NCBI GenBank assembly: GCA_021775005.1
Contig: JAJFIK010000033.1
Span: forward strand, 1-56,868
Reading direction: 5' to 3'
Source of the DNA: Rhodospirillales bacterium
Lineage (GTDB): Bacteria; Pseudomonadota; Alphaproteobacteria; JAJFIK01
Length of the DNA: 56,868 nucleotides
The translations under genes were made by a program, and so were the position numbers. This document shows positions 1 through 56,868 of this stretch, one piece after another (within the stretch, counting starts at the first letter, position 1; the number at the start of each line of letters is the position of its first letter). The notes under the pieces were generated by a model. It was not told the DNA's origin. It searched no databases and was given only the letters and a program-made list of their open reading frames with translations.

Positions 1-119
1 GGGGGAGGGCCAGGGTGGGGGGATGCCCTTCTTCTTTGACGCACCCCGGCTTGACCGGGGTGCCCATCTGCATTCAGTCAATTGAAGCTCTGGGTCCCCC
101 GGCTCGTCCGGGGGACGTC
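1..119. repeat. Intergenic GC-rich repeat, copy 1
   Basis: This stretch recurs almost base for base at 1040-1158; I count about four mismatches in 119 positions. It contains two perfect hairpins, CACCCCGG-CTTGA-CCGGGGTG and GTCCCCC-GGCTCGTCC-GGGGGAC type, joined by a short AT-richer linker. It begins at the window edge, so its left end is not seen. Short palindromic GC-rich elements of this kind are common between genes in Alphaproteobacteria. Confidence 0.85.
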
Positions 120-161
120 GACCGGATCAATCAGCGAAGCGTCAGCGGTCAAGCGTTCAGA

Positions 162-815
162 CTATTCGCCGCGAGTGGTTTCGCGGACGGTGTCGTCCGG
201 TATGGCGAAGAAGATTTCAACTTCACCCGCAGTGCCTGCCTGCCCTACAAAGCGGCGCAGGAAGAAGCGATTCACCTCGGTATAATCATCATCGGCGAAA
301 ACATCCTGGATTGGGATTTCAATCTCGAACACTTCGCGCCCGATGGTGGTTGCCACCACCATTTGGGTGCCGCCGGGAATTGTCGTTGAGCCGAGGTCTT
401 CCACCAGATTCACAATCGCATCTTCAAGGCCGGTCAGGCGGATGTTGAAATGGCATTCGGCCCCGCATTCTTCGGGCAGCACGAATGGCACCGCCGCGCG
501 TTCGCCGCCATCGCCTTCCATCATGGCCGTCGGGGCATGAAAGAAGCTGAACCCATCCGGCGGGAGTAGCCCCTCAGCGGAGATGGCAAGGCCGGGCTTT
601 CTTGTAACGTTGGAGCGCGTTGACTGATAATTCTTGCCTTCCAGCGGCGCGTCGATGCGCACCGGCACGTCGCGGCTTTGCCGCAGCGCGCCGGGGTTCT
701 GCGTAAGACTGATATCAACCCCCGGAACCGGGTCTGTTGCATATGTCGGCGGCGCTGCGAACAGCGCTACTGCCGCAAAACCTGAAACGGCCAATAGTGA
801 AATCAACTTGTTCAT
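162..815 (-). CDS. Small exported protein of unknown function
   Basis: The gene encodes about 217 residues. It begins MNKLISLL and continues with a hydrophobic stretch ending in an Ala-rich cleavage-like site before TDPVPGVD, which is a typical Sec signal peptide. The mature part is mostly beta-type sequence without cysteine pairs or membrane segments, apart from two cysteines in a CGAECH motif near residue 115. I chose the start at 815 because AGGAGG lies six bases before it; an ATG six bases upstream abuts that site directly and is less likely. I recognise no family. The gene stands alone between two copies of the same intergenic repeat, so it may be a single-gene transcription unit secreted to the periplasm. 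Confidence 0.75.
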   Translation of the reverse strand: MNKLISLLAVSGFAAVALFAAPPTYATDPVPGVDISLTQNPGALRQSRDVPVRIDAPLEGKNYQSTRSNVTRKPGLAISAEGLLPPDGFSFFHAPTAMMEGDGGERAAVPFVLPEECGAECHFNIRLTGLEDAIVNLVEDLGSTTIPGGTQMVVATTIGREVFEIEIPIQDVFADDDYTEVNRFFLRRFVGQAGTAGEVEIFFAIPDDTVRETTRGE

Positions 816-1168
816 GGTCATCCTCCTTGCCCGCCGGGGATGAGCCTAAGCGCATTCCCGATGATTGCAAAGCAGGAAGCTGTACACCAAGGGTTTCTGC
901 GGCAAATGGGACCTGGACCCATGACGGGCGCGCCGCGTTGTGGGCGTTTACTGCCACCCCCAACCGGCGCTGGCGCGCCGACCTTCCCCGTTGCGGGGGA
1001 GGTTTGTATTGGCCGTACATTCTTCCCTCCCCCCTTTGCGGGGGAGGGCCAGGGTGGGGGGATGCCCTTCTTCTTTGACGCACCCCGGCTTGACCGGGGT
1101 GCCCATCTGCATTCTATCAATTGAAGCCATGGGTCCCCCGGCTCGTCCGGGGGACGTCTATCAGGCGG
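816..1168. other. Gene-free stretch filled with GC-rich inverted repeats
   Basis: No gene is seen here. The left part holds the ribosome-binding site and presumably the promoter of the minus-strand exported protein. From about 955 the sequence is a mosaic of hairpins: one CCTTCCCC...GGGGGAGG-type unit near 980-1003, a second CCTCCCCC-CTTTGC-GGGGGAGG unit at about 1026-1047, and then the full repeat copy 2. Confidence 0.7.
1040..1158. repeat. Intergenic GC-rich repeat, copy 2
   Basis: Direct repeat of positions 1-119 in the same orientation, ending 10 bases before the stop codon of rpoH. The hairpins CACCCCGG/CCGGGGTG and GTCCCCC/GGGGGAC are conserved exactly. Lying directly 3' of rpoH on the minus strand, they could act in transcript ending or mRNA protection, but neither is followed by a clean T run in that direction. 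Confidence 0.85.
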
Positions 1169-2056
1169 CTAGGCCACCAGCCCTGCATCCAAGGGATCGG
1201 GCACATCAACCAGCAGCGCCTTTTTCAATTTCGTCAGCGCCGCGTGCTCAATTTGCCGCACGCGTTCTTTTGAAATGCCGAGCTTACGCCCGAGGGATTC
1301 CAGCGTGACGCTTTCCTCAGTTAGACGACGCTCGCGAATGATCATGCTTTCGCGATCATTGAGCCCCGCCATGGCGCGGGCGATCCATTGCTTGCGCTTG
1401 TCATGGGTATGGCTTTGCTCAATCCATTCATCGGGGCGCGGCGCTTCATCGGGAAGCAAGTCCTGCCATTCGCTGCCGCCATCATCGTCTCCAAGAGGCG
1501 CGTTGAGGGAGCGATCACCGGCAGCCATGCGGCCTTCCATATGTTCCACGTCAATCGCTTTGACATTCAACTGCTTGGCAATTTCAATGCGTTTGTCCTG
1601 GGTCAAATGGGTCGCGCCGGGATTATCGATCTTGGCGCGCAGGCGGCGCAGATTAAAGAAGAGCGATTTCTGCGCCGTGGTTGTTCCGGTACGAACGATC
1701 GACCAATTGCGCAGGACATAATCCTGAATAGCAGAGCGGATCCACCAGCTGGCATAAGTGGAAAAGCGCAGCTCGCGCTCCGGCTCGAACCGTGCGGCGG
1801 CTTGCATCAAACCGATGTTGCCTTCCTGGATAAGGTCGCCCATGGGCAGACCGTAGTTGCGAAAGCGCGTCGCCATAGAGATCACCAGGCGCATATACGC
1901 CTCGGTCAACTCATGCAGCGCCGCCTCGTCATTGTGCTCCCGCCAGCGCCGGGCCAAATCAAGTTCATGGTCGGCAGCAAGAAGCGGGGCCTTCATCGCG
2001 GTCTTGATGAAGCGGCGGTTGCCGGCTTGGATTTCGGGGGTGTCTACATGTGCCAT
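1169..2056 (-). CDS. rpoH: Heat-shock sigma factor RpoH (sigma-32 family)
   Basis: This 295-residue protein is a group 3/RpoH sigma factor that directs RNA polymerase to heat-shock promoters. Region 2 is clear around residues 50-115, with a GDLIQEGNIGL core and the aromatic melting motif FSTYASWWIRSAI. The RpoH-specific box follows at residues 129-137 (QKSLFFNLR). Region 4 lies near the C terminus and carries the helix-turn-helix LGRKLGISKERVRQIE. The start is supported by AAGGA eight bases upstream. The gene is alone on its strand, separated from carD by 376 bases that contain two perfect inverted repeats. A good sigma-32-type promoter occurs in this window before clpB. Many Alphaproteobacteria carry two or more RpoH paralogues, so I cannot say which one this is. 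Confidence 0.95.
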   Translation of the reverse strand: MAHVDTPEIQAGNRRFIKTAMKAPLLAADHELDLARRWREHNDEAALHELTEAYMRLVISMATRFRNYGLPMGDLIQEGNIGLMQAAARFEPERELRFSTYASWWIRSAIQDYVLRNWSIVRTGTTTAQKSLFFNLRRLRAKIDNPGATHLTQDKRIEIAKQLNVKAIDVEHMEGRMAAGDRSLNAPLGDDDGGSEWQDLLPDEAPRPDEWIEQSHTHDKRKQWIARAMAGLNDRESMIIRERRLTEESVTLESLGRKLGISKERVRQIEHAALTKLKKALLVDVPDPLDAGLVA

Positions 2057-2118
2057 GCGAGGGTCCTTGTCTCTTGCGACTGAGATGCCGACCGCCCCTC
2101 CAAGGTCTATGGTCTCAG

Positions 2119-2141
2119 CTTAGAATTGGATCAATTCTAAG
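2119..2141. promoter_or_regulatory. Inverted repeat upstream of rpoH, operator-like
   Basis: Arms CTTAGAATTG and CAATTCTAAG are perfectly complementary over 10 bases around a 3-base centre, 63 bases before the rpoH start. A further TTTAGAA half-site follows at about 2152-2158. The TTAGAA/TTCTAA half-sites resemble those in Fur/Irr-type operators, but the spacing between them is longer than in the known ICE motif. It could instead fold as a hairpin in the rpoH leader RNA. Confidence 0.5.
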
Positions 2142-2356
2142 TTATGTGTTCTTTAGAAGAATTACAAGATGCGCAATAACCACATAATATCCATGGATAA
2201 GTAAGGTGAGATAGCGGGCTTCTGCGGTTCAACGGCTCGGCGCTCCGACAGAGGCCCCCGATAACTCCCCAAATCCGGGCCGGGGAGGAAAATTCCGGTT
2301 AATTTTGGTTATTCGCGTTTACCGGCGTCGGCTGTTTTCTGCGCTTTCTCCCGGCC

Positions 2357-2397
2357 AAAAAAACGCCCGGAAAGGGGATAACCCCGCCCGAGCGTTT
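2357..2397 (-). terminator. Rho-independent terminator of carD
   Basis: Read on the minus strand just after the carD stop, AAACGC and GCGTTT close a stem that continues through CGG/CCG and GGGG-TTAT-CCCC, followed by a run of seven T. Stem, small loop and T tract lie in the right order 36 bases downstream of the gene. Confidence 0.75.
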
Positions 2398-2432
2398 GAT
2401 CTGCCGGCGAAGGTATCCCCGCCGGCTAGTGC

Positions 2433-3500
2433 CTATGCCGCATCTTTATGGAGCACGCTTTCCAGCCGCAAGATGGCGGCATCTTCGTCAATGCGCTCAG
2501 CGGCGGCCACTTCCCGCGCCATGCGATCAATGGCGGCTTCATAGAGTTGCCGCTCGGAATAACTTTGCTCCGGTTGGCCGTCGCCACGATGAAGATCGCG
2601 CACAACTTCAGCAATGGAAATGAGATCACCAGAGTTGATCTTGGCTTCATATTCCTGTGCCCGGCGGCTCCACATGGTGCGCTTGATCCGTGCGCGTCCC
2701 TTGAGGGTCTTCAAGGCGTTTTGAATAATATCCGGCCCTGCAAGTTTGCGCATGCCAACTGCGCGCGCCTTTGCAGTGGGAACGCGCAAGGTCATCTTAT
2801 CCTTGGCAAAAGTGATGACGAAAAGCTCCAGCTTGATGCCAGCGACCTCGCGTTCCTCAATGTCAGTAATCTGGCCCACGCCATGAGCGGGATAGACGAC
2901 AAAGTCCTTGCGTTTAAACTCGGTCTTAGCGGAGGCAGATCTGGCCTTAGCCTCAGCCTTTTCCTGGGCGATACGCTTTTCTTCGGCCTTGCGTTCTTCA
3001 GCTTTTCGTTGCGCTTCGAGCTTTTCCGCTGCTTTCTTTTCAGCGGCTTTTTCCTGCGCGGCTTTCTTGGCTGCGACTTTGGCAGCTTTTTCCTTCGCGG
3101 CAATGGCGGCCTTTTGCTGCGCTGTAAGCTTTGGCGCTACAGGCTTTTTCGTCGCCGCTTTAGCAGGGGCTTTCTTGGCCGTAGCCTTTTTCACCACCGG
3201 TGCTTTTTTAGCCGCCTTTTTGATCTGCGCTTTCTTCGCAACGGGCTTTTTCGCCGCAGCCTTTTTGGCGAGAGGTTTTTTAGCCGCAGACTTTTTAGTG
3301 ACAGACTTTTTAGTGACGGGCTTTTTAGCGGCGGGCTTTTTTGCGGTTGCCTTCTTCGCGGGTGCCTTTTTGGCCGTGGCCTTCTTCGCTACTGCTTTCT
3401 TGGGCGTTTTAGCCTTGGCAGCAGTCTTTTTTGCCGCAGGTTTTTTTGCTGCTGTTTTTGCTTTGGCCTTGGTCTTGGGGGTCTTCTTCTTCGTCGCCAT
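2433..3500 (-). CDS. carD: CarD-family RNA polymerase-binding regulator with histone-H1-like N-terminal tail
   Basis: The last 160 residues (from about 193) are a normal CarD/CdnL module: an RNA polymerase-interacting Tudor-like domain (FKRKDFVVYPAHGVGQI) and a helical C-terminal DNA-binding domain ending near the terminus. CarD/CdnL proteins stabilise open complexes, notably at rRNA promoters. The first ~190 residues are exceptional. Residues 1-125 are a run of five-residue units of the form xxAKK rich in Lys, Ala and Pro, like the tail of histone H1. Residues 125-188 are a highly charged, probably helical Lys/Glu/Ala segment. Usual alphaproteobacterial CarD proteins are about 170 residues. 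The DNA has a matching 15-base periodicity from about 3100 to 3490. In Myxococcus CarD, a basic HMGA-like region lies at the opposite, C-terminal, end. The start at 3500 is the only ATG before the repeats. Confidence 0.92.
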   Translation of the reverse strand: MATKKKTPKTKAKAKTAAKKPAAKKTAAKAKTPKKAVAKKATAKKAPAKKATAKKPAAKKPVTKKSVTKKSAAKKPLAKKAAAKKPVAKKAQIKKAAKKAPVVKKATAKKAPAKAATKKPVAPKLTAQQKAAIAAKEKAAKVAAKKAAQEKAAEKKAAEKLEAQRKAEERKAEEKRIAQEKAEAKARSASAKTEFKRKDFVVYPAHGVGQITDIEEREVAGIKLELFVITFAKDKMTLRVPTAKARAVGMRKLAGPDIIQNALKTLKGRARIKRTMWSRRAQEYEAKINSGDLISIAEVVRDLHRGDGQPEQSYSERQLYEAAIDRMAREVAAAERIDEDAAILRLESVLHKDAA

Positions 3501-3815
3501 GCTAATTCGTCCGCTCTCTCTGTTCCGTTAAGGGGGTCCGTTTCAGCCTCGCGCTCGGGCGAAGCCGGGGTGGCGCAGGTAGGCTCCCCCATGGGAGCGC
3601 CAAGCGCCTGTAAATTGGGCCTCGCTTACTCTGTGCGAAGTTATGATCTGAAAGCCGCATCCCTGGGGCAGTTCAGCACGGCAAAGCCCGCCATGTGGTT
3701 GCAAGGCGGGCGAGGCACCAACTAAATATGCCGATCTGTACCAATTTTAGCACAAAATGACGCTTTGCGAAAGCCGCATGTGTGCGCTTGCGAAATGCCA
3801 GGCAATCTGCGGTCC
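3501..3815. other. Intergenic region between fdxA and carD
   Basis: No gene is seen. The part next to carD should contain its promoter and leader. The part next to fdxA contains an inverted repeat at 3686-3711. The rest is GC-rich without a clear motif. Confidence 0.6.
3686..3711 (-). terminator. Possible terminator of the fdxA operon
   Basis: Seven-base arms GCCCGCC and GGCGGGC enclose a 12-base loop. Read on the minus strand the stem is followed by only three T, so termination may be weak. It lies about 105 bases past the fdxA stop. Confidence 0.4.
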
Positions 3816-4154
3816 TCAGGACCCTTCGCCGGGCATGGGGCTGAAGTATTTGTCAAACTTGCCTTTTTCATCGGCAAATTTATCCGCGTCAGCGGGCGGG
3901 GTACCCATGAGGGTAATATTGGGCCATTTCTCGGAATATTCGCGATTCATCTCGACCCAGGATTCCAGGCCGCCTTCGGTATCGGCCTTGATGGCCTCCA
4001 CAGGGCATTCCGGCTCGCAAACGCCGCAATCGATGCACTCGTCCGGATGGATGACGAGCATGTTTTCGCCCTCATAGAAGCAGTCCACGGGGCAGACTTC
4101 CACGCAATCCATGTACTTACACTTGATGCAGGCATCGACGACCACATAGGTCAT
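3816..4154 (-). CDS. fdxA: Seven-iron ferredoxin FdxA
   Basis: This 112-residue protein is a 3Fe-4S/4Fe-4S ferredoxin, a soluble low-potential electron carrier. The cysteine pattern is the family signature: [17 protein letters not shown] near the N terminus and [15 protein letters not shown] around residues 40-55, followed by the usual C-terminal tail. I placed the start at MTYVVV (4154) because AAGGAG lies eight bases before it and because the family begins this way; the open frame runs further upstream without homology. It is the last gene of a minus-strand run helicase, S4 protein, TerB-like protein, ferredoxin, with 19 bases to the preceding gene. CarD lies downstream, a neighbour often seen in Alphaproteobacteria. 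Confidence 0.95.
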
Positions 4155-4173
4155 TCGAGGTACTCCTTGAAAT

Positions 4174-4629
4174 TCAGCTAGAGAGCCCGAGCCGATTCGC
4201 GACCCGTTTGCGCGCATCACCGCGCTCCCGATCAGTTACATAAATGAGCCCGGCGACCCGCCTAATCAAGTGGTCCTCATAAGCATGAATTTTGCCGTCC
4301 ACATAGGCGATCTCCCACAGGAGTTCGATGAGGCCCACGCGTTCCTCTTCGCTCCAGCCATCTTTCACCTGGCGGGTAAAGCCATGCAGATTGACTGAGT
4401 CCTCTTGCCGGCTTTCGGCAAGAACCAATAGCTCGGTCACCTCCGCCTCTGCCATGGAAAATCGGCGGCCCAGGATGGCCACAACGCGCTCGCGCTCTGT
4501 GCTGTCATAGTCTTCGTCAGCGCGCGCGGCTTCGATAAGCAACGCCGTTGCGGCGAGTTGCGGGTCGAGGCCTTTAACGTCGTCGTCTTGGGCGGGGCCG
4601 CTAAAAAGCGATTTGATCTTTGAAAGCAT
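4174..4629 (-). CDS. TerB-like protein
   Basis: The 151-residue protein is entirely helical and matches the TerB family: an N-terminal [18 protein letters not shown] helix with acidic residues, and a second half with the repeat-like [23 protein letters not shown]. Proteins of this family are small cytoplasmic helical bundles with paired acidic motifs proposed to bind metal, first named from tellurite resistance. The specific role here is unknown; there are no other ter genes nearby, so a tellurite function should not be assumed. It lies 53 bases after the S4 gene and 19 bases before fdxA in the same operon. Confidence 0.85.
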
Positions 4630-4682
4630 GAGGTTTCACTACCTATGATGATGAGGTTGGGCAAGCCGGATTTGAGCTCTAT

Positions 4683-5078
4683 TTAGGGGTTTCGCTTCAA
4701 TTGGTCGAGAGCCCGCCGCTCCTTCTTCGTCGGGCGCCCGGCTCCGGCCTCCCGCGCGGCAAGCTGTGGCGGACGGGCTGCCTTGGGCTGGGGCTCCGGG
4801 GTGAGGTCCAGATACAGCGCTTGCGCTTCGGCGGCGGGGCCGCGCCGTGTGGAAAGGGCTGCCACCCTCACAATGCGGATCTGTCTTCCTTTAGGAAATG
4901 TCAGCTCATCATCAATGCGAAGGGCTGTGGCCGTTTTGCCCACCCGCGTGGTGGTGCCAGCCCGTGTCACGCGGACTTTGCCAGCGGCGACAACGGCCGC
5001 CGCTAGAGTACGTGTCTTGAAGAACCGTGCATGCCACAGCCAGCTATCGATCCGCTGATCGGCGCGCTGTTCTGTCAA
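4683..5078 (-). CDS. S4-domain RNA-binding protein (Hsp15-like)
   Basis: The 131-residue protein begins with an S4 RNA-binding fold at about residues 8-55 (RIDSWLWHARFFKTRTLA then AAGKVRVTRAG). It ends in a basic tail with GRPTKKERRALDQLK, as in alphaproteobacterial relatives of heat-shock protein Hsp15 (HslR). Hsp15 binds stalled 50S subunits carrying nascent chains. The start is a TTG at 5078 that overlaps the helicase stop as TTGA, so translation is probably coupled. Co-encoding with an RNA helicase suggests an RNA-related task, but the substrate is unknown. Confidence 0.88.
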   Translation of the reverse strand: MTEQRADQRIDSWLWHARFFKTRTLAAAVVAAGKVRVTRAGTTTRVGKTATALRIDDELTFPKGRQIRIVRVAALSTRRGPAAEAQALYLDLTPEPQPKAARPPQLAAREAGAGRPTKKERRALDQLKRNP

Positions 5079-8000
5079 GACTTTAGATCGTTCTTAAGCG
5101 CCGCCAGCACGGCGAAAGGCGAATCAGGATCCAAAGGCTTTTCGCGACGGGGGCGATGGTGGCGTGGTTGCGGCGCCGGCTTGGTGCCGCTGCGCTGGGG
5201 CCCGCCTTTCCCTTTGCCATGCGGTCGGGCGCCTTTGGCTTTCTTCTCGGTCTCTTTGCGCACGTCTGGCTTGCCCCGTTGCGGGCGCCGCCCATCATGG
5301 CGTGGCGGCAAACGCCACACGCGCATGTCGTCCTGACCACTTACTTTGTGCGTATGCGGGTGATAGCCGAGGCTTCGCAAAATGCCTTCAAATTCTTCGC
5401 CGGAGCACCCAACGATGGACATCATGTCAACGCTGGCTTCAAACATGCCCGCGGGCAGCTTGATCTTTGCCGCTTCTACGTGAGCCCCTGCTGGTGCTGC
5501 ATCTTTTGTCGCCACGACTTCAACGCTCTTGGCAGGGACGTCTGCAGGAGATTTTTCAGTTTCCTTCGGACGGGGCGCTTTTGCCGAATCATCTGACTTG
5601 ATTTTGCTGTGCTTCTTTTTGATCTCTACTTTCACCGACGGTACCGCGGCTTCTTTGGGCTTGGGCAGATCCTTCGCCGGCGTACGTGCCTCGCGGATCA
5701 TGCCGCCCAGACGCTCAAGCATATCGATGCGCACGGCACGGGGACCGCAAACTCGGAAACCGGCCGCGCTATAAAAATCGTTTGCCAAGGATGGATCGCG
5801 CATGACCGAAGTAAGCCCCGGCGCAGGCGGGGTCGGGGCGGCGGAATTGGGATGGGCTTCATCTGAATACCGCTCGTGATGGACACCCCACAAAATCGCA
5901 AGGAGCTCCGCCGAAGAAGGCTTCAGCATGGAGGGGATGAACAGAGAGAACTCACCAAAGCGCAAGCCAAAGCGGCGCAGCTGGGCGCGATCTGATTGCT
6001 CAAGCGCCTTGATGTCTTTGGCGTGGACCCGCCGATCAAGAACGCCGAAAGTTTCTACGATCTGATAGCCGATGCCGCGCGCCAACCCGGTAAGGGCGAT
6101 GGTCCCGCCCACCACCGGTGCGACGCCAGGTTTTGCGCCGCGTGGATCGTTTGGGCGATAGCCTTGTTGTTTCGGCGCAGGCTCTGACTTGCTCTTTGCC
6201 GGAGCCTCAGGCGAGGGCGTTTCGGTTGGCGCGGCTTCTGCAGCAGGTTCGGGGGCAGGTTCGGTTGCGGCGGGCTTTGCAGTCGCCGCATCTTTTAATG
6301 CCACGAGCGGCGTTAGTACGCGATTGATATGATCTAATATCCATTTCTCAAACCGTGCCGTCAGCTGGTCGCGGTAGTTGGCATCAAGAAGATCGTCAGC
6401 GATTACCAACGCGCGCGGCGAAAGGGTGTCGAGCCCCTTGGTCAAGCGCCCCACAGGGTGCCCTTCCCACCAAAGGCGGCCGTGATCGGTCAAATGTATC
6501 GCTGTATCGGGCACGCGGATAAGGGTTTCGGCGCGGGCGGCCATCATCGCGCGCACGGCCTTGTCAGCGGCGCGGCGCACCGCCTTGGCATCGAGCCCAC
6601 GGGCGCGCGGGTCGGGCACAAAACGAAAGCCATGCAATCGCCCAACAAACTCGTTTTCGATGGTCACTTCGCCTTCGGCATTAATCTCTGCTGAAAGGTC
6701 TTCGTCTTGATTGAGGCGTTTCATGAGAACGGATGTGCGCCGGTCAATAAAGCGCTGCGTCAATGCGGTGTGTAAGGCGTCAGAAAGTTTGTCTTCCAGC
6801 TCCCGTGTGCGTTCCTGCCAGCCATCGGCGTCTTCAAGCCAATGGGACTTGTTAGCAACAAAGGTCCAGGTGCGAATGTGGGCGATGCGCGTGGCCAAGG
6901 CATCAATGTCGCCTTCAGTGTTGTCGACGCGCGCCATATGGCCAGCCAGGTAATCTTCCGGCAGTTTGCCATCGTTCTGGATCAGCGTTGCGTGAACCGA
7001 CTGCAGAAGCTGGTTATGCTCTTCGGGACTGATGTTGCGGAAATCAGGAATTTGGCAGACTTCCCACAAGCGCCGCACGCCGTCTTCACCGGCCGTTGCA
7101 TCAATTACCTCCGCTTCCGTGGCAAGTCGCTGCAATGCCAGCAAGTCCGTTGCCGCGCGGGCACGCAGCAGAAGTTTGTCCGGCGCTGGGGTATCAAGGC
7201 TTTCCATCAAAGTAGCAAGGGTGCTGAAGTCCAGTTCCCTATTGCGCCATTGCGCACTGCGCACCGGATCAAAGCGGTGGGATTCGATTTGCTCAACAAG
7301 GTCAGGTTCAAACGCTGACGCTTCGCCTGTGGGGCCAAAGGTGCCGTCCGTGGTGTAACGCCCGGCCCGGCCTGCAATTTGCGCAACTTCGGCAGGACGC
7401 AAGGCGCGCATGGTGCGGCCATCGAACTTTTGCAGGCTTGCGAACGCCACGTGGTCCACATCCATGTTGAGACCCATACCGATGGCATCGGTGGCCACCA
7501 AAAAGTCCACCTCGCCGGATTGGTAAAGCGCAACTTGCGCATTACGAGTGCGCGGGGAAAGCGCGCCCATCACCACTGCAGCTCCGCCTCGTTGGCGGCG
7601 GATAAGCTCTGCAATGCTGTAGACCGCATCGGTGGAGAACGCGACCACGGCGGAGCGTCGGGGCAGGCGGCTGATCTTGCGCGGCCCGGCGTAAGAAAGT
7701 TCGGAGAACCTGGTGCGGGTAATGAACTTCACTTCTTCGCCGAGCAAATGCCGGATGAGCCCCCGCACGGTTTCCGCGCCCAGCAGCAAGGTTTCATGGG
7801 TGCCGCGGCAATGCAGAATGCGATCAGTGAAAATGTAGCCTCGCTCCGGGTCGGCACAGAGCTGCACTTCGTCAATGGCGAGGAAGTCAACTTCGCGATC
7901 AGTGGGCATGCTTTCAACGGTGCAGACGAAATAGCGTGCACTTTCAGGGACAATTTTTTCTTCCCCGGTGATCAGCGCCACATGAGGTGCCCCCTTCATC

Positions 8001-8176
8001 TCCACAACGCGGTCATAGATCTCCCGTGCGAGCAGCCGCAGCGGCAATCCAATCATGCCGGTCTCGTGGCCCGCCATGCGCTCAACCGCATAGTGGGTCT
8101 TGCCCGTATTGGTGGGGCCAAGAACGGCGCTGACGCGTTTCGCCGAAGCGGGACGCAAAGGGGAGGTGTCGGTCAT
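5075..8176 (-). CDS. SUV3-like DEAD/DEAH-type RNA helicase
   Basis: This 1033-residue protein has an N-terminal superfamily 2 helicase core: Walker A GPTNTGKT at 20-27, Walker B DEVQ at 102-105, and motif VI QIAGRAGRY at about 265-275. The core resembles the mitochondrial degradosome helicase SUV3, an ATP-dependent 3'-5' RNA/DNA unwinding enzyme. A Pro/Ala/Glu-rich linker (about 640-690) joins the core to a C-terminal region whose last 170 residues are strongly Lys/Arg-rich, probably an RNA-binding tail. Proteins of this size and layout occur widely in Alphaproteobacteria next to an S4 gene. The start at 8176 has no clear ribosome-binding site. It is the first gene of the operon leading to fdxA. 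Confidence 0.9.
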   Translation of the reverse strand: MTDTSPLRPASAKRVSAVLGPTNTGKTHYAVERMAGHETGMIGLPLRLLAREIYDRVVEMKGAPHVALITGEEKIVPESARYFVCTVESMPTDREVDFLAIDEVQLCADPERGYIFTDRILHCRGTHETLLLGAETVRGLIRHLLGEEVKFITRTRFSELSYAGPRKISRLPRRSAVVAFSTDAVYSIAELIRRQRGGAAVVMGALSPRTRNAQVALYQSGEVDFLVATDAIGMGLNMDVDHVAFASLQKFDGRTMRALRPAEVAQIAGRAGRYTTDGTFGPTGEASAFEPDLVEQIESHRFDPVRSAQWRNRELDFSTLATLMESLDTPAPDKLLLRARAATDLLALQRLATEAEVIDATAGEDGVRRLWEVCQIPDFRNISPEEHNQLLQSVHATLIQNDGKLPEDYLAGHMARVDNTEGDIDALATRIAHIRTWTFVANKSHWLEDADGWQERTRELEDKLSDALHTALTQRFIDRRTSVLMKRLNQDEDLSAEINAEGEVTIENEFVGRLHGFRFVPDPRARGLDAKAVRRAADKAVRAMMAARAETLIRVPDTAIHLTDHGRLWWEGHPVGRLTKGLDTLSPRALVIADDLLDANYRDQLTARFEKWILDHINRVLTPLVALKDAATAKPAATEPAPEPAAEAAPTETPSPEAPAKSKSEPAPKQQGYRPNDPRGAKPGVAPVVGGTIALTGLARGIGYQIVETFGVLDRRVHAKDIKALEQSDRAQLRRFGLRFGEFSLFIPSMLKPSSAELLAILWGVHHERYSDEAHPNSAAPTPPAPGLTSVMRDPSLANDFYSAAGFRVCGPRAVRIDMLERLGGMIREARTPAKDLPKPKEAAVPSVKVEIKKKHSKIKSDDSAKAPRPKETEKSPADVPAKSVEVVATKDAAPAGAHVEAAKIKLPAGMFEASVDMMSIVGCSGEEFEGILRSLGYHPHTHKVSGQDDMRVWRLPPRHDGRRPQRGKPDVRKETEKKAKGARPHGKGKGGPQRSGTKPAPQPRHHRPRREKPLDPDSPFAVLAALKNDLKS

Positions 8177-8358
8177 AAAAGAGTGCTCAATTCATCACAG
8201 TTTGGCCAAAGGGCGCGGCAAGTGTTGCCATTTATGGGGCTATAGGCGCAAGGGCGGATATAGCCCAATGCCCCACGCATAGGTATAAACATGCTGTGTG
8301 ACGCGTTTATGCTACCCTGGCTGGGCTGGGCGAGCATCGCTAGTGGGGAGAAAATAAC

Positions 8359-8736
8359 ATGCATCCAAACAGTTTCAGGCTTTTGGTTTTGGTGAGTTTT
8401 GTAATCAATGTGCTCAATGCCGCGCTGGGCTTCACTTTTGACAATATCCAGGTGGAAGCCACCAATGGCGGGTTTTTCATCACCCCCACAGCGGTCGGCT
8501 TTGGCATTATTGCGATACTGCATGGATTCTTGTTCTTCTTCTTCAATCCGTCCCGCTATGTGCTGGCATTTTTGTTAGCTGTATTCATCCTGGTCGCCTA
8601 TCTCGGTATTTGGCCGCAACCATCTGACTTGACCCAAATCACCATTGGCATGGTGGTGCTGACGGCGATAGTGGGCGGGGCTATGACGGCGGTAGCGTTT
8701 TCCGGCGATATTGGCGAGCGGTTTAAGCGACAATAG
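8359..8736 (+). CDS. Small four-segment inner-membrane protein
   Basis: The 125-residue protein is almost all membrane: hydrophobic segments at about 6-24, 42-61, 66-83 and 94-113, with short polar loops and a charged C-terminal tail GERFKRQ. GGGGAG about eight bases before the ATG supports the start. I recognise no family and see no motif that gives a function. It is transcribed away from the helicase and converges on the DUF4236 gene, 14 bases apart. Confidence 0.75.
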   Translation: MHPNSFRLLVLVSFVINVLNAALGFTFDNIQVEATNGGFFITPTAVGFGIIAILHGFLFFFFNPSRYVLAFLLAVFILVAYLGIWPQPSDLTQITIGMVVLTAIVGGAMTAVAFSGDIGERFKRQ

Positions 8737-8750
8737 GTGGATTGTTTGAC

Positions 8751-9809
8751 CTAATTTGAAGACGCTAGGTTCAGGGCCTTCTTGTAGGTTTTAATACCAT
8801 CGACGAATTTTTGCCCGTGCTCTACGGAAGAAATTTGAAATCTCTCCTTTAAACCTTGTCGGCTTTTCAAATCCAACTCTAAGTATTCAACAACTGGAAT
8901 TTGGCGATTATCATTAAAGCGGCGATCTGGCCCCCCGTTTTTGTTCACATAGCGCCATGTATGGTCAATAATCTTACTATCTGATGGCACAGATTGTTCC
9001 TCCACGAAGTTCGTGATTGTTGCTCGGCATTCCAAGTCTGAGTATTCGACAACTCCAAACCGGCTTCCTTCTTGTATAAGCAGTAAGTCCGGCAGAAAAT
9101 ATAACGACTGCTTTCCGGCGGGAATCATTGGCGCAGTAAGGTTGCTCCGAACAATCTTAGGTAGTCGAAAGTCTGGCCGAATTGAGTTTCTTTGAACAAT
9201 CACGTTCGCACCAGCGTTTCGCTTTCTATCGTCAGTGTGGCCAGCAGCTTCAATGAGCCAAATTTTCTTTGAGAGGGACAAATCGTCAAAGCATCTAGTC
9301 AGCGATTCAAAGTCCGCTAGCGGATCATCTTCAAGCAAGTATGCAAGAGCCGTTTGGCGGTTCCGATTGTCGAACCAAATCGCAGCGCCCAAGAGAAGGG
9401 CAAAGATTGGTATCGCGACTGGACCCGCAGTCGCCGTTGCCACTAGTCCAACAAACAAGATGAAAGGCCATGATCGCCATTTTGCAGCCGTCGAGTTTAG
9501 CTGCAGTATCAAGTCCGACGTTGTTTCAGACTTCATATTGGCAACATCTAAGCTTTCAATTTCTTCTAGGCCGTCTGAACGCAAAGCAGATTCGCGCTTT
9601 CGTGTTTCGGAAGATCGGGGTGTTCGTTTTTTCGGCGCAGAGAGCTGCTTTCGATAGTAAAGGCCCCCGCGGCCCATATGGACATAGGAGCCTCTTGGGC
9701 CAGCTCCAACGCGAATTCCTTTGACGCCTGCAGAAACGCCAATCCCAGATTTGGACAGGTTGAATCGAATTGGTCCGGCGCGAAATGATTTTCGGATGTA
9801 GAATGGCAT
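8751..9809 (-). CDS. DUF4236-domain membrane protein
   Basis: The protein has 352 residues from the start at 9809, which I chose because GGAGGG lies four bases upstream and the DUF4236 domain starts directly at MPFYIRKSF. DUF4236 covers about residues 1-55 and is Gly/Arg-rich (RFNLSKSGIGVSAGVKG, GPRGSY, GRGGLYYRK). A charged linker follows, then one or two membrane segments at about 115-150 (FILFVGLVATATAGPVAIP). A soluble C-terminal half of about 200 residues follows that I cannot assign. DUF4236 has no known function. Base composition is visibly AT-richer than the flanking operons, which suggests acquired DNA. Confidence 0.75.
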   Translation of the reverse strand: MPFYIRKSFRAGPIRFNLSKSGIGVSAGVKGIRVGAGPRGSYVHMGRGGLYYRKQLSAPKKRTPRSSETRKRESALRSDGLEEIESLDVANMKSETTSDLILQLNSTAAKWRSWPFILFVGLVATATAGPVAIPIFALLLGAAIWFDNRNRQTALAYLLEDDPLADFESLTRCFDDLSLSKKIWLIEAAGHTDDRKRNAGANVIVQRNSIRPDFRLPKIVRSNLTAPMIPAGKQSLYFLPDLLLIQEGSRFGVVEYSDLECRATITNFVEEQSVPSDSKIIDHTWRYVNKNGGPDRRFNDNRQIPVVEYLELDLKSRQGLKERFQISSVEHGQKFVDGIKTYKKALNLASSN

Positions 9810-9945
9810 TTGGCCCTCCAACATTAGGTTCGTCCATTTTCGTGTAGAAATGCATTTATGCAAGGAAAAAGGGAAATTGTTCGTTTGACCGTGATTCGCT
9901 TTTCGCGGTACCTCTGCAGCCATTGAGTAGGCAAGGATCGCAATC

Positions 9946-12093
9946 ATGGCTGACCACAAGGATTGGGATGAACTCGCGCGCAAGGAATTGCGCGGTAAGC
10001 CTCTCGACGAGCTGACGTGGGAAACCCCGGAAGGCATCGAAGTCAAGCCGCTCTATACGAGCGAAGACCTCGAGGCCATGGGCTATGAGGAAACGCTGCC
10101 CGGTATCGCGCCTTACACGCGGGGGGTGAAGGCGACCATGTATGTGGGCCGCCCCTGGACTGTGCGCCAGTACGCAGGGTTTTCCACTGCCGAAGAAAGT
10201 AACGCGTTCTATCGCAAGAACCTTGCTGGCGGGCAGATGGGCCTTTCCGTGGCGTTCGATCTGGCCACCCATAGAGGATACGATAGCGACCATCCGCGCG
10301 TTCTAGGGGATGTCGGCAAGGCAGGTGTGGCCATCGACAGCGTTGAGGACATGAAAATCCTCTTTGACGGTATTCCGCTGGACAAGATGTCTGTTTCCAT
10401 GACCATGAACGGGGCGGTGATCCCGACGCTGGCAAATTACATTGTGGCAGCAGAGGAGCAGGGCGTTGTCCATGCGGATCTTTCGGGCACCATCCAAAAT
10501 GACATTCTGAAAGAGTTCATGGTGCGGAACACCTATATCTATCCGCCGGAACCATCCATGCGCATTGTCTCTGATATTATTGAATACACGGCAAAAGAAA
10601 TGCCGAAATACAATTCCATTTCTATCAGCGGCTATCACATGCAGGAAGCTGGCGCGACGCAAGTGCAGGAACTCGCCTTCACTATTGCCGATGGCATGGA
10701 ATATGTGCGCAGCGCCAAGGCCAAGGGCTTGGAGATCGACAATTTCGCGCCGCGGCTTTCATTCTTTTTTGCCATCGGCATGAACTTCTTTATGGAAGTG
10801 GCAAAGCTTCGCGCCGCGCGCGCCCTCTGGGCAGAAGTGATGGTTGATCTCGGCGCGAAAGACCCGCGCTCGCTCATGCTCCGCACCCATTGCCAGACCT
10901 CCGGGGTCTCGCTGACCGAGCAAGACCCTTACAATAACGTTGTGCGCACGACCATTGAAGCCATGGCAGCGGTGCTGGGCGGCACTCAGTCGCTGCACAC
11001 AAACTCCTTTGACGAAGCCATCGCGCTGCCAACGGAATTTTCCGCGCGCATCGCGCGGAACACCCAGCTGATTCTCAATCATGAGGCCGGGCTGACCAAA
11101 GTTGTCGACCCTTTGGGTGGTTCTTATTACGTGGAAGCGCTGACCAATTCTCTGATTGCGGAAGCGAAGAAAATCATCGCCGATGTGGAAGAGATGGGCG
11201 GTATGACTAAGGCGGTCGAGAGCGGCTTTCCCAAACTCCGTATTGAAGAAGCGGCGGCGCGGCGTCAGGCGCGTGTGGATCGCGGTGAAGATATCATTGT
11301 CGGCGTCAACAAATTCCAACCCACCACGGAAGACCACGTGGAGGTGCGCGAGATCGACAACACCACCGTGCGCGATGGGCAGATCAAACGGCTCAATCGC
11401 ATGAAGGCCGCTCGTGACGACCAGGCCGTCGAAGCGGCGCTCAAAGCGCTTACCGATGCCGCCAGCGGCACCTCCAATTGGGACAACAACTTGCTCGCTC
11501 GTGCGGTGGATGCGGCGCGCGCGCGTGCTACAGTGGGCGAAATTTCCGACGCGATGGAAACGGTCTTTGGTCGCCACCGGGCCGAGGTGCGTTCAATATC
11601 GGGGGTCTATGGATCTGTGTATGAAGGCGATGAAGAGTTTGCGGAAATCCGCAAAGATGTGGAGGCCTTTGCCAAAGAAGAAGGCCGCCGCCCCCGTATA
11701 ATGGTGGTGAAGCTTGGTCAGGACGGCCATGATCGAGGCGCGAAGGTCATCGCAACCGCGTTTGCTGACATCGGCTTTGATGTGGACATTGGCCCATTGT
11801 TTCAGACCCCGGACGAAGCTGCGCAAGACGCCATTGATGCCGACGTGCATGTGATCGGCGTATCGTCGCAGGCTGCGGGCCACAAAACTCTGGTGCCCGC
11901 GCTGAAGCAGGCTCTTAAGGCAGCAGGTGCTGAAGATGTTCTGATCATTTGCGGCGGTGTCATCCCGCAGCAGGATTACGCCTATCTCAAAGAAAATGGT
12001 GCCGCCGCCATTTTTGGCCCCGGCACCAATATTCCTGAAGCGGCGAAAGATGTGCTCGCCCTCATTCGGGCGGCAAGTGCCAAAGCGGCCTAA
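9946..12093 (+). CDS. scpA: Methylmalonyl-CoA mutase
   Basis: This 715-residue enzyme interconverts methylmalonyl-CoA and succinyl-CoA using adenosylcobalamin. The N-terminal TIM-barrel catalytic domain covers roughly residues 30-540 ([20 protein letters not shown] and [18 protein letters not shown] are family signatures). The C-terminal B12-binding domain has the DxHxxG motif in GQDGHDRG with the cobalt-ligating His at 595, then GVSSQAAGH and ICGGVIP. The length is that of the single-chain catalytic subunit. AAGGA nine bases upstream supports the start. The DUF3108 gene converges on it with two bases between stop codons; MeaB follows beyond. CobS and CobT for cobalamin synthesis are encoded 5 kb away. 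Confidence 0.97.
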
Positions 12094-12095
12094 AA

Positions 12096-13022
12096 TTACT
12101 CCGCTGGCGCTAAGCTTGCCCCGGTCATATCGATGGTTTCGGTTTCGCCTAGCGCGATCTGGGTGTCACGAATGCGGAAATGCGATGCCACCATCACCAC
12201 ACCGCCAATGGGTGTGGGCGCACGCACGCGAAGGGGAACAAAAAAGTCCCCATCTTCAACGTAAACGATATGAAGTGTCATGGGCGGGCGGGGGAGCTCA
12301 TCATCTTCGGGCTGTGGTTTGAACCCTGCCACCTCTTCGTAATTAAGTTCACACACGGTTGCGGGGCCGTCCCACACTTCGCCATCGCGCACGCGGGTGT
12401 GTTCTTCCCCAATATACGTCATGACCAAATCATAGCGTCGACGACCATCAAAAATTTGCACGGTCTCGCCGCAGGGAGCATCCTCTGTAAACGTCATGCC
12501 GGTGACGAGCTGAATGGCGGCGTTGAGGGGATCAAACGAATTTTCCCGCTGCTCATCGCTGACCGGAAAGCGCTCAAGGCGACGACCATAGGATGGAACA
12601 GCCTCTACGAGATAAGGGGTTGTCTCGTCATAGCCGATGCGCACGACTTGAAAGTCATCGCTATCTTTGCCGTGAAAGTCGGATGTGTAGAAGTCAGGAT
12701 AAATTGTGCGCCCGTCGCGCGCGCCGGCTGAGGTGTTGACATAGCGCGACTGAAACAGCCAATCGGCAAGTCCGCCGGTGCGCAGGTCGGTGCGTGCTTC
12801 ATAGGTATCATCGGTAAAGGTCACACGTAACTGGCCGGACCCAAGCGAGAACCCACCGAGTTTGAAGTCGTAATTTATCGCCACCCGCTGGGCAGGGACA
12901 AGGGTTGCTGCATCAGAGGTGGTCCCAAGCGACAGCGTATCGTCGTCCTGCGCGAAGGCAGAAACTGCGGCGCTTAGGGAAATCAAAATGGCAAGCGTAG
13001 TGCAGCGGCCAAGGTTCTTCAT
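12096..13022 (-). CDS. DUF3108-family exported protein
   Basis: The 308-residue protein starts with a signal peptide (LAILISLSAAVSAFAQ, cleavage near residue 25). It contains a DUF3108-type beta-rich domain with the pattern RVAINYDFKLGGFSLGSGQLRVTF and later VAGFKPQPEDDELPRPPMTLHIVYV. Such proteins are periplasmic or outer-membrane associated and of unknown function. GAGGA six bases before the ATG supports the start. It is convergent with the mutase gene and divergent from meaB. Confidence 0.82.
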   Translation of the reverse strand: MKNLGRCTTLAILISLSAAVSAFAQDDDTLSLGTTSDAATLVPAQRVAINYDFKLGGFSLGSGQLRVTFTDDTYEARTDLRTGGLADWLFQSRYVNTSAGARDGRTIYPDFYTSDFHGKDSDDFQVVRIGYDETTPYLVEAVPSYGRRLERFPVSDEQRENSFDPLNAAIQLVTGMTFTEDAPCGETVQIFDGRRRYDLVMTYIGEEHTRVRDGEVWDGPATVCELNYEEVAGFKPQPEDDELPRPPMTLHIVYVEDGDFFVPLRVRAPTPIGGVVMVASHFRIRDTQIALGETETIDMTGASLAPAE

Positions 13023-13151
13023 CGATGGTCCTCATCATTAGGAGGCATACTGCCCCAGGTGATGCCCTTCCCCACTTGCCCAAGACCTATAGCACTAATG
13101 GCTTTTAGCTGAACCATGTCTGAACAGGAAGACTCAGGTTAAATTGTGCTG

Positions 13152-14141
13152 ATGGGTAACGGGATTGATCATATTAAGCTTGCAGACGGCATCCGCGCGG
13201 GGGAACGCCGTGCGCTGGCCAAAGCGATAACATTGGTGGAATCAACCAAAGGGTACGATCATGAGATCGCAGAGCGCCTTCTGGTTGAATTGCTGCCAGA
13301 TGCAGGTGGTGCACTACGTTTGGGTCTCTCTGGCGCGCCGGGGGTCGGCAAATCGACCTTCATCGAAGCCTTTGGCGGCTACCTGACGGCCTTGGGAAAG
13401 ACCGTGGCGGTGCTCGCGGTTGATCCCTCATCAACGCGCTCGGGTGGATCGATTCTTGGCGATAAAACCCGCATGGAGGCCCTGAGCCGGGATCCCAATG
13501 CGTTCATTCGTCCGACCCCATCGGGGGGCAGCCTTGGGGGTGTCGCTCGTCGCACACGAGAGGCCATGCTGCTGGCGGAGGCCGCAGGATTTGACGTGGT
13601 CATCGTTGAAACCGTGGGCGTTGGCCAATCAGAAATTGCTGTGGCCGAGATGGTGGACATTTTTGCTCTGCTGCTTGCGCCAGGAGGCGGGGATGAGCTG
13701 CAGGGCATCAAGCGCGGCATCATGGAGCTGGCGGACCTCGTTGTCGTTAACAAGACCGATGGGGAGCTTGAGGCGTCGGCCCGCCGCGCCGCATCTGACT
13801 ATCATGGGGCCATCCAGCTCATGCGTCCGAAATACACCGGCCTCAGCGCCAAGGTGATTTCAGTTTCGGCCTTGGAAAAGCGCGGCATGGATGAGGTTTG
13901 GCAGGCAGCAACAGCTTATGTGGCTGCCATGGTCGAAGGCGGCCACCGGGATGCCTTGAGGGCGAGCCAGGCAGAGGCCTGGTTTTGGTCAGAGATTCGG
14001 GAAGGATTGCTTGAGGCCCTTGAGGGGGCTTCGGGGACAGCAGAAGCGGTGGAGCTGGCGGAAACAGCCGTGCGAGAGGGCAAAAAGCTGCCTACTGTGG
14101 CGGCGCGGGAGCTCTTGGCGGGCTTCTTCAGCAAAGGCTAA
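13152..14141 (+). CDS. meaB: MeaB GTPase, methylmalonyl-CoA mutase chaperone
   Basis: The protein of about 329 residues is a G3E-family P-loop GTPase that gates adenosylcobalamin delivery to methylmalonyl-CoA mutase and protects it from inactivation. Visible motifs are Walker [10 protein letters not shown] (61-69), the Mg-binding [19 protein letters not shown] region, ETVGVGQSE, and the guanine-specificity motif NKTD. An in-frame GTG six bases earlier is an alternative start; neither has a strong ribosome-binding site. It is separated from the mutase gene only by the convergent DUF3108 gene, consistent with its partner role. Confidence 0.95.
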
Positions 14142-14151
14142 TTCGCCACTC

Positions 14152-14180
14152 TTGACGGGGCCGGGCCCGGCCAGTATAGC
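14152..14180 (+). promoter_or_regulatory. Promoter of rpmB
   Basis: TTGACG at 14152-14157 and TATAGC at 14175-14180 are separated by 17 bases, a good sigma-70-type match. It sits just after the meaB stop and about 70 bases before the rpmB start. Confidence 0.65.
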
Positions 14181-14250
14181 TGCGCGCCTTGCGAGGCTGC
14201 CATTGAGGCCAGCCTTATATTTTATGCGAATTTTCTTAAGGAGATGCCCG

Positions 14251-14541
14251 ATGGCCCGCCGTTGCGAGCTTACCGGAAAAGGCCCCGTCGTTGGCCACAG
14301 TGTCAGCCACGCCCAGAACAAGACCAAGCGCCGGTTCTTGCCGAACCTTTGCGCCGTGACTTTGCGCAGCGAAATTCTTGATCGCTCTGTCAAAGCGCGC
14401 ATCAGCGCCCATGCACTGCGCTCGATTGATCACATTGGTGGCCTTGATGCGTTTCTCAAAAAGGCACGGGCTGAGGATCTCTCAGTGAAGATGCTGCGCA
14501 TGAAGCGCGATATCCAAAAGCTTGAAGCGGCTAACGCTTAA
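14251..14541 (+). CDS. rpmB: 50S ribosomal protein L28
   Basis: This 96-residue protein is a structural component of the large ribosomal subunit. The N terminus [12 protein letters not shown] and the motif [19 protein letters not shown] are characteristic of bacterial L28, and the longer C terminus is typical of Alphaproteobacteria. AAGGAG lies eight bases before the ATG. The gene forms its own transcription unit, with a promoter at 14152-14180 and a strong terminator after the stop. Confidence 0.98.
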
Positions 14542-14567
14542 CCAAACAAGCCATTGCTGACAGCTTC

Positions 14568-14596
14568 AAAACGGGCCTCAATAGGCCCGTTTTTTG
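14568..14596 (+). terminator. Rho-independent terminator of rpmB
   Basis: A perfect eight-base stem ACGGGCCT/AGGCCCGT with a four-base loop is followed by six T, 29 bases past the rpmB stop. This is the clearest terminator in the window. Confidence 0.92.
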
Positions 14597-14724
14597 TGGC
14601 GCGTTGCTGGCCTGCAGGTTGCATCCTGGAATGGTAAGGCTTTTGAATTCCTGGCGTACTCCGGCCTATACTGGGGTTAACGACCGCGGAGCGCGAAGGG
14701 CCTTGCAGCTTCGGGGGACGGGTT

Positions 14725-15411
14725 ATGGCATTTGGGGTCATTGAGTCGCGTATGCGGCCAGCAAAACGGGGTCAGCCTTTGCGCTCAACCATTGCGAATT
14801 TCTTTCGACTGATCCTGCCGGTCACGTTTCTGCTCGGCAGTTACATGCTTGCGTTTTTTAGCACTGATCGGCCGGTGTGGTTTTCGCTTTCAACCGGAAA
14901 CCCCCTCGCGGATCCGCAATGGTGGATGACCATGGGGCACATCTATCTTGGGGTTTCGTTTTTTGTGGTGATGATGACAAACCGCGCCTATGGAGTGGGC
15001 ATGGCGCTGGCCCAGGTCATCGCATCTTGGGCCATATTGTTTGTCTTTTTTGCAGGTGCGGCGTCTGCCTATGGCTTGGGTGAGGTGCGTACCGCCCTGG
15101 CCCTGCCGCCGACCAGCGTCAGCTTGGCCTTCATCGGCGGCCTATTCGCCGGGCATGTGGTGGCGATATATGCTTTCGATATGCAGCGCGGCGTGCCGTG
15201 GTTCAAAGCACCGATAATTGGCGGCCTCTTGGGCCCTGCCGCGTTTGCGCTGGTGTTCTATCCGCTTGCTTATTCCGGCGCGGACGCCCCCTGGGGCATC
15301 TGGATGTGGATTGATTTTGGGGTCAAAGCGGCCATGGGTGTGGGGGCTTTGGTGCCTTACTACCTGCTACGCGGCATGATCAGGCCGCAGCCGGGATTGG
15401 GCGGTGCGTGA
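14725..15411 (+). CDS. Multi-spanning membrane protein, possibly VUT/YhhQ-like
   Basis: The 228-residue protein has about six hydrophobic segments (roughly 27-45, 70-85, 90-115, 130-150, 160-178, 195-215). The pattern MMTNRAYG after the second segment, the FAGHVVAIYAFD segment and the closing VKAAMGVGALVPYYLL resemble the layout of the VUT family (queuosine-precursor transporters such as YhhQ). The match is by eye and distant, and key residues are not certain. GGGGGACGGG precedes the ATG. It converges on the phytase-like gene with three bases between stop codons. Confidence 0.6.
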   Translation: MAFGVIESRMRPAKRGQPLRSTIANFFRLILPVTFLLGSYMLAFFSTDRPVWFSLSTGNPLADPQWWMTMGHIYLGVSFFVVMMTNRAYGVGMALAQVIASWAILFVFFAGAASAYGLGEVRTALALPPTSVSLAFIGGLFAGHVVAIYAFDMQRGVPWFKAPIIGGLLGPAAFALVFYPLAYSGADAPWGIWMWIDFGVKAAMGVGALVPYYLLRGMIRPQPGLGGA

Positions 15412-15414
15412 AGT

Positions 15415-16383
15415 TCATTCGGGTAAGAGCTCAAAAGCCAACAACAATGTGCGCTGGACTGAGCGAAAATTATTATCTGAGATGATAAATATCTCAATGC
15501 CGCCGCCGCGCTCTCGCACGGCCAGCCCTTCAAAATTGTCAAGCGTATCGCCAGTGCCAAAATTTGCGATCGCCGCACCTGACACAACATCACCCGCCGC
15601 AATGTCGCCCAGCGAGATCAAGCGGAGCTGCGCGCCCACGCCTCCGAAAAGCGAAAAGCGCCGCTCAAGGGTCAAGACATCTCCATTGGGAAGTGTTGCC
15701 AAGTCTGTAAGCTTGAAAGGACGCTGTCCCACCAGCCAAATTGCTTCATCGCCGCCACCCGCTTCATCAAATAGGTGCAAGCGGATGTTGCCGTTCGCAT
15801 CGGGTTCCTCAATACCTGCAAGCAGATCTCCATCAAGAAGTAGCGTGAGGCCTTCAAGCCCGCCATTGCTTTCTACTTCGCCAAGATTGGCAAGATTGTG
15901 ATGCAGCGTGGGAAGTGAGTTTGCCTCCGCCCACGGGGCTTGGAATCGTTCGATGCGATGCCGACCTTCAAAGCCAACAAAGACGGTGCGGCCGCTGATG
16001 GCCATGCTCTCTGAATCAGAGAAAGTGTCTGCCACCGCCGCGCCATCGCCATCCAGCATTGGCCTGATCCAACCGCTTTCCACACCGGCGAAGCGGCCTG
16101 TCTCCATTTGCGGGTGAAGAGTTAACCAAAAGCCCCGGTCGGTGAGCCCCAACAACGTCTCTCCGTCCTCAAGAAAACGCAGGCTCGAAATACCGCCAAA
16201 GTTTTCATTGGCGCTGGTCAATTGGAACCCGCCGAGATAACGGAGCCGACCGCGCACCACGTCCTCGTCTTCCACGGTCATGGGGACGGGAGCAGCAACA
16301 ATTTCAAGGGGTGTGCGTTCGAGCGAATGTGCAGGCTCTGAACATCCCGCCAATGCCAGAAAGAAGACAAGGCCCCAACGCAC
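15415..16383 (-). CDS. Phytase-like esterase-fold lipoprotein
   Basis: The 322-residue protein begins with a lipoprotein signal ending in the lipobox LAGC (Cys near residue 14), so it is probably anchored to a membrane facing the periplasm. The rest matches the esterase-like activity of phytase family (PF13449 type): FGGISSLRFLEDGETLLGLTDRGFW, then DSESMAISG, SNGGLEGLTLL and LDNFEGLAVRE, consistent with a beta-propeller. The substrate is unknown. It starts with GTG, and the stop of cobT shares one base with it (TAGTG), so it is translated from the cobS-cobT transcript. Confidence 0.88.
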   Translation of the reverse strand: MRWGLVFFLALAGCSEPAHSLERTPLEIVAAPVPMTVEDEDVVRGRLRYLGGFQLTSANENFGGISSLRFLEDGETLLGLTDRGFWLTLHPQMETGRFAGVESGWIRPMLDGDGAAVADTFSDSESMAISGRTVFVGFEGRHRIERFQAPWAEANSLPTLHHNLANLGEVESNGGLEGLTLLLDGDLLAGIEEPDANGNIRLHLFDEAGGGDEAIWLVGQRPFKLTDLATLPNGDVLTLERRFSLFGGVGAQLRLISLGDIAAGDVVSGAAIANFGTGDTLDNFEGLAVRERGGGIEIFIISDNNFRSVQRTLLLAFELLPE

Positions 16384-18329
16384 TAGGCGCGCCCGGCCAA
16401 ATCACGGGCGGCCTGGAGAGAGGCTTGCCGTAGTTTTGGCGCGCGTTCTTTCTTCTTTGCGCCTCGTTTGCGTTTGGTCCGTCGACCGGATTGTTCATCT
16501 TCAAACAACGCCGCAAGTTGGTCAGTCATGGCACCACCAAGCTGCTCTGCGTCGACAATGGTCACCGCGCGCTCATAATACCGTGTGACGTCGTGGCCAA
16601 TGCCAATGGCCAAAAGCTCAACATTTGATTTGTTTTCTATAAAGCCAATGACCTGGCGTAGATGGCGCTCGAGATAATTCCCTGCATTGACGGACAAAGA
16701 TGAATCGTCCACCGGCGCACCGTCAGAAATGACCATCAGGATTTGCCGTTGCTCAGGGCGGCCCATAAGGCGGTTGTGCGCCCAAAGCAGCGCTTCGCCA
16801 TCGATGTTTTCCTTGAGCAATCCCTCACGCATCATCAGACCAAGGTTTTTCCGTGAGCGCCGCCAAGGAGCATCAGCGGACTTGTAGACAATGTGGCGCA
16901 AATCATTGAGGCGTCCAGGTTTTGCCGGCTTGCCAGCTGCAAGCCATTCTTCGCGAGAGGCACCGCCTTTCCAAGCTCGTGTGGTGAAGCCGAGTATTTC
17001 AACCTTCACACCGCAGCGCTCCAGTGTGCGCGCGAGAATATCCGCACACATGGCAGCGACGGTAATGGGTCGCCCGCGCATGGAGCCGGAATTGTCCAAG
17101 AGCAGCGTGACCACAGTGTCGCGAAAGTGCATCTCTTTTTCTTGTTTGAAGCTCAAGGGATGCAGCGCATCGGTGACCACACGCGAAAGCCGCGCGGCAT
17201 CAAGGATGCCTTCCTCAAGATCAAAATCCCAACTGCGGTTTTGTTGCGCCATCAAGCGCCGTTGCAGGCGATTGGCAAGTCGCGACACCACCCCTTGCAG
17301 GGCGCGCAGTTGCTGATCCAAATAGGCGCGCAACCGGGTCAGCTCCTCGGGGTCACAAAGCTCTTCGGCCTGAATAACTTCGTCGAATTTATCGGTAAAG
17401 ATGCGATAGGGCGGATCGTTCGGTTGATCCGGTTTCATGTCATCGGGTCGCCAGGGCACATCGCCGTCGCCCATCTCATCGGAATCAGCGTCTTGGGGCG
17501 TATCGTCGGGGTCGACCTCAACCGCGTCGGCGTCTTGGTCGTCTTCGCCTTCTGCAACCTCAACCTCTTCAGAGGTTTGCCCTTGGGCTTCGCTTTCTGC
17601 GTCTTCGGGGTTTTCGTCAGAGTTTTCCCCGTCTTCACCCTGTTCTTGATCTTCGTTGGACTCATCGCTGTTCTCATCACCCAGCTCATCGCCAAGGTCG
17701 AGATCGCGGATGAGATCACGGATGGTGTTGCCAAAGGCCGCTTGGTCTTCGATGAGGTCGGCGAGGCGCGTCATGGTTTTCGCAGCCTTTTGCTCAACCC
17801 ATGGACGCCAGAGGTTGACCATATCGCTGGCGCTCTCTGGCACAGCTTCACCGGTAAGGCGCTCTCGGATCATAAGGCCAAGAACGTCAGCCAATGGCGC
17901 GTCCTGCCGATCCTCAACACGGGTGTAGCCCTTTTCGGTGCAGCGGTGCTCCAAAAGCGTGCGCAAATTCGCGCCGACCCCGCGCATTTGGTTGGCGCCA
18001 AGGGACTCAACCCGCGCTTCTTCAACGGCATCGAATATGGCTGCTGCGTTGCTGCCCATGGCTCCCATCTGAGCCTGTATGGCATCATCATGGTGCGCAA
18101 TACGCAAAGCGATGGCGTCCGCGTGACCACGGATGGATGTCACTTGGTCTTGCGACATTTCTTTAAGGGGGGTTGGTAGACGGACCGTATCGCCTTGTTG
18201 ACCAGGGGGGTCAGTCCCAAAAGTCACTGACAACTCAGGCTCTTCGGCGATGCTTCGCACCGCTTCTTCGATGGCGCGCTTGAAGGTTTCGACTGCTTCT
18301 TCGCGCTCTAAACCGGAAGGGCCAGCCAT
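16383..18329 (-). CDS. cobT: Cobaltochelatase subunit CobT
   Basis: The 648-residue protein is the large AAA-associated subunit of aerobic cobalt chelatase, which with CobS and CobN inserts cobalt into hydrogenobyrinic acid a,c-diamide. The C-terminal third is a von Willebrand A domain with the MIDAS motif DNSGSM at 412-417. Residues of about 215-300 form an extremely Asp/Glu-rich linker, usual for CobT. AGAGGATG precedes the ATG. It follows cobS by 11 bases. CobN is not in the window, as expected because it is usually encoded elsewhere with the cob genes. Confidence 0.96.
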
Positions 18330-18340
18330 AAACGCATCCT

Positions 18341-19321
18341 CTAAGAGGCCAGCACGGCGCCGGCAGATTCAGGCAGTTCTTCGCCAAAGCAGCGTTGAAA
18401 GAATTCAGCCACGGTGGCGCGCTCCAGCTCATCGCATTTGTTGAGGAAGGTGAGCCGGAAAGCAAAAGCAATATCATTAAAAATACTGGTATTTTCAGCC
18501 CAGGTCAGCACCGTGCGCGGGCTCATAACCGTCGATAGATCGCCATTCATGAAGGCTTGGCGGGTCAGGTCTGCGACACGCACCATGTTTGAGATCACTT
18601 CACGGCCTTCGTCATCGTCAAAGCTGGTGCATTTGGCGAGCACGATACGGCTCTCAACATCGTGTTCCAGATAATTGAGTGTGGTGACGATGTTCCAGCG
18701 GTCCATTTGACCCTGGTTGATTTGTTGGGTGCCGTGATAGAGCCCGGTCGTATCTCCAAGGCCGATGGTATTGGTGGTTGAGAAAAGCCGGAACGCCGGA
18801 TGGGGTTGAATAACTTTGTTCTGATCGAGCAGAGTCATCTTGCCTTGCACTTCCAGTACACGCTGAATCACGAACATCACATCAGGGCGGCCAGCATCAT
18901 ATTCGTCAAACACAAGCACGGTGGGATGCTGCAGCGCCCACGGCAGAATGCCCTCGCGAAACTCGGTGACTTGCTTGCCGTCTTTGAGGACGATGGCGTC
19001 TTTCCCAATAAGGTCGATGCGGCTGATGTGGCTATCGAGATTGACCCGCAGGCAAGGCCAGTTAAGGCGTGCGGCCACTTGCTCAACGTGGGTTGATTTT
19101 CCGGTGCCGTGATAGCCTTGAATCATCACGCGCCGGTTGAAGGCAAATCCAGCCAAAAGCGCGAGCGTGGTTTCGCGGTCAAACTGATAGGTTTCGTCAA
19201 CTTCGGGCACATGCTCACGGGTTTCGGAAAAGGCCGGAACGGACATATCAATATCGAGGCCAAAAAGCTGTGCCGCTGATACGGTGATGTCAGGAAGGGT
19301 GCCGTTCAATTGTTCAGTCAT
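18341..19321 (-). CDS. cobS: Cobaltochelatase subunit CobS
   Basis: The 326-residue protein is the AAA+ ATPase subunit that powers cobalt insertion by CobNST. It has Walker [10 protein letters not shown] at 69-77, a Walker B-type [12 protein letters not shown], and the typical N-terminal segment with [13 protein letters not shown]. Length fits the family. It is the first gene of the operon cobS-cobT-phytase-like. Its cofactor product is needed by methylmalonyl-CoA mutase encoded in this window. Confidence 0.96.
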
Positions 19322-19439
19322 TCGTCTTGTCCGTTACGAGGTGCCAGAAGCACAAAAGATAGTGAGCTTGCCCCAGTGGGCCAATGCTGACCATTCATTT
19401 CTTGAATCCATCGCTCAGACCCCAGACGGGGTTTGATAC

Positions 19440-20102
19440 CTAGCGGAAATTTGCCGCGCGCAATGTGCGATAGGCGTTAATCACTTGGCGCAGACGGTCT
19501 TCCGCTCCCCGGTTGCCGCCATTGGCATCGGGGTGGAACCGTTTGACCAATTCCTTATACCGCTGCTTGATGTCATTCAAGCTGCAGGTTTCTGGTAAAT
19601 CCAACGTCTCTAGCGCTTGGCGCTGCAGTTTAGGAATCTGGCGACGCTGCGCCGTTGAGCCTTCCGCCGCGGCACCTTCGCGAATGAATCCATAGGCATC
19701 CCGGCTCTTCATTTGCTCGCCGCGCCCGTGGGGGCGGGATCGCCCGGGCTTAAAACCTGGTTGGGAGGGTGTCCAGCCATCCTGGGTCTTGGCATTTGTG
19801 CCCATGGCCCATGTGGGACGGTTCCCGGTCAGGGTCGCTTCCTGGTATTCTTTGACTTCTTCAGTGCTCATGTCCGCAAAGAAGTTCCACGAGCGATTAT
19901 ATTGCTGCGCATGGGACTGGCAGAACCAGAGGAAGTCATCTTCACGGTTCGGACTTCTGGGCGCACGGTGAGGCGCTGGCCGCTCGCATCCTTCCCACTC
20001 GCATGTGCGTGTGGCATTCTTGGATTCACGGTCAGAGTCGCGGTCCGGCTTAACCCGGATGTCAAAGCCCAGCGGTGGGCGATATTCGTACTTGTTGGCC
20101 AT
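19440..20102 (-). CDS. J-domain protein (DnaJ-like)
   Basis: The protein has about 220 residues. The C-terminal 65 residues form a J domain with the HPD motif in VKRFHPDANGG, which stimulates Hsp70 (DnaK) ATPase activity. The N-terminal half contains CEWEGCERPAPHRAP and FCQSHAQQYNRSWNFF, conserved in the alphaproteobacterial family usually found next to cobS and bolA. I chose the start at MANKYEYRPP because the family begins there; an ATG 51 bases upstream is possible and neither has a clear ribosome-binding site. It is divergent from bolA. Confidence 0.9.
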   Translation of the reverse strand: MANKYEYRPPLGFDIRVKPDRDSDRESKNATRTCEWEGCERPAPHRAPRSPNREDDFLWFCQSHAQQYNRSWNFFADMSTEEVKEYQEATLTGNRPTWAMGTNAKTQDGWTPSQPGFKPGRSRPHGRGEQMKSRDAYGFIREGAAAEGSTAQRRQIPKLQRQALETLDLPETCSLNDIKQRYKELVKRFHPDANGGNRGAEDRLRQVINAYRTLRAANFR

Positions 20103-20171
20103 CGGGCGCAGTCTCGCAAGGGTTGTGACGCAAAACAATAAGCTGACCTTCATACGCTTTAAGTAAATGCC

Positions 20172-20462
20172 ATGAAAGTAAAAAATATGGGAATGATGAC
20201 CGATCAGATGAGAGGCAAGCTGGCAACGGCACTTTCGCCCCAATCCCTGGATCTTGTGGACGAGAGCGAAAAGCACCGCGGGCATGCTGGATACCGGGAC
20301 GGAGGGGAATCCCATTTCCGGCTCACGGTCGTGTCAGCGGTGTTTGAGGGGCTCTCACGCCTGGAGCGCCAACGGCGCATCAATGAGGTGCTGGCCGAGG
20401 AGCTCGCCGGGCCGGTCCATGCGCTTTCGATACGGGCCTTAACGCCGGGCGAGGCGGCCTAG
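20172..20462 (+). CDS. bolA: BolA-family protein
   Basis: This protein of up to 96 residues is a BolA/IbaG-like protein, a partner of monothiol glutaredoxins in iron-sulfur and stress handling. The family signature GGESHFRLTVVSAVFEGLSRLERQRRI and the C-terminal GPVHALSIRALTP are complete, with the conserved His in SHF. Several in-frame ATG codons (20172, 20187, 20193, 20196) precede the conserved part and no ribosome-binding site decides between them; 20193 or 20196 would match relatives well. The 3' end overlaps the stop of the opposing CNNM gene by four bases. Confidence 0.92.
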   Translation: MKVKNMGMMTDQMRGKLATALSPQSLDLVDESEKHRGHAGYRDGGESHFRLTVVSAVFEGLSRLERQRRINEVLAEELAGPVHALSIRALTPGEAA

Positions 20463-21781
20463 AGCTCAATAGTCGATGTCGCGGACGATGCCAGTTTCGG
20501 AGGCGGCGTTACACGCAAGGCGGCGATCTGATTGCGATGGCGTCGCAAGACTTCAAATTTGAAGCCGTAGAACGAAAATACCTGGCCTGTTTCCGGGATG
20601 GTTTGCGCTTCGTGGATCACCAGCCCGGCGATGGTGGTGGCTTCTTCATCGGGCAAAGTCCAATCCAGCGCGCGATTGAGATCGCGAATGGGAACGGCCC
20701 CATCAACATTGTACGTGCCATCAGATTGCGGGCGTACGCCGGTCACATCGATGTCGTGTTCGTCGCGAATTTCACCGACGATTTCTTCCAAGATGTCTTC
20801 CAATGTTACCACGCCCATGATCACGCCATACTCGTCGACGGTAAGGGCAAAGTGCGCACGGCGACGCAAAAACTCATTGAGCTGGTCTTGCAGCGGCGTG
20901 GTTTCTGGTATGAACCATGGGCTGCTCGCGGTTGATTCAATATCAAGTGCCTTTTCATCCCAATTGGCGCGGCTCAGCGCGCGCAGCAGATCCTTTTGGT
21001 GCAGAACGCCGATAATGTTGTCTGGATTGTCCTTCCACAAAGGCAGACGAGTATGCGCGCTTTTTAGCACCTCCCGCACGATCACGTCAGCGGGCTGGCC
21101 TGCGTCGATCATCTCCATGCTTTTGCGGTGAATCATGACATCCGCAACTTCAAGTTCCAGTAAATCAAGAATGCCGCCGAGCATGTCTTTGTCACGTTTT
21201 ACAACGCCGCCTTCATGGTGGTGAAGCTCAATGGCGCCGCGAATTTCTTCATGAGAGGAAAGCACGTCGCGGCGCATGTCGATATTGGTGCCAAAGAGTT
21301 TCAGCGTTCTGCGAATGACAAACTGAATGGCATCAACGATGGGAGCCAGCACCGACGTCATCACCGCAATAGCAGGGGAAACCGCCATGGCCATGCGCTC
21401 TGACTGGGTGATGGCAATGGTCTTGGGTAGAATTTCTGCAAATATCAAAATCAAAAACGTCATGACAATGGTGGCCGCCAGCGGTCCGGCATCGCCCATT
21501 ATGTTGCTGAAGAGCACCGTGGCGAGTGTCGCTGAGGCAATGTTGACGAGATTGTTGCCAAACAAAATTGCGCCGATCAGCCGTTCACGGTGAGAGATCA
21601 GACGATTGACCCGGGCTGCGGCGCCGACGCCGTCGCTCTCAAGTTTATGCATTATCGCGCGACTTGCGGCGGTCAATGCCGTTTCTGATCCAGAAAAGAA
21701 TGCCGAAAACAGCAGCAATGCGAATATTGCGCCGATGATGATCAAATTTTCTGGGGTGATCAGCAGATCGATCCAGGGCAT
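20459..21781 (-). CDS. CNNM/CorC-type transporter-associated membrane protein
   Basis: The 440-residue protein has the HlyC/CorC (MpfA/CNNM) layout: an N-terminal DUF21 membrane domain with about four segments (1-150, including FSGSETALTAASRA), a CBS-domain pair at about 205-330, and a C-terminal CorC_HlyC domain of about 90 residues. Members export or regulate Mg2+ and other divalent cations; hemolysin annotation is historical. GGAG ten bases upstream supports the start. It lies four bases after aroB in the same operon, an order common in Alphaproteobacteria. Confidence 0.93.
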   Translation of the reverse strand: MPWIDLLITPENLIIIGAIFALLLFSAFFSGSETALTAASRAIMHKLESDGVGAAARVNRLISHRERLIGAILFGNNLVNIASATLATVLFSNIMGDAGPLAATIVMTFLILIFAEILPKTIAITQSERMAMAVSPAIAVMTSVLAPIVDAIQFVIRRTLKLFGTNIDMRRDVLSSHEEIRGAIELHHHEGGVVKRDKDMLGGILDLLELEVADVMIHRKSMEMIDAGQPADVIVREVLKSAHTRLPLWKDNPDNIIGVLHQKDLLRALSRANWDEKALDIESTASSPWFIPETTPLQDQLNEFLRRRAHFALTVDEYGVIMGVVTLEDILEEIVGEIRDEHDIDVTGVRPQSDGTYNVDGAVPIRDLNRALDWTLPDEEATTIAGLVIHEAQTIPETGQVFSFYGFKFEVLRRHRNQIAALRVTPPPKLASSATSTIEL

Positions 21782-21785
21782 GGTT

Positions 21786-22910
21786 TTAGGTCTCCGAAGT
21801 AGAGGATATGGCGGCGGTCAGCACATGGCGTACGGCGTCTGGGTTTACGTCGCTCTCAACAAAGGCCTCGCCAATGCCGCGGGCGAGAATAAATGTCAAA
21901 GTGCCATTTTTGACCTTTTTGTCTTGCGCCATGGGGGCGAGAATTTGGTCAACGCTAAGCGGTCCCCCGGGAATATCGGCGATGGCTGAGGGCGCGCCAA
22001 CGTGGCGCAGATGGGCGCGCAATCGGGCTGCGTCCTGGGGGCTGGTATGGCCAAGGTTTGCCGACAGATCGAGCGCCAACCCCATGCCAATGGCAACCCC
22101 TTCGCCATGGAGCAGTCGGCCTGAAAACCCGGTTGCAGCCTCCAAGGCATGACCAAAAGTATGGCCCAGGTTGAGCAGCGCCCTCTCGCCGGTTTCCCGC
22201 TCATCCGCGGCGACAATTGTTGCTTTGGCTAGGCATGACGTTGTGATGGCCTGGGTCAAGGCATCGTCGTCACCAGCAAGGATATGGCCGCCGTTTTCTT
22301 CAAGCCAGGCAAAGAACGCGGCATCGCCCAAGACACCGTATTTCACTATTTCTGCGTATCCTGCCAACCGCTCACGAAGCGGCAAGGTTTTCAGAAATGC
22401 AGTGTCAACAATGACAAACGCAGGTTGATGAAAGGCTCCGACGAGGTTCTTGCCCTGGGGCACATTGATGGCCGTTTTGCCGCCAACCGATGAATCTACT
22501 TGGGCGAGCAAAGTGGTTGGAATTTGCACAAAAGGCGTGCCACGGCGCAGCAAGGCGGCGGCCAATCCCGTTAGGTCCCCAATGACGCCCCCGCCAAGAG
22601 CAATGATCGCATCACCGCGCTCAACCCCTTTGTCGATAAGGCCCTCAAGCAATGTCTCAAGATTGCGAAATGACTTTGTTTCCTCGCCTGCGGGAAGCAC
22701 AATGGCCTCACTTGCGATACCGCCTGAGGTGAGGGCGCTCGCCACGGTGTCAAGGTGAAGCGCTGCCACCTGATCATCAGTAACCACAATCGCCCGCGGA
22801 CGGCTGCTCAGAGCAACAAAGCGCGGCACCAATTCCTGCAGTGCGTTTGCGCCAACGACAATGTCATAACGGCGTGCACCCAACTCAACTTGCACAATGT
22901 TCTGCGTCAT
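21786..22910 (-). CDS. aroB: 3-Dehydroquinate synthase
   Basis: The 374-residue enzyme converts 3-deoxy-D-arabino-heptulosonate 7-phosphate to 3-dehydroquinate, the second shikimate-pathway step, with NAD+ and a divalent metal. Diagnostic segments are the nucleotide-binding GGGVIGDLTGLAAA, the PTTLLAQVDSSVGGKTA motif and the metal-binding histidines in LNLGHTFGHALE. The start ATG overlaps the aroK stop as ATGA, giving translational coupling with shikimate kinase. Confidence 0.97.
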   Translation of the reverse strand: MTQNIVQVELGARRYDIVVGANALQELVPRFVALSSRPRAIVVTDDQVAALHLDTVASALTSGGIASEAIVLPAGEETKSFRNLETLLEGLIDKGVERGDAIIALGGGVIGDLTGLAAALLRRGTPFVQIPTTLLAQVDSSVGGKTAINVPQGKNLVGAFHQPAFVIVDTAFLKTLPLRERLAGYAEIVKYGVLGDAAFFAWLEENGGHILAGDDDALTQAITTSCLAKATIVAADERETGERALLNLGHTFGHALEAATGFSGRLLHGEGVAIGMGLALDLSANLGHTSPQDAARLRAHLRHVGAPSAIADIPGGPLSVDQILAPMAQDKKVKNGTLTFILARGIGEAFVESDVNPDAVRHVLTAAISSTSET

Positions 22911-23479
22911 GAGTTGTTGAGCCCTATAAATTCTTCCAAGCTACGCAGGATATCTTGCACCACATGTTCATGGGGCCCTTCACCGGTTTCGATGGTAAGG
23001 CGCGCCTGGGCATAAATCGGGTATCGTTCCGTAATTAGGCGTTCAAGGATGCTGCGCGCGTCACCAGCCTTCAAAAGCGGGCGCGTATCACGTCGGGCGA
23101 CTCGTTCAAGTAGCAATTCAAGTTCAGCTTTGAGCCAAACCGAGATCGCTTGGGTCTCGATCAATGCACGGGTCTCCTCATTCATATAAGCGCCGCCGCC
23201 TGTGGCGAGCACCGCAGACTGGCTCTCAAGCAGGCGCGCTACGACCTTGCGCTCGCCGTCCCGAAACTGCTCTTCGCCGTATTTTTCGAATATTTCCGCC
23301 ACTTTCATGCCCGCAGCTTCTTCGATTTCGTGATCTGCATCTAGGAAAGGGATACGTAGCCGAGAGGCGAGACGCCGGCCAACGGTGGTTTTCCCGGCGC
23401 CCATCAGTCCGACAAGCACGATGCACCGGTTCTCCAGGCCTGATTTAATGGCGTCGATCGCCGCGTTTGCTTTGCTCAT
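22907..23479 (-). CDS. aroK: Shikimate kinase
   Basis: The 190-residue enzyme phosphorylates shikimate with ATP. It has Walker A GLMGAGKTT at about 24-32, the shikimate-binding DADHEIE, the GGGAYMNEETR segment and the lid region with RRDTRPLL. I chose MSKANAAIDA (23479) as start because the open frame upstream lacks homology. It heads the operon aroK-aroB-CNNM and is divergent from the small membrane gene at 23626. Confidence 0.96.
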   Translation of the reverse strand: MSKANAAIDAIKSGLENRCIVLVGLMGAGKTTVGRRLASRLRIPFLDADHEIEEAAGMKVAEIFEKYGEEQFRDGERKVVARLLESQSAVLATGGGAYMNEETRALIETQAISVWLKAELELLLERVARRDTRPLLKAGDARSILERLITERYPIYAQARLTIETGEGPHEHVVQDILRSLEEFIGLNNS

Positions 23480-23625
23480 TTCCGCCCCGCCATGGCGGAG
23501 GCCCTCCTTTTGCGCTCCCCCCAGCTTTAGTCTATTGCCCTGTGGCATCGCAAGCGTAAGGCCTCAACCTGATTTTTGTCGCATTTGGGGGCCATACTGG
23601 ATCTTGGTGAGGGGAGGCGTTGGCC

Positions 23626-23769
23626 ATGAATAATCCGTTTATGATGATCGGGGTCATTTTGGCCCTCGCGGTTATCGTAGGGGGAGGCCTTTTGTATGTG
23701 GCCAATACGATGGAAGCGCCCCAGGAGCAGCGTCAGGATGTGGTTCCCAATGATAGATTTCCTGGCTAA
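23626..23769 (+). CDS. 47-residue single-pass membrane protein
   Basis: A short frame beginning MNNPFMMIGVILALAVIVGG encodes one strong membrane segment (about 6-26) followed by a polar, Gln/Asp-containing C-terminal tail ending NDRFPG. GGGGAGG lies about seven bases before the ATG, the best ribosome-binding site in this interval. Its last 32 bases overlap the start of the next gene in another frame, suggesting coupled translation. I recognise no family. The gene is short enough to be missed by automatic annotation. Confidence 0.7.
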   Translation: MNNPFMMIGVILALAVIVGGGLLYVANTMEAPQEQRQDVVPNDRFPG

Positions 23770-25579
23770 AGCCGGAATAGTTCTTTTGGCGTTCACGTTG
23801 GCGGTGCCAACTCTGGCGCAGTCGGATGCGCCGGGCGCACCAGTACAGCTTCCTGGCGCCGAGGAAGAAGAAGCCCCTGCGGGCGGCTCTGTTCCAAGCG
23901 TCAGCTCCGGCACCCTGATCGTCCCCCGGCGGGCCGGGGCCGAAGACCTTGGGATTGAAGTGGCCGTCATTGGTCAGGCTGCCGAACCCATTGGCGTGTT
24001 AGGCGAAAACGAGGGCGGCTTCGGACCGGCACTATGGGCAGAGACATCACCGACCACGGTGCAGATTTTGCTCAACCAAATTCCTGTAGCCGCGCCGTCA
24101 ACAACCATGGCGTCCTTAACCAGGCGGCTCTTGCTCAGCGCGGCTGAGCCAACGGCAGACCCATCTGTCGCAGACGACATTCTGGTTCTTCGCATTCGCC
24201 GGGCATTTGACGCTGGCCTTACAGACGCCGTCCCAGCGCTTATTGACCAGGCCGATCATCTTGCCGGTGATGAAACCTTAGAAGCTGTACGCGCGCGTGC
24301 CATGTTACTCAGCGGCGATGGTATAGCGGCCTGCGGATCCGCCACCACCATGCGGCTGGAAAGCGAAGAACTCTTCTGGATGAAGCTGCGGGCTTACTGC
24401 TATGCCAAGCAGGGGTTTGCCCCCGCAGCGCGCCTGACGGCGGATCTTTTGTACGATCTGGGCGATCAGGATGAGCTCTTTCAAACTTTGCTTGATCGCC
24501 TTGCTGGCAACAGCCTTGCCGACCCGGGCGGGCATTTCGATCAACCCCTTGATGAGCTTCACATCGCCATGTTGCGTGACACCGGCTATGTACCGCCCGC
24601 AGATCGCATTGCGGCTGCGTCCCTGCCAGCCCTTCGCGCCATTGCGCGCGCTGACAATTGGACAGGGGATGACGGCGTGACTATGCGGCTGAGTGCGGCC
24701 GAGGAAGCAGCATGGGGTCGCGCGTTAACCCCTGACGCCCTGTTGAGCATTTACATGAGCGCCACTTCCATTGACCCCGCCACTCGCGGCGCAGCGCTTA
24801 ATGCGGCATCGTCACAAGACGAATTGCTTGCGCGTGCAACTTTCGCAGCGGCATTGCGCATCGGTGGTGCCCCCGCTGAACAGGCGCAGATCGTCACCGC
24901 GGCTTTTGACGCTGCGACGGATGCATCGATTGAAGATATCTACGCTGCGGCACTGGGACGTGCGATCAACGCCGTTGCGGTGCAAGACAGTCTGGCTTGG
25001 GCCGGTGCTGATATGAGCCTTGCAGCGCTTGCCTCTGGCAATATTGAAGACGCCGCAGATTGGTATGATCTGGTACGCATCAACAACAGCGCACGAATTG
25101 GTCGGCAGCAATCGCTCCAGGCGGCGCTGATTGTGGCGCGGCCATCTGAGCGTTTTGCCTATTGGCCTGAGATGTCGCTGAATTGGCTCAGCCAATCTGA
25201 CCTTGGGGAGTTCCCTCATGTGCGTTTGGCGGAGCAGTTGATCATTTTTGATGCTTTGGGGATTGCGTCAGACCCGGTGGTGATCGATCGCCTTGGGTTC
25301 AATGAGGTGGAGATCGATGGCTACCTGCCGCCCGCCGCTGTGCTCAATAATCTCGCCCGCGCCGCAGAGGCAGGGCGGTTGGGGGAAACGGTGGCAACCG
25401 CCTTGGTGGTTGTGGGACCGTCTGGTCCTCGGGGGGCCCATCCGCGCGGTCTTGCGGCAGTCATAGAGGCTTTGCGTGTTATCGGTCTTGATGCCGAGGC
25501 GCGTGCCCTTGCCACGGAAGCATTAGTGGGGTTCGCCCTTGATGCGCGCACCGATCCGGAGCCTGGGGATTTGCCGTGA
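23738..25579 (+). CDS. Large exported helical-repeat protein of unknown function
   Basis: The protein has about 613 residues. It begins with a signal peptide (FLAKAGIVLLAFTLAVPTLAQ), followed by a low-complexity Pro/Glu stretch with SGTLIVPR, and then several hundred residues that look like alpha-helical repeats rich in Ala, Leu and Asp. There are no membrane segments after the signal and no catalytic motif I can name. The start could be 23738 or 23750; AGGAG is about ten bases before the first. Its stop overlaps the xerD start as GTGA. A periplasmic location is inferred. Confidence 0.75.
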   Translation: MWFPMIDFLAKAGIVLLAFTLAVPTLAQSDAPGAPVQLPGAEEEEAPAGGSVPSVSSGTLIVPRRAGAEDLGIEVAVIGQAAEPIGVLGENEGGFGPALWAETSPTTVQILLNQIPVAAPSTTMASLTRRLLLSAAEPTADPSVADDILVLRIRRAFDAGLTDAVPALIDQADHLAGDETLEAVRARAMLLSGDGIAACGSATTMRLESEELFWMKLRAYCYAKQGFAPAARLTADLLYDLGDQDELFQTLLDRLAGNSLADPGGHFDQPLDELHIAMLRDTGYVPPADRIAAASLPALRAIARADNWTGDDGVTMRLSAAEEAAWGRALTPDALLSIYMSATSIDPATRGAALNAASSQDELLARATFAAALRIGGAPAEQAQIVTAAFDAATDASIEDIYAAALGRAINAVAVQDSLAWAGADMSLAALASGNIEDAADWYDLVRINNSARIGRQQSLQAALIVARPSERFAYWPEMSLNWLSQSDLGEFPHVRLAEQLIIFDALGIASDPVVIDRLGFNEVEIDGYLPPAAVLNNLARAAEAGRLGETVATALVVVGPSGPRGAHPRGLAAVIEALRVIGLDAEARALATEALVGFALDARTDPEPGDLP

Positions 25580-26490
25580 CGGGAGGGGCGGCGGTTGAAG
25601 CTTTTCTCGAAATGGTCAGCGCAGAGCGGGGCGCCTCAAAAAATACGCTCGACGCCTATGGGCGGGATCTCAAGGATTTTACTGCCTTCCTCAAGACCAA
25701 ACGTCGCGCGGCCGACAGGGCGAGCGCCGATGATGTGCGGGGATATCTTGCTGGTTTGGAAGGCGAGGGCCTGAGCCAGGCCACGCGGGCGCGGCGGCTC
25801 TCGGCGCTCAAGCAGTTCCACAAATTTCTCTATACCGACGGTTGGCGCGAAGACGACCCGTGCTTGGGGCTCAAAGGTCCCGGCGCGCGGCGACATCTTC
25901 CAAAAGCAATTTCAGAAGGCGATGTGGATGCGCTGTTTGCGGCGCTAAATACAAACCTAACACCAGAGGGCTTGCGGCTCAGTTGTGTTGTACATCTGCT
26001 CTATGCGTCGGGACTGCGCATATCGGAGCTTGTTAGCCTGCCGCTCAATGCTGTGACCGGCGATCAACGCCTTATTCTCATCAAGGGCAAAGGCGGGCGG
26101 GAGCGATTGGTGCCGGTGTCACAAGACGCCCAATGGGCCACCGAGGCTTATCTCGCCAAGCGAGACAAATTCGTGCCCAACCCTCAGGACGGGTCATCCT
26201 TTTTGTTTCCGTCTCGCGGCAAGGATGGCCATTTGTCCCGGCGGCGGGTGGGGCAATTGCTCAATGAACTGGCGCTCCAAGCCGGTCTTGATCCAAAAGC
26301 CCTCTCGCCGCACGTCTTGCGCCACGCCTTTGCAACCCACTTGCTGGCCCACGGGGCAGATTTGCGCAGTGTGCAACAGATGTTGGGACACGCAGACATT
26401 TCAACGACTCAGATTTACACTCATATTCTTGAGGAACGGCTCAAACAGGTGGTGGGTGAACACCACCCGCTCGCCAAGGCGCGGCGTTGA
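25576..26490 (+). CDS. xerD: Tyrosine recombinase XerD
   Basis: The 304-residue recombinase resolves chromosome dimers at dif together with XerC. The N-terminal SAM-like core-binding domain covers about 1-90, and the catalytic domain shows all six active-site residues: Arg148 (GLRISEL), Lys172 (GKGG), His246 and Arg249 (HVLRHAF), His272 (LGH) and the nucleophile Tyr281 (IYTH). It starts with GTG overlapping the preceding stop. It carries no mobile-element context: the gene lies between housekeeping genes, so it is the chromosomal XerD rather than a phage integrase. Confidence 0.95.
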   Translation: MTGGAAVEAFLEMVSAERGASKNTLDAYGRDLKDFTAFLKTKRRAADRASADDVRGYLAGLEGEGLSQATRARRLSALKQFHKFLYTDGWREDDPCLGLKGPGARRHLPKAISEGDVDALFAALNTNLTPEGLRLSCVVHLLYASGLRISELVSLPLNAVTGDQRLILIKGKGGRERLVPVSQDAQWATEAYLAKRDKFVPNPQDGSSFLFPSRGKDGHLSRRRVGQLLNELALQAGLDPKALSPHVLRHAFATHLLAHGADLRSVQQMLGHADISTTQIYTHILEERLKQVVGEHHPLAKARR

Positions 26491-26499
26491 CGGCATAGG

Positions 26500-26519
26500 T
26501 AGGGTCCCCGTAGGGTCCC
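26500..26519 (+). repeat. Tandem 11-base repeat before mcl1
   Basis: TAGGGTCCC occurs at 26500-26508 and again at 26511-26519, exactly 11 bases apart, in the 55-base gap between xerD and mcl1. One helical turn spacing is typical of operator half-sites, but it may be a simple duplication. Confidence 0.4.
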
Positions 26520-26545
26520 GCCGATTCCTTCAACAGGAGATGTCC

Positions 26546-27529
26546 ATGAGTTTCACGCGTGTTCTACCGCGATTAGATCGGCTCTATCGCTCCAAGCTAT
26601 TTGTTCCCGGCTCGAGACTTGAATTCTTCGAGAAGGCCGCAAAGAGCGCTGCGGATGTGATCTGTCTTGACCTGGAAGACTCTGTTGCCGCAGCTGACAA
26701 GGAACAAGCGCGCAAAAATGTCATCCAAGCGCTGAATGAAATCCACTGGGGCACCAAGATGGTGACCATGCGCATCAATGGCCTTGATACCCATTGGTGT
26801 TATCGCGACATCATCGATGTGATTGAACAAGGTGGCGGACGGCTTGATTCCATTATGGTGCCGAAAGCCGGCGTGGGCGCCGATATCTATGCGGTTGATA
26901 TGCTCGTCAGCCAGGCCGAATGGGCCGTGAAACGGGAACGCAAGATCGGGCTTGAGGTTATAATCGAAAGTGCGCAAGGCATTGAAAACATCAATGACAT
27001 CGCCGCCGCGTCCCCCCGTCTTGAAACCTTTCATTTCGGCGCGGCTGACTATGCCGCCTCCACGAACATGCGCACGACAAACATTGGCGGTTCAAACCGC
27101 GATTATACCGTGCTGACAGATCCCGGCGCAGACGGGGCACGGCAAAATCATTGGGGCGACATGTGGCATTACATGCACGCGCGCATGGTGGCGGCGGCCC
27201 GTGCCCATGGCATCACACCCATCGATGGCCCATTTGGGGAATTCAACGACGACGAGGGCTTTCGTAATCAAGCCACCCGCACAGCGGTTTTGGGCTGTGA
27301 GGGCAAATGGGCCATTCATCCCAAACAGGTGCCGCTCGCCAATGAAATTTACACGCCCCCACAAGCCGAAGTGGACAAGGCTCGCGCTATTCTTGAGGCC
27401 ATGGCTGAAGCAGAAAAGAAGGGCCTTGGTGCTGCCACATTGGACGGCATGCTGATCGACGCGGCGTCAATCCGGCAGTCTCATGTTATTGTGAAAAAAG
27501 CTGAGCAGATTGAAGCCCAAAATAGTTAG
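26546..27529 (+). CDS. mcl1: L-malyl-CoA/beta-methylmalyl-CoA lyase (CitE-like)
   Basis: The 327-residue protein is an HpcH/HpaI-aldolase/CitE superfamily lyase. It closely follows the Mcl1 type known from Rhodobacter: KLFVPGSRLEFFEKAAKSA at the start, the Mg-binding CLDLEDSVAAADK, EVIIESAQGIENI, FGAADYAAS and the C-terminal EGKWAIHPKQVPLAN. Mcl1 cleaves malyl-CoA to acetyl-CoA and glyoxylate and methylmalyl-CoA to propionyl-CoA and glyoxylate, as in the ethylmalonyl-CoA pathway. CAGGAG seven bases upstream sets the start at 26546. Propionyl-CoA from this reaction would feed the methylmalonyl-CoA mutase encoded upstream. A different acyl-CoA substrate cannot be excluded. Confidence 0.9.
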   Translation: MSFTRVLPRLDRLYRSKLFVPGSRLEFFEKAAKSAADVICLDLEDSVAAADKEQARKNVIQALNEIHWGTKMVTMRINGLDTHWCYRDIIDVIEQGGGRLDSIMVPKAGVGADIYAVDMLVSQAEWAVKRERKIGLEVIIESAQGIENINDIAAASPRLETFHFGAADYAASTNMRTTNIGGSNRDYTVLTDPGADGARQNHWGDMWHYMHARMVAAARAHGITPIDGPFGEFNDDEGFRNQATRTAVLGCEGKWAIHPKQVPLANEIYTPPQAEVDKARAILEAMAEAEKKGLGAATLDGMLIDAASIRQSHVIVKKAEQIEAQNS

Positions 27530-27599
27530 CCGTTTAGCTCAAAGAGCCTCTTAACCAATCGGCGTTAGGCTCAGGACAAGAATATAGTGCGGGGAAATC

Positions 27600-28568
27600 A
27601 TGTCGACGCATTCGTATCTCGATTTCGAGAAACAGGTAGCTGAACTTGAAGGCAAGGTGCAGGAGCTGCGCCAGCTTGCCAGTGATGACAGCACGATGGA
27701 CATCGCTGACGAAGTTCAAAAGCTTGAGTCAAAGTCTGCAACACTGCTGCGCGAGACCTACGCGAAACTGAACCCGTGGCAGAAGACGCAAGTTGCGCGC
27801 CACCCTTATCGGCCACATTTTAAAGATTACATTGATCGTTTGGTAGAAGACTTCACCCCATTGGCTGGTGATCGATACTATGGCGACGACGAAGCCATCC
27901 AAGGCGGCCTTGGCCGTTTTAAGGGGCGATCTGTAGTGGTCATTGGCCATGAAAAAGGCAACGACACCTCAAGCCGTCTGAAACATAATTTTGGCATGGC
28001 GATGCCGGAAGGCTATCGCAAGGCTGTGCGGCTTATGGACATGGCTGAACGGTTTGACCTGCCAGTGCTTTCCCTCATCGATACCGCGGGGGCTTATCCT
28101 GGTATTGGCGCGGAGGAACGCGGGCAGGCTGAAGCCATCGCGCGCTCGACGGAAAAGTGCCTCACCTTGGGCGTACCCATGGTGTCGATCATCATCGGCG
28201 AAGGTGGATCCGGCGGGGCGGTCGCCATTGCCACGGCAAACAAGGTACTGATGTTGGAGCACTCGATTTACTCTGTGATTTCACCAGAAGGCTGCGCCTC
28301 AATCCTGTGGCGTGATCCAGCGAAGTCAAAAGAAGCCGCGGCCGCCATGAAACTGACGGCACAAGACCTGCTTGAGCACAATATTATTGACCTTATCATC
28401 CCAGAGCCCATTGGCGGGGCGCATCGGGGCCGTGAGGCGGTTATGGATGCGGCAGGGGATGCGGCCATTGAGGCGCTGCAATCATTGAGCGGGCTTTCTG
28501 CTGATGAGCTGCGCCGTCAACGGCAGGATAAATACCTCGCCATGGGCCGGGTTGCCGGGACCGCTTAA
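27600..28568 (+). CDS. accA: Acetyl-CoA carboxylase carboxyltransferase subunit alpha
   Basis: The 322-residue subunit, with AccD, transfers the carboxyl group from biotin to acetyl-CoA to make malonyl-CoA for fatty acid synthesis. The sequence has the standard N-terminal helix [19 protein letters not shown], then [11 protein letters not shown], the crotonase-fold core [18 protein letters not shown] and the oxyanion region [17 protein letters not shown] lies before the ATG. The 3' end overlaps the stop of the opposing epoxide-hydrolase-like gene by four bases. Confidence 0.98.
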
Positions 28569-29722
28569 TCTATCTTTTTTGCAAATGACCTGACATCAGC
28601 AAGGAACGCCTCTGGCTGTTCCAAAGCGGCAAAATGTCCGCCTGCGGCAAACTCCGTCCATTGCACAATATTGGCGAAATGTTTTTCCACCTGGCTGCGG
28701 GGCGGGAACGCATAAATCGGCACCTCAAAAGGTAATTTCGCAATACCAACCGGCTTGGTGATGCGATCGCCGGGTTTGAGCGGCGTGCCGAAGCTGTCTT
28801 CCATGATACCGCGATAGGGCCAGAGGGCTGTGCCCACCGTGCCCGTTACCAGATAGATCATGATGTTGGTGAGCAGTTGATCCTTGGTATAGGCGCTCTC
28901 AATATTTTCGCCTTTGGTGTGAGACCAACCGTGCATCTTCTCAAGTACATAGGCCGCCCAACCCGCCGGGCTGTCTTCCAATCCCACTGCCAGCGACATG
29001 GGCTTGGCAATTTGCATGTTGAAATAGGCACCCTCAAAGAACTGAACAGCGTTTGCTTTAGCAGCATGAGCTTGCTCTTCTTCGGTCTCAGGTGCGACGC
29101 TAGGTGACAGCCAGCCCATGATGTTGAAGTGGGCGGCTTTGCAGGTGCCATGGTCATAGGCGAGCCAGCCAGCGATGTTGCCGCCCCAGTCGCCGCCTTG
29201 GGCAAGGTAGCCATCGTAGCCTAGTACACTTGTCATGAGATCATCGAAGTATGCTGCTATGCGGCGCGGCGAAATTGGATTTGCAGGGGCTTCCGACCAG
29301 CCATACCCAGGCAGAGATGGCACCACCACATGAAACGCGGGCTCGCCCGCGGGCGGATTGGTCAAGGGCTCTAAGAGGTGCAGAAACTCAAACACTGATC
29401 CCGGCCAACCATGGGAAATGATGAGCGGCTTGGCATCAGGTCTTGGGGAGCGCACATGGTAATAATGCAGCGCCAGTGGCGCGTCTTCCACGGTCGCAGA
29501 GGCAATGAATTGGGGGAATGCATTCAAAGCTGCTTGCGCCTTGGGCCAGCTAAACTCGTTGGCCCAGTAGGCGCAGAGCTCTTTCACATAGGCGATATCC
29601 GCGCCATAATTCCAGCCCGCTGTTGCTGGCGTTTTTGGCCAAGTGGTCTGGCGCACGCGGGTTTGGATATCCGACAGCAATGCCGCATCAACATCGATGG
29701 AAAAAGGGCGCGGTCCGGCCAC
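28565..29722 (-). CDS. Epoxide-hydrolase-family alpha/beta hydrolase
   Basis: The 385-residue protein has an N-terminal epoxide hydrolase domain (EHN; about 5-112) and an alpha/beta-hydrolase fold. The oxyanion motif HGWPGS lies at 104-109, the nucleophile Asp178 in GGDWGG, and a probable catalytic His363 in [12 protein letters not shown]. This is the microsomal/juvenile-hormone type epoxide hydrolase family, which adds water to epoxides; the natural substrate is unknown. The GTG start lies seven bases after the secA stop with AAGG upstream, so it is probably cotranscribed with secA. Confidence 0.88.
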
Positions 29723-29728
29723 CTGCGC

Positions 29729-32524
29729 TTAGCCTTGTGCGGAAATGGCGCCGTGGCAATGCTTGTACTTTTTGCCTGAGCCACATGGGCAAGGGGAATT
29801 CCTCGGCACCTTACCCCAAGTTGCGGGGTCGTCGGCTGATGGCTGTGCGGCGGGTTCCCCACTGCCGTGAAGGCTCGCGGCCACTCTTTGTTTGGGGCGT
29901 GTGCCGCCACGACCACGGGCCATTTCATTGCCACCGGTGAGCGGATCGGTGTGAACTTCCTGTATTTTGCGCTTGGGCAGATCGGCCAGATCTGGCGGCG
30001 GGGCATCTTTGCTGACTTCAATCCGCAAAAGCTGCTGCGTTACTTCTTGGCGCAGCCGGTTCAGCAAATGCTCAAACAACTCAAAGGCTTCGGATTTGTA
30101 CTCATTGAGCGGATCGCGCTGCGCGTAGCCCCGAAGGCTTACGGCTTGGCGCAGGTGATCCAGCATGGACAAATGCTCGCGCCAATCGCGGTCAAGGTTT
30201 TGCAGGAGCAAAGACTTCTCAACCCGGCGCAGCAAAGAGGGTCCAAGGTTAGCGGCCTTTTCGGCCATGCGTTTGTCAAAGACATCTATCAGGCGCTCGC
30301 GCATTTCTTCATCGGCGATGCCTTCTTCAGCGGCCCATTCCTTCACCGGCACATCGATCCCGGTAATGCGCACAACTTCGTCTTCAAGCCCGGCGGAGTC
30401 CCACTGTTCGGGATAAGCGCGCGGCGGAATGTGTTGTGTCACCAAGTCATCAATCACTTGGTGGCGCATATCCGCGATCACTTCAGAAAGATCTTCGGCG
30501 CGCATCATCTCCTTGCGTTGTTCAAAGATCGCCTTGCGCTGATCATTCATGACATTATCGAATTTCAGCAAGCTTTTGCGAATTTCGAAGTTTCGCTGTT
30601 CGACTTTTTGTTGGGCTTTTTCCAGCGCGCTATTGATCCACTTGTGAACAATAGCCTCGCCTTCCTGCAGACCAAGTGTTTTGAGCACACCGTCCATGCG
30701 ATCAGAGCCGAAAATGCGCATAAGATCATCGGTCAGGGCGAGGAAAAACTTGGATGCGCCTGGATCGCCTTGTCGTCCGGTCCGTCCGCGCAACTGGTTA
30801 TCGATGCGGCGGCTCTCATGGCGCTCTGTGCCAACCACGTAGAGGCCGCCAGCTTCAAGGGCGATTTTCTTTTTCTCTGCGACATCGGCGGTAATTTCCG
30901 CAATCTTCTTCTCGCGCGCCGCGTCGTCTTTGATGACATCGGCTTCCGCCTTGATGCGCATGTCCAGATTGCCGCCAAGCTGAATATCAGTGCCGCGCCC
31001 GGCCATGTTTGTGGCGATGGTCACGGCAGCCGGCTCCCCAGCCATGGCAATGATCTGCGCTTCCTGCTCGTGGTAGCGCGCGTTCAATACCTGGTGTGCA
31101 ATCTTCTTTTTCTTAAGATGGCGGGCAAGCTCTTCAGATTTCTCAATGGAAACGGTACCCACGAGAACGGGCTGTTTCCGCGCCGCGCACTCTTCGATCA
31201 GGGTGATGATGGCAGCGTATTTTTCGTCTGCGGAGCGGTAAACTTCATCGTCCCAGTCTTTACGCATTACCGGACGATTGGTGGGGATCTCAACGACGGC
31301 AAGTTTGTAGATTTCTTCAAATTCGCCTTCTTCAGTCAGCGCCGTACCGGTCATGCCCGCAAGTTTGCTATAGAGGCGGAAGTAGTTTTGGAAGGTGATC
31401 GACGCCAGAGTTTGGTTTTCCGGCTGAATGGCCACGCCTTCTTTGGCTTCCAGGGCTTGGTGCAACCCTTCTGAATAGCGACGGCCTTCCATCATGCGGC
31501 CAGTAAATTCGTCAATGATGACAACCCGGCCGCCCTTTACAATGTAGTCGCGGTCGCGCTGGAAAATCTTGTGAGCGCGCAGGGCTTGGTTGACGTGATG
31601 GATAATTGAAATGTTGCCGATGTCATAGAGCCCGCCTTGTGCCATAACGGGTTGGGCTTCGGGATCCTTTACAAGGCGTTCTTCGTCATAAACACGAAGA
31701 ATTTCTTCGATCTTTTCATTCCCCTCTTCCGAGAGGTTGATCTGGCGCGCCTTTTCCTCAATTTCGTAGTGCTCTTCGGTCAGCTTCGGAATTTGGCTGT
31801 CGATGACACGATAGAGCTCAGAGTTGTCGTCTGCCGGACCCGAGATAATGAGAGGCGTCCGCGCTTCGTCGATAAGGATGGAGTCTACTTCATCAACAAT
31901 GGCGTAGTTGTGATCGCGCTGAACCATTGAAGTCAGTTGATACTTCATGTTGTCGCGCAGATAATCGAAGCCGAACTCGTTGTTTGTGCCGTAGGTCACG
32001 TCCGCTTGATAGGCAGCGCGGCGTTCTTCATCGCCAAGACCGGGCAGGACGCAGCCAACTTCAAGACCAAGGAAGCGATAAATCTGTCCCATCCAGTCCG
32101 CATCACGGCGGGCGAGATAGTCATTCACGGTGACCACGTGAACGCCTTTGCCTGAGAGGGCGTTCAAATAGACCGCAAGGGTGGCGACAAGGGTTTTGCC
32201 CTCGCCGGTTTTCATTTCAGAAATATTGCCTTCGTGGAGCACCATGGCGCCCATAAGCTGCACGTCGAAATGGCGCTGCCCCAAAGTGCGCTTGGCGGCT
32301 TCGCGCACGGTGGCAAAGGCCTCTTCAAGCACATCATCAAGGGTTTCGCCCGCAGCTAAGCGCTCGCGAAATTCACCGGATTTATTGCGCAAGTCATCTT
32401 CAGAGAGCTTTTCGTACTCAGGCTCCAGGGCATTTATGGCTTCAACGCGCCGATAATACGGTTTCAGCCTCCGTTGGCTGGCGTCCCCAAATATAGTTTT
32501 GGCGATAGAGCCAAGACTGGCCAT
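29729..32524 (-). CDS. secA: Preprotein translocase ATPase SecA
   Basis: The 931-residue motor drives proteins through SecYEG at the inner membrane. Walker A MKTGEGKT is at 104-111, [15 protein letters not shown] follows, and [14 protein letters not shown] is the motif of the second nucleotide-binding fold. The C-terminal zinc-binding SecB-interaction motif [14 protein letters not shown] is intact. AAAGGG about seven bases upstream supports the start. A promoter is visible about 140 bases upstream (32665-32693). Several proteins in this window carry Sec signal peptides. Confidence 0.98.
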
Positions 32525-33005
32525 TCGGCTGCCCTTTCATCAAATACGCGGCAGATGTCAGTGATTGACACTCTTCCGCCAGTTCTCGGTCGATGGCGCA
32601 ACCCCATTTTGCGCCGGTATGCGTAAGGTTCGCGTCAATTCGACCGATCCTGACGAACGCGGCAGACATAAGGATGAGGCCCCCTAATGTCAACGCGGCT
32701 CGGCTGCGTCCGAACCGCGCGTTGCCCCGAATTTCACCCTAAATTCAATCGGTTACAGGATTTGGCCTTGGACATTGAACTGAATGGATCGCAAATCATC
32801 GTTAACGCGGCGGATTTTCCGGCTTGGCGGCCACCAAAACTGCTTGCCGTGGCGGTCAGATATTTGCTTGATCCGGTCGGCTCCCTACCCTGTGGACCAA
32901 AGAATTTGTGAATGCGAAGGTGCCGCCGCTAGCGGTGGACTGTCTGGACCTGCCAGCAGGCCCGGCGCTAGATTACTCGTGGTCTCAAAGCGGAGTTGAC
33001 CCATA
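32525..33005. other. 481-base gene-poor interval between secA and the GNAT gene
   Basis: I find no convincing gene. Short frames exist on both strands (for example 32442-32693 minus, 32687-32911 plus) but have no homology or good start signals. The secA promoter lies at 32665-32693. In many Alphaproteobacteria a parvulin-type prolyl isomerase gene and argJ sit between secA and a GNAT-mutT pair; neither is present here. Confidence 0.6.
32665..32693 (-). promoter_or_regulatory. Promoter of secA
   Basis: On the minus strand TTGACA (32693-32688) and TATGTC (32670-32665) are separated by 17 bases, a good sigma-70 match, about 140 bases upstream of the secA start. Confidence 0.6.
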
Positions 33006-33569
33006 GTGAATGAAATTGCGGGAGAGGTCGGCGCGGCGTACATGCCAGCGCCAATTTATACGCGGCAACTGGAACTCCGTCCGTTGCGCACTGATGATGC
33101 GCAGCAGATCGCAGATTACTTCCAGGATTGGGATGTGGTCAAACAAACCGTCTCGGTTCCCTTTCCCTATGATGAGCGGTCTGCGCTGACGTGGATTGCG
33201 CGGGTGCGTCGACGCACTGAAGCAGGCTCGCAATATGTCTTTGCATTAGACCGCCGCAGCGACCAGGAGATGGTTGGCTCCGTCGCATTGACGCGGGGCA
33301 CTGATACATCACGCGCTGAATTGGGCTATTGGCTCGGTAAACCCCATTGGGGCTTTGGCTACGCCTCTGAAGCGGTTCGGACCATGAGCGAGTTTGGCAT
33401 TGGCTCATTGGGACTCAGTCATATTGATGCTGCTGTGTTTCGAGAAAACCAAGCCTCGGCAAGGGTGCTTGAAAAGGCCGGGTTCAAGAAAGGCCGCAAT
33501 GTTGTGCGCCGGTATCCTGATCGCGGTGGCAAGCGACACGTTATCGAATATTCATTGGAAGCAATCTAA
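33006..33569 (+). CDS. GNAT-family N-acetyltransferase (RimJ/RimL-like)
   Basis: The protein of up to 187 residues is a GCN5-related acetyltransferase of the RimJ/RimL ribosomal-protein type: LELRPLRTDDAQQIADYF, then the acetyl-CoA-binding region ELGYWLGKPHWGFGYASEAVRTM and the C-terminal NQASARVLEKAGF. Substrate is unknown. The start is either GTG 33006 or ATG 33042. It lies 10 bases before the TraB/GumN gene and begins a plus-strand run to the NUDIX and pilin genes. Confidence 0.9.
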   Translation: MNEIAGEVGAAYMPAPIYTRQLELRPLRTDDAQQIADYFQDWDVVKQTVSVPFPYDERSALTWIARVRRRTEAGSQYVFALDRRSDQEMVGSVALTRGTDTSRAELGYWLGKPHWGFGYASEAVRTMSEFGIGSLGLSHIDAAVFRENQASARVLEKAGFKKGRNVVRRYPDRGGKRHVIEYSLEAI

Positions 33570-33579
33570 GGGAGTGCCC

Positions 33580-34458
33580 ATGGCTGTTCCTTCAAGGGGT
33601 TTGTGTGCCATCGCTGTGGCGTTTGTGCTTTGGGTCGTGGCTGCAACTAGCGCTTATGCTCAACCTTCGCTTTTAACTGTGAGCGATGAAGACACCACTA
33701 TCCATATGCTTGGCACACTGCATTTCATGCCGCCAGCCGTGGCTTGGCGCACAGCGGAAATTGACGCGGCCATGATGGCGGCGGACGCGGTTTACTTCGA
33801 GGCAGATACTGTAAATCTGGATCCTGCCGCCATGCAGGAATTCATAATTGCCAATGGTACGAACCCGCCGGGCGTTTTTCTGTCTGATCTAATGTCGCAA
33901 GAGCAATACCAGCGTTTTGAAGCATATGCGGCAAGCATTGGTTTATCTGCCGCAGCGATGGAGCCCGTGCGCCCCTGGCTGGCGGTCCTCAATCTCAGCG
34001 TCGTTCATATGATGTCAGAAGGGTTTGACCCCAGTTCTGGTATTGATCAAGTGCTTCATCAAGAAGCATTGGCTCGCGGCACCGAATTGCGGTTTCTTGA
34101 GGAGATGGAGTTTCAGATCAGACTGTTCTCCGATCTCAGCGCCAAACAGGAGTTGGATATGCTCATCTCCACAGTTGATTATGCTGATCAAACTGAGGGC
34201 ATGCTGAGTGTTATGTTGGAGTCCTGGATGTCTGGCGATTACGACTTGTTGGATGAAAGCCTGAGCGCTGGCACGCGCGAAGAGTATCCAGAGATCTATG
34301 ACATCATCTTCACAAACCGGAACCAGACCTGGACCGATGAAATTGTCGCGCTCATGAATGAGCCGGGCACTTTTTTTATTGCTGTGGGGAGTGGCCACAT
34401 GGGGGGACCAGACGGCGTTCCCACCATGCTGCGCGCGCGTGGATTTACCGTTGAGTAA
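33580..34458 (+). CDS. TraB/GumN-family exported protein
   Basis: The 292-residue protein begins with a signal peptide (LCAIAVAFVLWVVAATSAYAQ). It then shows the TraB/GumN pattern: HMLGTLHFMPPAVAW with the conserved GTxH, AVYFEAD, and at the C terminus FIAVGSGHMGGPDGVPTMLRARG with a second GxxH. The family is related to Tiki-type metalloproteases, with paired GxxH motifs and a glutamate; activity in bacteria is not established. AAGGGAG seven bases upstream sets the start. It is probably periplasmic. Confidence 0.9.
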   Translation: MAVPSRGLCAIAVAFVLWVVAATSAYAQPSLLTVSDEDTTIHMLGTLHFMPPAVAWRTAEIDAAMMAADAVYFEADTVNLDPAAMQEFIIANGTNPPGVFLSDLMSQEQYQRFEAYAASIGLSAAAMEPVRPWLAVLNLSVVHMMSEGFDPSSGIDQVLHQEALARGTELRFLEEMEFQIRLFSDLSAKQELDMLISTVDYADQTEGMLSVMLESWMSGDYDLLDESLSAGTREEYPEIYDIIFTNRNQTWTDEIVALMNEPGTFFIAVGSGHMGGPDGVPTMLRARGFTVE

Positions 34459-34511
34459 CCACTTCAATTGTGAACAATTTTAACAAACTCCAATAGGTGA
34501 AATTAATTCAT

Positions 34512-34937
34512 ATGTCCCAAGATCACAGCCAAGAGGAAATGCCTCTCTTGCTGGTGGCGGCTTGTGCTTTGGTTGACGTGGATGGTCGCGTTCTCATCGG
34601 CCAACGGCCAGTTGGCAAGGCGATGGCGGGGCTTTGGGAATTCCCGGGCGGGAAAGTTGAACCCGGCGAGACCCCTGAAGCCGCTGTTATTCGCGAGCTG
34701 GAAGAGGAATTGGGAGTAAATACAGACGAAGCTTGTTTGGCACCGTTTGCGTTTGCCTCCCACGCTTATGAGACGTTTCACTTGCTCATGCCACTTTATG
34801 TGTGTCGCAAATGGAACGGGATGCCCCGCTCCAAAGAACATCAAGCTTTGGCTTGGGCGCGGGCGACAGAGTTGAGAAAGTATCCAATGCTGCCCGCGGA
34901 TGTGCCGCTTGTGGCGCACTTGATTGATCTACTGTAG
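34512..34937 (+). CDS. mutT: NUDIX hydrolase, MutT-like
   Basis: The 141-residue protein has a complete Nudix box (GGKVEPGETPEAAVIRELEEELG) and the MutT-type flanks RVLIGQRPVGKAMAGLWEFPGG. MutT hydrolyses 8-oxo-dGTP and so limits mutation. The start at 34512 is preceded by AGGTGA at about 11 bases; GTG 34497 is an alternative. In the gap before it lies a small AT-rich inverted repeat, AATTG-TGAA-CAATT (34466-34479). The Flp pilin gene follows after 10 bases. Confidence 0.9.
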   Translation: MSQDHSQEEMPLLLVAACALVDVDGRVLIGQRPVGKAMAGLWEFPGGKVEPGETPEAAVIRELEEELGVNTDEACLAPFAFASHAYETFHLLMPLYVCRKWNGMPRSKEHQALAWARATELRKYPMLPADVPLVAHLIDLL

Positions 34938-34947
34938 GGAGGCCGTA

Positions 34948-35121
34948 ATGGTCAGCATGATCAAGACACGATTGCTAGAAATAGCAAAAGACGCTTCAGG
35001 CGCGACCGCTATTGAATACGCGATGATCGCGGCCAGCGTGTCGATTGTCATTGTTGGGGTTGTGGCCACAATGAGTGGATCGCTGCTTGGTCTATTCAAC
35101 GCCGTCATCGGCGGGTTTTAG
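34948..35121 (+). CDS. Flp-family type IVb pilin
   Basis: The 57-residue protein has a short leader, a prepilin cleavage-type site in KDASG-ATAIEYAM with glutamate at position +5 of the mature protein, and one hydrophobic helix (IAASVSIVIVGVVATMS). This is the major subunit type of Flp/Tad adhesion pili. GGGAGG seven bases before the ATG supports the start. No Tad assembly genes (tadA, cpaA, rcpA) are in the window, so it is an orphan pilin here, placed behind the NUDIX gene. Its stop overlaps the stop of the opposing methyltransferase gene. Confidence 0.88.
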   Translation: MVSMIKTRLLEIAKDASGATAIEYAMIAASVSIVIVGVVATMSGSLLGLFNAVIGGF

Positions 35122-36041
35122 GATTTCTCATTCTTCGTGCCTTCACCGGCCGATAGCTCCTCTGTTCTTAAGGCATCAGCGAGGCTAACGCGCGCGCTGC
35201 CCGGCCTCAGAGGTTGTTGCTGACTCTCATGAGGGGCCCAGCCCGCAAGGTAAATCAGCTCAAAACTAGCACGTAGTTTCCCATCTTCATCTGCAAACCG
35301 ATCAGCATAGATCTCCGCTGTGCGGGCAAGGGTGTCGCGCCGCAGCGGCACGCGCCGACGCTCGTGAAGGGTGTTGGCCTCTCCCATGCCGCGCAGATCG
35401 CGGAGCAGGTCGAAAAAATTACTGTAACGAACAGTCAAAGTATCTGTGTCCGTGACCGGCAGGGCAAATCCCGCGCGCTGCAACAGAGTCCCCCCATCCC
35501 GCACTTCGGTAAACGGGGCAATTCGCGGAGAGAGGCCGCCGGTGGTTTCAATCTCCGCTTCGCCGAGCGCGGTGCGCAATTCCGTCAATGTGCCGGGCCC
35601 AAACAATGTGCCAATGAAGAAGCCATCCGGCCTTAACGCGCGGCGAACCTGTACCAGTGCCCCCGGAAGGTCATTGACGGCATGGAGCGTGACGCCGGCG
35701 ACGACCAAACCGAAAGATTCAGGCGCGATAGGTAGCCATTCTTCGTCCGAGACAAAACTAATGCGATGCCCTGCGACCGGCGCTAAATCTGTCGTAATTA
35801 CATGGCCAATTGATTGCCCGGTCACGGTCTGGGCAAAGTTTCCATCGCGGCCGCCCAGGACCAATGCATTGTCAAAAACACGCTCAATAGCTTGTAGGCG
35901 GTCGGAAATTTCATTGGCGATATGTTTGTGCAAGAAGCCATAGTTCGCCAGGTCGCTGCGCCCTCGACGCTGACGCACCAAAGAGCGGTCAAACACCTGT
36001 AAGGCGGCCGCTGAATTGTCTCCGGAGCGGGGCTCTGTCAT
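35118..36041 (-). CDS. SAM-dependent methyltransferase-fold protein, NDUFAF5/BioC-like
   Basis: The 307-residue protein starts at MTEPRSGD; the frame upstream has no homology. After an N-terminal VFDRSLVRQRRGR motif comes a class I methyltransferase fold (NALVLGGRDGNFA as SAM loop, then ESFGLVVAGVTLHAVND and LRPDGFFIGTLFGPGTL). This combination is characteristic of the alphaproteobacterial relatives of mitochondrial NDUFAF5, a complex I assembly factor that hydroxylates an arginine, and is often annotated as BioC. Function here is inferred from family only. It is divergent from comF. Confidence 0.88.
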   Translation of the reverse strand: MTEPRSGDNSAAALQVFDRSLVRQRRGRSDLANYGFLHKHIANEISDRLQAIERVFDNALVLGGRDGNFAQTVTGQSIGHVITTDLAPVAGHRISFVSDEEWLPIAPESFGLVVAGVTLHAVNDLPGALVQVRRALRPDGFFIGTLFGPGTLTELRTALGEAEIETTGGLSPRIAPFTEVRDGGTLLQRAGFALPVTDTDTLTVRYSNFFDLLRDLRGMGEANTLHERRRVPLRRDTLARTAEIYADRFADEDGKLRASFELIYLAGWAPHESQQQPLRPGSARVSLADALRTEELSAGEGTKNEKS

Positions 36042-36108
36042 GCTGTCTAATATGACATTCCCCCCAACCAGAGCAATGTGGGTCGATAATTCCCGGTAAG
36101 GCGTGGTG

Positions 36109-36891
36109 ATGCAGCAACGGATTGAGCAACTCAAAGCCTGGATGAGGCGTGAAGCAGGACCGCGACTAAGTGCGGCACAGGCGGCTGCGCTTGATCTCAT
36201 TTTGCCGCCACAATGCTTGTCCTGCGCCGCGCCGGTCACAGAGCCGGGGCACCTTTGTGGGTCATGTTGGAATGCCATCGACTTTCTGGACGGGCCCGCT
36301 TGTGCCACCTGCGGCACGCCATTTGAAACGCAAGAGCTGGACGGGGCGATTTGCGGGGCCTGCACGCGGGAGCCCCCTGCCTATGATCAGGCGCGGGCGG
36401 TGATGCGTTATGATGACAAAGCCAAGGGGCTCATCTTGGCGTTCAAACATGCTGACCGGCTGGAAGGCACCCGGTCTTTTGGCCGTTGGATGGCCCGGGC
36501 TGGTGCGGCATTCGTCGCCCAGGCCGATATTATTACCTCTGTGCCCCTTCACAGGCGTCGTTTGATCTCACGCAAATACAATCAAGCGGCGCTTCTGGCG
36601 CAGGCTTTGGCTGCCGCCAGTGGCTGCTCTTTCGACCCCATGCTTTTGGAACGCAAACGCGCGACCCCCACGCAGGGCGGTCTCACGCGCCGTCAGCGCC
36701 GTCATAATGTGGCCGGAGCGTTCAGAATTCGCCCCGGCTGGGAAGATCGCATACGCGGCGCGCGTATCGTTGTGGTGGACGATGTCATCACAACCGGCGC
36801 AACAGTTGAAACTTGCGCGCGGACCCTGAAACGCGGCGGCGCGTCCGGCATCGATGTATTGACCCTGGCCCGCGTGGTTCTGCCCAAATAG
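36109..36891 (+). CDS. ComF-family phosphoribosyltransferase-like protein
   Basis: The protein of about 260 residues has an N-terminal double zinc-ribbon with cysteine pairs CLSCAAP...CGSCW and CATCGTP...CGACTREP. It is followed by a phosphoribosyltransferase domain whose PRPP loop is VVVDDVITTGATVETCA. ComF proteins are linked to DNA uptake in Gram-positive bacteria; the role in Alphaproteobacteria is unclear. TAAGG seven bases upstream points to ATG 36109; GTG 36103 is in frame. It lies upstream of grxC. Confidence 0.92.
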   Translation: MQQRIEQLKAWMRREAGPRLSAAQAAALDLILPPQCLSCAAPVTEPGHLCGSCWNAIDFLDGPACATCGTPFETQELDGAICGACTREPPAYDQARAVMRYDDKAKGLILAFKHADRLEGTRSFGRWMARAGAAFVAQADIITSVPLHRRRLISRKYNQAALLAQALAAASGCSFDPMLLERKRATPTQGGLTRRQRRHNVAGAFRIRPGWEDRIRGARIVVVDDVITTGATVETCARTLKRGGASGIDVLTLARVVLPK

Positions 36892-36950
36892 CTGGCCAGG
36901 CGCGTCAGCGCGCCGTATATGTTTTATTCAGATCAACATGCAGGAACCCA

Positions 36951-37208
36951 ATGGCTAAAGTTGAAATTTATACGTCCCCTTTTTGTGGCTACTGCCATAT
37001 GGCGAAGAATTTGCTGTCAAAAAAGGGAGTTGCCTTTGAGGAAGTCAATATTTTCATGGTCGCTGGCGCGCGTAATGAAATGATGAAACGCTCCGGCGGG
37101 CATCATACGGTGCCGCAGATCTTCATTGATGACAACGCCATTGGTGGTTGCGATGAGCTCCATGACCTCGAGCGCCATGGCAAACTTAATGCGATGCTCA
37201 CTGCCTGA
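36951..37208 (+). CDS. grxC: Glutaredoxin 3
   Basis: This 85-residue dithiol glutaredoxin has the active site CGYC near the N terminus (SPFCGYCHMAKNLL), the cis-proline loop TVPQIFIDD, and the glutathione-binding GGCDEL. It reduces disulfides using glutathione in the cytoplasm. The start follows a CAGGA seven bases upstream. The nitrilase gene begins six bases after its stop. Confidence 0.97.
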   Translation: MAKVEIYTSPFCGYCHMAKNLLSKKGVAFEEVNIFMVAGARNEMMKRSGGHHTVPQIFIDDNAIGGCDELHDLERHGKLNAMLTA

Positions 37209-37214
37209 GGGCCT

Positions 37215-38036
37215 ATGACCACACGTCCGTTCAAAGCTGCATGTGTGCAGATGACATCTGGCAGCGATGTTGCGGCCAATATTGATGTGGCCAGCGCACT
37301 TGTGCGCGAAGCGGCGGCGGGCGGCGCGCAGCTGATTACAACACCGGAAGTCACGCATCTGATGGTGTTGAAGAGCACCGAGCTATTCGCCAAGACGAAA
37401 CCGCAATCTGAAGACGCAGGCGTCCATGCCTTTTCTGCTCTGGCAGAAGAGCTCAAGCGCTGGCTCCTCATTGGGTCGCTTGCTATTCGGGTGAGCGATG
37501 GCAAGGTTGCGAACCGAAGTTTCTTGTTCGCCCCTGACGGAAGTATCGCTGCGAGTTATGACAAGATGCATATGTTCGATGTGGACCTGCCGAGCGGCGA
37601 ATCCTATCGTGAAAGCGCCAACTATCAGGCGGGCCATTCGCGCACGTTGTCAGGCCTGCCGTGGGGGCATGTTGGCCTCACGGTTTGTTACGACTTGCGC
37701 TTTCCTTACCTTTATCGGGAGTTGGCCAAAGATGGTGCGGACTTTCTGACGATACCGGCGGCGTTCACCCGCCTGACGGGCGAGGCTCATTGGCATGTGC
37801 TGATGCGCGCGCGCGCCATTGAAACCGGCTGTTTTGTCATTGCGCCAGCGCAAACCGGCAACCACGATTGCGGCCGCGAGACATTTGGCCATTCATTGAT
37901 CGTAAATCCATGGGGTGAGGTCTTGAGCGATGGCGGCACAGACATTGGCGTCAGCTATGCTGAGATCGATCCTGGCAAAGTGGCCAATGCCCGCGCGCAA
38001 ATACCGTCGCTTAACGTTAAGCCCCCGTTTCATTGA
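37215..38036 (+). CDS. Nitrilase-superfamily carbon-nitrogen hydrolase
   Basis: The 273-residue protein has the complete catalytic triad: Glu45 (TTPEVTHL), Lys117 (SYDKMHMFD) and Cys158 (LTVCYDLRFP). It resembles the Nit1/Nit2 branch of the superfamily, in which the Nit1 type hydrolyses deaminated glutathione and the Nit2 type omega-amides; the CYDLRFP pattern fits both. The neighbouring glutaredoxin gene makes the glutathione-repair role attractive, but that is inference. GAGGG precedes the ATG. DUF1178 follows. Confidence 0.92.
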   Translation: MTTRPFKAACVQMTSGSDVAANIDVASALVREAAAGGAQLITTPEVTHLMVLKSTELFAKTKPQSEDAGVHAFSALAEELKRWLLIGSLAIRVSDGKVANRSFLFAPDGSIAASYDKMHMFDVDLPSGESYRESANYQAGHSRTLSGLPWGHVGLTVCYDLRFPYLYRELAKDGADFLTIPAAFTRLTGEAHWHVLMRARAIETGCFVIAPAQTGNHDCGRETFGHSLIVNPWGEVLSDGGTDIGVSYAEIDPGKVANARAQIPSLNVKPPFH

Positions 38037-38113
38037 GCCAATGGCCATATCGACTGCTCTTGAACAACCCAGGCCTTTGATCCAGTTTGGGGTGACATGA
38101 AACAGGACCGCAA

Positions 38114-38557
38114 ATGATCCGTTACGTTCTCCTATGTGCAAAAGACCACGAATTTGAAGCGTGGTTTAAATCCATGGCGGCCTTTGATGATCAAAAGGCT
38201 GCGGGCGATCTAATCTGCCCCGTTTGCACCTCAACAGACGTGCGCAAAGCGATTATGGCTCCGAACGTTGCCACCAAGGGTGCGGTCAAAACTAAACAAG
38301 GGCGGCAAAAAACCGCCGAACATGTGCGCCAAGCCCGCACGCAATTTATGGTGGCCGCCAAGCGCGTGCGTGAGCATGTTGAAACCAACTTCGATTACGT
38401 GGGTGATAAGTTTCCCGAAGAAGTGCGGCGGCAACATTACGGCGAAGCAGAAACCCGCGATGTCTATGGGGAGGCAACGGCGGAAGAAGCGCGCGATCTC
38501 ATTGAGGAGGGGATCGATGTGGCGCCCTTGCCGCCGGACCCCAAAAAAACGAATTAG
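38114..38557 (+). CDS. DUF1178-family protein
   Basis: The 147-residue protein shows the family pattern: MIRYVLLCAKDHEFEAWFKS, then ICPVCTSTDVRKAIMAP, which gives a zinc-ribbon-like set of Cys and His residues, and a C-terminal acidic helix EEARDLIEEGIDVAPLP. The function is unknown. In Alphaproteobacteria it commonly follows grxC and a nitrilase gene, as here. AGGA lies seven bases before the ATG. Confidence 0.93.
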   Translation: MIRYVLLCAKDHEFEAWFKSMAAFDDQKAAGDLICPVCTSTDVRKAIMAPNVATKGAVKTKQGRQKTAEHVRQARTQFMVAAKRVREHVETNFDYVGDKFPEEVRRQHYGEAETRDVYGEATAEEARDLIEEGIDVAPLPPDPKKTN

Positions 38558-38707
38558 ATGATTCGCGACTCAGCAAATTATCTGGTGCAATTTTGAAGAC
38601 CTCGCCCCAATCGAGTGACATCACCGTCCACACGTAAAAATAGCAATTGTAAGATGCTCACCTAGTGGTTACCGTGGCAAATTGGTTCTATGCAACGGGA
38701 GGTATGC

Positions 38708-40093
38708 ATGGACGGTCAAGTACTTGTTGGCGCGATTGTGGTCGGGTTTTTCGTGGCAATTATTCTGGCAATGATTCGAAAAGGACCATTTGTAATTGTC
38801 CGCCGCGGACTAGCCAAATTGTCTCGATTGATAGGGATTTTTCTCAGGCCCCTAAGATTGCGAACCCTAATGCGCGCTCGTTGGGTTGCAAGATTGCTCG
38901 GACATACTCGCAATACCCGGCAACTTCGCGACGCGATGCCATCGGCCTGGGCATCGGTCGGGAGATTCTATAGTGGAGAATCGGAATTCGATAGCGCCCT
39001 TGGCAAGGACTTTTCTCATGAAAGAAGTCATGTCAACAAGGAACGTACATTCTTCAAAAAAGTGGACTGGAAAGCGGGATATATTCGCCTTCCTGATACA
39101 GCTAATTTCGATCAAGCAAAAGTTTATGCGGATCAGATCACCCGTTTTCTAAATGCCAGAATTGAGATCCCTCGAGACATCCATTTGTTTTATGAGGAGA
39201 TAGACGGTGCCTTTACCATTCGCAGTTTCAAAGAAAGTGATGGTGCGTTTTTCTATTTGCTTGAGAAGTATAGAAAAGCGATGACGGGGAATGTCAAAAA
39301 ACTAACACTGCTTTTCGCTCTAATATTTAGCTTGGTTGTGACCGCGAATATCGTAATTTACTATTTGACGGTCAACGGTGCTGTCGTCGACTGGCCCGTG
39401 TACCCGTCAGATATATTGCCTGAGCGGCTCTATCGAGGGGTTGGCGCGATCGCAACCGTGATATTCGGATACGCGGCAATGCTTGGCTGGTATAAATCTG
39501 GATATATTTTGAAGCAGTCGCTAAATGGCTCTAATTTGGATAGATTTGCCACCGCATACTTTTCACGCATGAACACGTATTTCACTGACACTGTTGCAAG
39601 AGCACAGTCTGTAACAGTGGGCGAAGAAAAGGATTCTAAAATCCTATCTGAGAAGGCGAAACTCTACACTTTGAATGTTCAGTGGCTTGCCTATCGGTTC
39701 TTTTTTCTTGAGACGTTTACTCGCAATGAATTTTTTCAGATAAGGCGAAATTGTAGTTATTATCTGACTCTGCTGACCTTAGCCGTGGTCCTTTCTGGTG
39801 CAATTGTATTGTGGGTCGTGTTGAACACGCTTCTGGATTCTTCCACGTTGATACAGTTGATGAGTTTGTCCTCACCTGAAAACCTAGTGCTCTACTTCGG
39901 CCTGCTCTTGCTGTTTCTTAGTTACATGTTGTTTCTGATGGATTCTAAACTCGTTTTGGAAGACGCGTTGTTGACTACATACGAAAACCGTTTTGACACA
40001 CTAAATTTGGCGGAAAAAATGAGCACAATTGTCGGAAAATATGCTGAAGATGTAGGGTATTGGAAAAATCGCTTTGGCGGTGTCGGGGGTTAG
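38708..40093 (+). CDS. Orphan multi-spanning membrane protein
   Basis: The protein has about 461 residues. GGGAGG six bases before ATG 38708 decides the start. One N-terminal membrane segment (about 3-22) is followed by a long basic soluble region. Two segments then lie at about 200-222 and 240-262, another soluble stretch, and two more segments near 350-378 and 395-415, ending in a soluble tail. I recognise no family. Codon use is AT-richer than in neighbouring genes, and the gene sits between two conserved housekeeping units (DUF1178 and ubiG), so it looks like a recent single-gene insertion. Confidence 0.7.
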   Translation: MDGQVLVGAIVVGFFVAIILAMIRKGPFVIVRRGLAKLSRLIGIFLRPLRLRTLMRARWVARLLGHTRNTRQLRDAMPSAWASVGRFYSGESEFDSALGKDFSHERSHVNKERTFFKKVDWKAGYIRLPDTANFDQAKVYADQITRFLNARIEIPRDIHLFYEEIDGAFTIRSFKESDGAFFYLLEKYRKAMTGNVKKLTLLFALIFSLVVTANIVIYYLTVNGAVVDWPVYPSDILPERLYRGVGAIATVIFGYAAMLGWYKSGYILKQSLNGSNLDRFATAYFSRMNTYFTDTVARAQSVTVGEEKDSKILSEKAKLYTLNVQWLAYRFFFLETFTRNEFFQIRRNCSYYLTLLTLAVVLSGAIVLWVVLNTLLDSSTLIQLMSLSSPENLVLYFGLLLLFLSYMLFLMDSKLVLEDALLTTYENRFDTLNLAEKMSTIVGKYAEDVGYWKNRFGGVGG

Positions 40094-40104
40094 GCAATGA
40101 TCAT

Positions 40105-40863
40105 TCAATTTCCTGCCTTTTGCGCCACCATCATGTAATTGACGGCGGTGTCGCGGCTGAGCTTCCAGGTGTCCGTTAGTGGATTGTAACTCACACCAAT
40201 GGGCGGTTGCGGCTCCATGCCATGCGGCGTAAGGGCGTCGCGAATTTCGCCGGGGCGCACAAATTTGTCAGCGTGGTGGGTGCCGCGCGGCAGCCAGCCC
40301 AGCACGTATTCCGCTCCGACCACGGCAAGGGCAAATGCCTTGGCAGTGCGGTTGAGGGTGGCGATGATCATGATGCCGCCTGGCTTTAAAACCTGAGCGC
40401 AGGTGCCAAGGAAAAGGTTCACGTCCGCCACATGCTCCACGACTTCCATATTTAGGACCACATCAAATTGCGGATTGCTGAGCGCCAGGTCCTCCACCGT
40501 GCTGTGGCGATAGTCGATCTCAAGGCCCTGCTCATTGGCATGGGTTTGCGCGGTTTGGATGTTGCGCTCCGCCGCATCCACGGCGGTGACCAAGGCGCCC
40601 ATGCGTGTCACCGGTTCAGACAGCAATCCACCGCCGCAGCCAATATCGAGCACACCGAGCCCTTTGAGCGGCGTGCGCGTGGTCATGTCGCGCCCGAAAT
40701 ACTCGCAAAGAGTTTTGCGGATAAAGCCAAGCCGGACCGGATTGAATTTGTGAAGGGGCGCAAATTTACCCGATGGATCCCACCATTCCGCAGCTAGGGC
40801 CGAGAATTTGGCAATCTCGTCTGGATCGACGGTGGTACTCAGTTTTTCCGTGGCTTTGGCCAT
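40105..40863 (-). CDS. ubiG: Ubiquinone biosynthesis O-methyltransferase UbiG
   Basis: The 252-residue enzyme performs both O-methylations in ubiquinone synthesis. The SAM-binding motif [14 protein letters not shown], the acidic-loop AVDAAERNI and the membrane-binding insert near [14 protein letters not shown] are typical of UbiG, as is the N-terminal [19 protein letters not shown] about eight bases before the ATG supports the start. It is divergent from lysC across 142 bases containing an inverted repeat. Confidence 0.97.
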
Positions 40864-40867
40864 TCAG

Positions 40868-40902
40868 GGCCCTCACCGCCTCATGCGTTGCATTTGAGGG
40901 CC
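40868..40902. promoter_or_regulatory. Inverted repeat between ubiG and lysC
   Basis: Arms GGCCCTCA (40868-40875) and TGAGGGCC (40895-40902) are perfect complements separated by 19 bases in a divergent intergenic region. It could be an operator or a hairpin in the ubiG leader; part of the left arm overlaps the ubiG ribosome-binding site. Confidence 0.4.
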
Positions 40903-41005
40903 AGAGGCGCGTAAACCTCCCCCAAACGGATTGCCACGAATATGGCGTTTTCCTGCGGCAGATCAAAGCCCGCAATTTGAAGCACATGAAGGGGCTCGGG
41001 GCTCA

Positions 41006-42235
41006 GTGACGCGGCTTGTAATGAAATTTGGCGGGACTTCGCTGGCGGATGTGAAATGCATTCGCCATGTGGCCAGCCATATCAAACGCGAATGGACCGC
41101 AGGGCAGGACCTGGCTGTGATTGTTTCTGCCATGGGCGGTGAAACCAATCGGCTTGTGGCCCTAACCGCTGCGTGCGGCGGTAATCCAGACCCGGCCGAA
41201 TACGACGTGGTTGTCGCCTCAGGCGAGCAAGTGACCGCAGGTCTTCTTGCCATGGTGCTCCAGGGTATGGGGGTGCCCGCGCGATCCTGGGCCGGGCGGC
41301 AAGTACCCATTCAAACCTCAGGCGATCACGCCCGCGCCCGCATCGAAGACATAGATGTGACGCCCATCAAAGATGGCTGGGCCCGCAAAGAGGTCTCCAT
41401 CATTCCAGGTTTTCAAGGATTTTCGCCGCAAGGGCGACTGACCACCCTTGGGCGCGGTGGATCGGACACCAGTGCGGTGGCTGTCGCAGCCGCTTTGAAT
41501 GCCCCTTGCGATATCTACACCGATGTTGAGGGCGTCTTCACCACCGATCCTCGGGTGGTGCCCGAAGCGCGGAAACTTGACCGCATTACCTATGAAGAAA
41601 TGTTGGAGCTTGCAGCCCAAGGGGCAAAAGTGCTGCAAACGCGATCTGTGGAGCTTGCCTTGGCAAATAATGTTCCGCTTCAAGTACGGCTCAGCTTTGC
41701 CGACCCAGCCCACGCCCCCCAAGGTACAATTGTTTGCGACGAGGATGAGATAGTGGAACAGCAACGGGTAAGCGGCATAGCGTTTAGCCAAGACGAAGCC
41801 AAAATCACCCTTCTGGGGGTTGCAGATGAGCCGGGCATTGCCGGTAAGATTCTCGGCGCGCTGGCGGACGCGAGCGTCAATGTGGACATGATTGTGCAAA
41901 ATGTCTCAGAAGATGGCCGCGTGACGGACTTTACCTTCACCGTTGGCAAGGCGGATTTGGAACGGGCGGTTGGTGCCATCGAAAGCGCCCAGGATCGCGT
42001 TAGCTATCGCGAGCTGATGTCAGAGAGCGGTGTTGCGAAAATTTCTGTTGTGGGGATCGGTATGCGGGCCCATGCAGGCGTCGCGCGCACTATGTTTGAT
42101 GCGCTGGCGACCGCCGGTATAAACATTCAAGTCATTTCAACGTCTGAGATTAAAATCAGCGTGCTCATCGATGCGCGCGAAACCGAACGCGCTGTTAAGG
42201 CGCTTCATAGTGCCTATGGGCTTGATCAAGCATGA
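41006..42235 (+). CDS. lysC: Aspartate kinase
   Basis: The 409-residue enzyme catalyses the first step to lysine, threonine and methionine. The kinase domain starts with VMKFGGTS and includes GGSDTSAVAVAAAL and DVEGVFTTDPR. Two ACT domains (about 265-409) provide feedback control by amino acids. The start is a GTG at 41006, giving the usual VTRLVMKFGG beginning, with AAGGGG about 11 bases upstream. The stop overlaps the ptsP start as ATGA, an arrangement conserved in Alphaproteobacteria. Confidence 0.96.
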   Translation: MTRLVMKFGGTSLADVKCIRHVASHIKREWTAGQDLAVIVSAMGGETNRLVALTAACGGNPDPAEYDVVVASGEQVTAGLLAMVLQGMGVPARSWAGRQVPIQTSGDHARARIEDIDVTPIKDGWARKEVSIIPGFQGFSPQGRLTTLGRGGSDTSAVAVAAALNAPCDIYTDVEGVFTTDPRVVPEARKLDRITYEEMLELAAQGAKVLQTRSVELALANNVPLQVRLSFADPAHAPQGTIVCDEDEIVEQQRVSGIAFSQDEAKITLLGVADEPGIAGKILGALADASVNVDMIVQNVSEDGRVTDFTFTVGKADLERAVGAIESAQDRVSYRELMSESGVAKISVVGIGMRAHAGVARTMFDALATAGINIQVISTSEIKISVLIDARETERAVKALHSAYGLDQA

Positions 42236-44493
42236 ATGCAGCCGCCCCAACCACACCGCGCGTCCTACTGCGCACATTGCGGGAGGTCCTGGCCGCGCAG
42301 ATGGGTGCGCAAGCGCGGCTTGACCGGGTCTCTCAGCTTGTGGCGCAAAGCATGGTGGCGGAGGTGTGCTCAATCTATGTCTTGCGCACGGACAATCTTC
42401 TGGAGCTCAGTGCCACCATCGGGCTGAACGCGAATGCCGTCCACAATACGGTTCTGGCGGTGGGTGAGGGGCTGGTTGGTACGGTGGCGCGCAACGCTTC
42501 GCCGCTGAATTTGGTCGATGCGCCTTCCCATCCAAGTTTTGCCTATCGGCCGGAGACGGGCGAGGATCCTTTTAAATCATTCCTCGGGGTGCCGATTTTG
42601 CGCGGCGGGCGTCCGCGCGGCGTGATTGTGGTGCAGAACCAGACCATGCGTCAGTATGGTGAAGAGGACATGGAGGCATTGGAAACGGTCGCCATGGTGC
42701 TCGCTGAAATGCTTGCGGCAACGGAATTCATGGAAATGCGCGCGGCCCACGGTGGGGGGCAGCGCCCTGACCTGCCGGCCAGTTTTTCCGGTGATATTCT
42801 TGCGCCCGGTGCCGCTTTGGGCGTTGCTGTCCTTCATGAGCCGCGCGTGCGTGTCTCCAAACTTATTGCTGAAAATATTGACAAAGAAATTGCTCGCCTG
42901 GACGAGGCGGTGGACACGATGCGAGAGGCCATTGATGCCATCATTCGTGTGGAAGACCCCAGCCTTGCTGGCGCGCCGCTTGATGTTCTTGAAACCTATC
43001 GCATGTTCGCTCACGACAAAGGTTGGCTGCGGCGCCTGCGGGAAGCTGTTGAGTCTGGACTGACGGCAGAAGCCGCCGTTGAGCGCGTGCAAAATGAAAC
43101 GCGCGCAAAAATGTTGCGCCAGCGTGATCGTTATTTGCGAGAGCGCTACTCCGATCTTGATGACCTTGCCAATCGCTTGCTGCGGCACCTGACAGGCGCG
43201 GCGTCTGCCACTTCGAAATTACCCAATAATATGGTGCTGATCGCCCGGCATATGGGCCCGGCGGACCTGCTTGATTATGATCGCAGCCGCATTGTTGCCT
43301 TGGTGCTTGAAACAGGAACCGCATCATCGCATGTGGCGATTGTGGCGCGCGCGCTGGATATTCCTACCGTAGCAGGCATTGATGACATTGAAGATCAGGT
43401 GGAGCCCGGCGATGTGATTATCGTCGATGCAGAGCAAGGTGAAGTTCACATTCGTCCGCAGGCAGACATCACGCGCGCCTTTAGTGCCAAGATGGAGCTT
43501 TCTTCTGAACGGCGGGCGCGGTTTGCGGCCGCCCGCAATTTACCGCCGGAAACCGCTGATGGCACGCGCATTAGCCTGATGATGAATGCGGGCTTGTTAT
43601 TTGATCTGCCACATCTGGAAGAAACCGCCGCCGATGGCATTGGTCTTTTTCGGACTGAGCTTCAGTTCATGGTGGCGCAGCAGTTTCCGCGTCTTGGGGC
43701 CCAGGCGACGCTTTACAAACAAGTTTTGGACACGGCCGCGCCGCGCACCGTAACGTTCCGCACCCTCGATCTTGGGGGCGACAAAATCCTGCCCTACGGT
43801 CAAGTGGCGGACGAAGAAAACCCAGCTATGGGGTGGCGCGCGCTTCGCATTGCGCTCGATCGACCGGCGCTCCTGCGCTATCAGATCCGCGCCATGTTGC
43901 TGGCTGCGGCCGGGACCGATCTGCGCATCATGTTCCCTATGGTCGCCGAAGTTGAGGAATTTCGCCAGGCGCGCGATTTGGTGGATCGGCAGATCGAGTG
44001 GCATCTGAGGCATGGCCACGAAATGCCGCGCTCGCTCAGTGTGGGTTGTATGCTCGAAGTCCCGTCATTGGCCTGGCAGCTTGATGCCTTGATGCCGCTG
44101 GTGGATTTTCTGTCGGTCGGCACCAATGATCTGGTGCAGTTCTTGTTTGCCGCTGACCGCATGAACCCCCGTGTGGCCGATCGCTATGACTTCCTCAGCC
44201 CGGCGGTATTGAGTTTCCTGAGCCAAATTGCCGAGAAAGCCAATATCCATGGCGTACCTCTAACGGTTTGTGGGGAGGCGGCGGGCCGCCCGCTGGAGGC
44301 TCTCGCCATGATCGGCGTCGGTGTCAGGACGCTTTCCATGCCAGCCGCAAGCATTGCGCCGGTTAAGCTTATGGTCCGCGGCTTGCATCTAGGTGAGCTT
44401 GAGCCCTTTGTGGGACAGCTTTTGGAAGGTGGAGAGCATTCTGTGCGGCCTGCATTGCAGGATTACGCTGAAAAGAGCGGCATTTTGCTCTAA
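42232..44493 (+). CDS. ptsP: Nitrogen-PTS enzyme I (PtsP, EI-Ntr)
   Basis: The 753-residue phosphotransferase takes phosphate from PEP and passes it to NPr, starting the regulatory nitrogen PTS. An N-terminal GAF domain (about 16-165) binds effectors, glutamine in known cases. The phosphohistidine domain carries the active-site His367 in GTASSHVAIVARAL. The C-terminal PEP-binding barrel contains GLFRTELQFM and FLSVGTNDLVQF. Length and layout match PtsP rather than sugar EI. It is translationally coupled to lysC. Confidence 0.96.
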   Translation: MNAAAPTTPRVLLRTLREVLAAQMGAQARLDRVSQLVAQSMVAEVCSIYVLRTDNLLELSATIGLNANAVHNTVLAVGEGLVGTVARNASPLNLVDAPSHPSFAYRPETGEDPFKSFLGVPILRGGRPRGVIVVQNQTMRQYGEEDMEALETVAMVLAEMLAATEFMEMRAAHGGGQRPDLPASFSGDILAPGAALGVAVLHEPRVRVSKLIAENIDKEIARLDEAVDTMREAIDAIIRVEDPSLAGAPLDVLETYRMFAHDKGWLRRLREAVESGLTAEAAVERVQNETRAKMLRQRDRYLRERYSDLDDLANRLLRHLTGAASATSKLPNNMVLIARHMGPADLLDYDRSRIVALVLETGTASSHVAIVARALDIPTVAGIDDIEDQVEPGDVIIVDAEQGEVHIRPQADITRAFSAKMELSSERRARFAAARNLPPETADGTRISLMMNAGLLFDLPHLEETAADGIGLFRTELQFMVAQQFPRLGAQATLYKQVLDTAAPRTVTFRTLDLGGDKILPYGQVADEENPAMGWRALRIALDRPALLRYQIRAMLLAAAGTDLRIMFPMVAEVEEFRQARDLVDRQIEWHLRHGHEMPRSLSVGCMLEVPSLAWQLDALMPLVDFLSVGTNDLVQFLFAADRMNPRVADRYDFLSPAVLSFLSQIAEKANIHGVPLTVCGEAAGRPLEALAMIGVGVRTLSMPAASIAPVKLMVRGLHLGELEPFVGQLLEGGEHSVRPALQDYAEKSGILL

Positions 44494-44687
44494 ATCACAC
44501 TGCGCCGCGTTGAAACTGACCACTGTCCCGCGCATAATAGGCGCATAAGAAAATATGTTGGCTTGGCCCGTTGAGGGGCGTGGACAGGCTGTTGGTGGTA
44601 AATGCGTCGATCCACTCGGGGGAGGGATCGTCAGTAGAGTGGGAAGGCCTGGCCGTGGGGCGGCGGGGCTGAAAGGGAAACCGGGTT

Positions 44688-45917
44688 ATGTCGAGTGCCT
44701 CAAAAGTAACGCAGCTCCAAGGCCGTATGGGGGAGCGCAACCCACGGATTCAAATCACTGAAATTATTGAGCAGGAGCCGGCACCAGAGTTTGATTCCGT
44801 TGGCTCTGAGCTAAAGGCTCATCGCAATCGCAAGGGCCATGAACTTGAAATGGCAGGGCGGGTGCTTCGCATCAAGCCGCTGCACATCATTGCCATTGAG
44901 GAAAGCGACTACGCCGCACTTCCCGGCAAGACATACGCAATTGGATTTGTGCGCTCCTATGCGGAATACCTTGGGCTTGATCCCGATGATTGTATTCGGC
45001 GGTTCAAAATCGAATACGCCGATGCGATGGATCCCAAGCCCGTTGAAGGCGAAATACCAACGCGCAGTACCCCCGGCAGCCTGGCCTTTCCAGAGGCTCG
45101 TGACGAAATGCGCCTGCCCCATGGATCGATGATAATTTTGGGTGCCATGCTTGTGCTCGGCATTTGGGGCGGCTGGTACATTACCTCAAATTCTGAGCCT
45201 GCATTTACCGATGCTTCGCCGGATCAAGTGGCGCTGCAACAGTTTGAAACCGCGACCGCCAATACGGCTCCCATCCCGATACCTCAAGTGCGGCCGCAGC
45301 CAGAGCCCACGACACCGATCAACGGTGAAGAGGCGGTACTGAGCGAAGATGCCGCCACCGCAGCTTCAGAAACACCTCCCGCTGAATTGACGGCGACTGA
45401 AGTGGTAACCGCCGATGCGGCAATTGACGAGAATGGGGCAGATGCAGACGCCGTCTCTGATCCCGTTGAAGCGACCATTGAAGCACCTGTTGTTGAAGTC
45501 GATACTGCGGATACTGCGCCGGTCATTGACGGTACAGCCAATACGGTCACAGACGCGGCGATCGCGGCAGAGGGCTTCCCTCTGAATGAGGGTGCCAACC
45601 TTCCTCTGGACCGCGAACCGCAAGTCTTCGGTGTGCAAAATCACGACTCGCGGGTCATCGTTCGCGCGCGGGCAGATGTCTGGGTGCGGATCGAAGATTT
45701 GGCCTCGGGCGTTCTGTTTGAGACGACAATGAAGCAAGGTGACAGCTATCGGGTGCCCAACCGGGCCAACATCATCATGGCGACCAGAAACGCTGGCGCG
45801 CTGGAAATGCTCGTGGATGGTGCAAGCATTGGACCCGCAGGCCGCATTGGTCAGGCTGTCATCGAGCAGTCATTGAACCCAGAGCTATTGGCGGTAAACG
45901 CACCGGCACAGCCATAA
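44688..45917 (+). CDS. RodZ-like helix-turn-helix and DUF4115 membrane protein
   Basis: The 409-residue protein has an N-terminal HTH_25 domain (about 38-110: ELKAHRNRKGHELEMAGRVLRIKPLHIIAIEE, then GKTYAIGFVRSYAEYLGLD). A single membrane segment follows at about 146-166, then a long Ala/Glu/Pro-rich periplasmic linker and a C-terminal DUF4115 domain (about 315-390). This is the RodZ architecture; RodZ tethers MreB to the membrane and controls rod shape. In Alphaproteobacteria this gene usually precedes ispG, as here. Confidence 0.9.
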   Translation: MSSASKVTQLQGRMGERNPRIQITEIIEQEPAPEFDSVGSELKAHRNRKGHELEMAGRVLRIKPLHIIAIEESDYAALPGKTYAIGFVRSYAEYLGLDPDDCIRRFKIEYADAMDPKPVEGEIPTRSTPGSLAFPEARDEMRLPHGSMIILGAMLVLGIWGGWYITSNSEPAFTDASPDQVALQQFETATANTAPIPIPQVRPQPEPTTPINGEEAVLSEDAATAASETPPAELTATEVVTADAAIDENGADADAVSDPVEATIEAPVVEVDTADTAPVIDGTANTVTDAAIAAEGFPLNEGANLPLDREPQVFGVQNHDSRVIVRARADVWVRIEDLASGVLFETTMKQGDSYRVPNRANIIMATRNAGALEMLVDGASIGPAGRIGQAVIEQSLNPELLAVNAPAQP

Positions 45918-46005
45918 AGGCCGTCGCCGCTCTCGTCGCCATCGCTGTTCGGCTTAGGTCATGCTATAGGCTTGCACCACCATTGATGGAACCTGAAAAT
46001 CAACC

Positions 46006-47130
46006 ATGAGCATTCGCCCCTATCGCGATATTGAGCGCCGAAGATCTCGGCAAATCCATGTTGGCACCGTGCCGGTGGGCGGGGACGCCCCCATAACTGT
46101 ACAATCCATGACCAATACAGATACGGCGGACGCCAAAGCGACGATTGAGCAAGTGCGCCAATTGGAAGACGCGGGCGCCGATATTGTGCGCGTTTCGGTA
46201 CCCGACGAAGCATCCTCAAAAGCGCTCAAACAAATCGTTGCGGCGACTCGCGTGCCTATCGTGGCCGATATCCATTTTCACTATAAACGCGCCATCGAAG
46301 CTGCTGAAGCAGGGGCTGCGTGTCTGCGTATCAACCCGGGTAATATTGGATCGGAATCGCGGGTGCGCGATGTGATCCAAGCCGCCAAGGATTATGGTTG
46401 CTCCATGCGCATCGGCGTCAACGCGGGCTCATTGGAAAAGAACCTGCTCGAGCGCTATGGGGAACCGTGCCCCGAAGCGATGGTGGAAAGCGCGCTTAAT
46501 CATGCGCGAATTTTGGAAGACCATGACTTCACGGAATTCAAAATCTCGGTCAAAGCGTCAGATGTATTTCTCGCTGTAGCGGCCTATTATGGCCTTGCAG
46601 AAGCCTGTGACTATCCTTTGCATCTTGGCGTTACCGAAGCGGGGGGCATGATCCCCGGCACGGTAAAATCATCCATCGGCATCGGCTCACTGCTTTGGGC
46701 GGGCATAGGCGACACCATCCGGGTTTCCCTCAGCGCCGATCCGGTGGAAGAAGTTCGCGTGGGATTTGACATACTGAAATCCCTTGGCTTGCGACACCGC
46801 GGCGTAAACATCATTTCTTGCCCTTCGTGCGCGCGCCAGGGCTTCAACGTGATTGAGACCGTGGAGCTGCTCGAAGAACGCTTGGCGCATATCTCTACGC
46901 CCATGACCTTGTCGATTATTGGCTGCGTCGTGAACGGGCCCGGCGAAGCCCGCGAAACCGACCTGGGCTTTACTGGTGGCGGTGCGGGCGCTGGCATGGT
47001 TTATCTCAACGGTAAACCCACCTATAAACTTGAAAACATCGGCATGGTCGATCATTTGGTCGAGCTGGTGGAAACCAAAGCCCGTGAAATCGAAGCGGCC
47101 CGCAGCGAAGTTGCACCCGCTGCCGAATAG
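46006..47130 (+). CDS. ispG: 4-Hydroxy-3-methylbut-2-en-1-yl diphosphate synthase
   Basis: The 374-residue iron-sulfur enzyme performs the penultimate step of the MEP isoprenoid pathway. The 4Fe-4S ligands are Cys272 and Cys275 (ISCPSCAR), Cys307 (GCVVNGPGE) and probably Glu314. The N-terminal barrel begins with [17 protein letters not shown]. The ribosome-binding site is weak. It lies between the RodZ-like gene and prfA, a frequent order. Confidence 0.97.
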
Positions 47131-47194
47131 CGATACCCCTGGCATCAATGGCGGCGCACTTTTGCCCGCTGTTCCGTAGACGGATGAAATCCTT

Positions 47195-48277
47195 GTGAGC
47201 CTTAACGATACCTACGCACAAATCCTCAGTAAGTACGACCGGATTCAGAACGATATGGCGGGCGCAAATGTTGCACCCGAGGATTATGTTCGGCTCTCAA
47301 AAGAATTCTCGGACATGGGCCCCGTGGTTGAAGCCATCAAAGCGCTGACCGAAGCCCAATCAGAGATTGTGGACTTGATCGGCATATTGACCGACGCCGA
47401 TGCTGACGATGAAATGAAAGAGATGGCGCAGGTTGAGCGCGACGAGCTCATGGAAAAAATCCCTGAGTTGGAATTGGCCGTCAGGGTGTTGTTATTGCCG
47501 AGGGATGAAGCGGACCACCGCAACGTCATTCTGGAAGTGCGCGCTGGTACCGGCGGGGATGAAGCAGCGCTATTTGCGGGCGATCTTTTCCGCATGTATC
47601 AACGTTATGCTGAGCTTCGTAAATGGAAAGTGGAAATCCTCGAGGCCACAGAATCGGACTTGGGCGGGTATCGCGAAATCGTCGCCTCAATCAATGGCGC
47701 TGGTGCCTTTGCCCGATTGAAGTATGAATCCGGCGTTCACCGCGTCCAGCGCGTGCCGGAAACCGAGACCAGCGGCCGTATTCATACCTCTGCAGCCACG
47801 GTTGCGGTTCTGCCTGAGGCTGAAGATGTGGATGTGGAGATTGAGGACAAAGACCTCACCATCGATACCTATCGCGCATCCGGTGCAGGCGGGCAGCACG
47901 TGAACACAACCGATAGCGCGGTTCGCATCACCCATGAGCCCACTGGTATCGTTGTCGCGGTGCAGGACGAGCGCTCCCAACACAAGAACCGCGCCAAGGC
48001 CATGAAAATTTTGCGGGCCAAAATCTATGAGGGCATTCGGGAGCGCCAGGACGCAGAACGCGCTGCTGAACGCAAAGGGCAGGTGGGCTCTGGTGATCGG
48101 TCTGAACGCATTCGTACCTACAATTTTCCGCAAGGGCGCGTCACTGACCATCGGATTAATTTGACTCTCTACAAGCTCGACAAAATGATGCTTGGTGAGG
48201 TTTTTGATGAGGTTGCGGATGCGCTGACGGCAGAGGATCAGGCCGCGCGACTTGCCGCACTTGATGAGAATGCCTAG
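47195..48277 (+). CDS. prfA: Peptide chain release factor 1
   Basis: The 360-residue factor ends translation at UAA and UAG. The GGQ motif lies at 232-234 ([18 protein letters not shown]) and a PxT-type anticodon motif in [16 protein letters not shown]. It starts with GTG 47195. Its 3' end overlaps prmC, whose product methylates the glutamine of GGQ. Confidence 0.98.
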
Positions 48278-49133
48278 CGACAATTCGTTTGATGTGGCCC
48301 TGCAATGGGGAACGGCGGAGCTGAGCGCTGCCGGCATTGGTAATCCGGGTCTTGATGCACGCCTGCTGCTTTGTCATGCCGCCGACCTCTCTCGTGAGGC
48401 GTTAATTGCGCAAGGAGCGGGGCCTGTGACTGAAGCAGTGGCAACACATTACGGCACCTTGATTGCGCGACGACGAACAAGTGAACCTATTGCCCGCATT
48501 TTGGGTCGCAAAGAGTTTTGGAGTCTTGACCTCAAACTTGGGCAAAACACCTTGGTGCCGCGTCCTGATAGCGAATGTATCGTTGCCGCGCTTTTGAACA
48601 CGGTCAGTGACCGGGCGGCGGCGCTTAAAGTGCTTGATCTTGGAACTGGATCTGGGTGTCTGCTTCTTGCGCTTTTGAGTGAGCTGCCCAATGCGAATGG
48701 CGTTGGTATTGATGTGTCACCGGGGGCGATCGATGTTGCGAGAGAGAACGCAGAGCAATGTGACCTCGGTCAACGCGCGAGGTTTAATGCCGGTCATTGG
48801 GCAGCTGAGATCAGTGATGAGTTTGATTTGGTGATCTCTAACCCGCCATATATCACGGCGAGCGAAATGACGGTCTTGCCGGATGACGTGCGACTTTACG
48901 ACCCGCATCTCGCCCTTGATGGCGGTGTCGATGGGCTTGATGCCTATCGGCTGATTCTCAACGATTTGGCCCATATCCTAAAGCCAAACGCCTATGCGGC
49001 CTTTGAAACGTCTCCTCAGCTTATCAAAGACCTTTGGCGGCTGGTTGGCGAATCAGGGGGCTTTGTTGACCTTGTTGAAATAAAGGACTTGAGCGATCAA
49101 CCTCGGGGGTTAAGGTTTCGGAAAGCCCATTGA
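48270..49133 (+). CDS. prmC: Release factor glutamine methyltransferase
   Basis: The protein of about 287 residues N5-methylates the GGQ glutamine of release factors. The N-terminal helical domain has the family [17 protein letters not shown] and [13 protein letters not shown]. The SAM site is [16 protein letters not shown], and the catalytic NPPY motif is at 191-194. ATG 48270 or ATG 48264 may be the start, both overlapping the end of prfA, so the two genes form an operon. Confidence 0.96.
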
Positions 49134-49541
49134 GTCAAGACTTGGTGGTGCAAAAAAAGGGGGTTGGAATTGGTCTCGAGAGACGCTAGCTTCAGCCGCG
49201 AAACGATTGATGGGGCTGGTTGTTGTTCCCCGAATTTGTTTTACCAAGCTGCCGAAATGTCCGGATAATGGGAACGCTGTTGTTCTTGATATATGAACCG
49301 GTAAAAGGCACTTGAGCAACGGTTTGGTTCACCTCGCGTTACTGAGATTGAAACTGGCCCGCGCACAGAAGAAAACCGAATGCTCGGTCAATACGGCATC
49401 GCCAATGGCAAGTGCGAAGTATTGTTTTGCGTTTATATGCTTCGCATTTGTTCAAATATCTGCGGGGCTGAGACAAAAACGTCTGGGGGCATCACTGGCG
49501 ATGACAGTGATACACAGACACCAAAAACGTCGAGGTAGGGA
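49134..49541. other. Intergenic region between prmC and the DUF4167 gene
   Basis: No convincing gene is seen in these 408 bases; a 77-residue frame at 49312-49545 has no good start or homology. A 10-base-pair stem at 49413-49446 and a short direct repeat CAAAAACGTC (49474-49483 and 49522-49531) lie in the DUF4167-proximal half. This may be the leader of the DUF4167 transcript. Confidence 0.6.
49413..49446 (+). promoter_or_regulatory. Hairpin in the DUF4167 leader region
   Basis: TGCGAAGTAT (49413-49422) pairs with ATGCTTCGCA (49437-49446), leaving a 14-base loop and one G-T wobble. It is followed by TTTGTTC. It could be a weak terminator after prmC or a leader structure. Confidence 0.4.
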
Positions 49542-50087
49542 ATGAATCGTTCGCGCGGCCGAGGCCGGAAACCATCAAATCCGCTTAACAGGACAATGGA
49601 AAGCAACGGCCCGGATGTAAAAGTCCGCGGTACACCGCATCAGATTTGCGACAAATATCTCACCCTCGCACGCGACGCGAATGTCGCTGGCGATCGTGTT
49701 GCGTATGAAGGTTACCTGCAGCACGCAGAACACTTTCACCGCATTATTTTGTCGTCCCAACCGGCCAATGGGGCGCAGCCGTCGCCGCAAAGTGAGGGCG
49801 CTGAAGACGGCATTGAAGAAGAGGCTACAGAAGTTGTGGCCAACGGAAATGGGCGCAATGACGGGCAGCGCAATGATGGCCAACGTGGTGAACGGCCTGC
49901 GCGGGCCCGGCGGCCTCGCCGCGGTCGCAATCCACGGCACGGCAATGGCGAAGCAGAGCAAGGTGAGCCGCAAGGCAACATCGCCGAGGGGAATGTCGCC
50001 GTGGGGAATTCAGACCCTGTCGAAACCAAGCCTGTGGAACATACCGCGCCCGTGCCGGAGACAAAGGCACCCGCCGAGTCCGCATAG
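49542..50087 (+). CDS. DUF4167-family protein
   Basis: The 181-residue protein has the DUF4167 domain at about 15-85 (GPDVKVRGTPHQICDKYLTLARDANVAGDRVAYEGYLQHAEHFHRI). A disordered tail follows, rich in Arg/Gly (RPARARRPRRGRNPRHG), Asn and acidic residues. The basic low-complexity tail suggests RNA or nucleoid binding; function is not established. AGGTAGGG before the ATG supports the start. In Alphaproteobacteria it commonly lies between prmC and clpB, as here. Confidence 0.93.
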   Translation: MNRSRGRGRKPSNPLNRTMESNGPDVKVRGTPHQICDKYLTLARDANVAGDRVAYEGYLQHAEHFHRIILSSQPANGAQPSPQSEGAEDGIEEEATEVVANGNGRNDGQRNDGQRGERPARARRPRRGRNPRHGNGEAEQGEPQGNIAEGNVAVGNSDPVETKPVEHTAPVPETKAPAESA

Positions 50088-50112
50088 CGCGGTTCTTTGC
50101 TGAAATCCTCCT

Positions 50113-50142
50113 CTTGAGATTTGTGGCAGAAACGCCACATAT
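50113..50142 (+). promoter_or_regulatory. Heat-shock (sigma-32-type) promoter of clpB
   Basis: CTTGAGA at 50113-50119 and CCACATAT at 50135-50142 are separated by 15 bases, close to the E. coli sigma-32 consensus (CTTGAAA, CCCCATNT). It lies about 105 bases before clpB. A perfect small inverted repeat TGTGGC-AGAAAC-GCCACA (50122-50139) overlaps the spacer and -10. Confidence 0.65.
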
Positions 50143-50248
50143 GGTGGGAGCGGTGCCGCGATAGGCGGGCCGCCGATCAGGCGTAAGGCATGGGTTTGGC
50201 GCAAGTTTGCGCGGGCCGTCGTCTTTAGCGTGCTGCAAGAGGACTGAT

Positions 50249-52891
50249 ATGGATTTCGATCAATACACCGAGCGGTCGCGCGGATTCGTGCAATCCGCCC
50301 AAGGGCTCGCCCTTCGTTCAAACCACCAAAGATTCACAACTGGCCATTTGCTCAAGGTTCTTCTCGACGATGAGGAAGGCTTGGCAGCTAATCTCATTCG
50401 CTCCGCCGGCGGTGATCCCGCTCGCGCGTTGGAAGGCACAGAAACTGAGCTGGCCCGATTGCCCAAAGTCGAAGGCAGCGGCGCAGGGCAGGTCTATCTT
50501 GATCCCGATCTGGCGCGGGTCTTTGAGCGCGCGCAGGAAATCTCCAAAAAGGCCGGCGATAGCTTTGTCACCGCTGAACGGCTCCTGCTGGCCTTGGCAA
50601 TGGCCGAAGGCACCGGCGCTGCCAAGGTGTTGAAAAGTGCCGGGCTCACACCCAATGCCCTTAACGGTGCCATCAATGACATTCGCAAAGGGCGCACCGC
50701 GGACACCGCCAGCGCCGAGCAAGGCTATGACGCCCTGAAGAAATACGCCCGCGACCTCACGGAAGTTGCCCGCGACGGCAAACTTGATCCGGTGATTGGG
50801 CGGGATGAAGAAATTCGCCGCACCATGCAGGTGCTTTCGCGCCGTACCAAAAACAATCCTGTGCTGATTGGGGAGCCGGGGGTGGGAAAAACTGCCATTG
50901 CCGAAGGTCTTGCCTTGCGCATCATCAATGGTGATGTGCCTGAGTCTCTCAAGGAAAAACGCTTGCTCTCTCTGGACATGGGTGCGCTCATCGCCGGAGC
51001 AAAGTATCGCGGCGAGTTTGAAGAACGCCTCAAAGCCGTCTTGCAAGAAGTTACCGCCGCCAATGGTGAAGTGATTTTGTTTATCGATGAAATGCACACC
51101 CTCGTGGGCGCAGGTAAAGCCGAAGGGGCGATGGACGCCTCCAACTTGCTAAAGCCTGCCTTGGCGCGCGGGGAACTCCATTGCATCGGTGCGACAACAC
51201 TGGATGAGTATCGCAAAAATGTGGAGAAAGACGCTGCATTGGCGCGGCGCTTCCAACCTGTCTTTGTGCAGGAACCGACAGTGGAAGACACGATCTCCAT
51301 TCTTCGCGGGCTTAAAGAGAAATACGAAGTGCACCACGGTGTGCGAATTTCAGATGGCGCGCTGGTTTCCGCTGCAACGCTGTCCAATCGCTATATTTCT
51401 GATCGATTTTTGCCGGACAAAGCCATCGATTTGATGGATGAAGCGTCAAGCCGGTTGCGCATGCAGGTGGATTCAAAACCTGAAGAATTGGATGAGCTTG
51501 ATCGCCGTGTGATTCAGCTCAAGATCGAACGTGAAGCCCTGAAAAAAGAAACCGATGAGGCCTCTAAGGATCGTTTGGTCACGCTTGAAAAAGAGTTGGC
51601 CGATCTTGAGCAGCGTTCCGCCGATCTCACCGCTCGTTGGCAGGTGGAAAAGGATAGCGTCAATTCCGCGCAAGAGCTTTCAACCAGCCTTGATCAGGCG
51701 CGGGTAGCGTTGGAGCAAGCGCAGCGCGCTGGTGACCTCGCACGTGCTGGGGAGATTGCCTATGGCACCATTCCTGACTTGGAGAAAAAGCTGCAGGAGC
51801 TTGAAGACGCACCGCAAAGCGCCGGCAGCGCGTTGGTGGAAGAAACCGTGACACCGGAACATGTCGCGCAAGTCGTTTCGCGCTGGACCGGTGTGCCCGT
51901 GGACAAAATGCTCGAAGGCGAGCGCGACAAGCTCTTGCGCATGGAAGAAGAAATCGGCCGCCGGGTCGTCGGCCAGCTTGAAGCGGTGACGGCGGTTTCA
52001 AATGCTGTACGCCGCAGCCGCGCAGGTTTGCAGGACCCCAAGCGGCCCATGGGATCGTTCATGTTCCTCGGCCCCACAGGCGTTGGCAAGACAGAGCTCA
52101 CCAAAGCATTGGCAGAGTTTCTGTTCGACGATGACAGCGCCATTTGCCGCCTTGATATGTCGGAGTTCATGGAGAAGCATTCCGTCGCCCGTCTTATTGG
52201 CGCACCTCCGGGGTACGTGGGCTATGAAGAAGGGGGGCGGCTCACCGAAGCCATTCGCCGTCGGCCCTATCAGGTCGTGCTGTTTGACGAGGTGGAAAAG
52301 GCTCACCCGGATGTTTTTAATGTGCTGTTGCAAGTGCTTGATGATGGGCGCTTGACCGACGGCCAGGGGCATACCGTGGATTTCCGCAACACACTGATCA
52401 TCATGACCTCGAACCTGGGCTCGGAATATCTTGCTGAAATGAGTGAGGACACAGATGTGGCTCTCGTGCGCGGCAAGGTCATGGACACGGTGCGTGGTCA
52501 TTTCCGGCCGGAGTTTTTGAACCGCGTGGATGAGATTATTCTCTTCCATCGTCTCAGCCGCGGGCAGATGGATGCCATTGTGGACATTCAACTGCACGAT
52601 CTTGAGAAGCTGCTGGCAGATCGCAAGATCACCATCACGCTGGATAAGGATGCTCGGCATTGGCTGGGTGATGCAGGCTATGACCCGGTCTATGGCGCGC
52701 GGCCCCTCAAGCGCGTCATTCAAAGGCGTCTGCAAAACCCGCTGGCGGAGATGATCCTGCAAGGGGCCATCAAGGATGGTGATGAAGTGGCGATCACCGC
52801 AAGCAAGGACGGCTTGCTCATCAATGGCACAGCGGTATGGCACGGCGAGGCGGGCGGTCTTGCCGGCGCTGAAACGCGCGGAGAGGCGTAA
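50249..52891 (+). CDS. clpB: ATP-dependent disaggregase ClpB
   Basis: The 880-residue Hsp100 chaperone dissolves protein aggregates with DnaK. It has an N-terminal Clp-N domain (about 1-145), AAA+ domain 1 with Walker A GEPGVGKT at 208-215, a long coiled-coil middle domain (about 400-525) that distinguishes ClpB from ClpA and ClpC, and AAA+ domain 2 with Walker A GPTGVGKT at 608-615. GAGGA five bases upstream sets the start at 50249. A sigma-32-type promoter precedes it and rpoH is in the same window, so heat induction is expected. Confidence 0.98.
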
Positions 52892-52956
52892 GGCCTTTGC
52901 GGTGATCGTTTTCCTGTTCTTTTAGGACTTCCTATAAGGCTTTGTTTTTGAAGGGT

Positions 52957-53057
52957 TTATGCATAATCATACGGTATTCAAGTTTCTGCATAACGTATAA
53001 CTATTTGTAATTATTATAATTATGCAAAATTTGACAAAACAATCACTATATGCATAA
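52957..53057. repeat. Four TATGCATA-type repeats over a promoter
   Basis: TTATGCATAA (52957-52966, perfect palindrome), TGCATAA (52987-52993), TTATGCAAAA (53020-53029) and TATGCATAA (53049-53057) lie in a strongly AT-rich 140-base stretch. The last copy overlaps the -10 element of the downstream promoter, as expected for operator sites. Confidence 0.55.
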
Positions 53058-53059
53058 TT
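53031..53059 (+). promoter_or_regulatory. Strong promoter of the nucleotidyltransferase gene
   Basis: TTGACA (53031-53036) and ATAATT (53054-53059) are 17 bases apart; CATAAT one base earlier is an alternative -10. Initiation would fall about 53065-53067, on the start codon itself, predicting a leaderless mRNA. Confidence 0.65.
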
Positions 53060-53065
53060 GGCGGC

Positions 53066-54118
53066 ATGCCTAATGAACCCGCAGAGCTTTCCGGTCAGCA
53101 ACGGCGCATGCTGATCGACACTCGCCAACAATGGATGGCGCTCAAAGCCATAAAGCGCCGTGCCCTGGGCTACGTCGGTTCCATGAGTTGGCAAAAAAAC
53201 GGCGACCGGCAATATCTTGTGCGCAAAGCGAAAGACCCGGTAAGCGGAGTATTCAAAAACCAAAGCCTTGGACTTCGCGCTCCGGAAACGGAGCAAATTT
53301 ACGAAGCTTTTCAAACGGGCCGTACCCAGGTCAAAGCTGATCTCGCAGTAGCGCAGGAAAATATGAAAACGCAATCTGCGATTAACTCACGCATTGGCCT
53401 TGGTAGGGTTCCAATAATTGCAGCCGGAATCTTGCGATCGCTTGATGAGAAAGGGCTTCTTGGGAAAAACGTTCAAGTTGTGGGGACAAACGCTTTGTAT
53501 GCGTATGAGGCAGCGGCAGGTGTTCACTTTGACGCCAATATTATCGCAACCGGCGATATCGACTTCCTGATGGACGCGCGGCGAAATCTTAAACTTACAA
53601 TCCACGACGGGCAGCCTGAGAAATTTATCTCATTACTGAAAGGTGTTGAGGCATCATTTGCTCAGACACCCCACCAGCCATTTCGTGCCAACACGGCCTC
53701 TGGGTATCTGGTTGATTTGATCAAACCTGAGCCGAACCCGCCATGGAAAGATGAATCCGAAACGCTTGGTGGCGGCAGCGAACGCGGTGCAGATTTGGTT
53801 GCCAGCCCAATCATGGGACTGACCTGGCTTGAATCCGCGCCAAAATTTGAAACTGTTGCAATAGATGAAAAGGGTTGGCCGGTACCTCTCTCTTGCCCAG
53901 ACCCTTGTGCTTTCGCAATCTACAAATATTGGATGGGTCGGGAAGCAAAAGGCCGTGATCCCGTGAAGCGTCGCCGTGATGTTGAGCAAGCCCATACCCT
54001 CCACGCTCTCATCGAAAGCCACTTGGTTGATCGTAGATATGATCGCGAGAAAATGAAAAATTTTCCTGCTGGCGTGCTCAATCTGTTTGAAAAAGAAGTT
54101 TTGTCCACCGCCAAATAG
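53066..54118 (+). CDS. GSU2403-family nucleotidyltransferase-fold protein
   Basis: The 350-residue protein matches the GSU2403/NTP_transf_8 family. After a helical N-terminal region with YVGSMSWQKNGDRQYLVRK, the nucleotidyltransferase signature appears: GTNALYAYEAAAGVHF (Gly140-Thr141) and ATGDIDFLMDAR with the metal-binding pair Asp164/Asp166. The C-terminal part is helical. Known relatives have no assigned substrate. There is no ribosome-binding site; the ATG lies about eight bases after the -10, so translation is probably leaderless. Upstream DNA is AT-rich and repeat-bearing. The gene is single, between clpB and an M23 peptidase gene, and looks acquired. Confidence 0.85.
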   Translation: MPNEPAELSGQQRRMLIDTRQQWMALKAIKRRALGYVGSMSWQKNGDRQYLVRKAKDPVSGVFKNQSLGLRAPETEQIYEAFQTGRTQVKADLAVAQENMKTQSAINSRIGLGRVPIIAAGILRSLDEKGLLGKNVQVVGTNALYAYEAAAGVHFDANIIATGDIDFLMDARRNLKLTIHDGQPEKFISLLKGVEASFAQTPHQPFRANTASGYLVDLIKPEPNPPWKDESETLGGGSERGADLVASPIMGLTWLESAPKFETVAIDEKGWPVPLSCPDPCAFAIYKYWMGREAKGRDPVKRRRDVEQAHTLHALIESHLVDRRYDREKMKNFPAGVLNLFEKEVLSTAK

Positions 54119-54121
54119 GTC

Positions 54122-55804
54122 CTACTCCGCCGCCAAATCTGGGTTGATGTCCGCGCTACCACCAACTGAAGCGGATGCTGTCATGGAGAGCATGTTGGCA
54201 TCTGCCATCTGCGTGTTGATCAAGCCGCGCTGGGTTTGGAACGCGGTGAGCACATCGCCCTCAAGCTGACGCCCACTTGGCAAATCAATGGTACGCGGGT
54301 TCACCTGCTCATCATTCAGCAGGACCTCATAATGCAGGTGTGCGCCGGTCACCCGGCCCGTGGCCCCCACATAGCCGATGATCTGGCCTTGCTCCACACG
54401 AACGCCGGATCGGATCCCTGGACCATAGCCATTCAAGTGGGCGTAAGCGGTCTCATAGCCATTGACGTGGCGGATGCGCACGTAATTGCCATAGGAGCCA
54501 AAGCGTGAGGAGCGCACCACAGTGCCGCTGCCTGCGGCATAGATCGGGGTGCCGGTAGGGGCGCCAAAGTCGACGCCCTTGTGCATGCGATTGTAACCCA
54601 GCACCGGGTGCCGCCGTGCGCCGAAGTTTGAAGTAATGCGCGCACCGTCAATGGGCGTGCGCATAAGGAAGGCGCGTACCGACTCGCCCGCTTCGTTGAA
54701 GTAGTCGGTCAGGCCATCGTCAGGCGTCGTGAAGCGATAAAGGTTCTGCGTGCGCCCGCGCGTCGTCATTGAGGCGTAAACAATGTCACCGTTCATCACG
54801 GCCTCGCCGCTCTCATCAAAGCGCTGCGAGTAATATACTTCAAACTCATCGCCGGTCCGAATATCGCGTTGGAAGTCGATGGAATGCGAAAAGATACGGA
54901 TCATGCCAATGGTCATGGCATCGGGCACACCGAGATCGTTAGCGGCCATGTAAAGCGAACTATCAATACGGCCATGGGCGCGTGTGAAGTGGTCTTCCAA
55001 TTCAATAGCGCGCGCTTCGCTGAGGTAGTCTTCGCTTTCCTCGTCCCAGTGCACGATCACTTCTTGGTCAGGTGCGGTGCGCAGGGAGATATTCAGAAGG
55101 CGCAGTTGATCTTCGGCGCTGCCTTGCTCAATGGGGTCAAGGGTTTCATAGGCGACATTGAATTCATGACCAACGCGCAAGCGACGCGGGTCGAACACTT
55201 CGCCGAACGCTTCAATGGCGTAATAGGCTTCCTGCCGATCGATGCCCATGTCGGTCAGCAGGTTCATCATGGTATCGCCGGAGCGCACAACAACCAGCGC
55301 TTCATCAAATGCAGGCAACACGTTGTTGAGCGCATTGACGGTTAGATTTTCCCGGGCAGCGCGATTGATCACTTCCCAATTGTCGCGAAGGGGCTGCAGC
55401 CAAACGTCTGCGGTGATAACCGACGCTGTGTTCACAACAGGCGTCACGTCGCCCGTATTCTGCAACGCGGCATTCATTGCTGACGTAAGACCGCCGATCT
55501 CAATTGTTTCATCAGCGCTAATGGCGACAGGTTCTGCAACGGTATCCGCTGCCGGGTTCATGGCGGCTGCCAGCGCCACTGAGATGTCTGTGTTCGCTGT
55601 TGCATCAACTGACGCAGATTGAGACACCGTGGACATGCCAAGAGCGACCGCGCCAATACCAAGACCGATCAGCCCAGCGGCAGTTACTGACGCAAACACC
55701 ATGGCTCTGGCGCCGGTGCCCGATTCGTCGGTCACAAACTCTGAAACTGATGAAATTACCCGTGAAAACAGCGCACTAACCGCTGACTCATTCCCAAATG
55801 ACAC
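54122..55804 (-). CDS. M23-family cell-wall peptidase with membrane anchor
   Basis: The protein of about 560 residues has an N-terminal membrane segment (about 35-58: VFASVTAAGLIGLGIGAVALG), an Ala/Thr-rich linker and a LysM-like/OapA-like middle part (VVRSGDTMMNLLTDMGI). The C-terminal M23 metallopeptidase domain carries zinc and catalytic motifs HKGVDFGAPTGTPIYAAGSG and GRVTGAHLHYEVL. It probably cuts peptidoglycan cross-links. I chose GTG 55804 as start because AAGGGG lies nine bases before it; ATG 55921 or GTG 55927 would add about 40 residues without signal. It converges on the nucleotidyltransferase gene. Confidence 0.88.
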   Translation of the reverse strand: MSFGNESAVSALFSRVISSVSEFVTDESGTGARAMVFASVTAAGLIGLGIGAVALGMSTVSQSASVDATANTDISVALAAAMNPAADTVAEPVAISADETIEIGGLTSAMNAALQNTGDVTPVVNTASVITADVWLQPLRDNWEVINRAARENLTVNALNNVLPAFDEALVVVRSGDTMMNLLTDMGIDRQEAYYAIEAFGEVFDPRRLRVGHEFNVAYETLDPIEQGSAEDQLRLLNISLRTAPDQEVIVHWDEESEDYLSEARAIELEDHFTRAHGRIDSSLYMAANDLGVPDAMTIGMIRIFSHSIDFQRDIRTGDEFEVYYSQRFDESGEAVMNGDIVYASMTTRGRTQNLYRFTTPDDGLTDYFNEAGESVRAFLMRTPIDGARITSNFGARRHPVLGYNRMHKGVDFGAPTGTPIYAAGSGTVVRSSRFGSYGNYVRIRHVNGYETAYAHLNGYGPGIRSGVRVEQGQIIGYVGATGRVTGAHLHYEVLLNDEQVNPRTIDLPSGRQLEGDVLTAFQTQRGLINTQMADANMLSMTASASVGGSADINPDLAAE

Positions 55805-56162
55805 TGTGCCTGACCCCTTACACCACGCTCGTCTCTCAAAACAGGCACCTCCCAAAGGCACCTGGACAACGAAAAATGGCCCAAAACCGTGCCAATTTCC
55901 GCGAGACTTCCCTAAACTCATCCCCACTTATGCAAAAAAGCGCCCAAATCCGGTGTCCCATACCGGACCAAAAACCGCTCCTTCGAGGTTCAATTCTGCC
56001 CTGATTCGTTCTATTTTGGGCAAGAGAACCAATAAGTTAGGGTCGCCGAAGCAAAGGCGTCTGTCAACCAAATCTTAGCCATGATCCCATTAACGGATCG
56101 GTTACCAAATAAGCGCAGCCTGAGGGCCTTGAAAAAACCTTTCAAACCCTGCATTTTATCGG

Positions 56163-56190
56163 TTGACACCAGCGGGGCCATGAGTATTTT
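56163..56190 (+). promoter_or_regulatory. Candidate rRNA operon promoter
   Basis: TTGACA (56163-56168) and TATTTT (56185-56190) are 16 bases apart. Transcription from here would give a leader of about 280 bases before the mature 16S end, a usual length. Other promoters further upstream are possible. Confidence 0.4.
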
Positions 56191-56327
56191 ACGCGCCTCG
56201 CCGCCGGACCACTCCGGTGCTTGCGGTGGCGTGCCGAAAGGTTTGTTGTCCACAAACGATTAGCGGTGCCCTCTTGGCCCTTGGCCAGGATAAGGCTTCG
56301 TCGCTTTGTGACCATGAGATCGCTCGG

Positions 56328-56341
56328 GGCTTTTTGACATT
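56328..56341 (+). promoter_or_regulatory. boxA-like antitermination site in the rRNA leader
   Basis: GGCTTTTTGACATT resembles the rRNA antiterminator boxA (GCTCTTTGACA or GCTCTTTAACA type) and lies about 135 bases before the mature 16S end, where boxA is expected. NusB/NusE binding here would let polymerase read through the rRNA genes. Confidence 0.5.
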
Positions 56342-56474
56342 GTTGGTTATGAGAATGTGAAGCGTGGAGGGCGGTGTTTCCTAGAGAGATACCGATCATC
56401 TACGCTTTAATAAGTATCCATGGAACATATCCGTTGGATGCCTTTGAGCGTAAAAGTGATCGGGATCAAAATCT

Positions 56475-56868
<394 letters not shown>

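Follow-up and report, generated by a model that had tools for sequence, protein, structure and literature searches.

A solitary PF12281 nucleotidyltransferase gene beneath paired inverted repeats is a candidate self-repressing unit

The window, meaning the whole stretch of 56,868 nucleotides that was analysed, carries a nucleotidyltransferase (NTase) gene preceded by two pairs of inverted repeats, the nearer of which overlaps its predicted promoter. The features of the locus are as follows.

52892-54121, forward strand: presumed inserted unit of operator/promoter and one open reading frame, flanked by the stop codons of clpB and of a convergent M23 peptidase gene; the same-genus genome G002 has 2 bp at this place.
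52957-52993, no strand: putative distal operator dyad, an inverted pair of TTATGCA (52957-52963) and TGCATAA (52987-52993) with 23 bp between them, placed relative to the proximal dyad as in the distal dyads of homologues.
53018-53059, no strand: putative proximal operator dyad of 42 bp, AATTATGCA (53018-53026), 24 bp and TGCATAATT (53051-53059), the span being that of the family geometry.
53031-53058, forward strand: predicted promoter, TTGACA (53031-53036), N16, CATAAT (53053-53058), matching the consensus at 11 of 12 positions.
53066-54118, forward strand: NTase open reading frame, 350 amino acids, ATG start and TAG stop, PF12281 (NTP_transf_8), E 8.1e-55.
53066-53395, forward strand: N-terminal domain (residues 1-110), modeled by AlphaFold as a helix (10-34), a three-stranded sheet (39-70) and a helix (73-109); proposed DNA-binding/dimer domain.
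53177-53275, forward strand: tip of the N-terminal domain (residues 38-70), which covaries with the operator arms.
53396-54115, forward strand: NTase domain (residues 111-350) with G140-T141, D164/D166, D217, K287 and R304-D305-x-x-Q308.

The gene has no second copy in its genome. Its product matches the profile, also named 'GSU2403 family nucleotidyltransferase fold protein', over residues 120-326 with 186.6 bits against a curated cut-off of 26.3. No other Pfam family matched at E <= 1, and the test for the DUF1814 (AbiEii/MenT) sequence family was negative. Similarly, NCBIfam profiles gave no match, no PADLOC family was found at E <= 1 and a sequence search of the PDB returned no genuine relative. 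The original prediction assigned the protein to an NTase family without a known substrate, in accordance with our search of the open-licence literature, which returned no paper on PF12281 substrate or regulation; nor does that literature seem to have recorded such an operator architecture for the family. It also placed repeats over the promoter of this gene, and open reading frame, promoter and all four repeat arms are borne out.

The 7-bp arms TTATGCA/TGCATAA start at 52957, 52987, 53020 and 53051 and form two inverted pairs, with 23 and 24 bases between the arms. Taken as 7-bp arms the proximal pair covers 53020-53057, and it extends to a perfect 9-24-9 dyad at 53018-53059. Measured between their right ends, the two dyads are separated by 66 bp, as at Bradyrhizobium loci. 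Four TATGCA-type copies had been described originally; the four arms stand, but the better unit is TTATGCA/TGCATAA in two inverted pairs. The motif TATGCATA is found exactly at 52958 and 53049, with near copies at 52985 and 53021. As a conserved motif it was dropped, since TATGCATA-like 8-mers show no excess over the whole window (12 found, 13.5 expected) and homologues do not keep the sequence. Four copies of one 7-mer in this AT-rich region of 116 bp arose in 5 of 5000 dinucleotide shuffles, and throughout the 2.85-Mb genome TTATGCA-N15..35-TGCATAA occurs solely as the two window dyads. Transposon terminal inverted repeats were dropped because paired arm copies are absent from the 2.85-Mb genome outside the upstream region. 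An Rfam search of the region yielded a chance miRNA match only. The decisive support for the repeats is the comparison with homologues.

The right arm of the proximal dyad carries the -10 box, which ends at 53058, seven bases 5' of the ATG (53066). The promoter was originally read as TTGACA-N17-ATAATT, ending six bases before the ATG; it holds as a promoter, in the adjoining TTGACA-N16-CATAAT register rather than with N17. From this spacing, the transcript is predicted to start at about 53065-53066, at or beside the A of the ATG. A ribosome-binding site is absent, as had been noted, with no Shine-Dalgarno-like motif at -16 to -4. The promoter spacing thus makes the proposed leaderless transcription plausible for this gene but not as a family trait: in homologues, the most enriched -35/-10 register has its -35 at -14 from the left arm (z 8.1), which implies a leader of ~20-24 nt containing the right arm. 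A second register at +13 (z 5.9) corresponds to that of the window gene and leaves no leader; the AT-rich arm probably accounts for part of its signal. Shine-Dalgarno-like motifs are present in 15 of 46 homologue loci. On the minus strand, a promoter-like TTGTCA-N16-AATAAT (53037-53010) lies between the dyads, from which a short divergent transcript is possible.

Homologues of about 35-49% identity were drawn from plasmids, whole genomes and an alignment-driven scan of genome contigs; the latter gave 453 relatives, of which the best 80 were used, where a single-sequence scan of the same contigs had found none. Although the DNA upstream of these genes shows little relation from locus to locus, most of them are preceded by an inverted repeat, its right arm ending 0-6 bases ahead of the start codon. 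Among 52 non-redundant loci not chosen for repeats, 63% have a start-abutting inverted repeat with a score of at least 8, or 73% when other nearby starts are allowed, compared with 3.5% of 202 other open reading frames in the same loci and 4% of dinucleotide shuffles. For about a quarter of the unselected homologues the automatic test finds no clean repeat next to the start, in part because of wrong or doubtful start codons or a different arm arrangement. A set of 41 loci had been picked for having repeats, which would render target percentages circular, so the 52 unselected loci were used instead and the 41 served only for control open reading frames and counts of distal copies.

The dyads vary in sequence but hardly in size. 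From outer end to outer end most measure 40-44 bp, regardless of how long the arms are (7-26-7, 9-24-9, 10-22-10 or 13-16-13). In 46 proximal dyads aligned on their centre, conservation reaches 91-100% at the outer TT and AA, and the inner bases vary, differing by protein lineage (TTATCCC, TTTCAACAG, TTTTCCACT, TTTGGTA and others). Further upstream, at least one copy of the locus's own arm is present in 20 of the 41 repeat-selected loci, and two or more in 16 of the 41; these copies mostly constitute a second dyad with identical spacing. Of the repeats as first predicted, the TATGCA sequence is absent from nearly all homologous genes, whereas an equivalent repeat pair precedes most.

In many homologues, such as those at L104, L119, L085 and L070, the ribosome-binding site could be provided by the right operator arm itself (GAAAGGAAAA, AGTGGAAAA, AGGGATAA), so that operator and translation signal may be fused. 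In Mesorhizobium (L029, 4950-5010, and L046) the annotated ATG falls inside the dyad TTCAGCAAT...ATTGCTGAA, and a family-consistent start 3' of the dyad would be a non-standard ATT codon. For the homologues at L142 and L144 one in-frame TGA is reported and the right arm ATACCGAAAT overlaps the start codon.

PF12281 members at 25-30% identity have a different N-terminus (YWYF...RYVGPETPEL). Upstream of these genes we found dyads of ~30 bp, often two, built from 10-bp arms and a 10-bp loop (10-10-10), for example TTTATACTCA-N10-TGAGTATAAA, TTGCCCAACA-N10-TTGTTGGGCAA and pairs of TATACCCTACA. Each has its own lineage-specific arms (L008, L010, L012, L016, L020, L022, L025, L152-L154 and L160). 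Since distant members share the plan in shorter form, the dyad architecture appears to be a property of PF12281 as a whole, in two size classes of ~42 bp and ~30 bp.

The AlphaFold model of the NTase protein has a pLDDT of 93. D164, D166 and D217 occupy invariant or near-invariant columns of 53 sequences, providing the acidic residues of a pol-beta NTase; Asp164/Asp166 of the original prediction are thereby confirmed and Asp217 is added as the third. Lys287, Arg304 and Asp305 in the C-terminal part are conserved among homologues. Judged by its sequence, the enzyme has intact catalytic residues of the DNA polymerase beta type together with a separate N-terminal domain. The closest folds to the catalytic domain are the toxin MenT1 (8an4, Z 11.7, rmsd 3.8 over 169 residues) and a Paracoccidioides NTase-like protein (11.0), followed by TM1012, JHP933 and MenT3/TglT (Z about 9). 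The match to AbiEii/MenT toxins spans residues 92-350 and represents a shared fold, not a shared function. The AbiEii motifs (hG[G/S]x15DhD, a Lys motif III and a +DxxD motif IV) are not present as such; the protein has hGT-x22-DhD, K287-x4-R and RDxxQ as variants. The N-terminal domain gave no confident match to a DNA-binding protein (Foldseek E at least 0.23; best VIA Z 7.2, within the noise of the tool). An AP2/arm-type integrase DNA-binding fold, suspected from the sequence pattern, was not among the Foldseek and VIA matches listed for this domain alone.

Genome G002, from the same genus, has both neighbors, but only 2 bp separate the stop of clpB from that of the M23 peptidase gene (TAA-GC-CTA), compared with 1,230 bp in the window. 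The 1,230-bp unit starts after clpB and ends 3 bp past the NTase stop codon. From this comparison with one empty-site genome, operator and open reading frame are presumed to form a mobile unit on their own, gained or lost as one. The congener G001 (G001:C79, L129) has unrelated extra DNA at the clpB-M23 junction; the site may be an insertion hot spot. PF12281 homologues are patchy in distribution and often plasmid-borne. On Phyllobacterium plasmids (L031-L035) they adjoin the gcvP-gcvH-gcvT operon, a position conserved at genus level.

A search for homologue neighbors that recur, proposed with the original prediction, found none: any one Pfam family occurs in at most 2 of 90 neighbors. An adjacent antitoxin gene, as in type IV toxin-antitoxin systems, is likewise absent, the neighbors here being clpB and the M23 peptidase gene. 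The stress or anti-phage role suggested originally thus found no backing in PADLOC matches to the protein, recurrent neighbors or phage records. A defence island was dropped, as PADLOC matches among the 90 homologue neighbors were all singletons, and so was a phage gene, with 0 matches in 50,697 phage records and one in viral contigs. A homologue preceded by dyads of its own is found on the 22.9-kb viral contig IMGVR_UViG_3300036820_000647 (L122), which may be a prophage or else a plasmid assigned wrongly.

The gene is solitary and the unit consists only of operator and open reading frame, so a locus-specific DNA-binding factor is either the encoded protein or lies elsewhere. We compared protein and arm similarity. 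In pairs below 50% NTase identity, residues 38-70 track arm similarity at 0.692, compared with at most 0.632 for equal-length windows of the NTase domain, and they are the better predictor against the whole NTase domain (p=0.006). The partial correlation of tip and arm is 0.27 (0 of 2000 permutations), a value not fully corrected for phylogeny, and NTase-domain identity also keeps a partial correlation of 0.21 with arm similarity. A stricter, non-overlapping nearest-pair test gave rho 0.17 (p 0.31) and is underpowered because arms are saturated among close pairs. By eye, tips and arm classes pair as xWKSLG with TTATCCC, ExSLG with TTCCACT, RRQxSLG plus YYD with CAACAG, VVKSLG with TTTGGTA and GETSLG with TTTCGGTAT. 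TTATCCC arms are common to distant hosts, and all their proteins read WKSLG or WRSLG in the tip. Conversely, Rhizobium alone has TTGCAACAG, TTTTCCACT, TTTCAGCA and TTTATCCC arms, and identical arms recur in distant hosts. The arms thus go with the type of protein and not with the genus of the host.

The inverted repeats overlap the gene's own promoter and are conserved in homologues, as expected for an autorepressor with its operator. Our best inference is that the encoded protein is its own repressor. The originally proposed self-regulation is thus well supported by the comparison, in which dyad geometry is conserved, arms are lineage-specific and arm sequence partially matches the N-terminal domain. 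We consider it fairly likely that the locus is a one-gene, self-repressing NTase unit, resembling AbiE/MenAT compressed into a single gene. In such a unit the protein, probably dimeric, would use the β-sheet tip of its N-terminal domain to bind the inverted arms. Occupation of the proximal dyad would block RNA polymerase, here with the -10 box itself on the right arm, and the distal dyad may add cooperativity or looping. Protein and operator would change together, giving each lineage a private specificity, so that several units could coexist in one gene pool without cross-talk. More tentatively, the NTase domain may be a growth-controlling enzyme of the MenT/AbiEii kind, with tRNA or something else as its target, and autorepression and DNA occupancy, not a separate antitoxin gene, may keep it low.

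AbiEi and Rv2827c repress NTase operons via one or two inverted-repeat pairs over the promoter (PMC7319586, PMC3985639): AbiEi via one pair and Rv2827c via two within -1 to -131 (PMC7319586). In AbiE and Rv2827c-Rv2826c these repeats overlap the promoter and stay within about 130 bp of the start codon (PMC7319586), an arrangement that the NTase gene here shares. Unlike AbiE, which has two genes and a separate winged-HTH repressor/antitoxin, the PF12281 unit encodes one protein whose N-terminal domain is non-HTH (no winged HTH was identified) and has no antitoxin gene. Its arms measure about 8-14 bp compared with 23 bp in the AbiE-type system. With a different NTase family, it would be a one-gene variant of AbiE rather than a member.

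MenT1 and MenT3, tRNA NTase toxins of DUF1814, are the nearest solved folds and share the DxD and the C-terminal Lys and Arg-Asp motif, but identity is only 10-12%, the Pfam family differs and MenA is absent. The conserved residues also resemble AbiEii motifs I-IV (PMC3985639): D164, D166, D217 and K287/R304-D305 correspond, whereas the spacing of motifs I and II is longer (hGT-x22-DhD instead of x15) and RDxxQ replaces +DxxD. The similarity to MenT toxins makes a toxin-like enzyme plausible by inference; toxicity and an anti-phage function are conjectural. Possible, though we would not expect it, is a wider picture in which PF12281 comprises widespread one-component toxin-like modules with repressor and NTase in one polypeptide. 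These would have an undescribed coiled-coil/β-tip DNA-binding domain, with a recognition code readable from natural protein-operator pairs, operator occupancy in place of an antitoxin and diversification that avoids cross-talk.

The same autorepression could also govern an enzyme that is not a toxin, one for small-molecule modification (a resistance-type NTase) or for plasmid or cell housekeeping. A solitary, mobile, autoregulated and antitoxin-free gene without defence neighbors resembles many resistance and accessory genes, and we regard this as a serious if minority prospect. It fits less well with MenT1, MenT3/TglT, JHP933 and TM1012 among the top structural neighbors (Z 8.8-11.7) and with a K287...R304-D305 layout resembling AbiEii motifs III/IV (PMC3985639).

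Binding of the dyads by some transcription factor of the host, with no relation to the encoded protein, is improbable. The outer TT/AA is common to the loci, as a shared host factor would have it, and the encoded protein as binder is itself deduced. However, arms that take four types inside Rhizobium yet recur in distant hosts with similar proteins speak against it, as do a paired pattern unique in the genome and a unit composed of operator plus open reading frame only. We give equally little credence to the repeats acting as RNA, with the proximal pair as a 5' hairpin or the right arm as a ribosome-binding site controlling translation. In many homologues the predicted transcript start lies in the loop, so the right arm would be in the leader, and CC-containing arms place GG at Shine-Dalgarno distance (e.g. 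GAAAGGAAAA before the ATG); 15 of 46 loci have Shine-Dalgarno-like motifs, as given above. In those predictions, though, only the right arm is transcribed, so the pair could form no hairpin, and the distal dyads, although built from these same arms, precede the promoter. In the window, the promoter is inside the dyad, transcription is predicted to begin at the ATG and Rfam gave no genuine match. Least probable is that the repeats, rather than being an operator, serve as termini or guide units in a mobile or RNA-guided element of the REP/TIR or TIGR-Tas kind. In its favor, the gene has a patchy distribution with many plasmid-borne copies, and part of the N-terminal domain superposes on TasH in the whole-protein search (Z 6.7, 71 residues). 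Against it, neither the 3' end nor any other part of the genome has a paired copy of the arms, TasH is not among the top matches listed for the N-terminal domain alone, where prefoldins rank high, and TIGR-Tas arrays mostly have 5-15 units (PMC12045711) compared with one or two dyads here.

Overall, with the self-repressing unit as the favored reading, PF12281, a family without known substrate or regulation, would carry a built-in regulatory logic that can be put to the test. Its natural pairs of protein and operator, dozens of them, keep one geometry while their sequences vary, and so make up a data set for a protein-DNA recognition code, possibly that of a new DNA-binding fold. Should the enzyme be toxic, it would be a rare case of an NTase toxin with a repressor of its own and no need for an antitoxin gene. 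The presumably mobile 1.2-kb unit of operator and open reading frame would also exemplify how such a module can spread alone.
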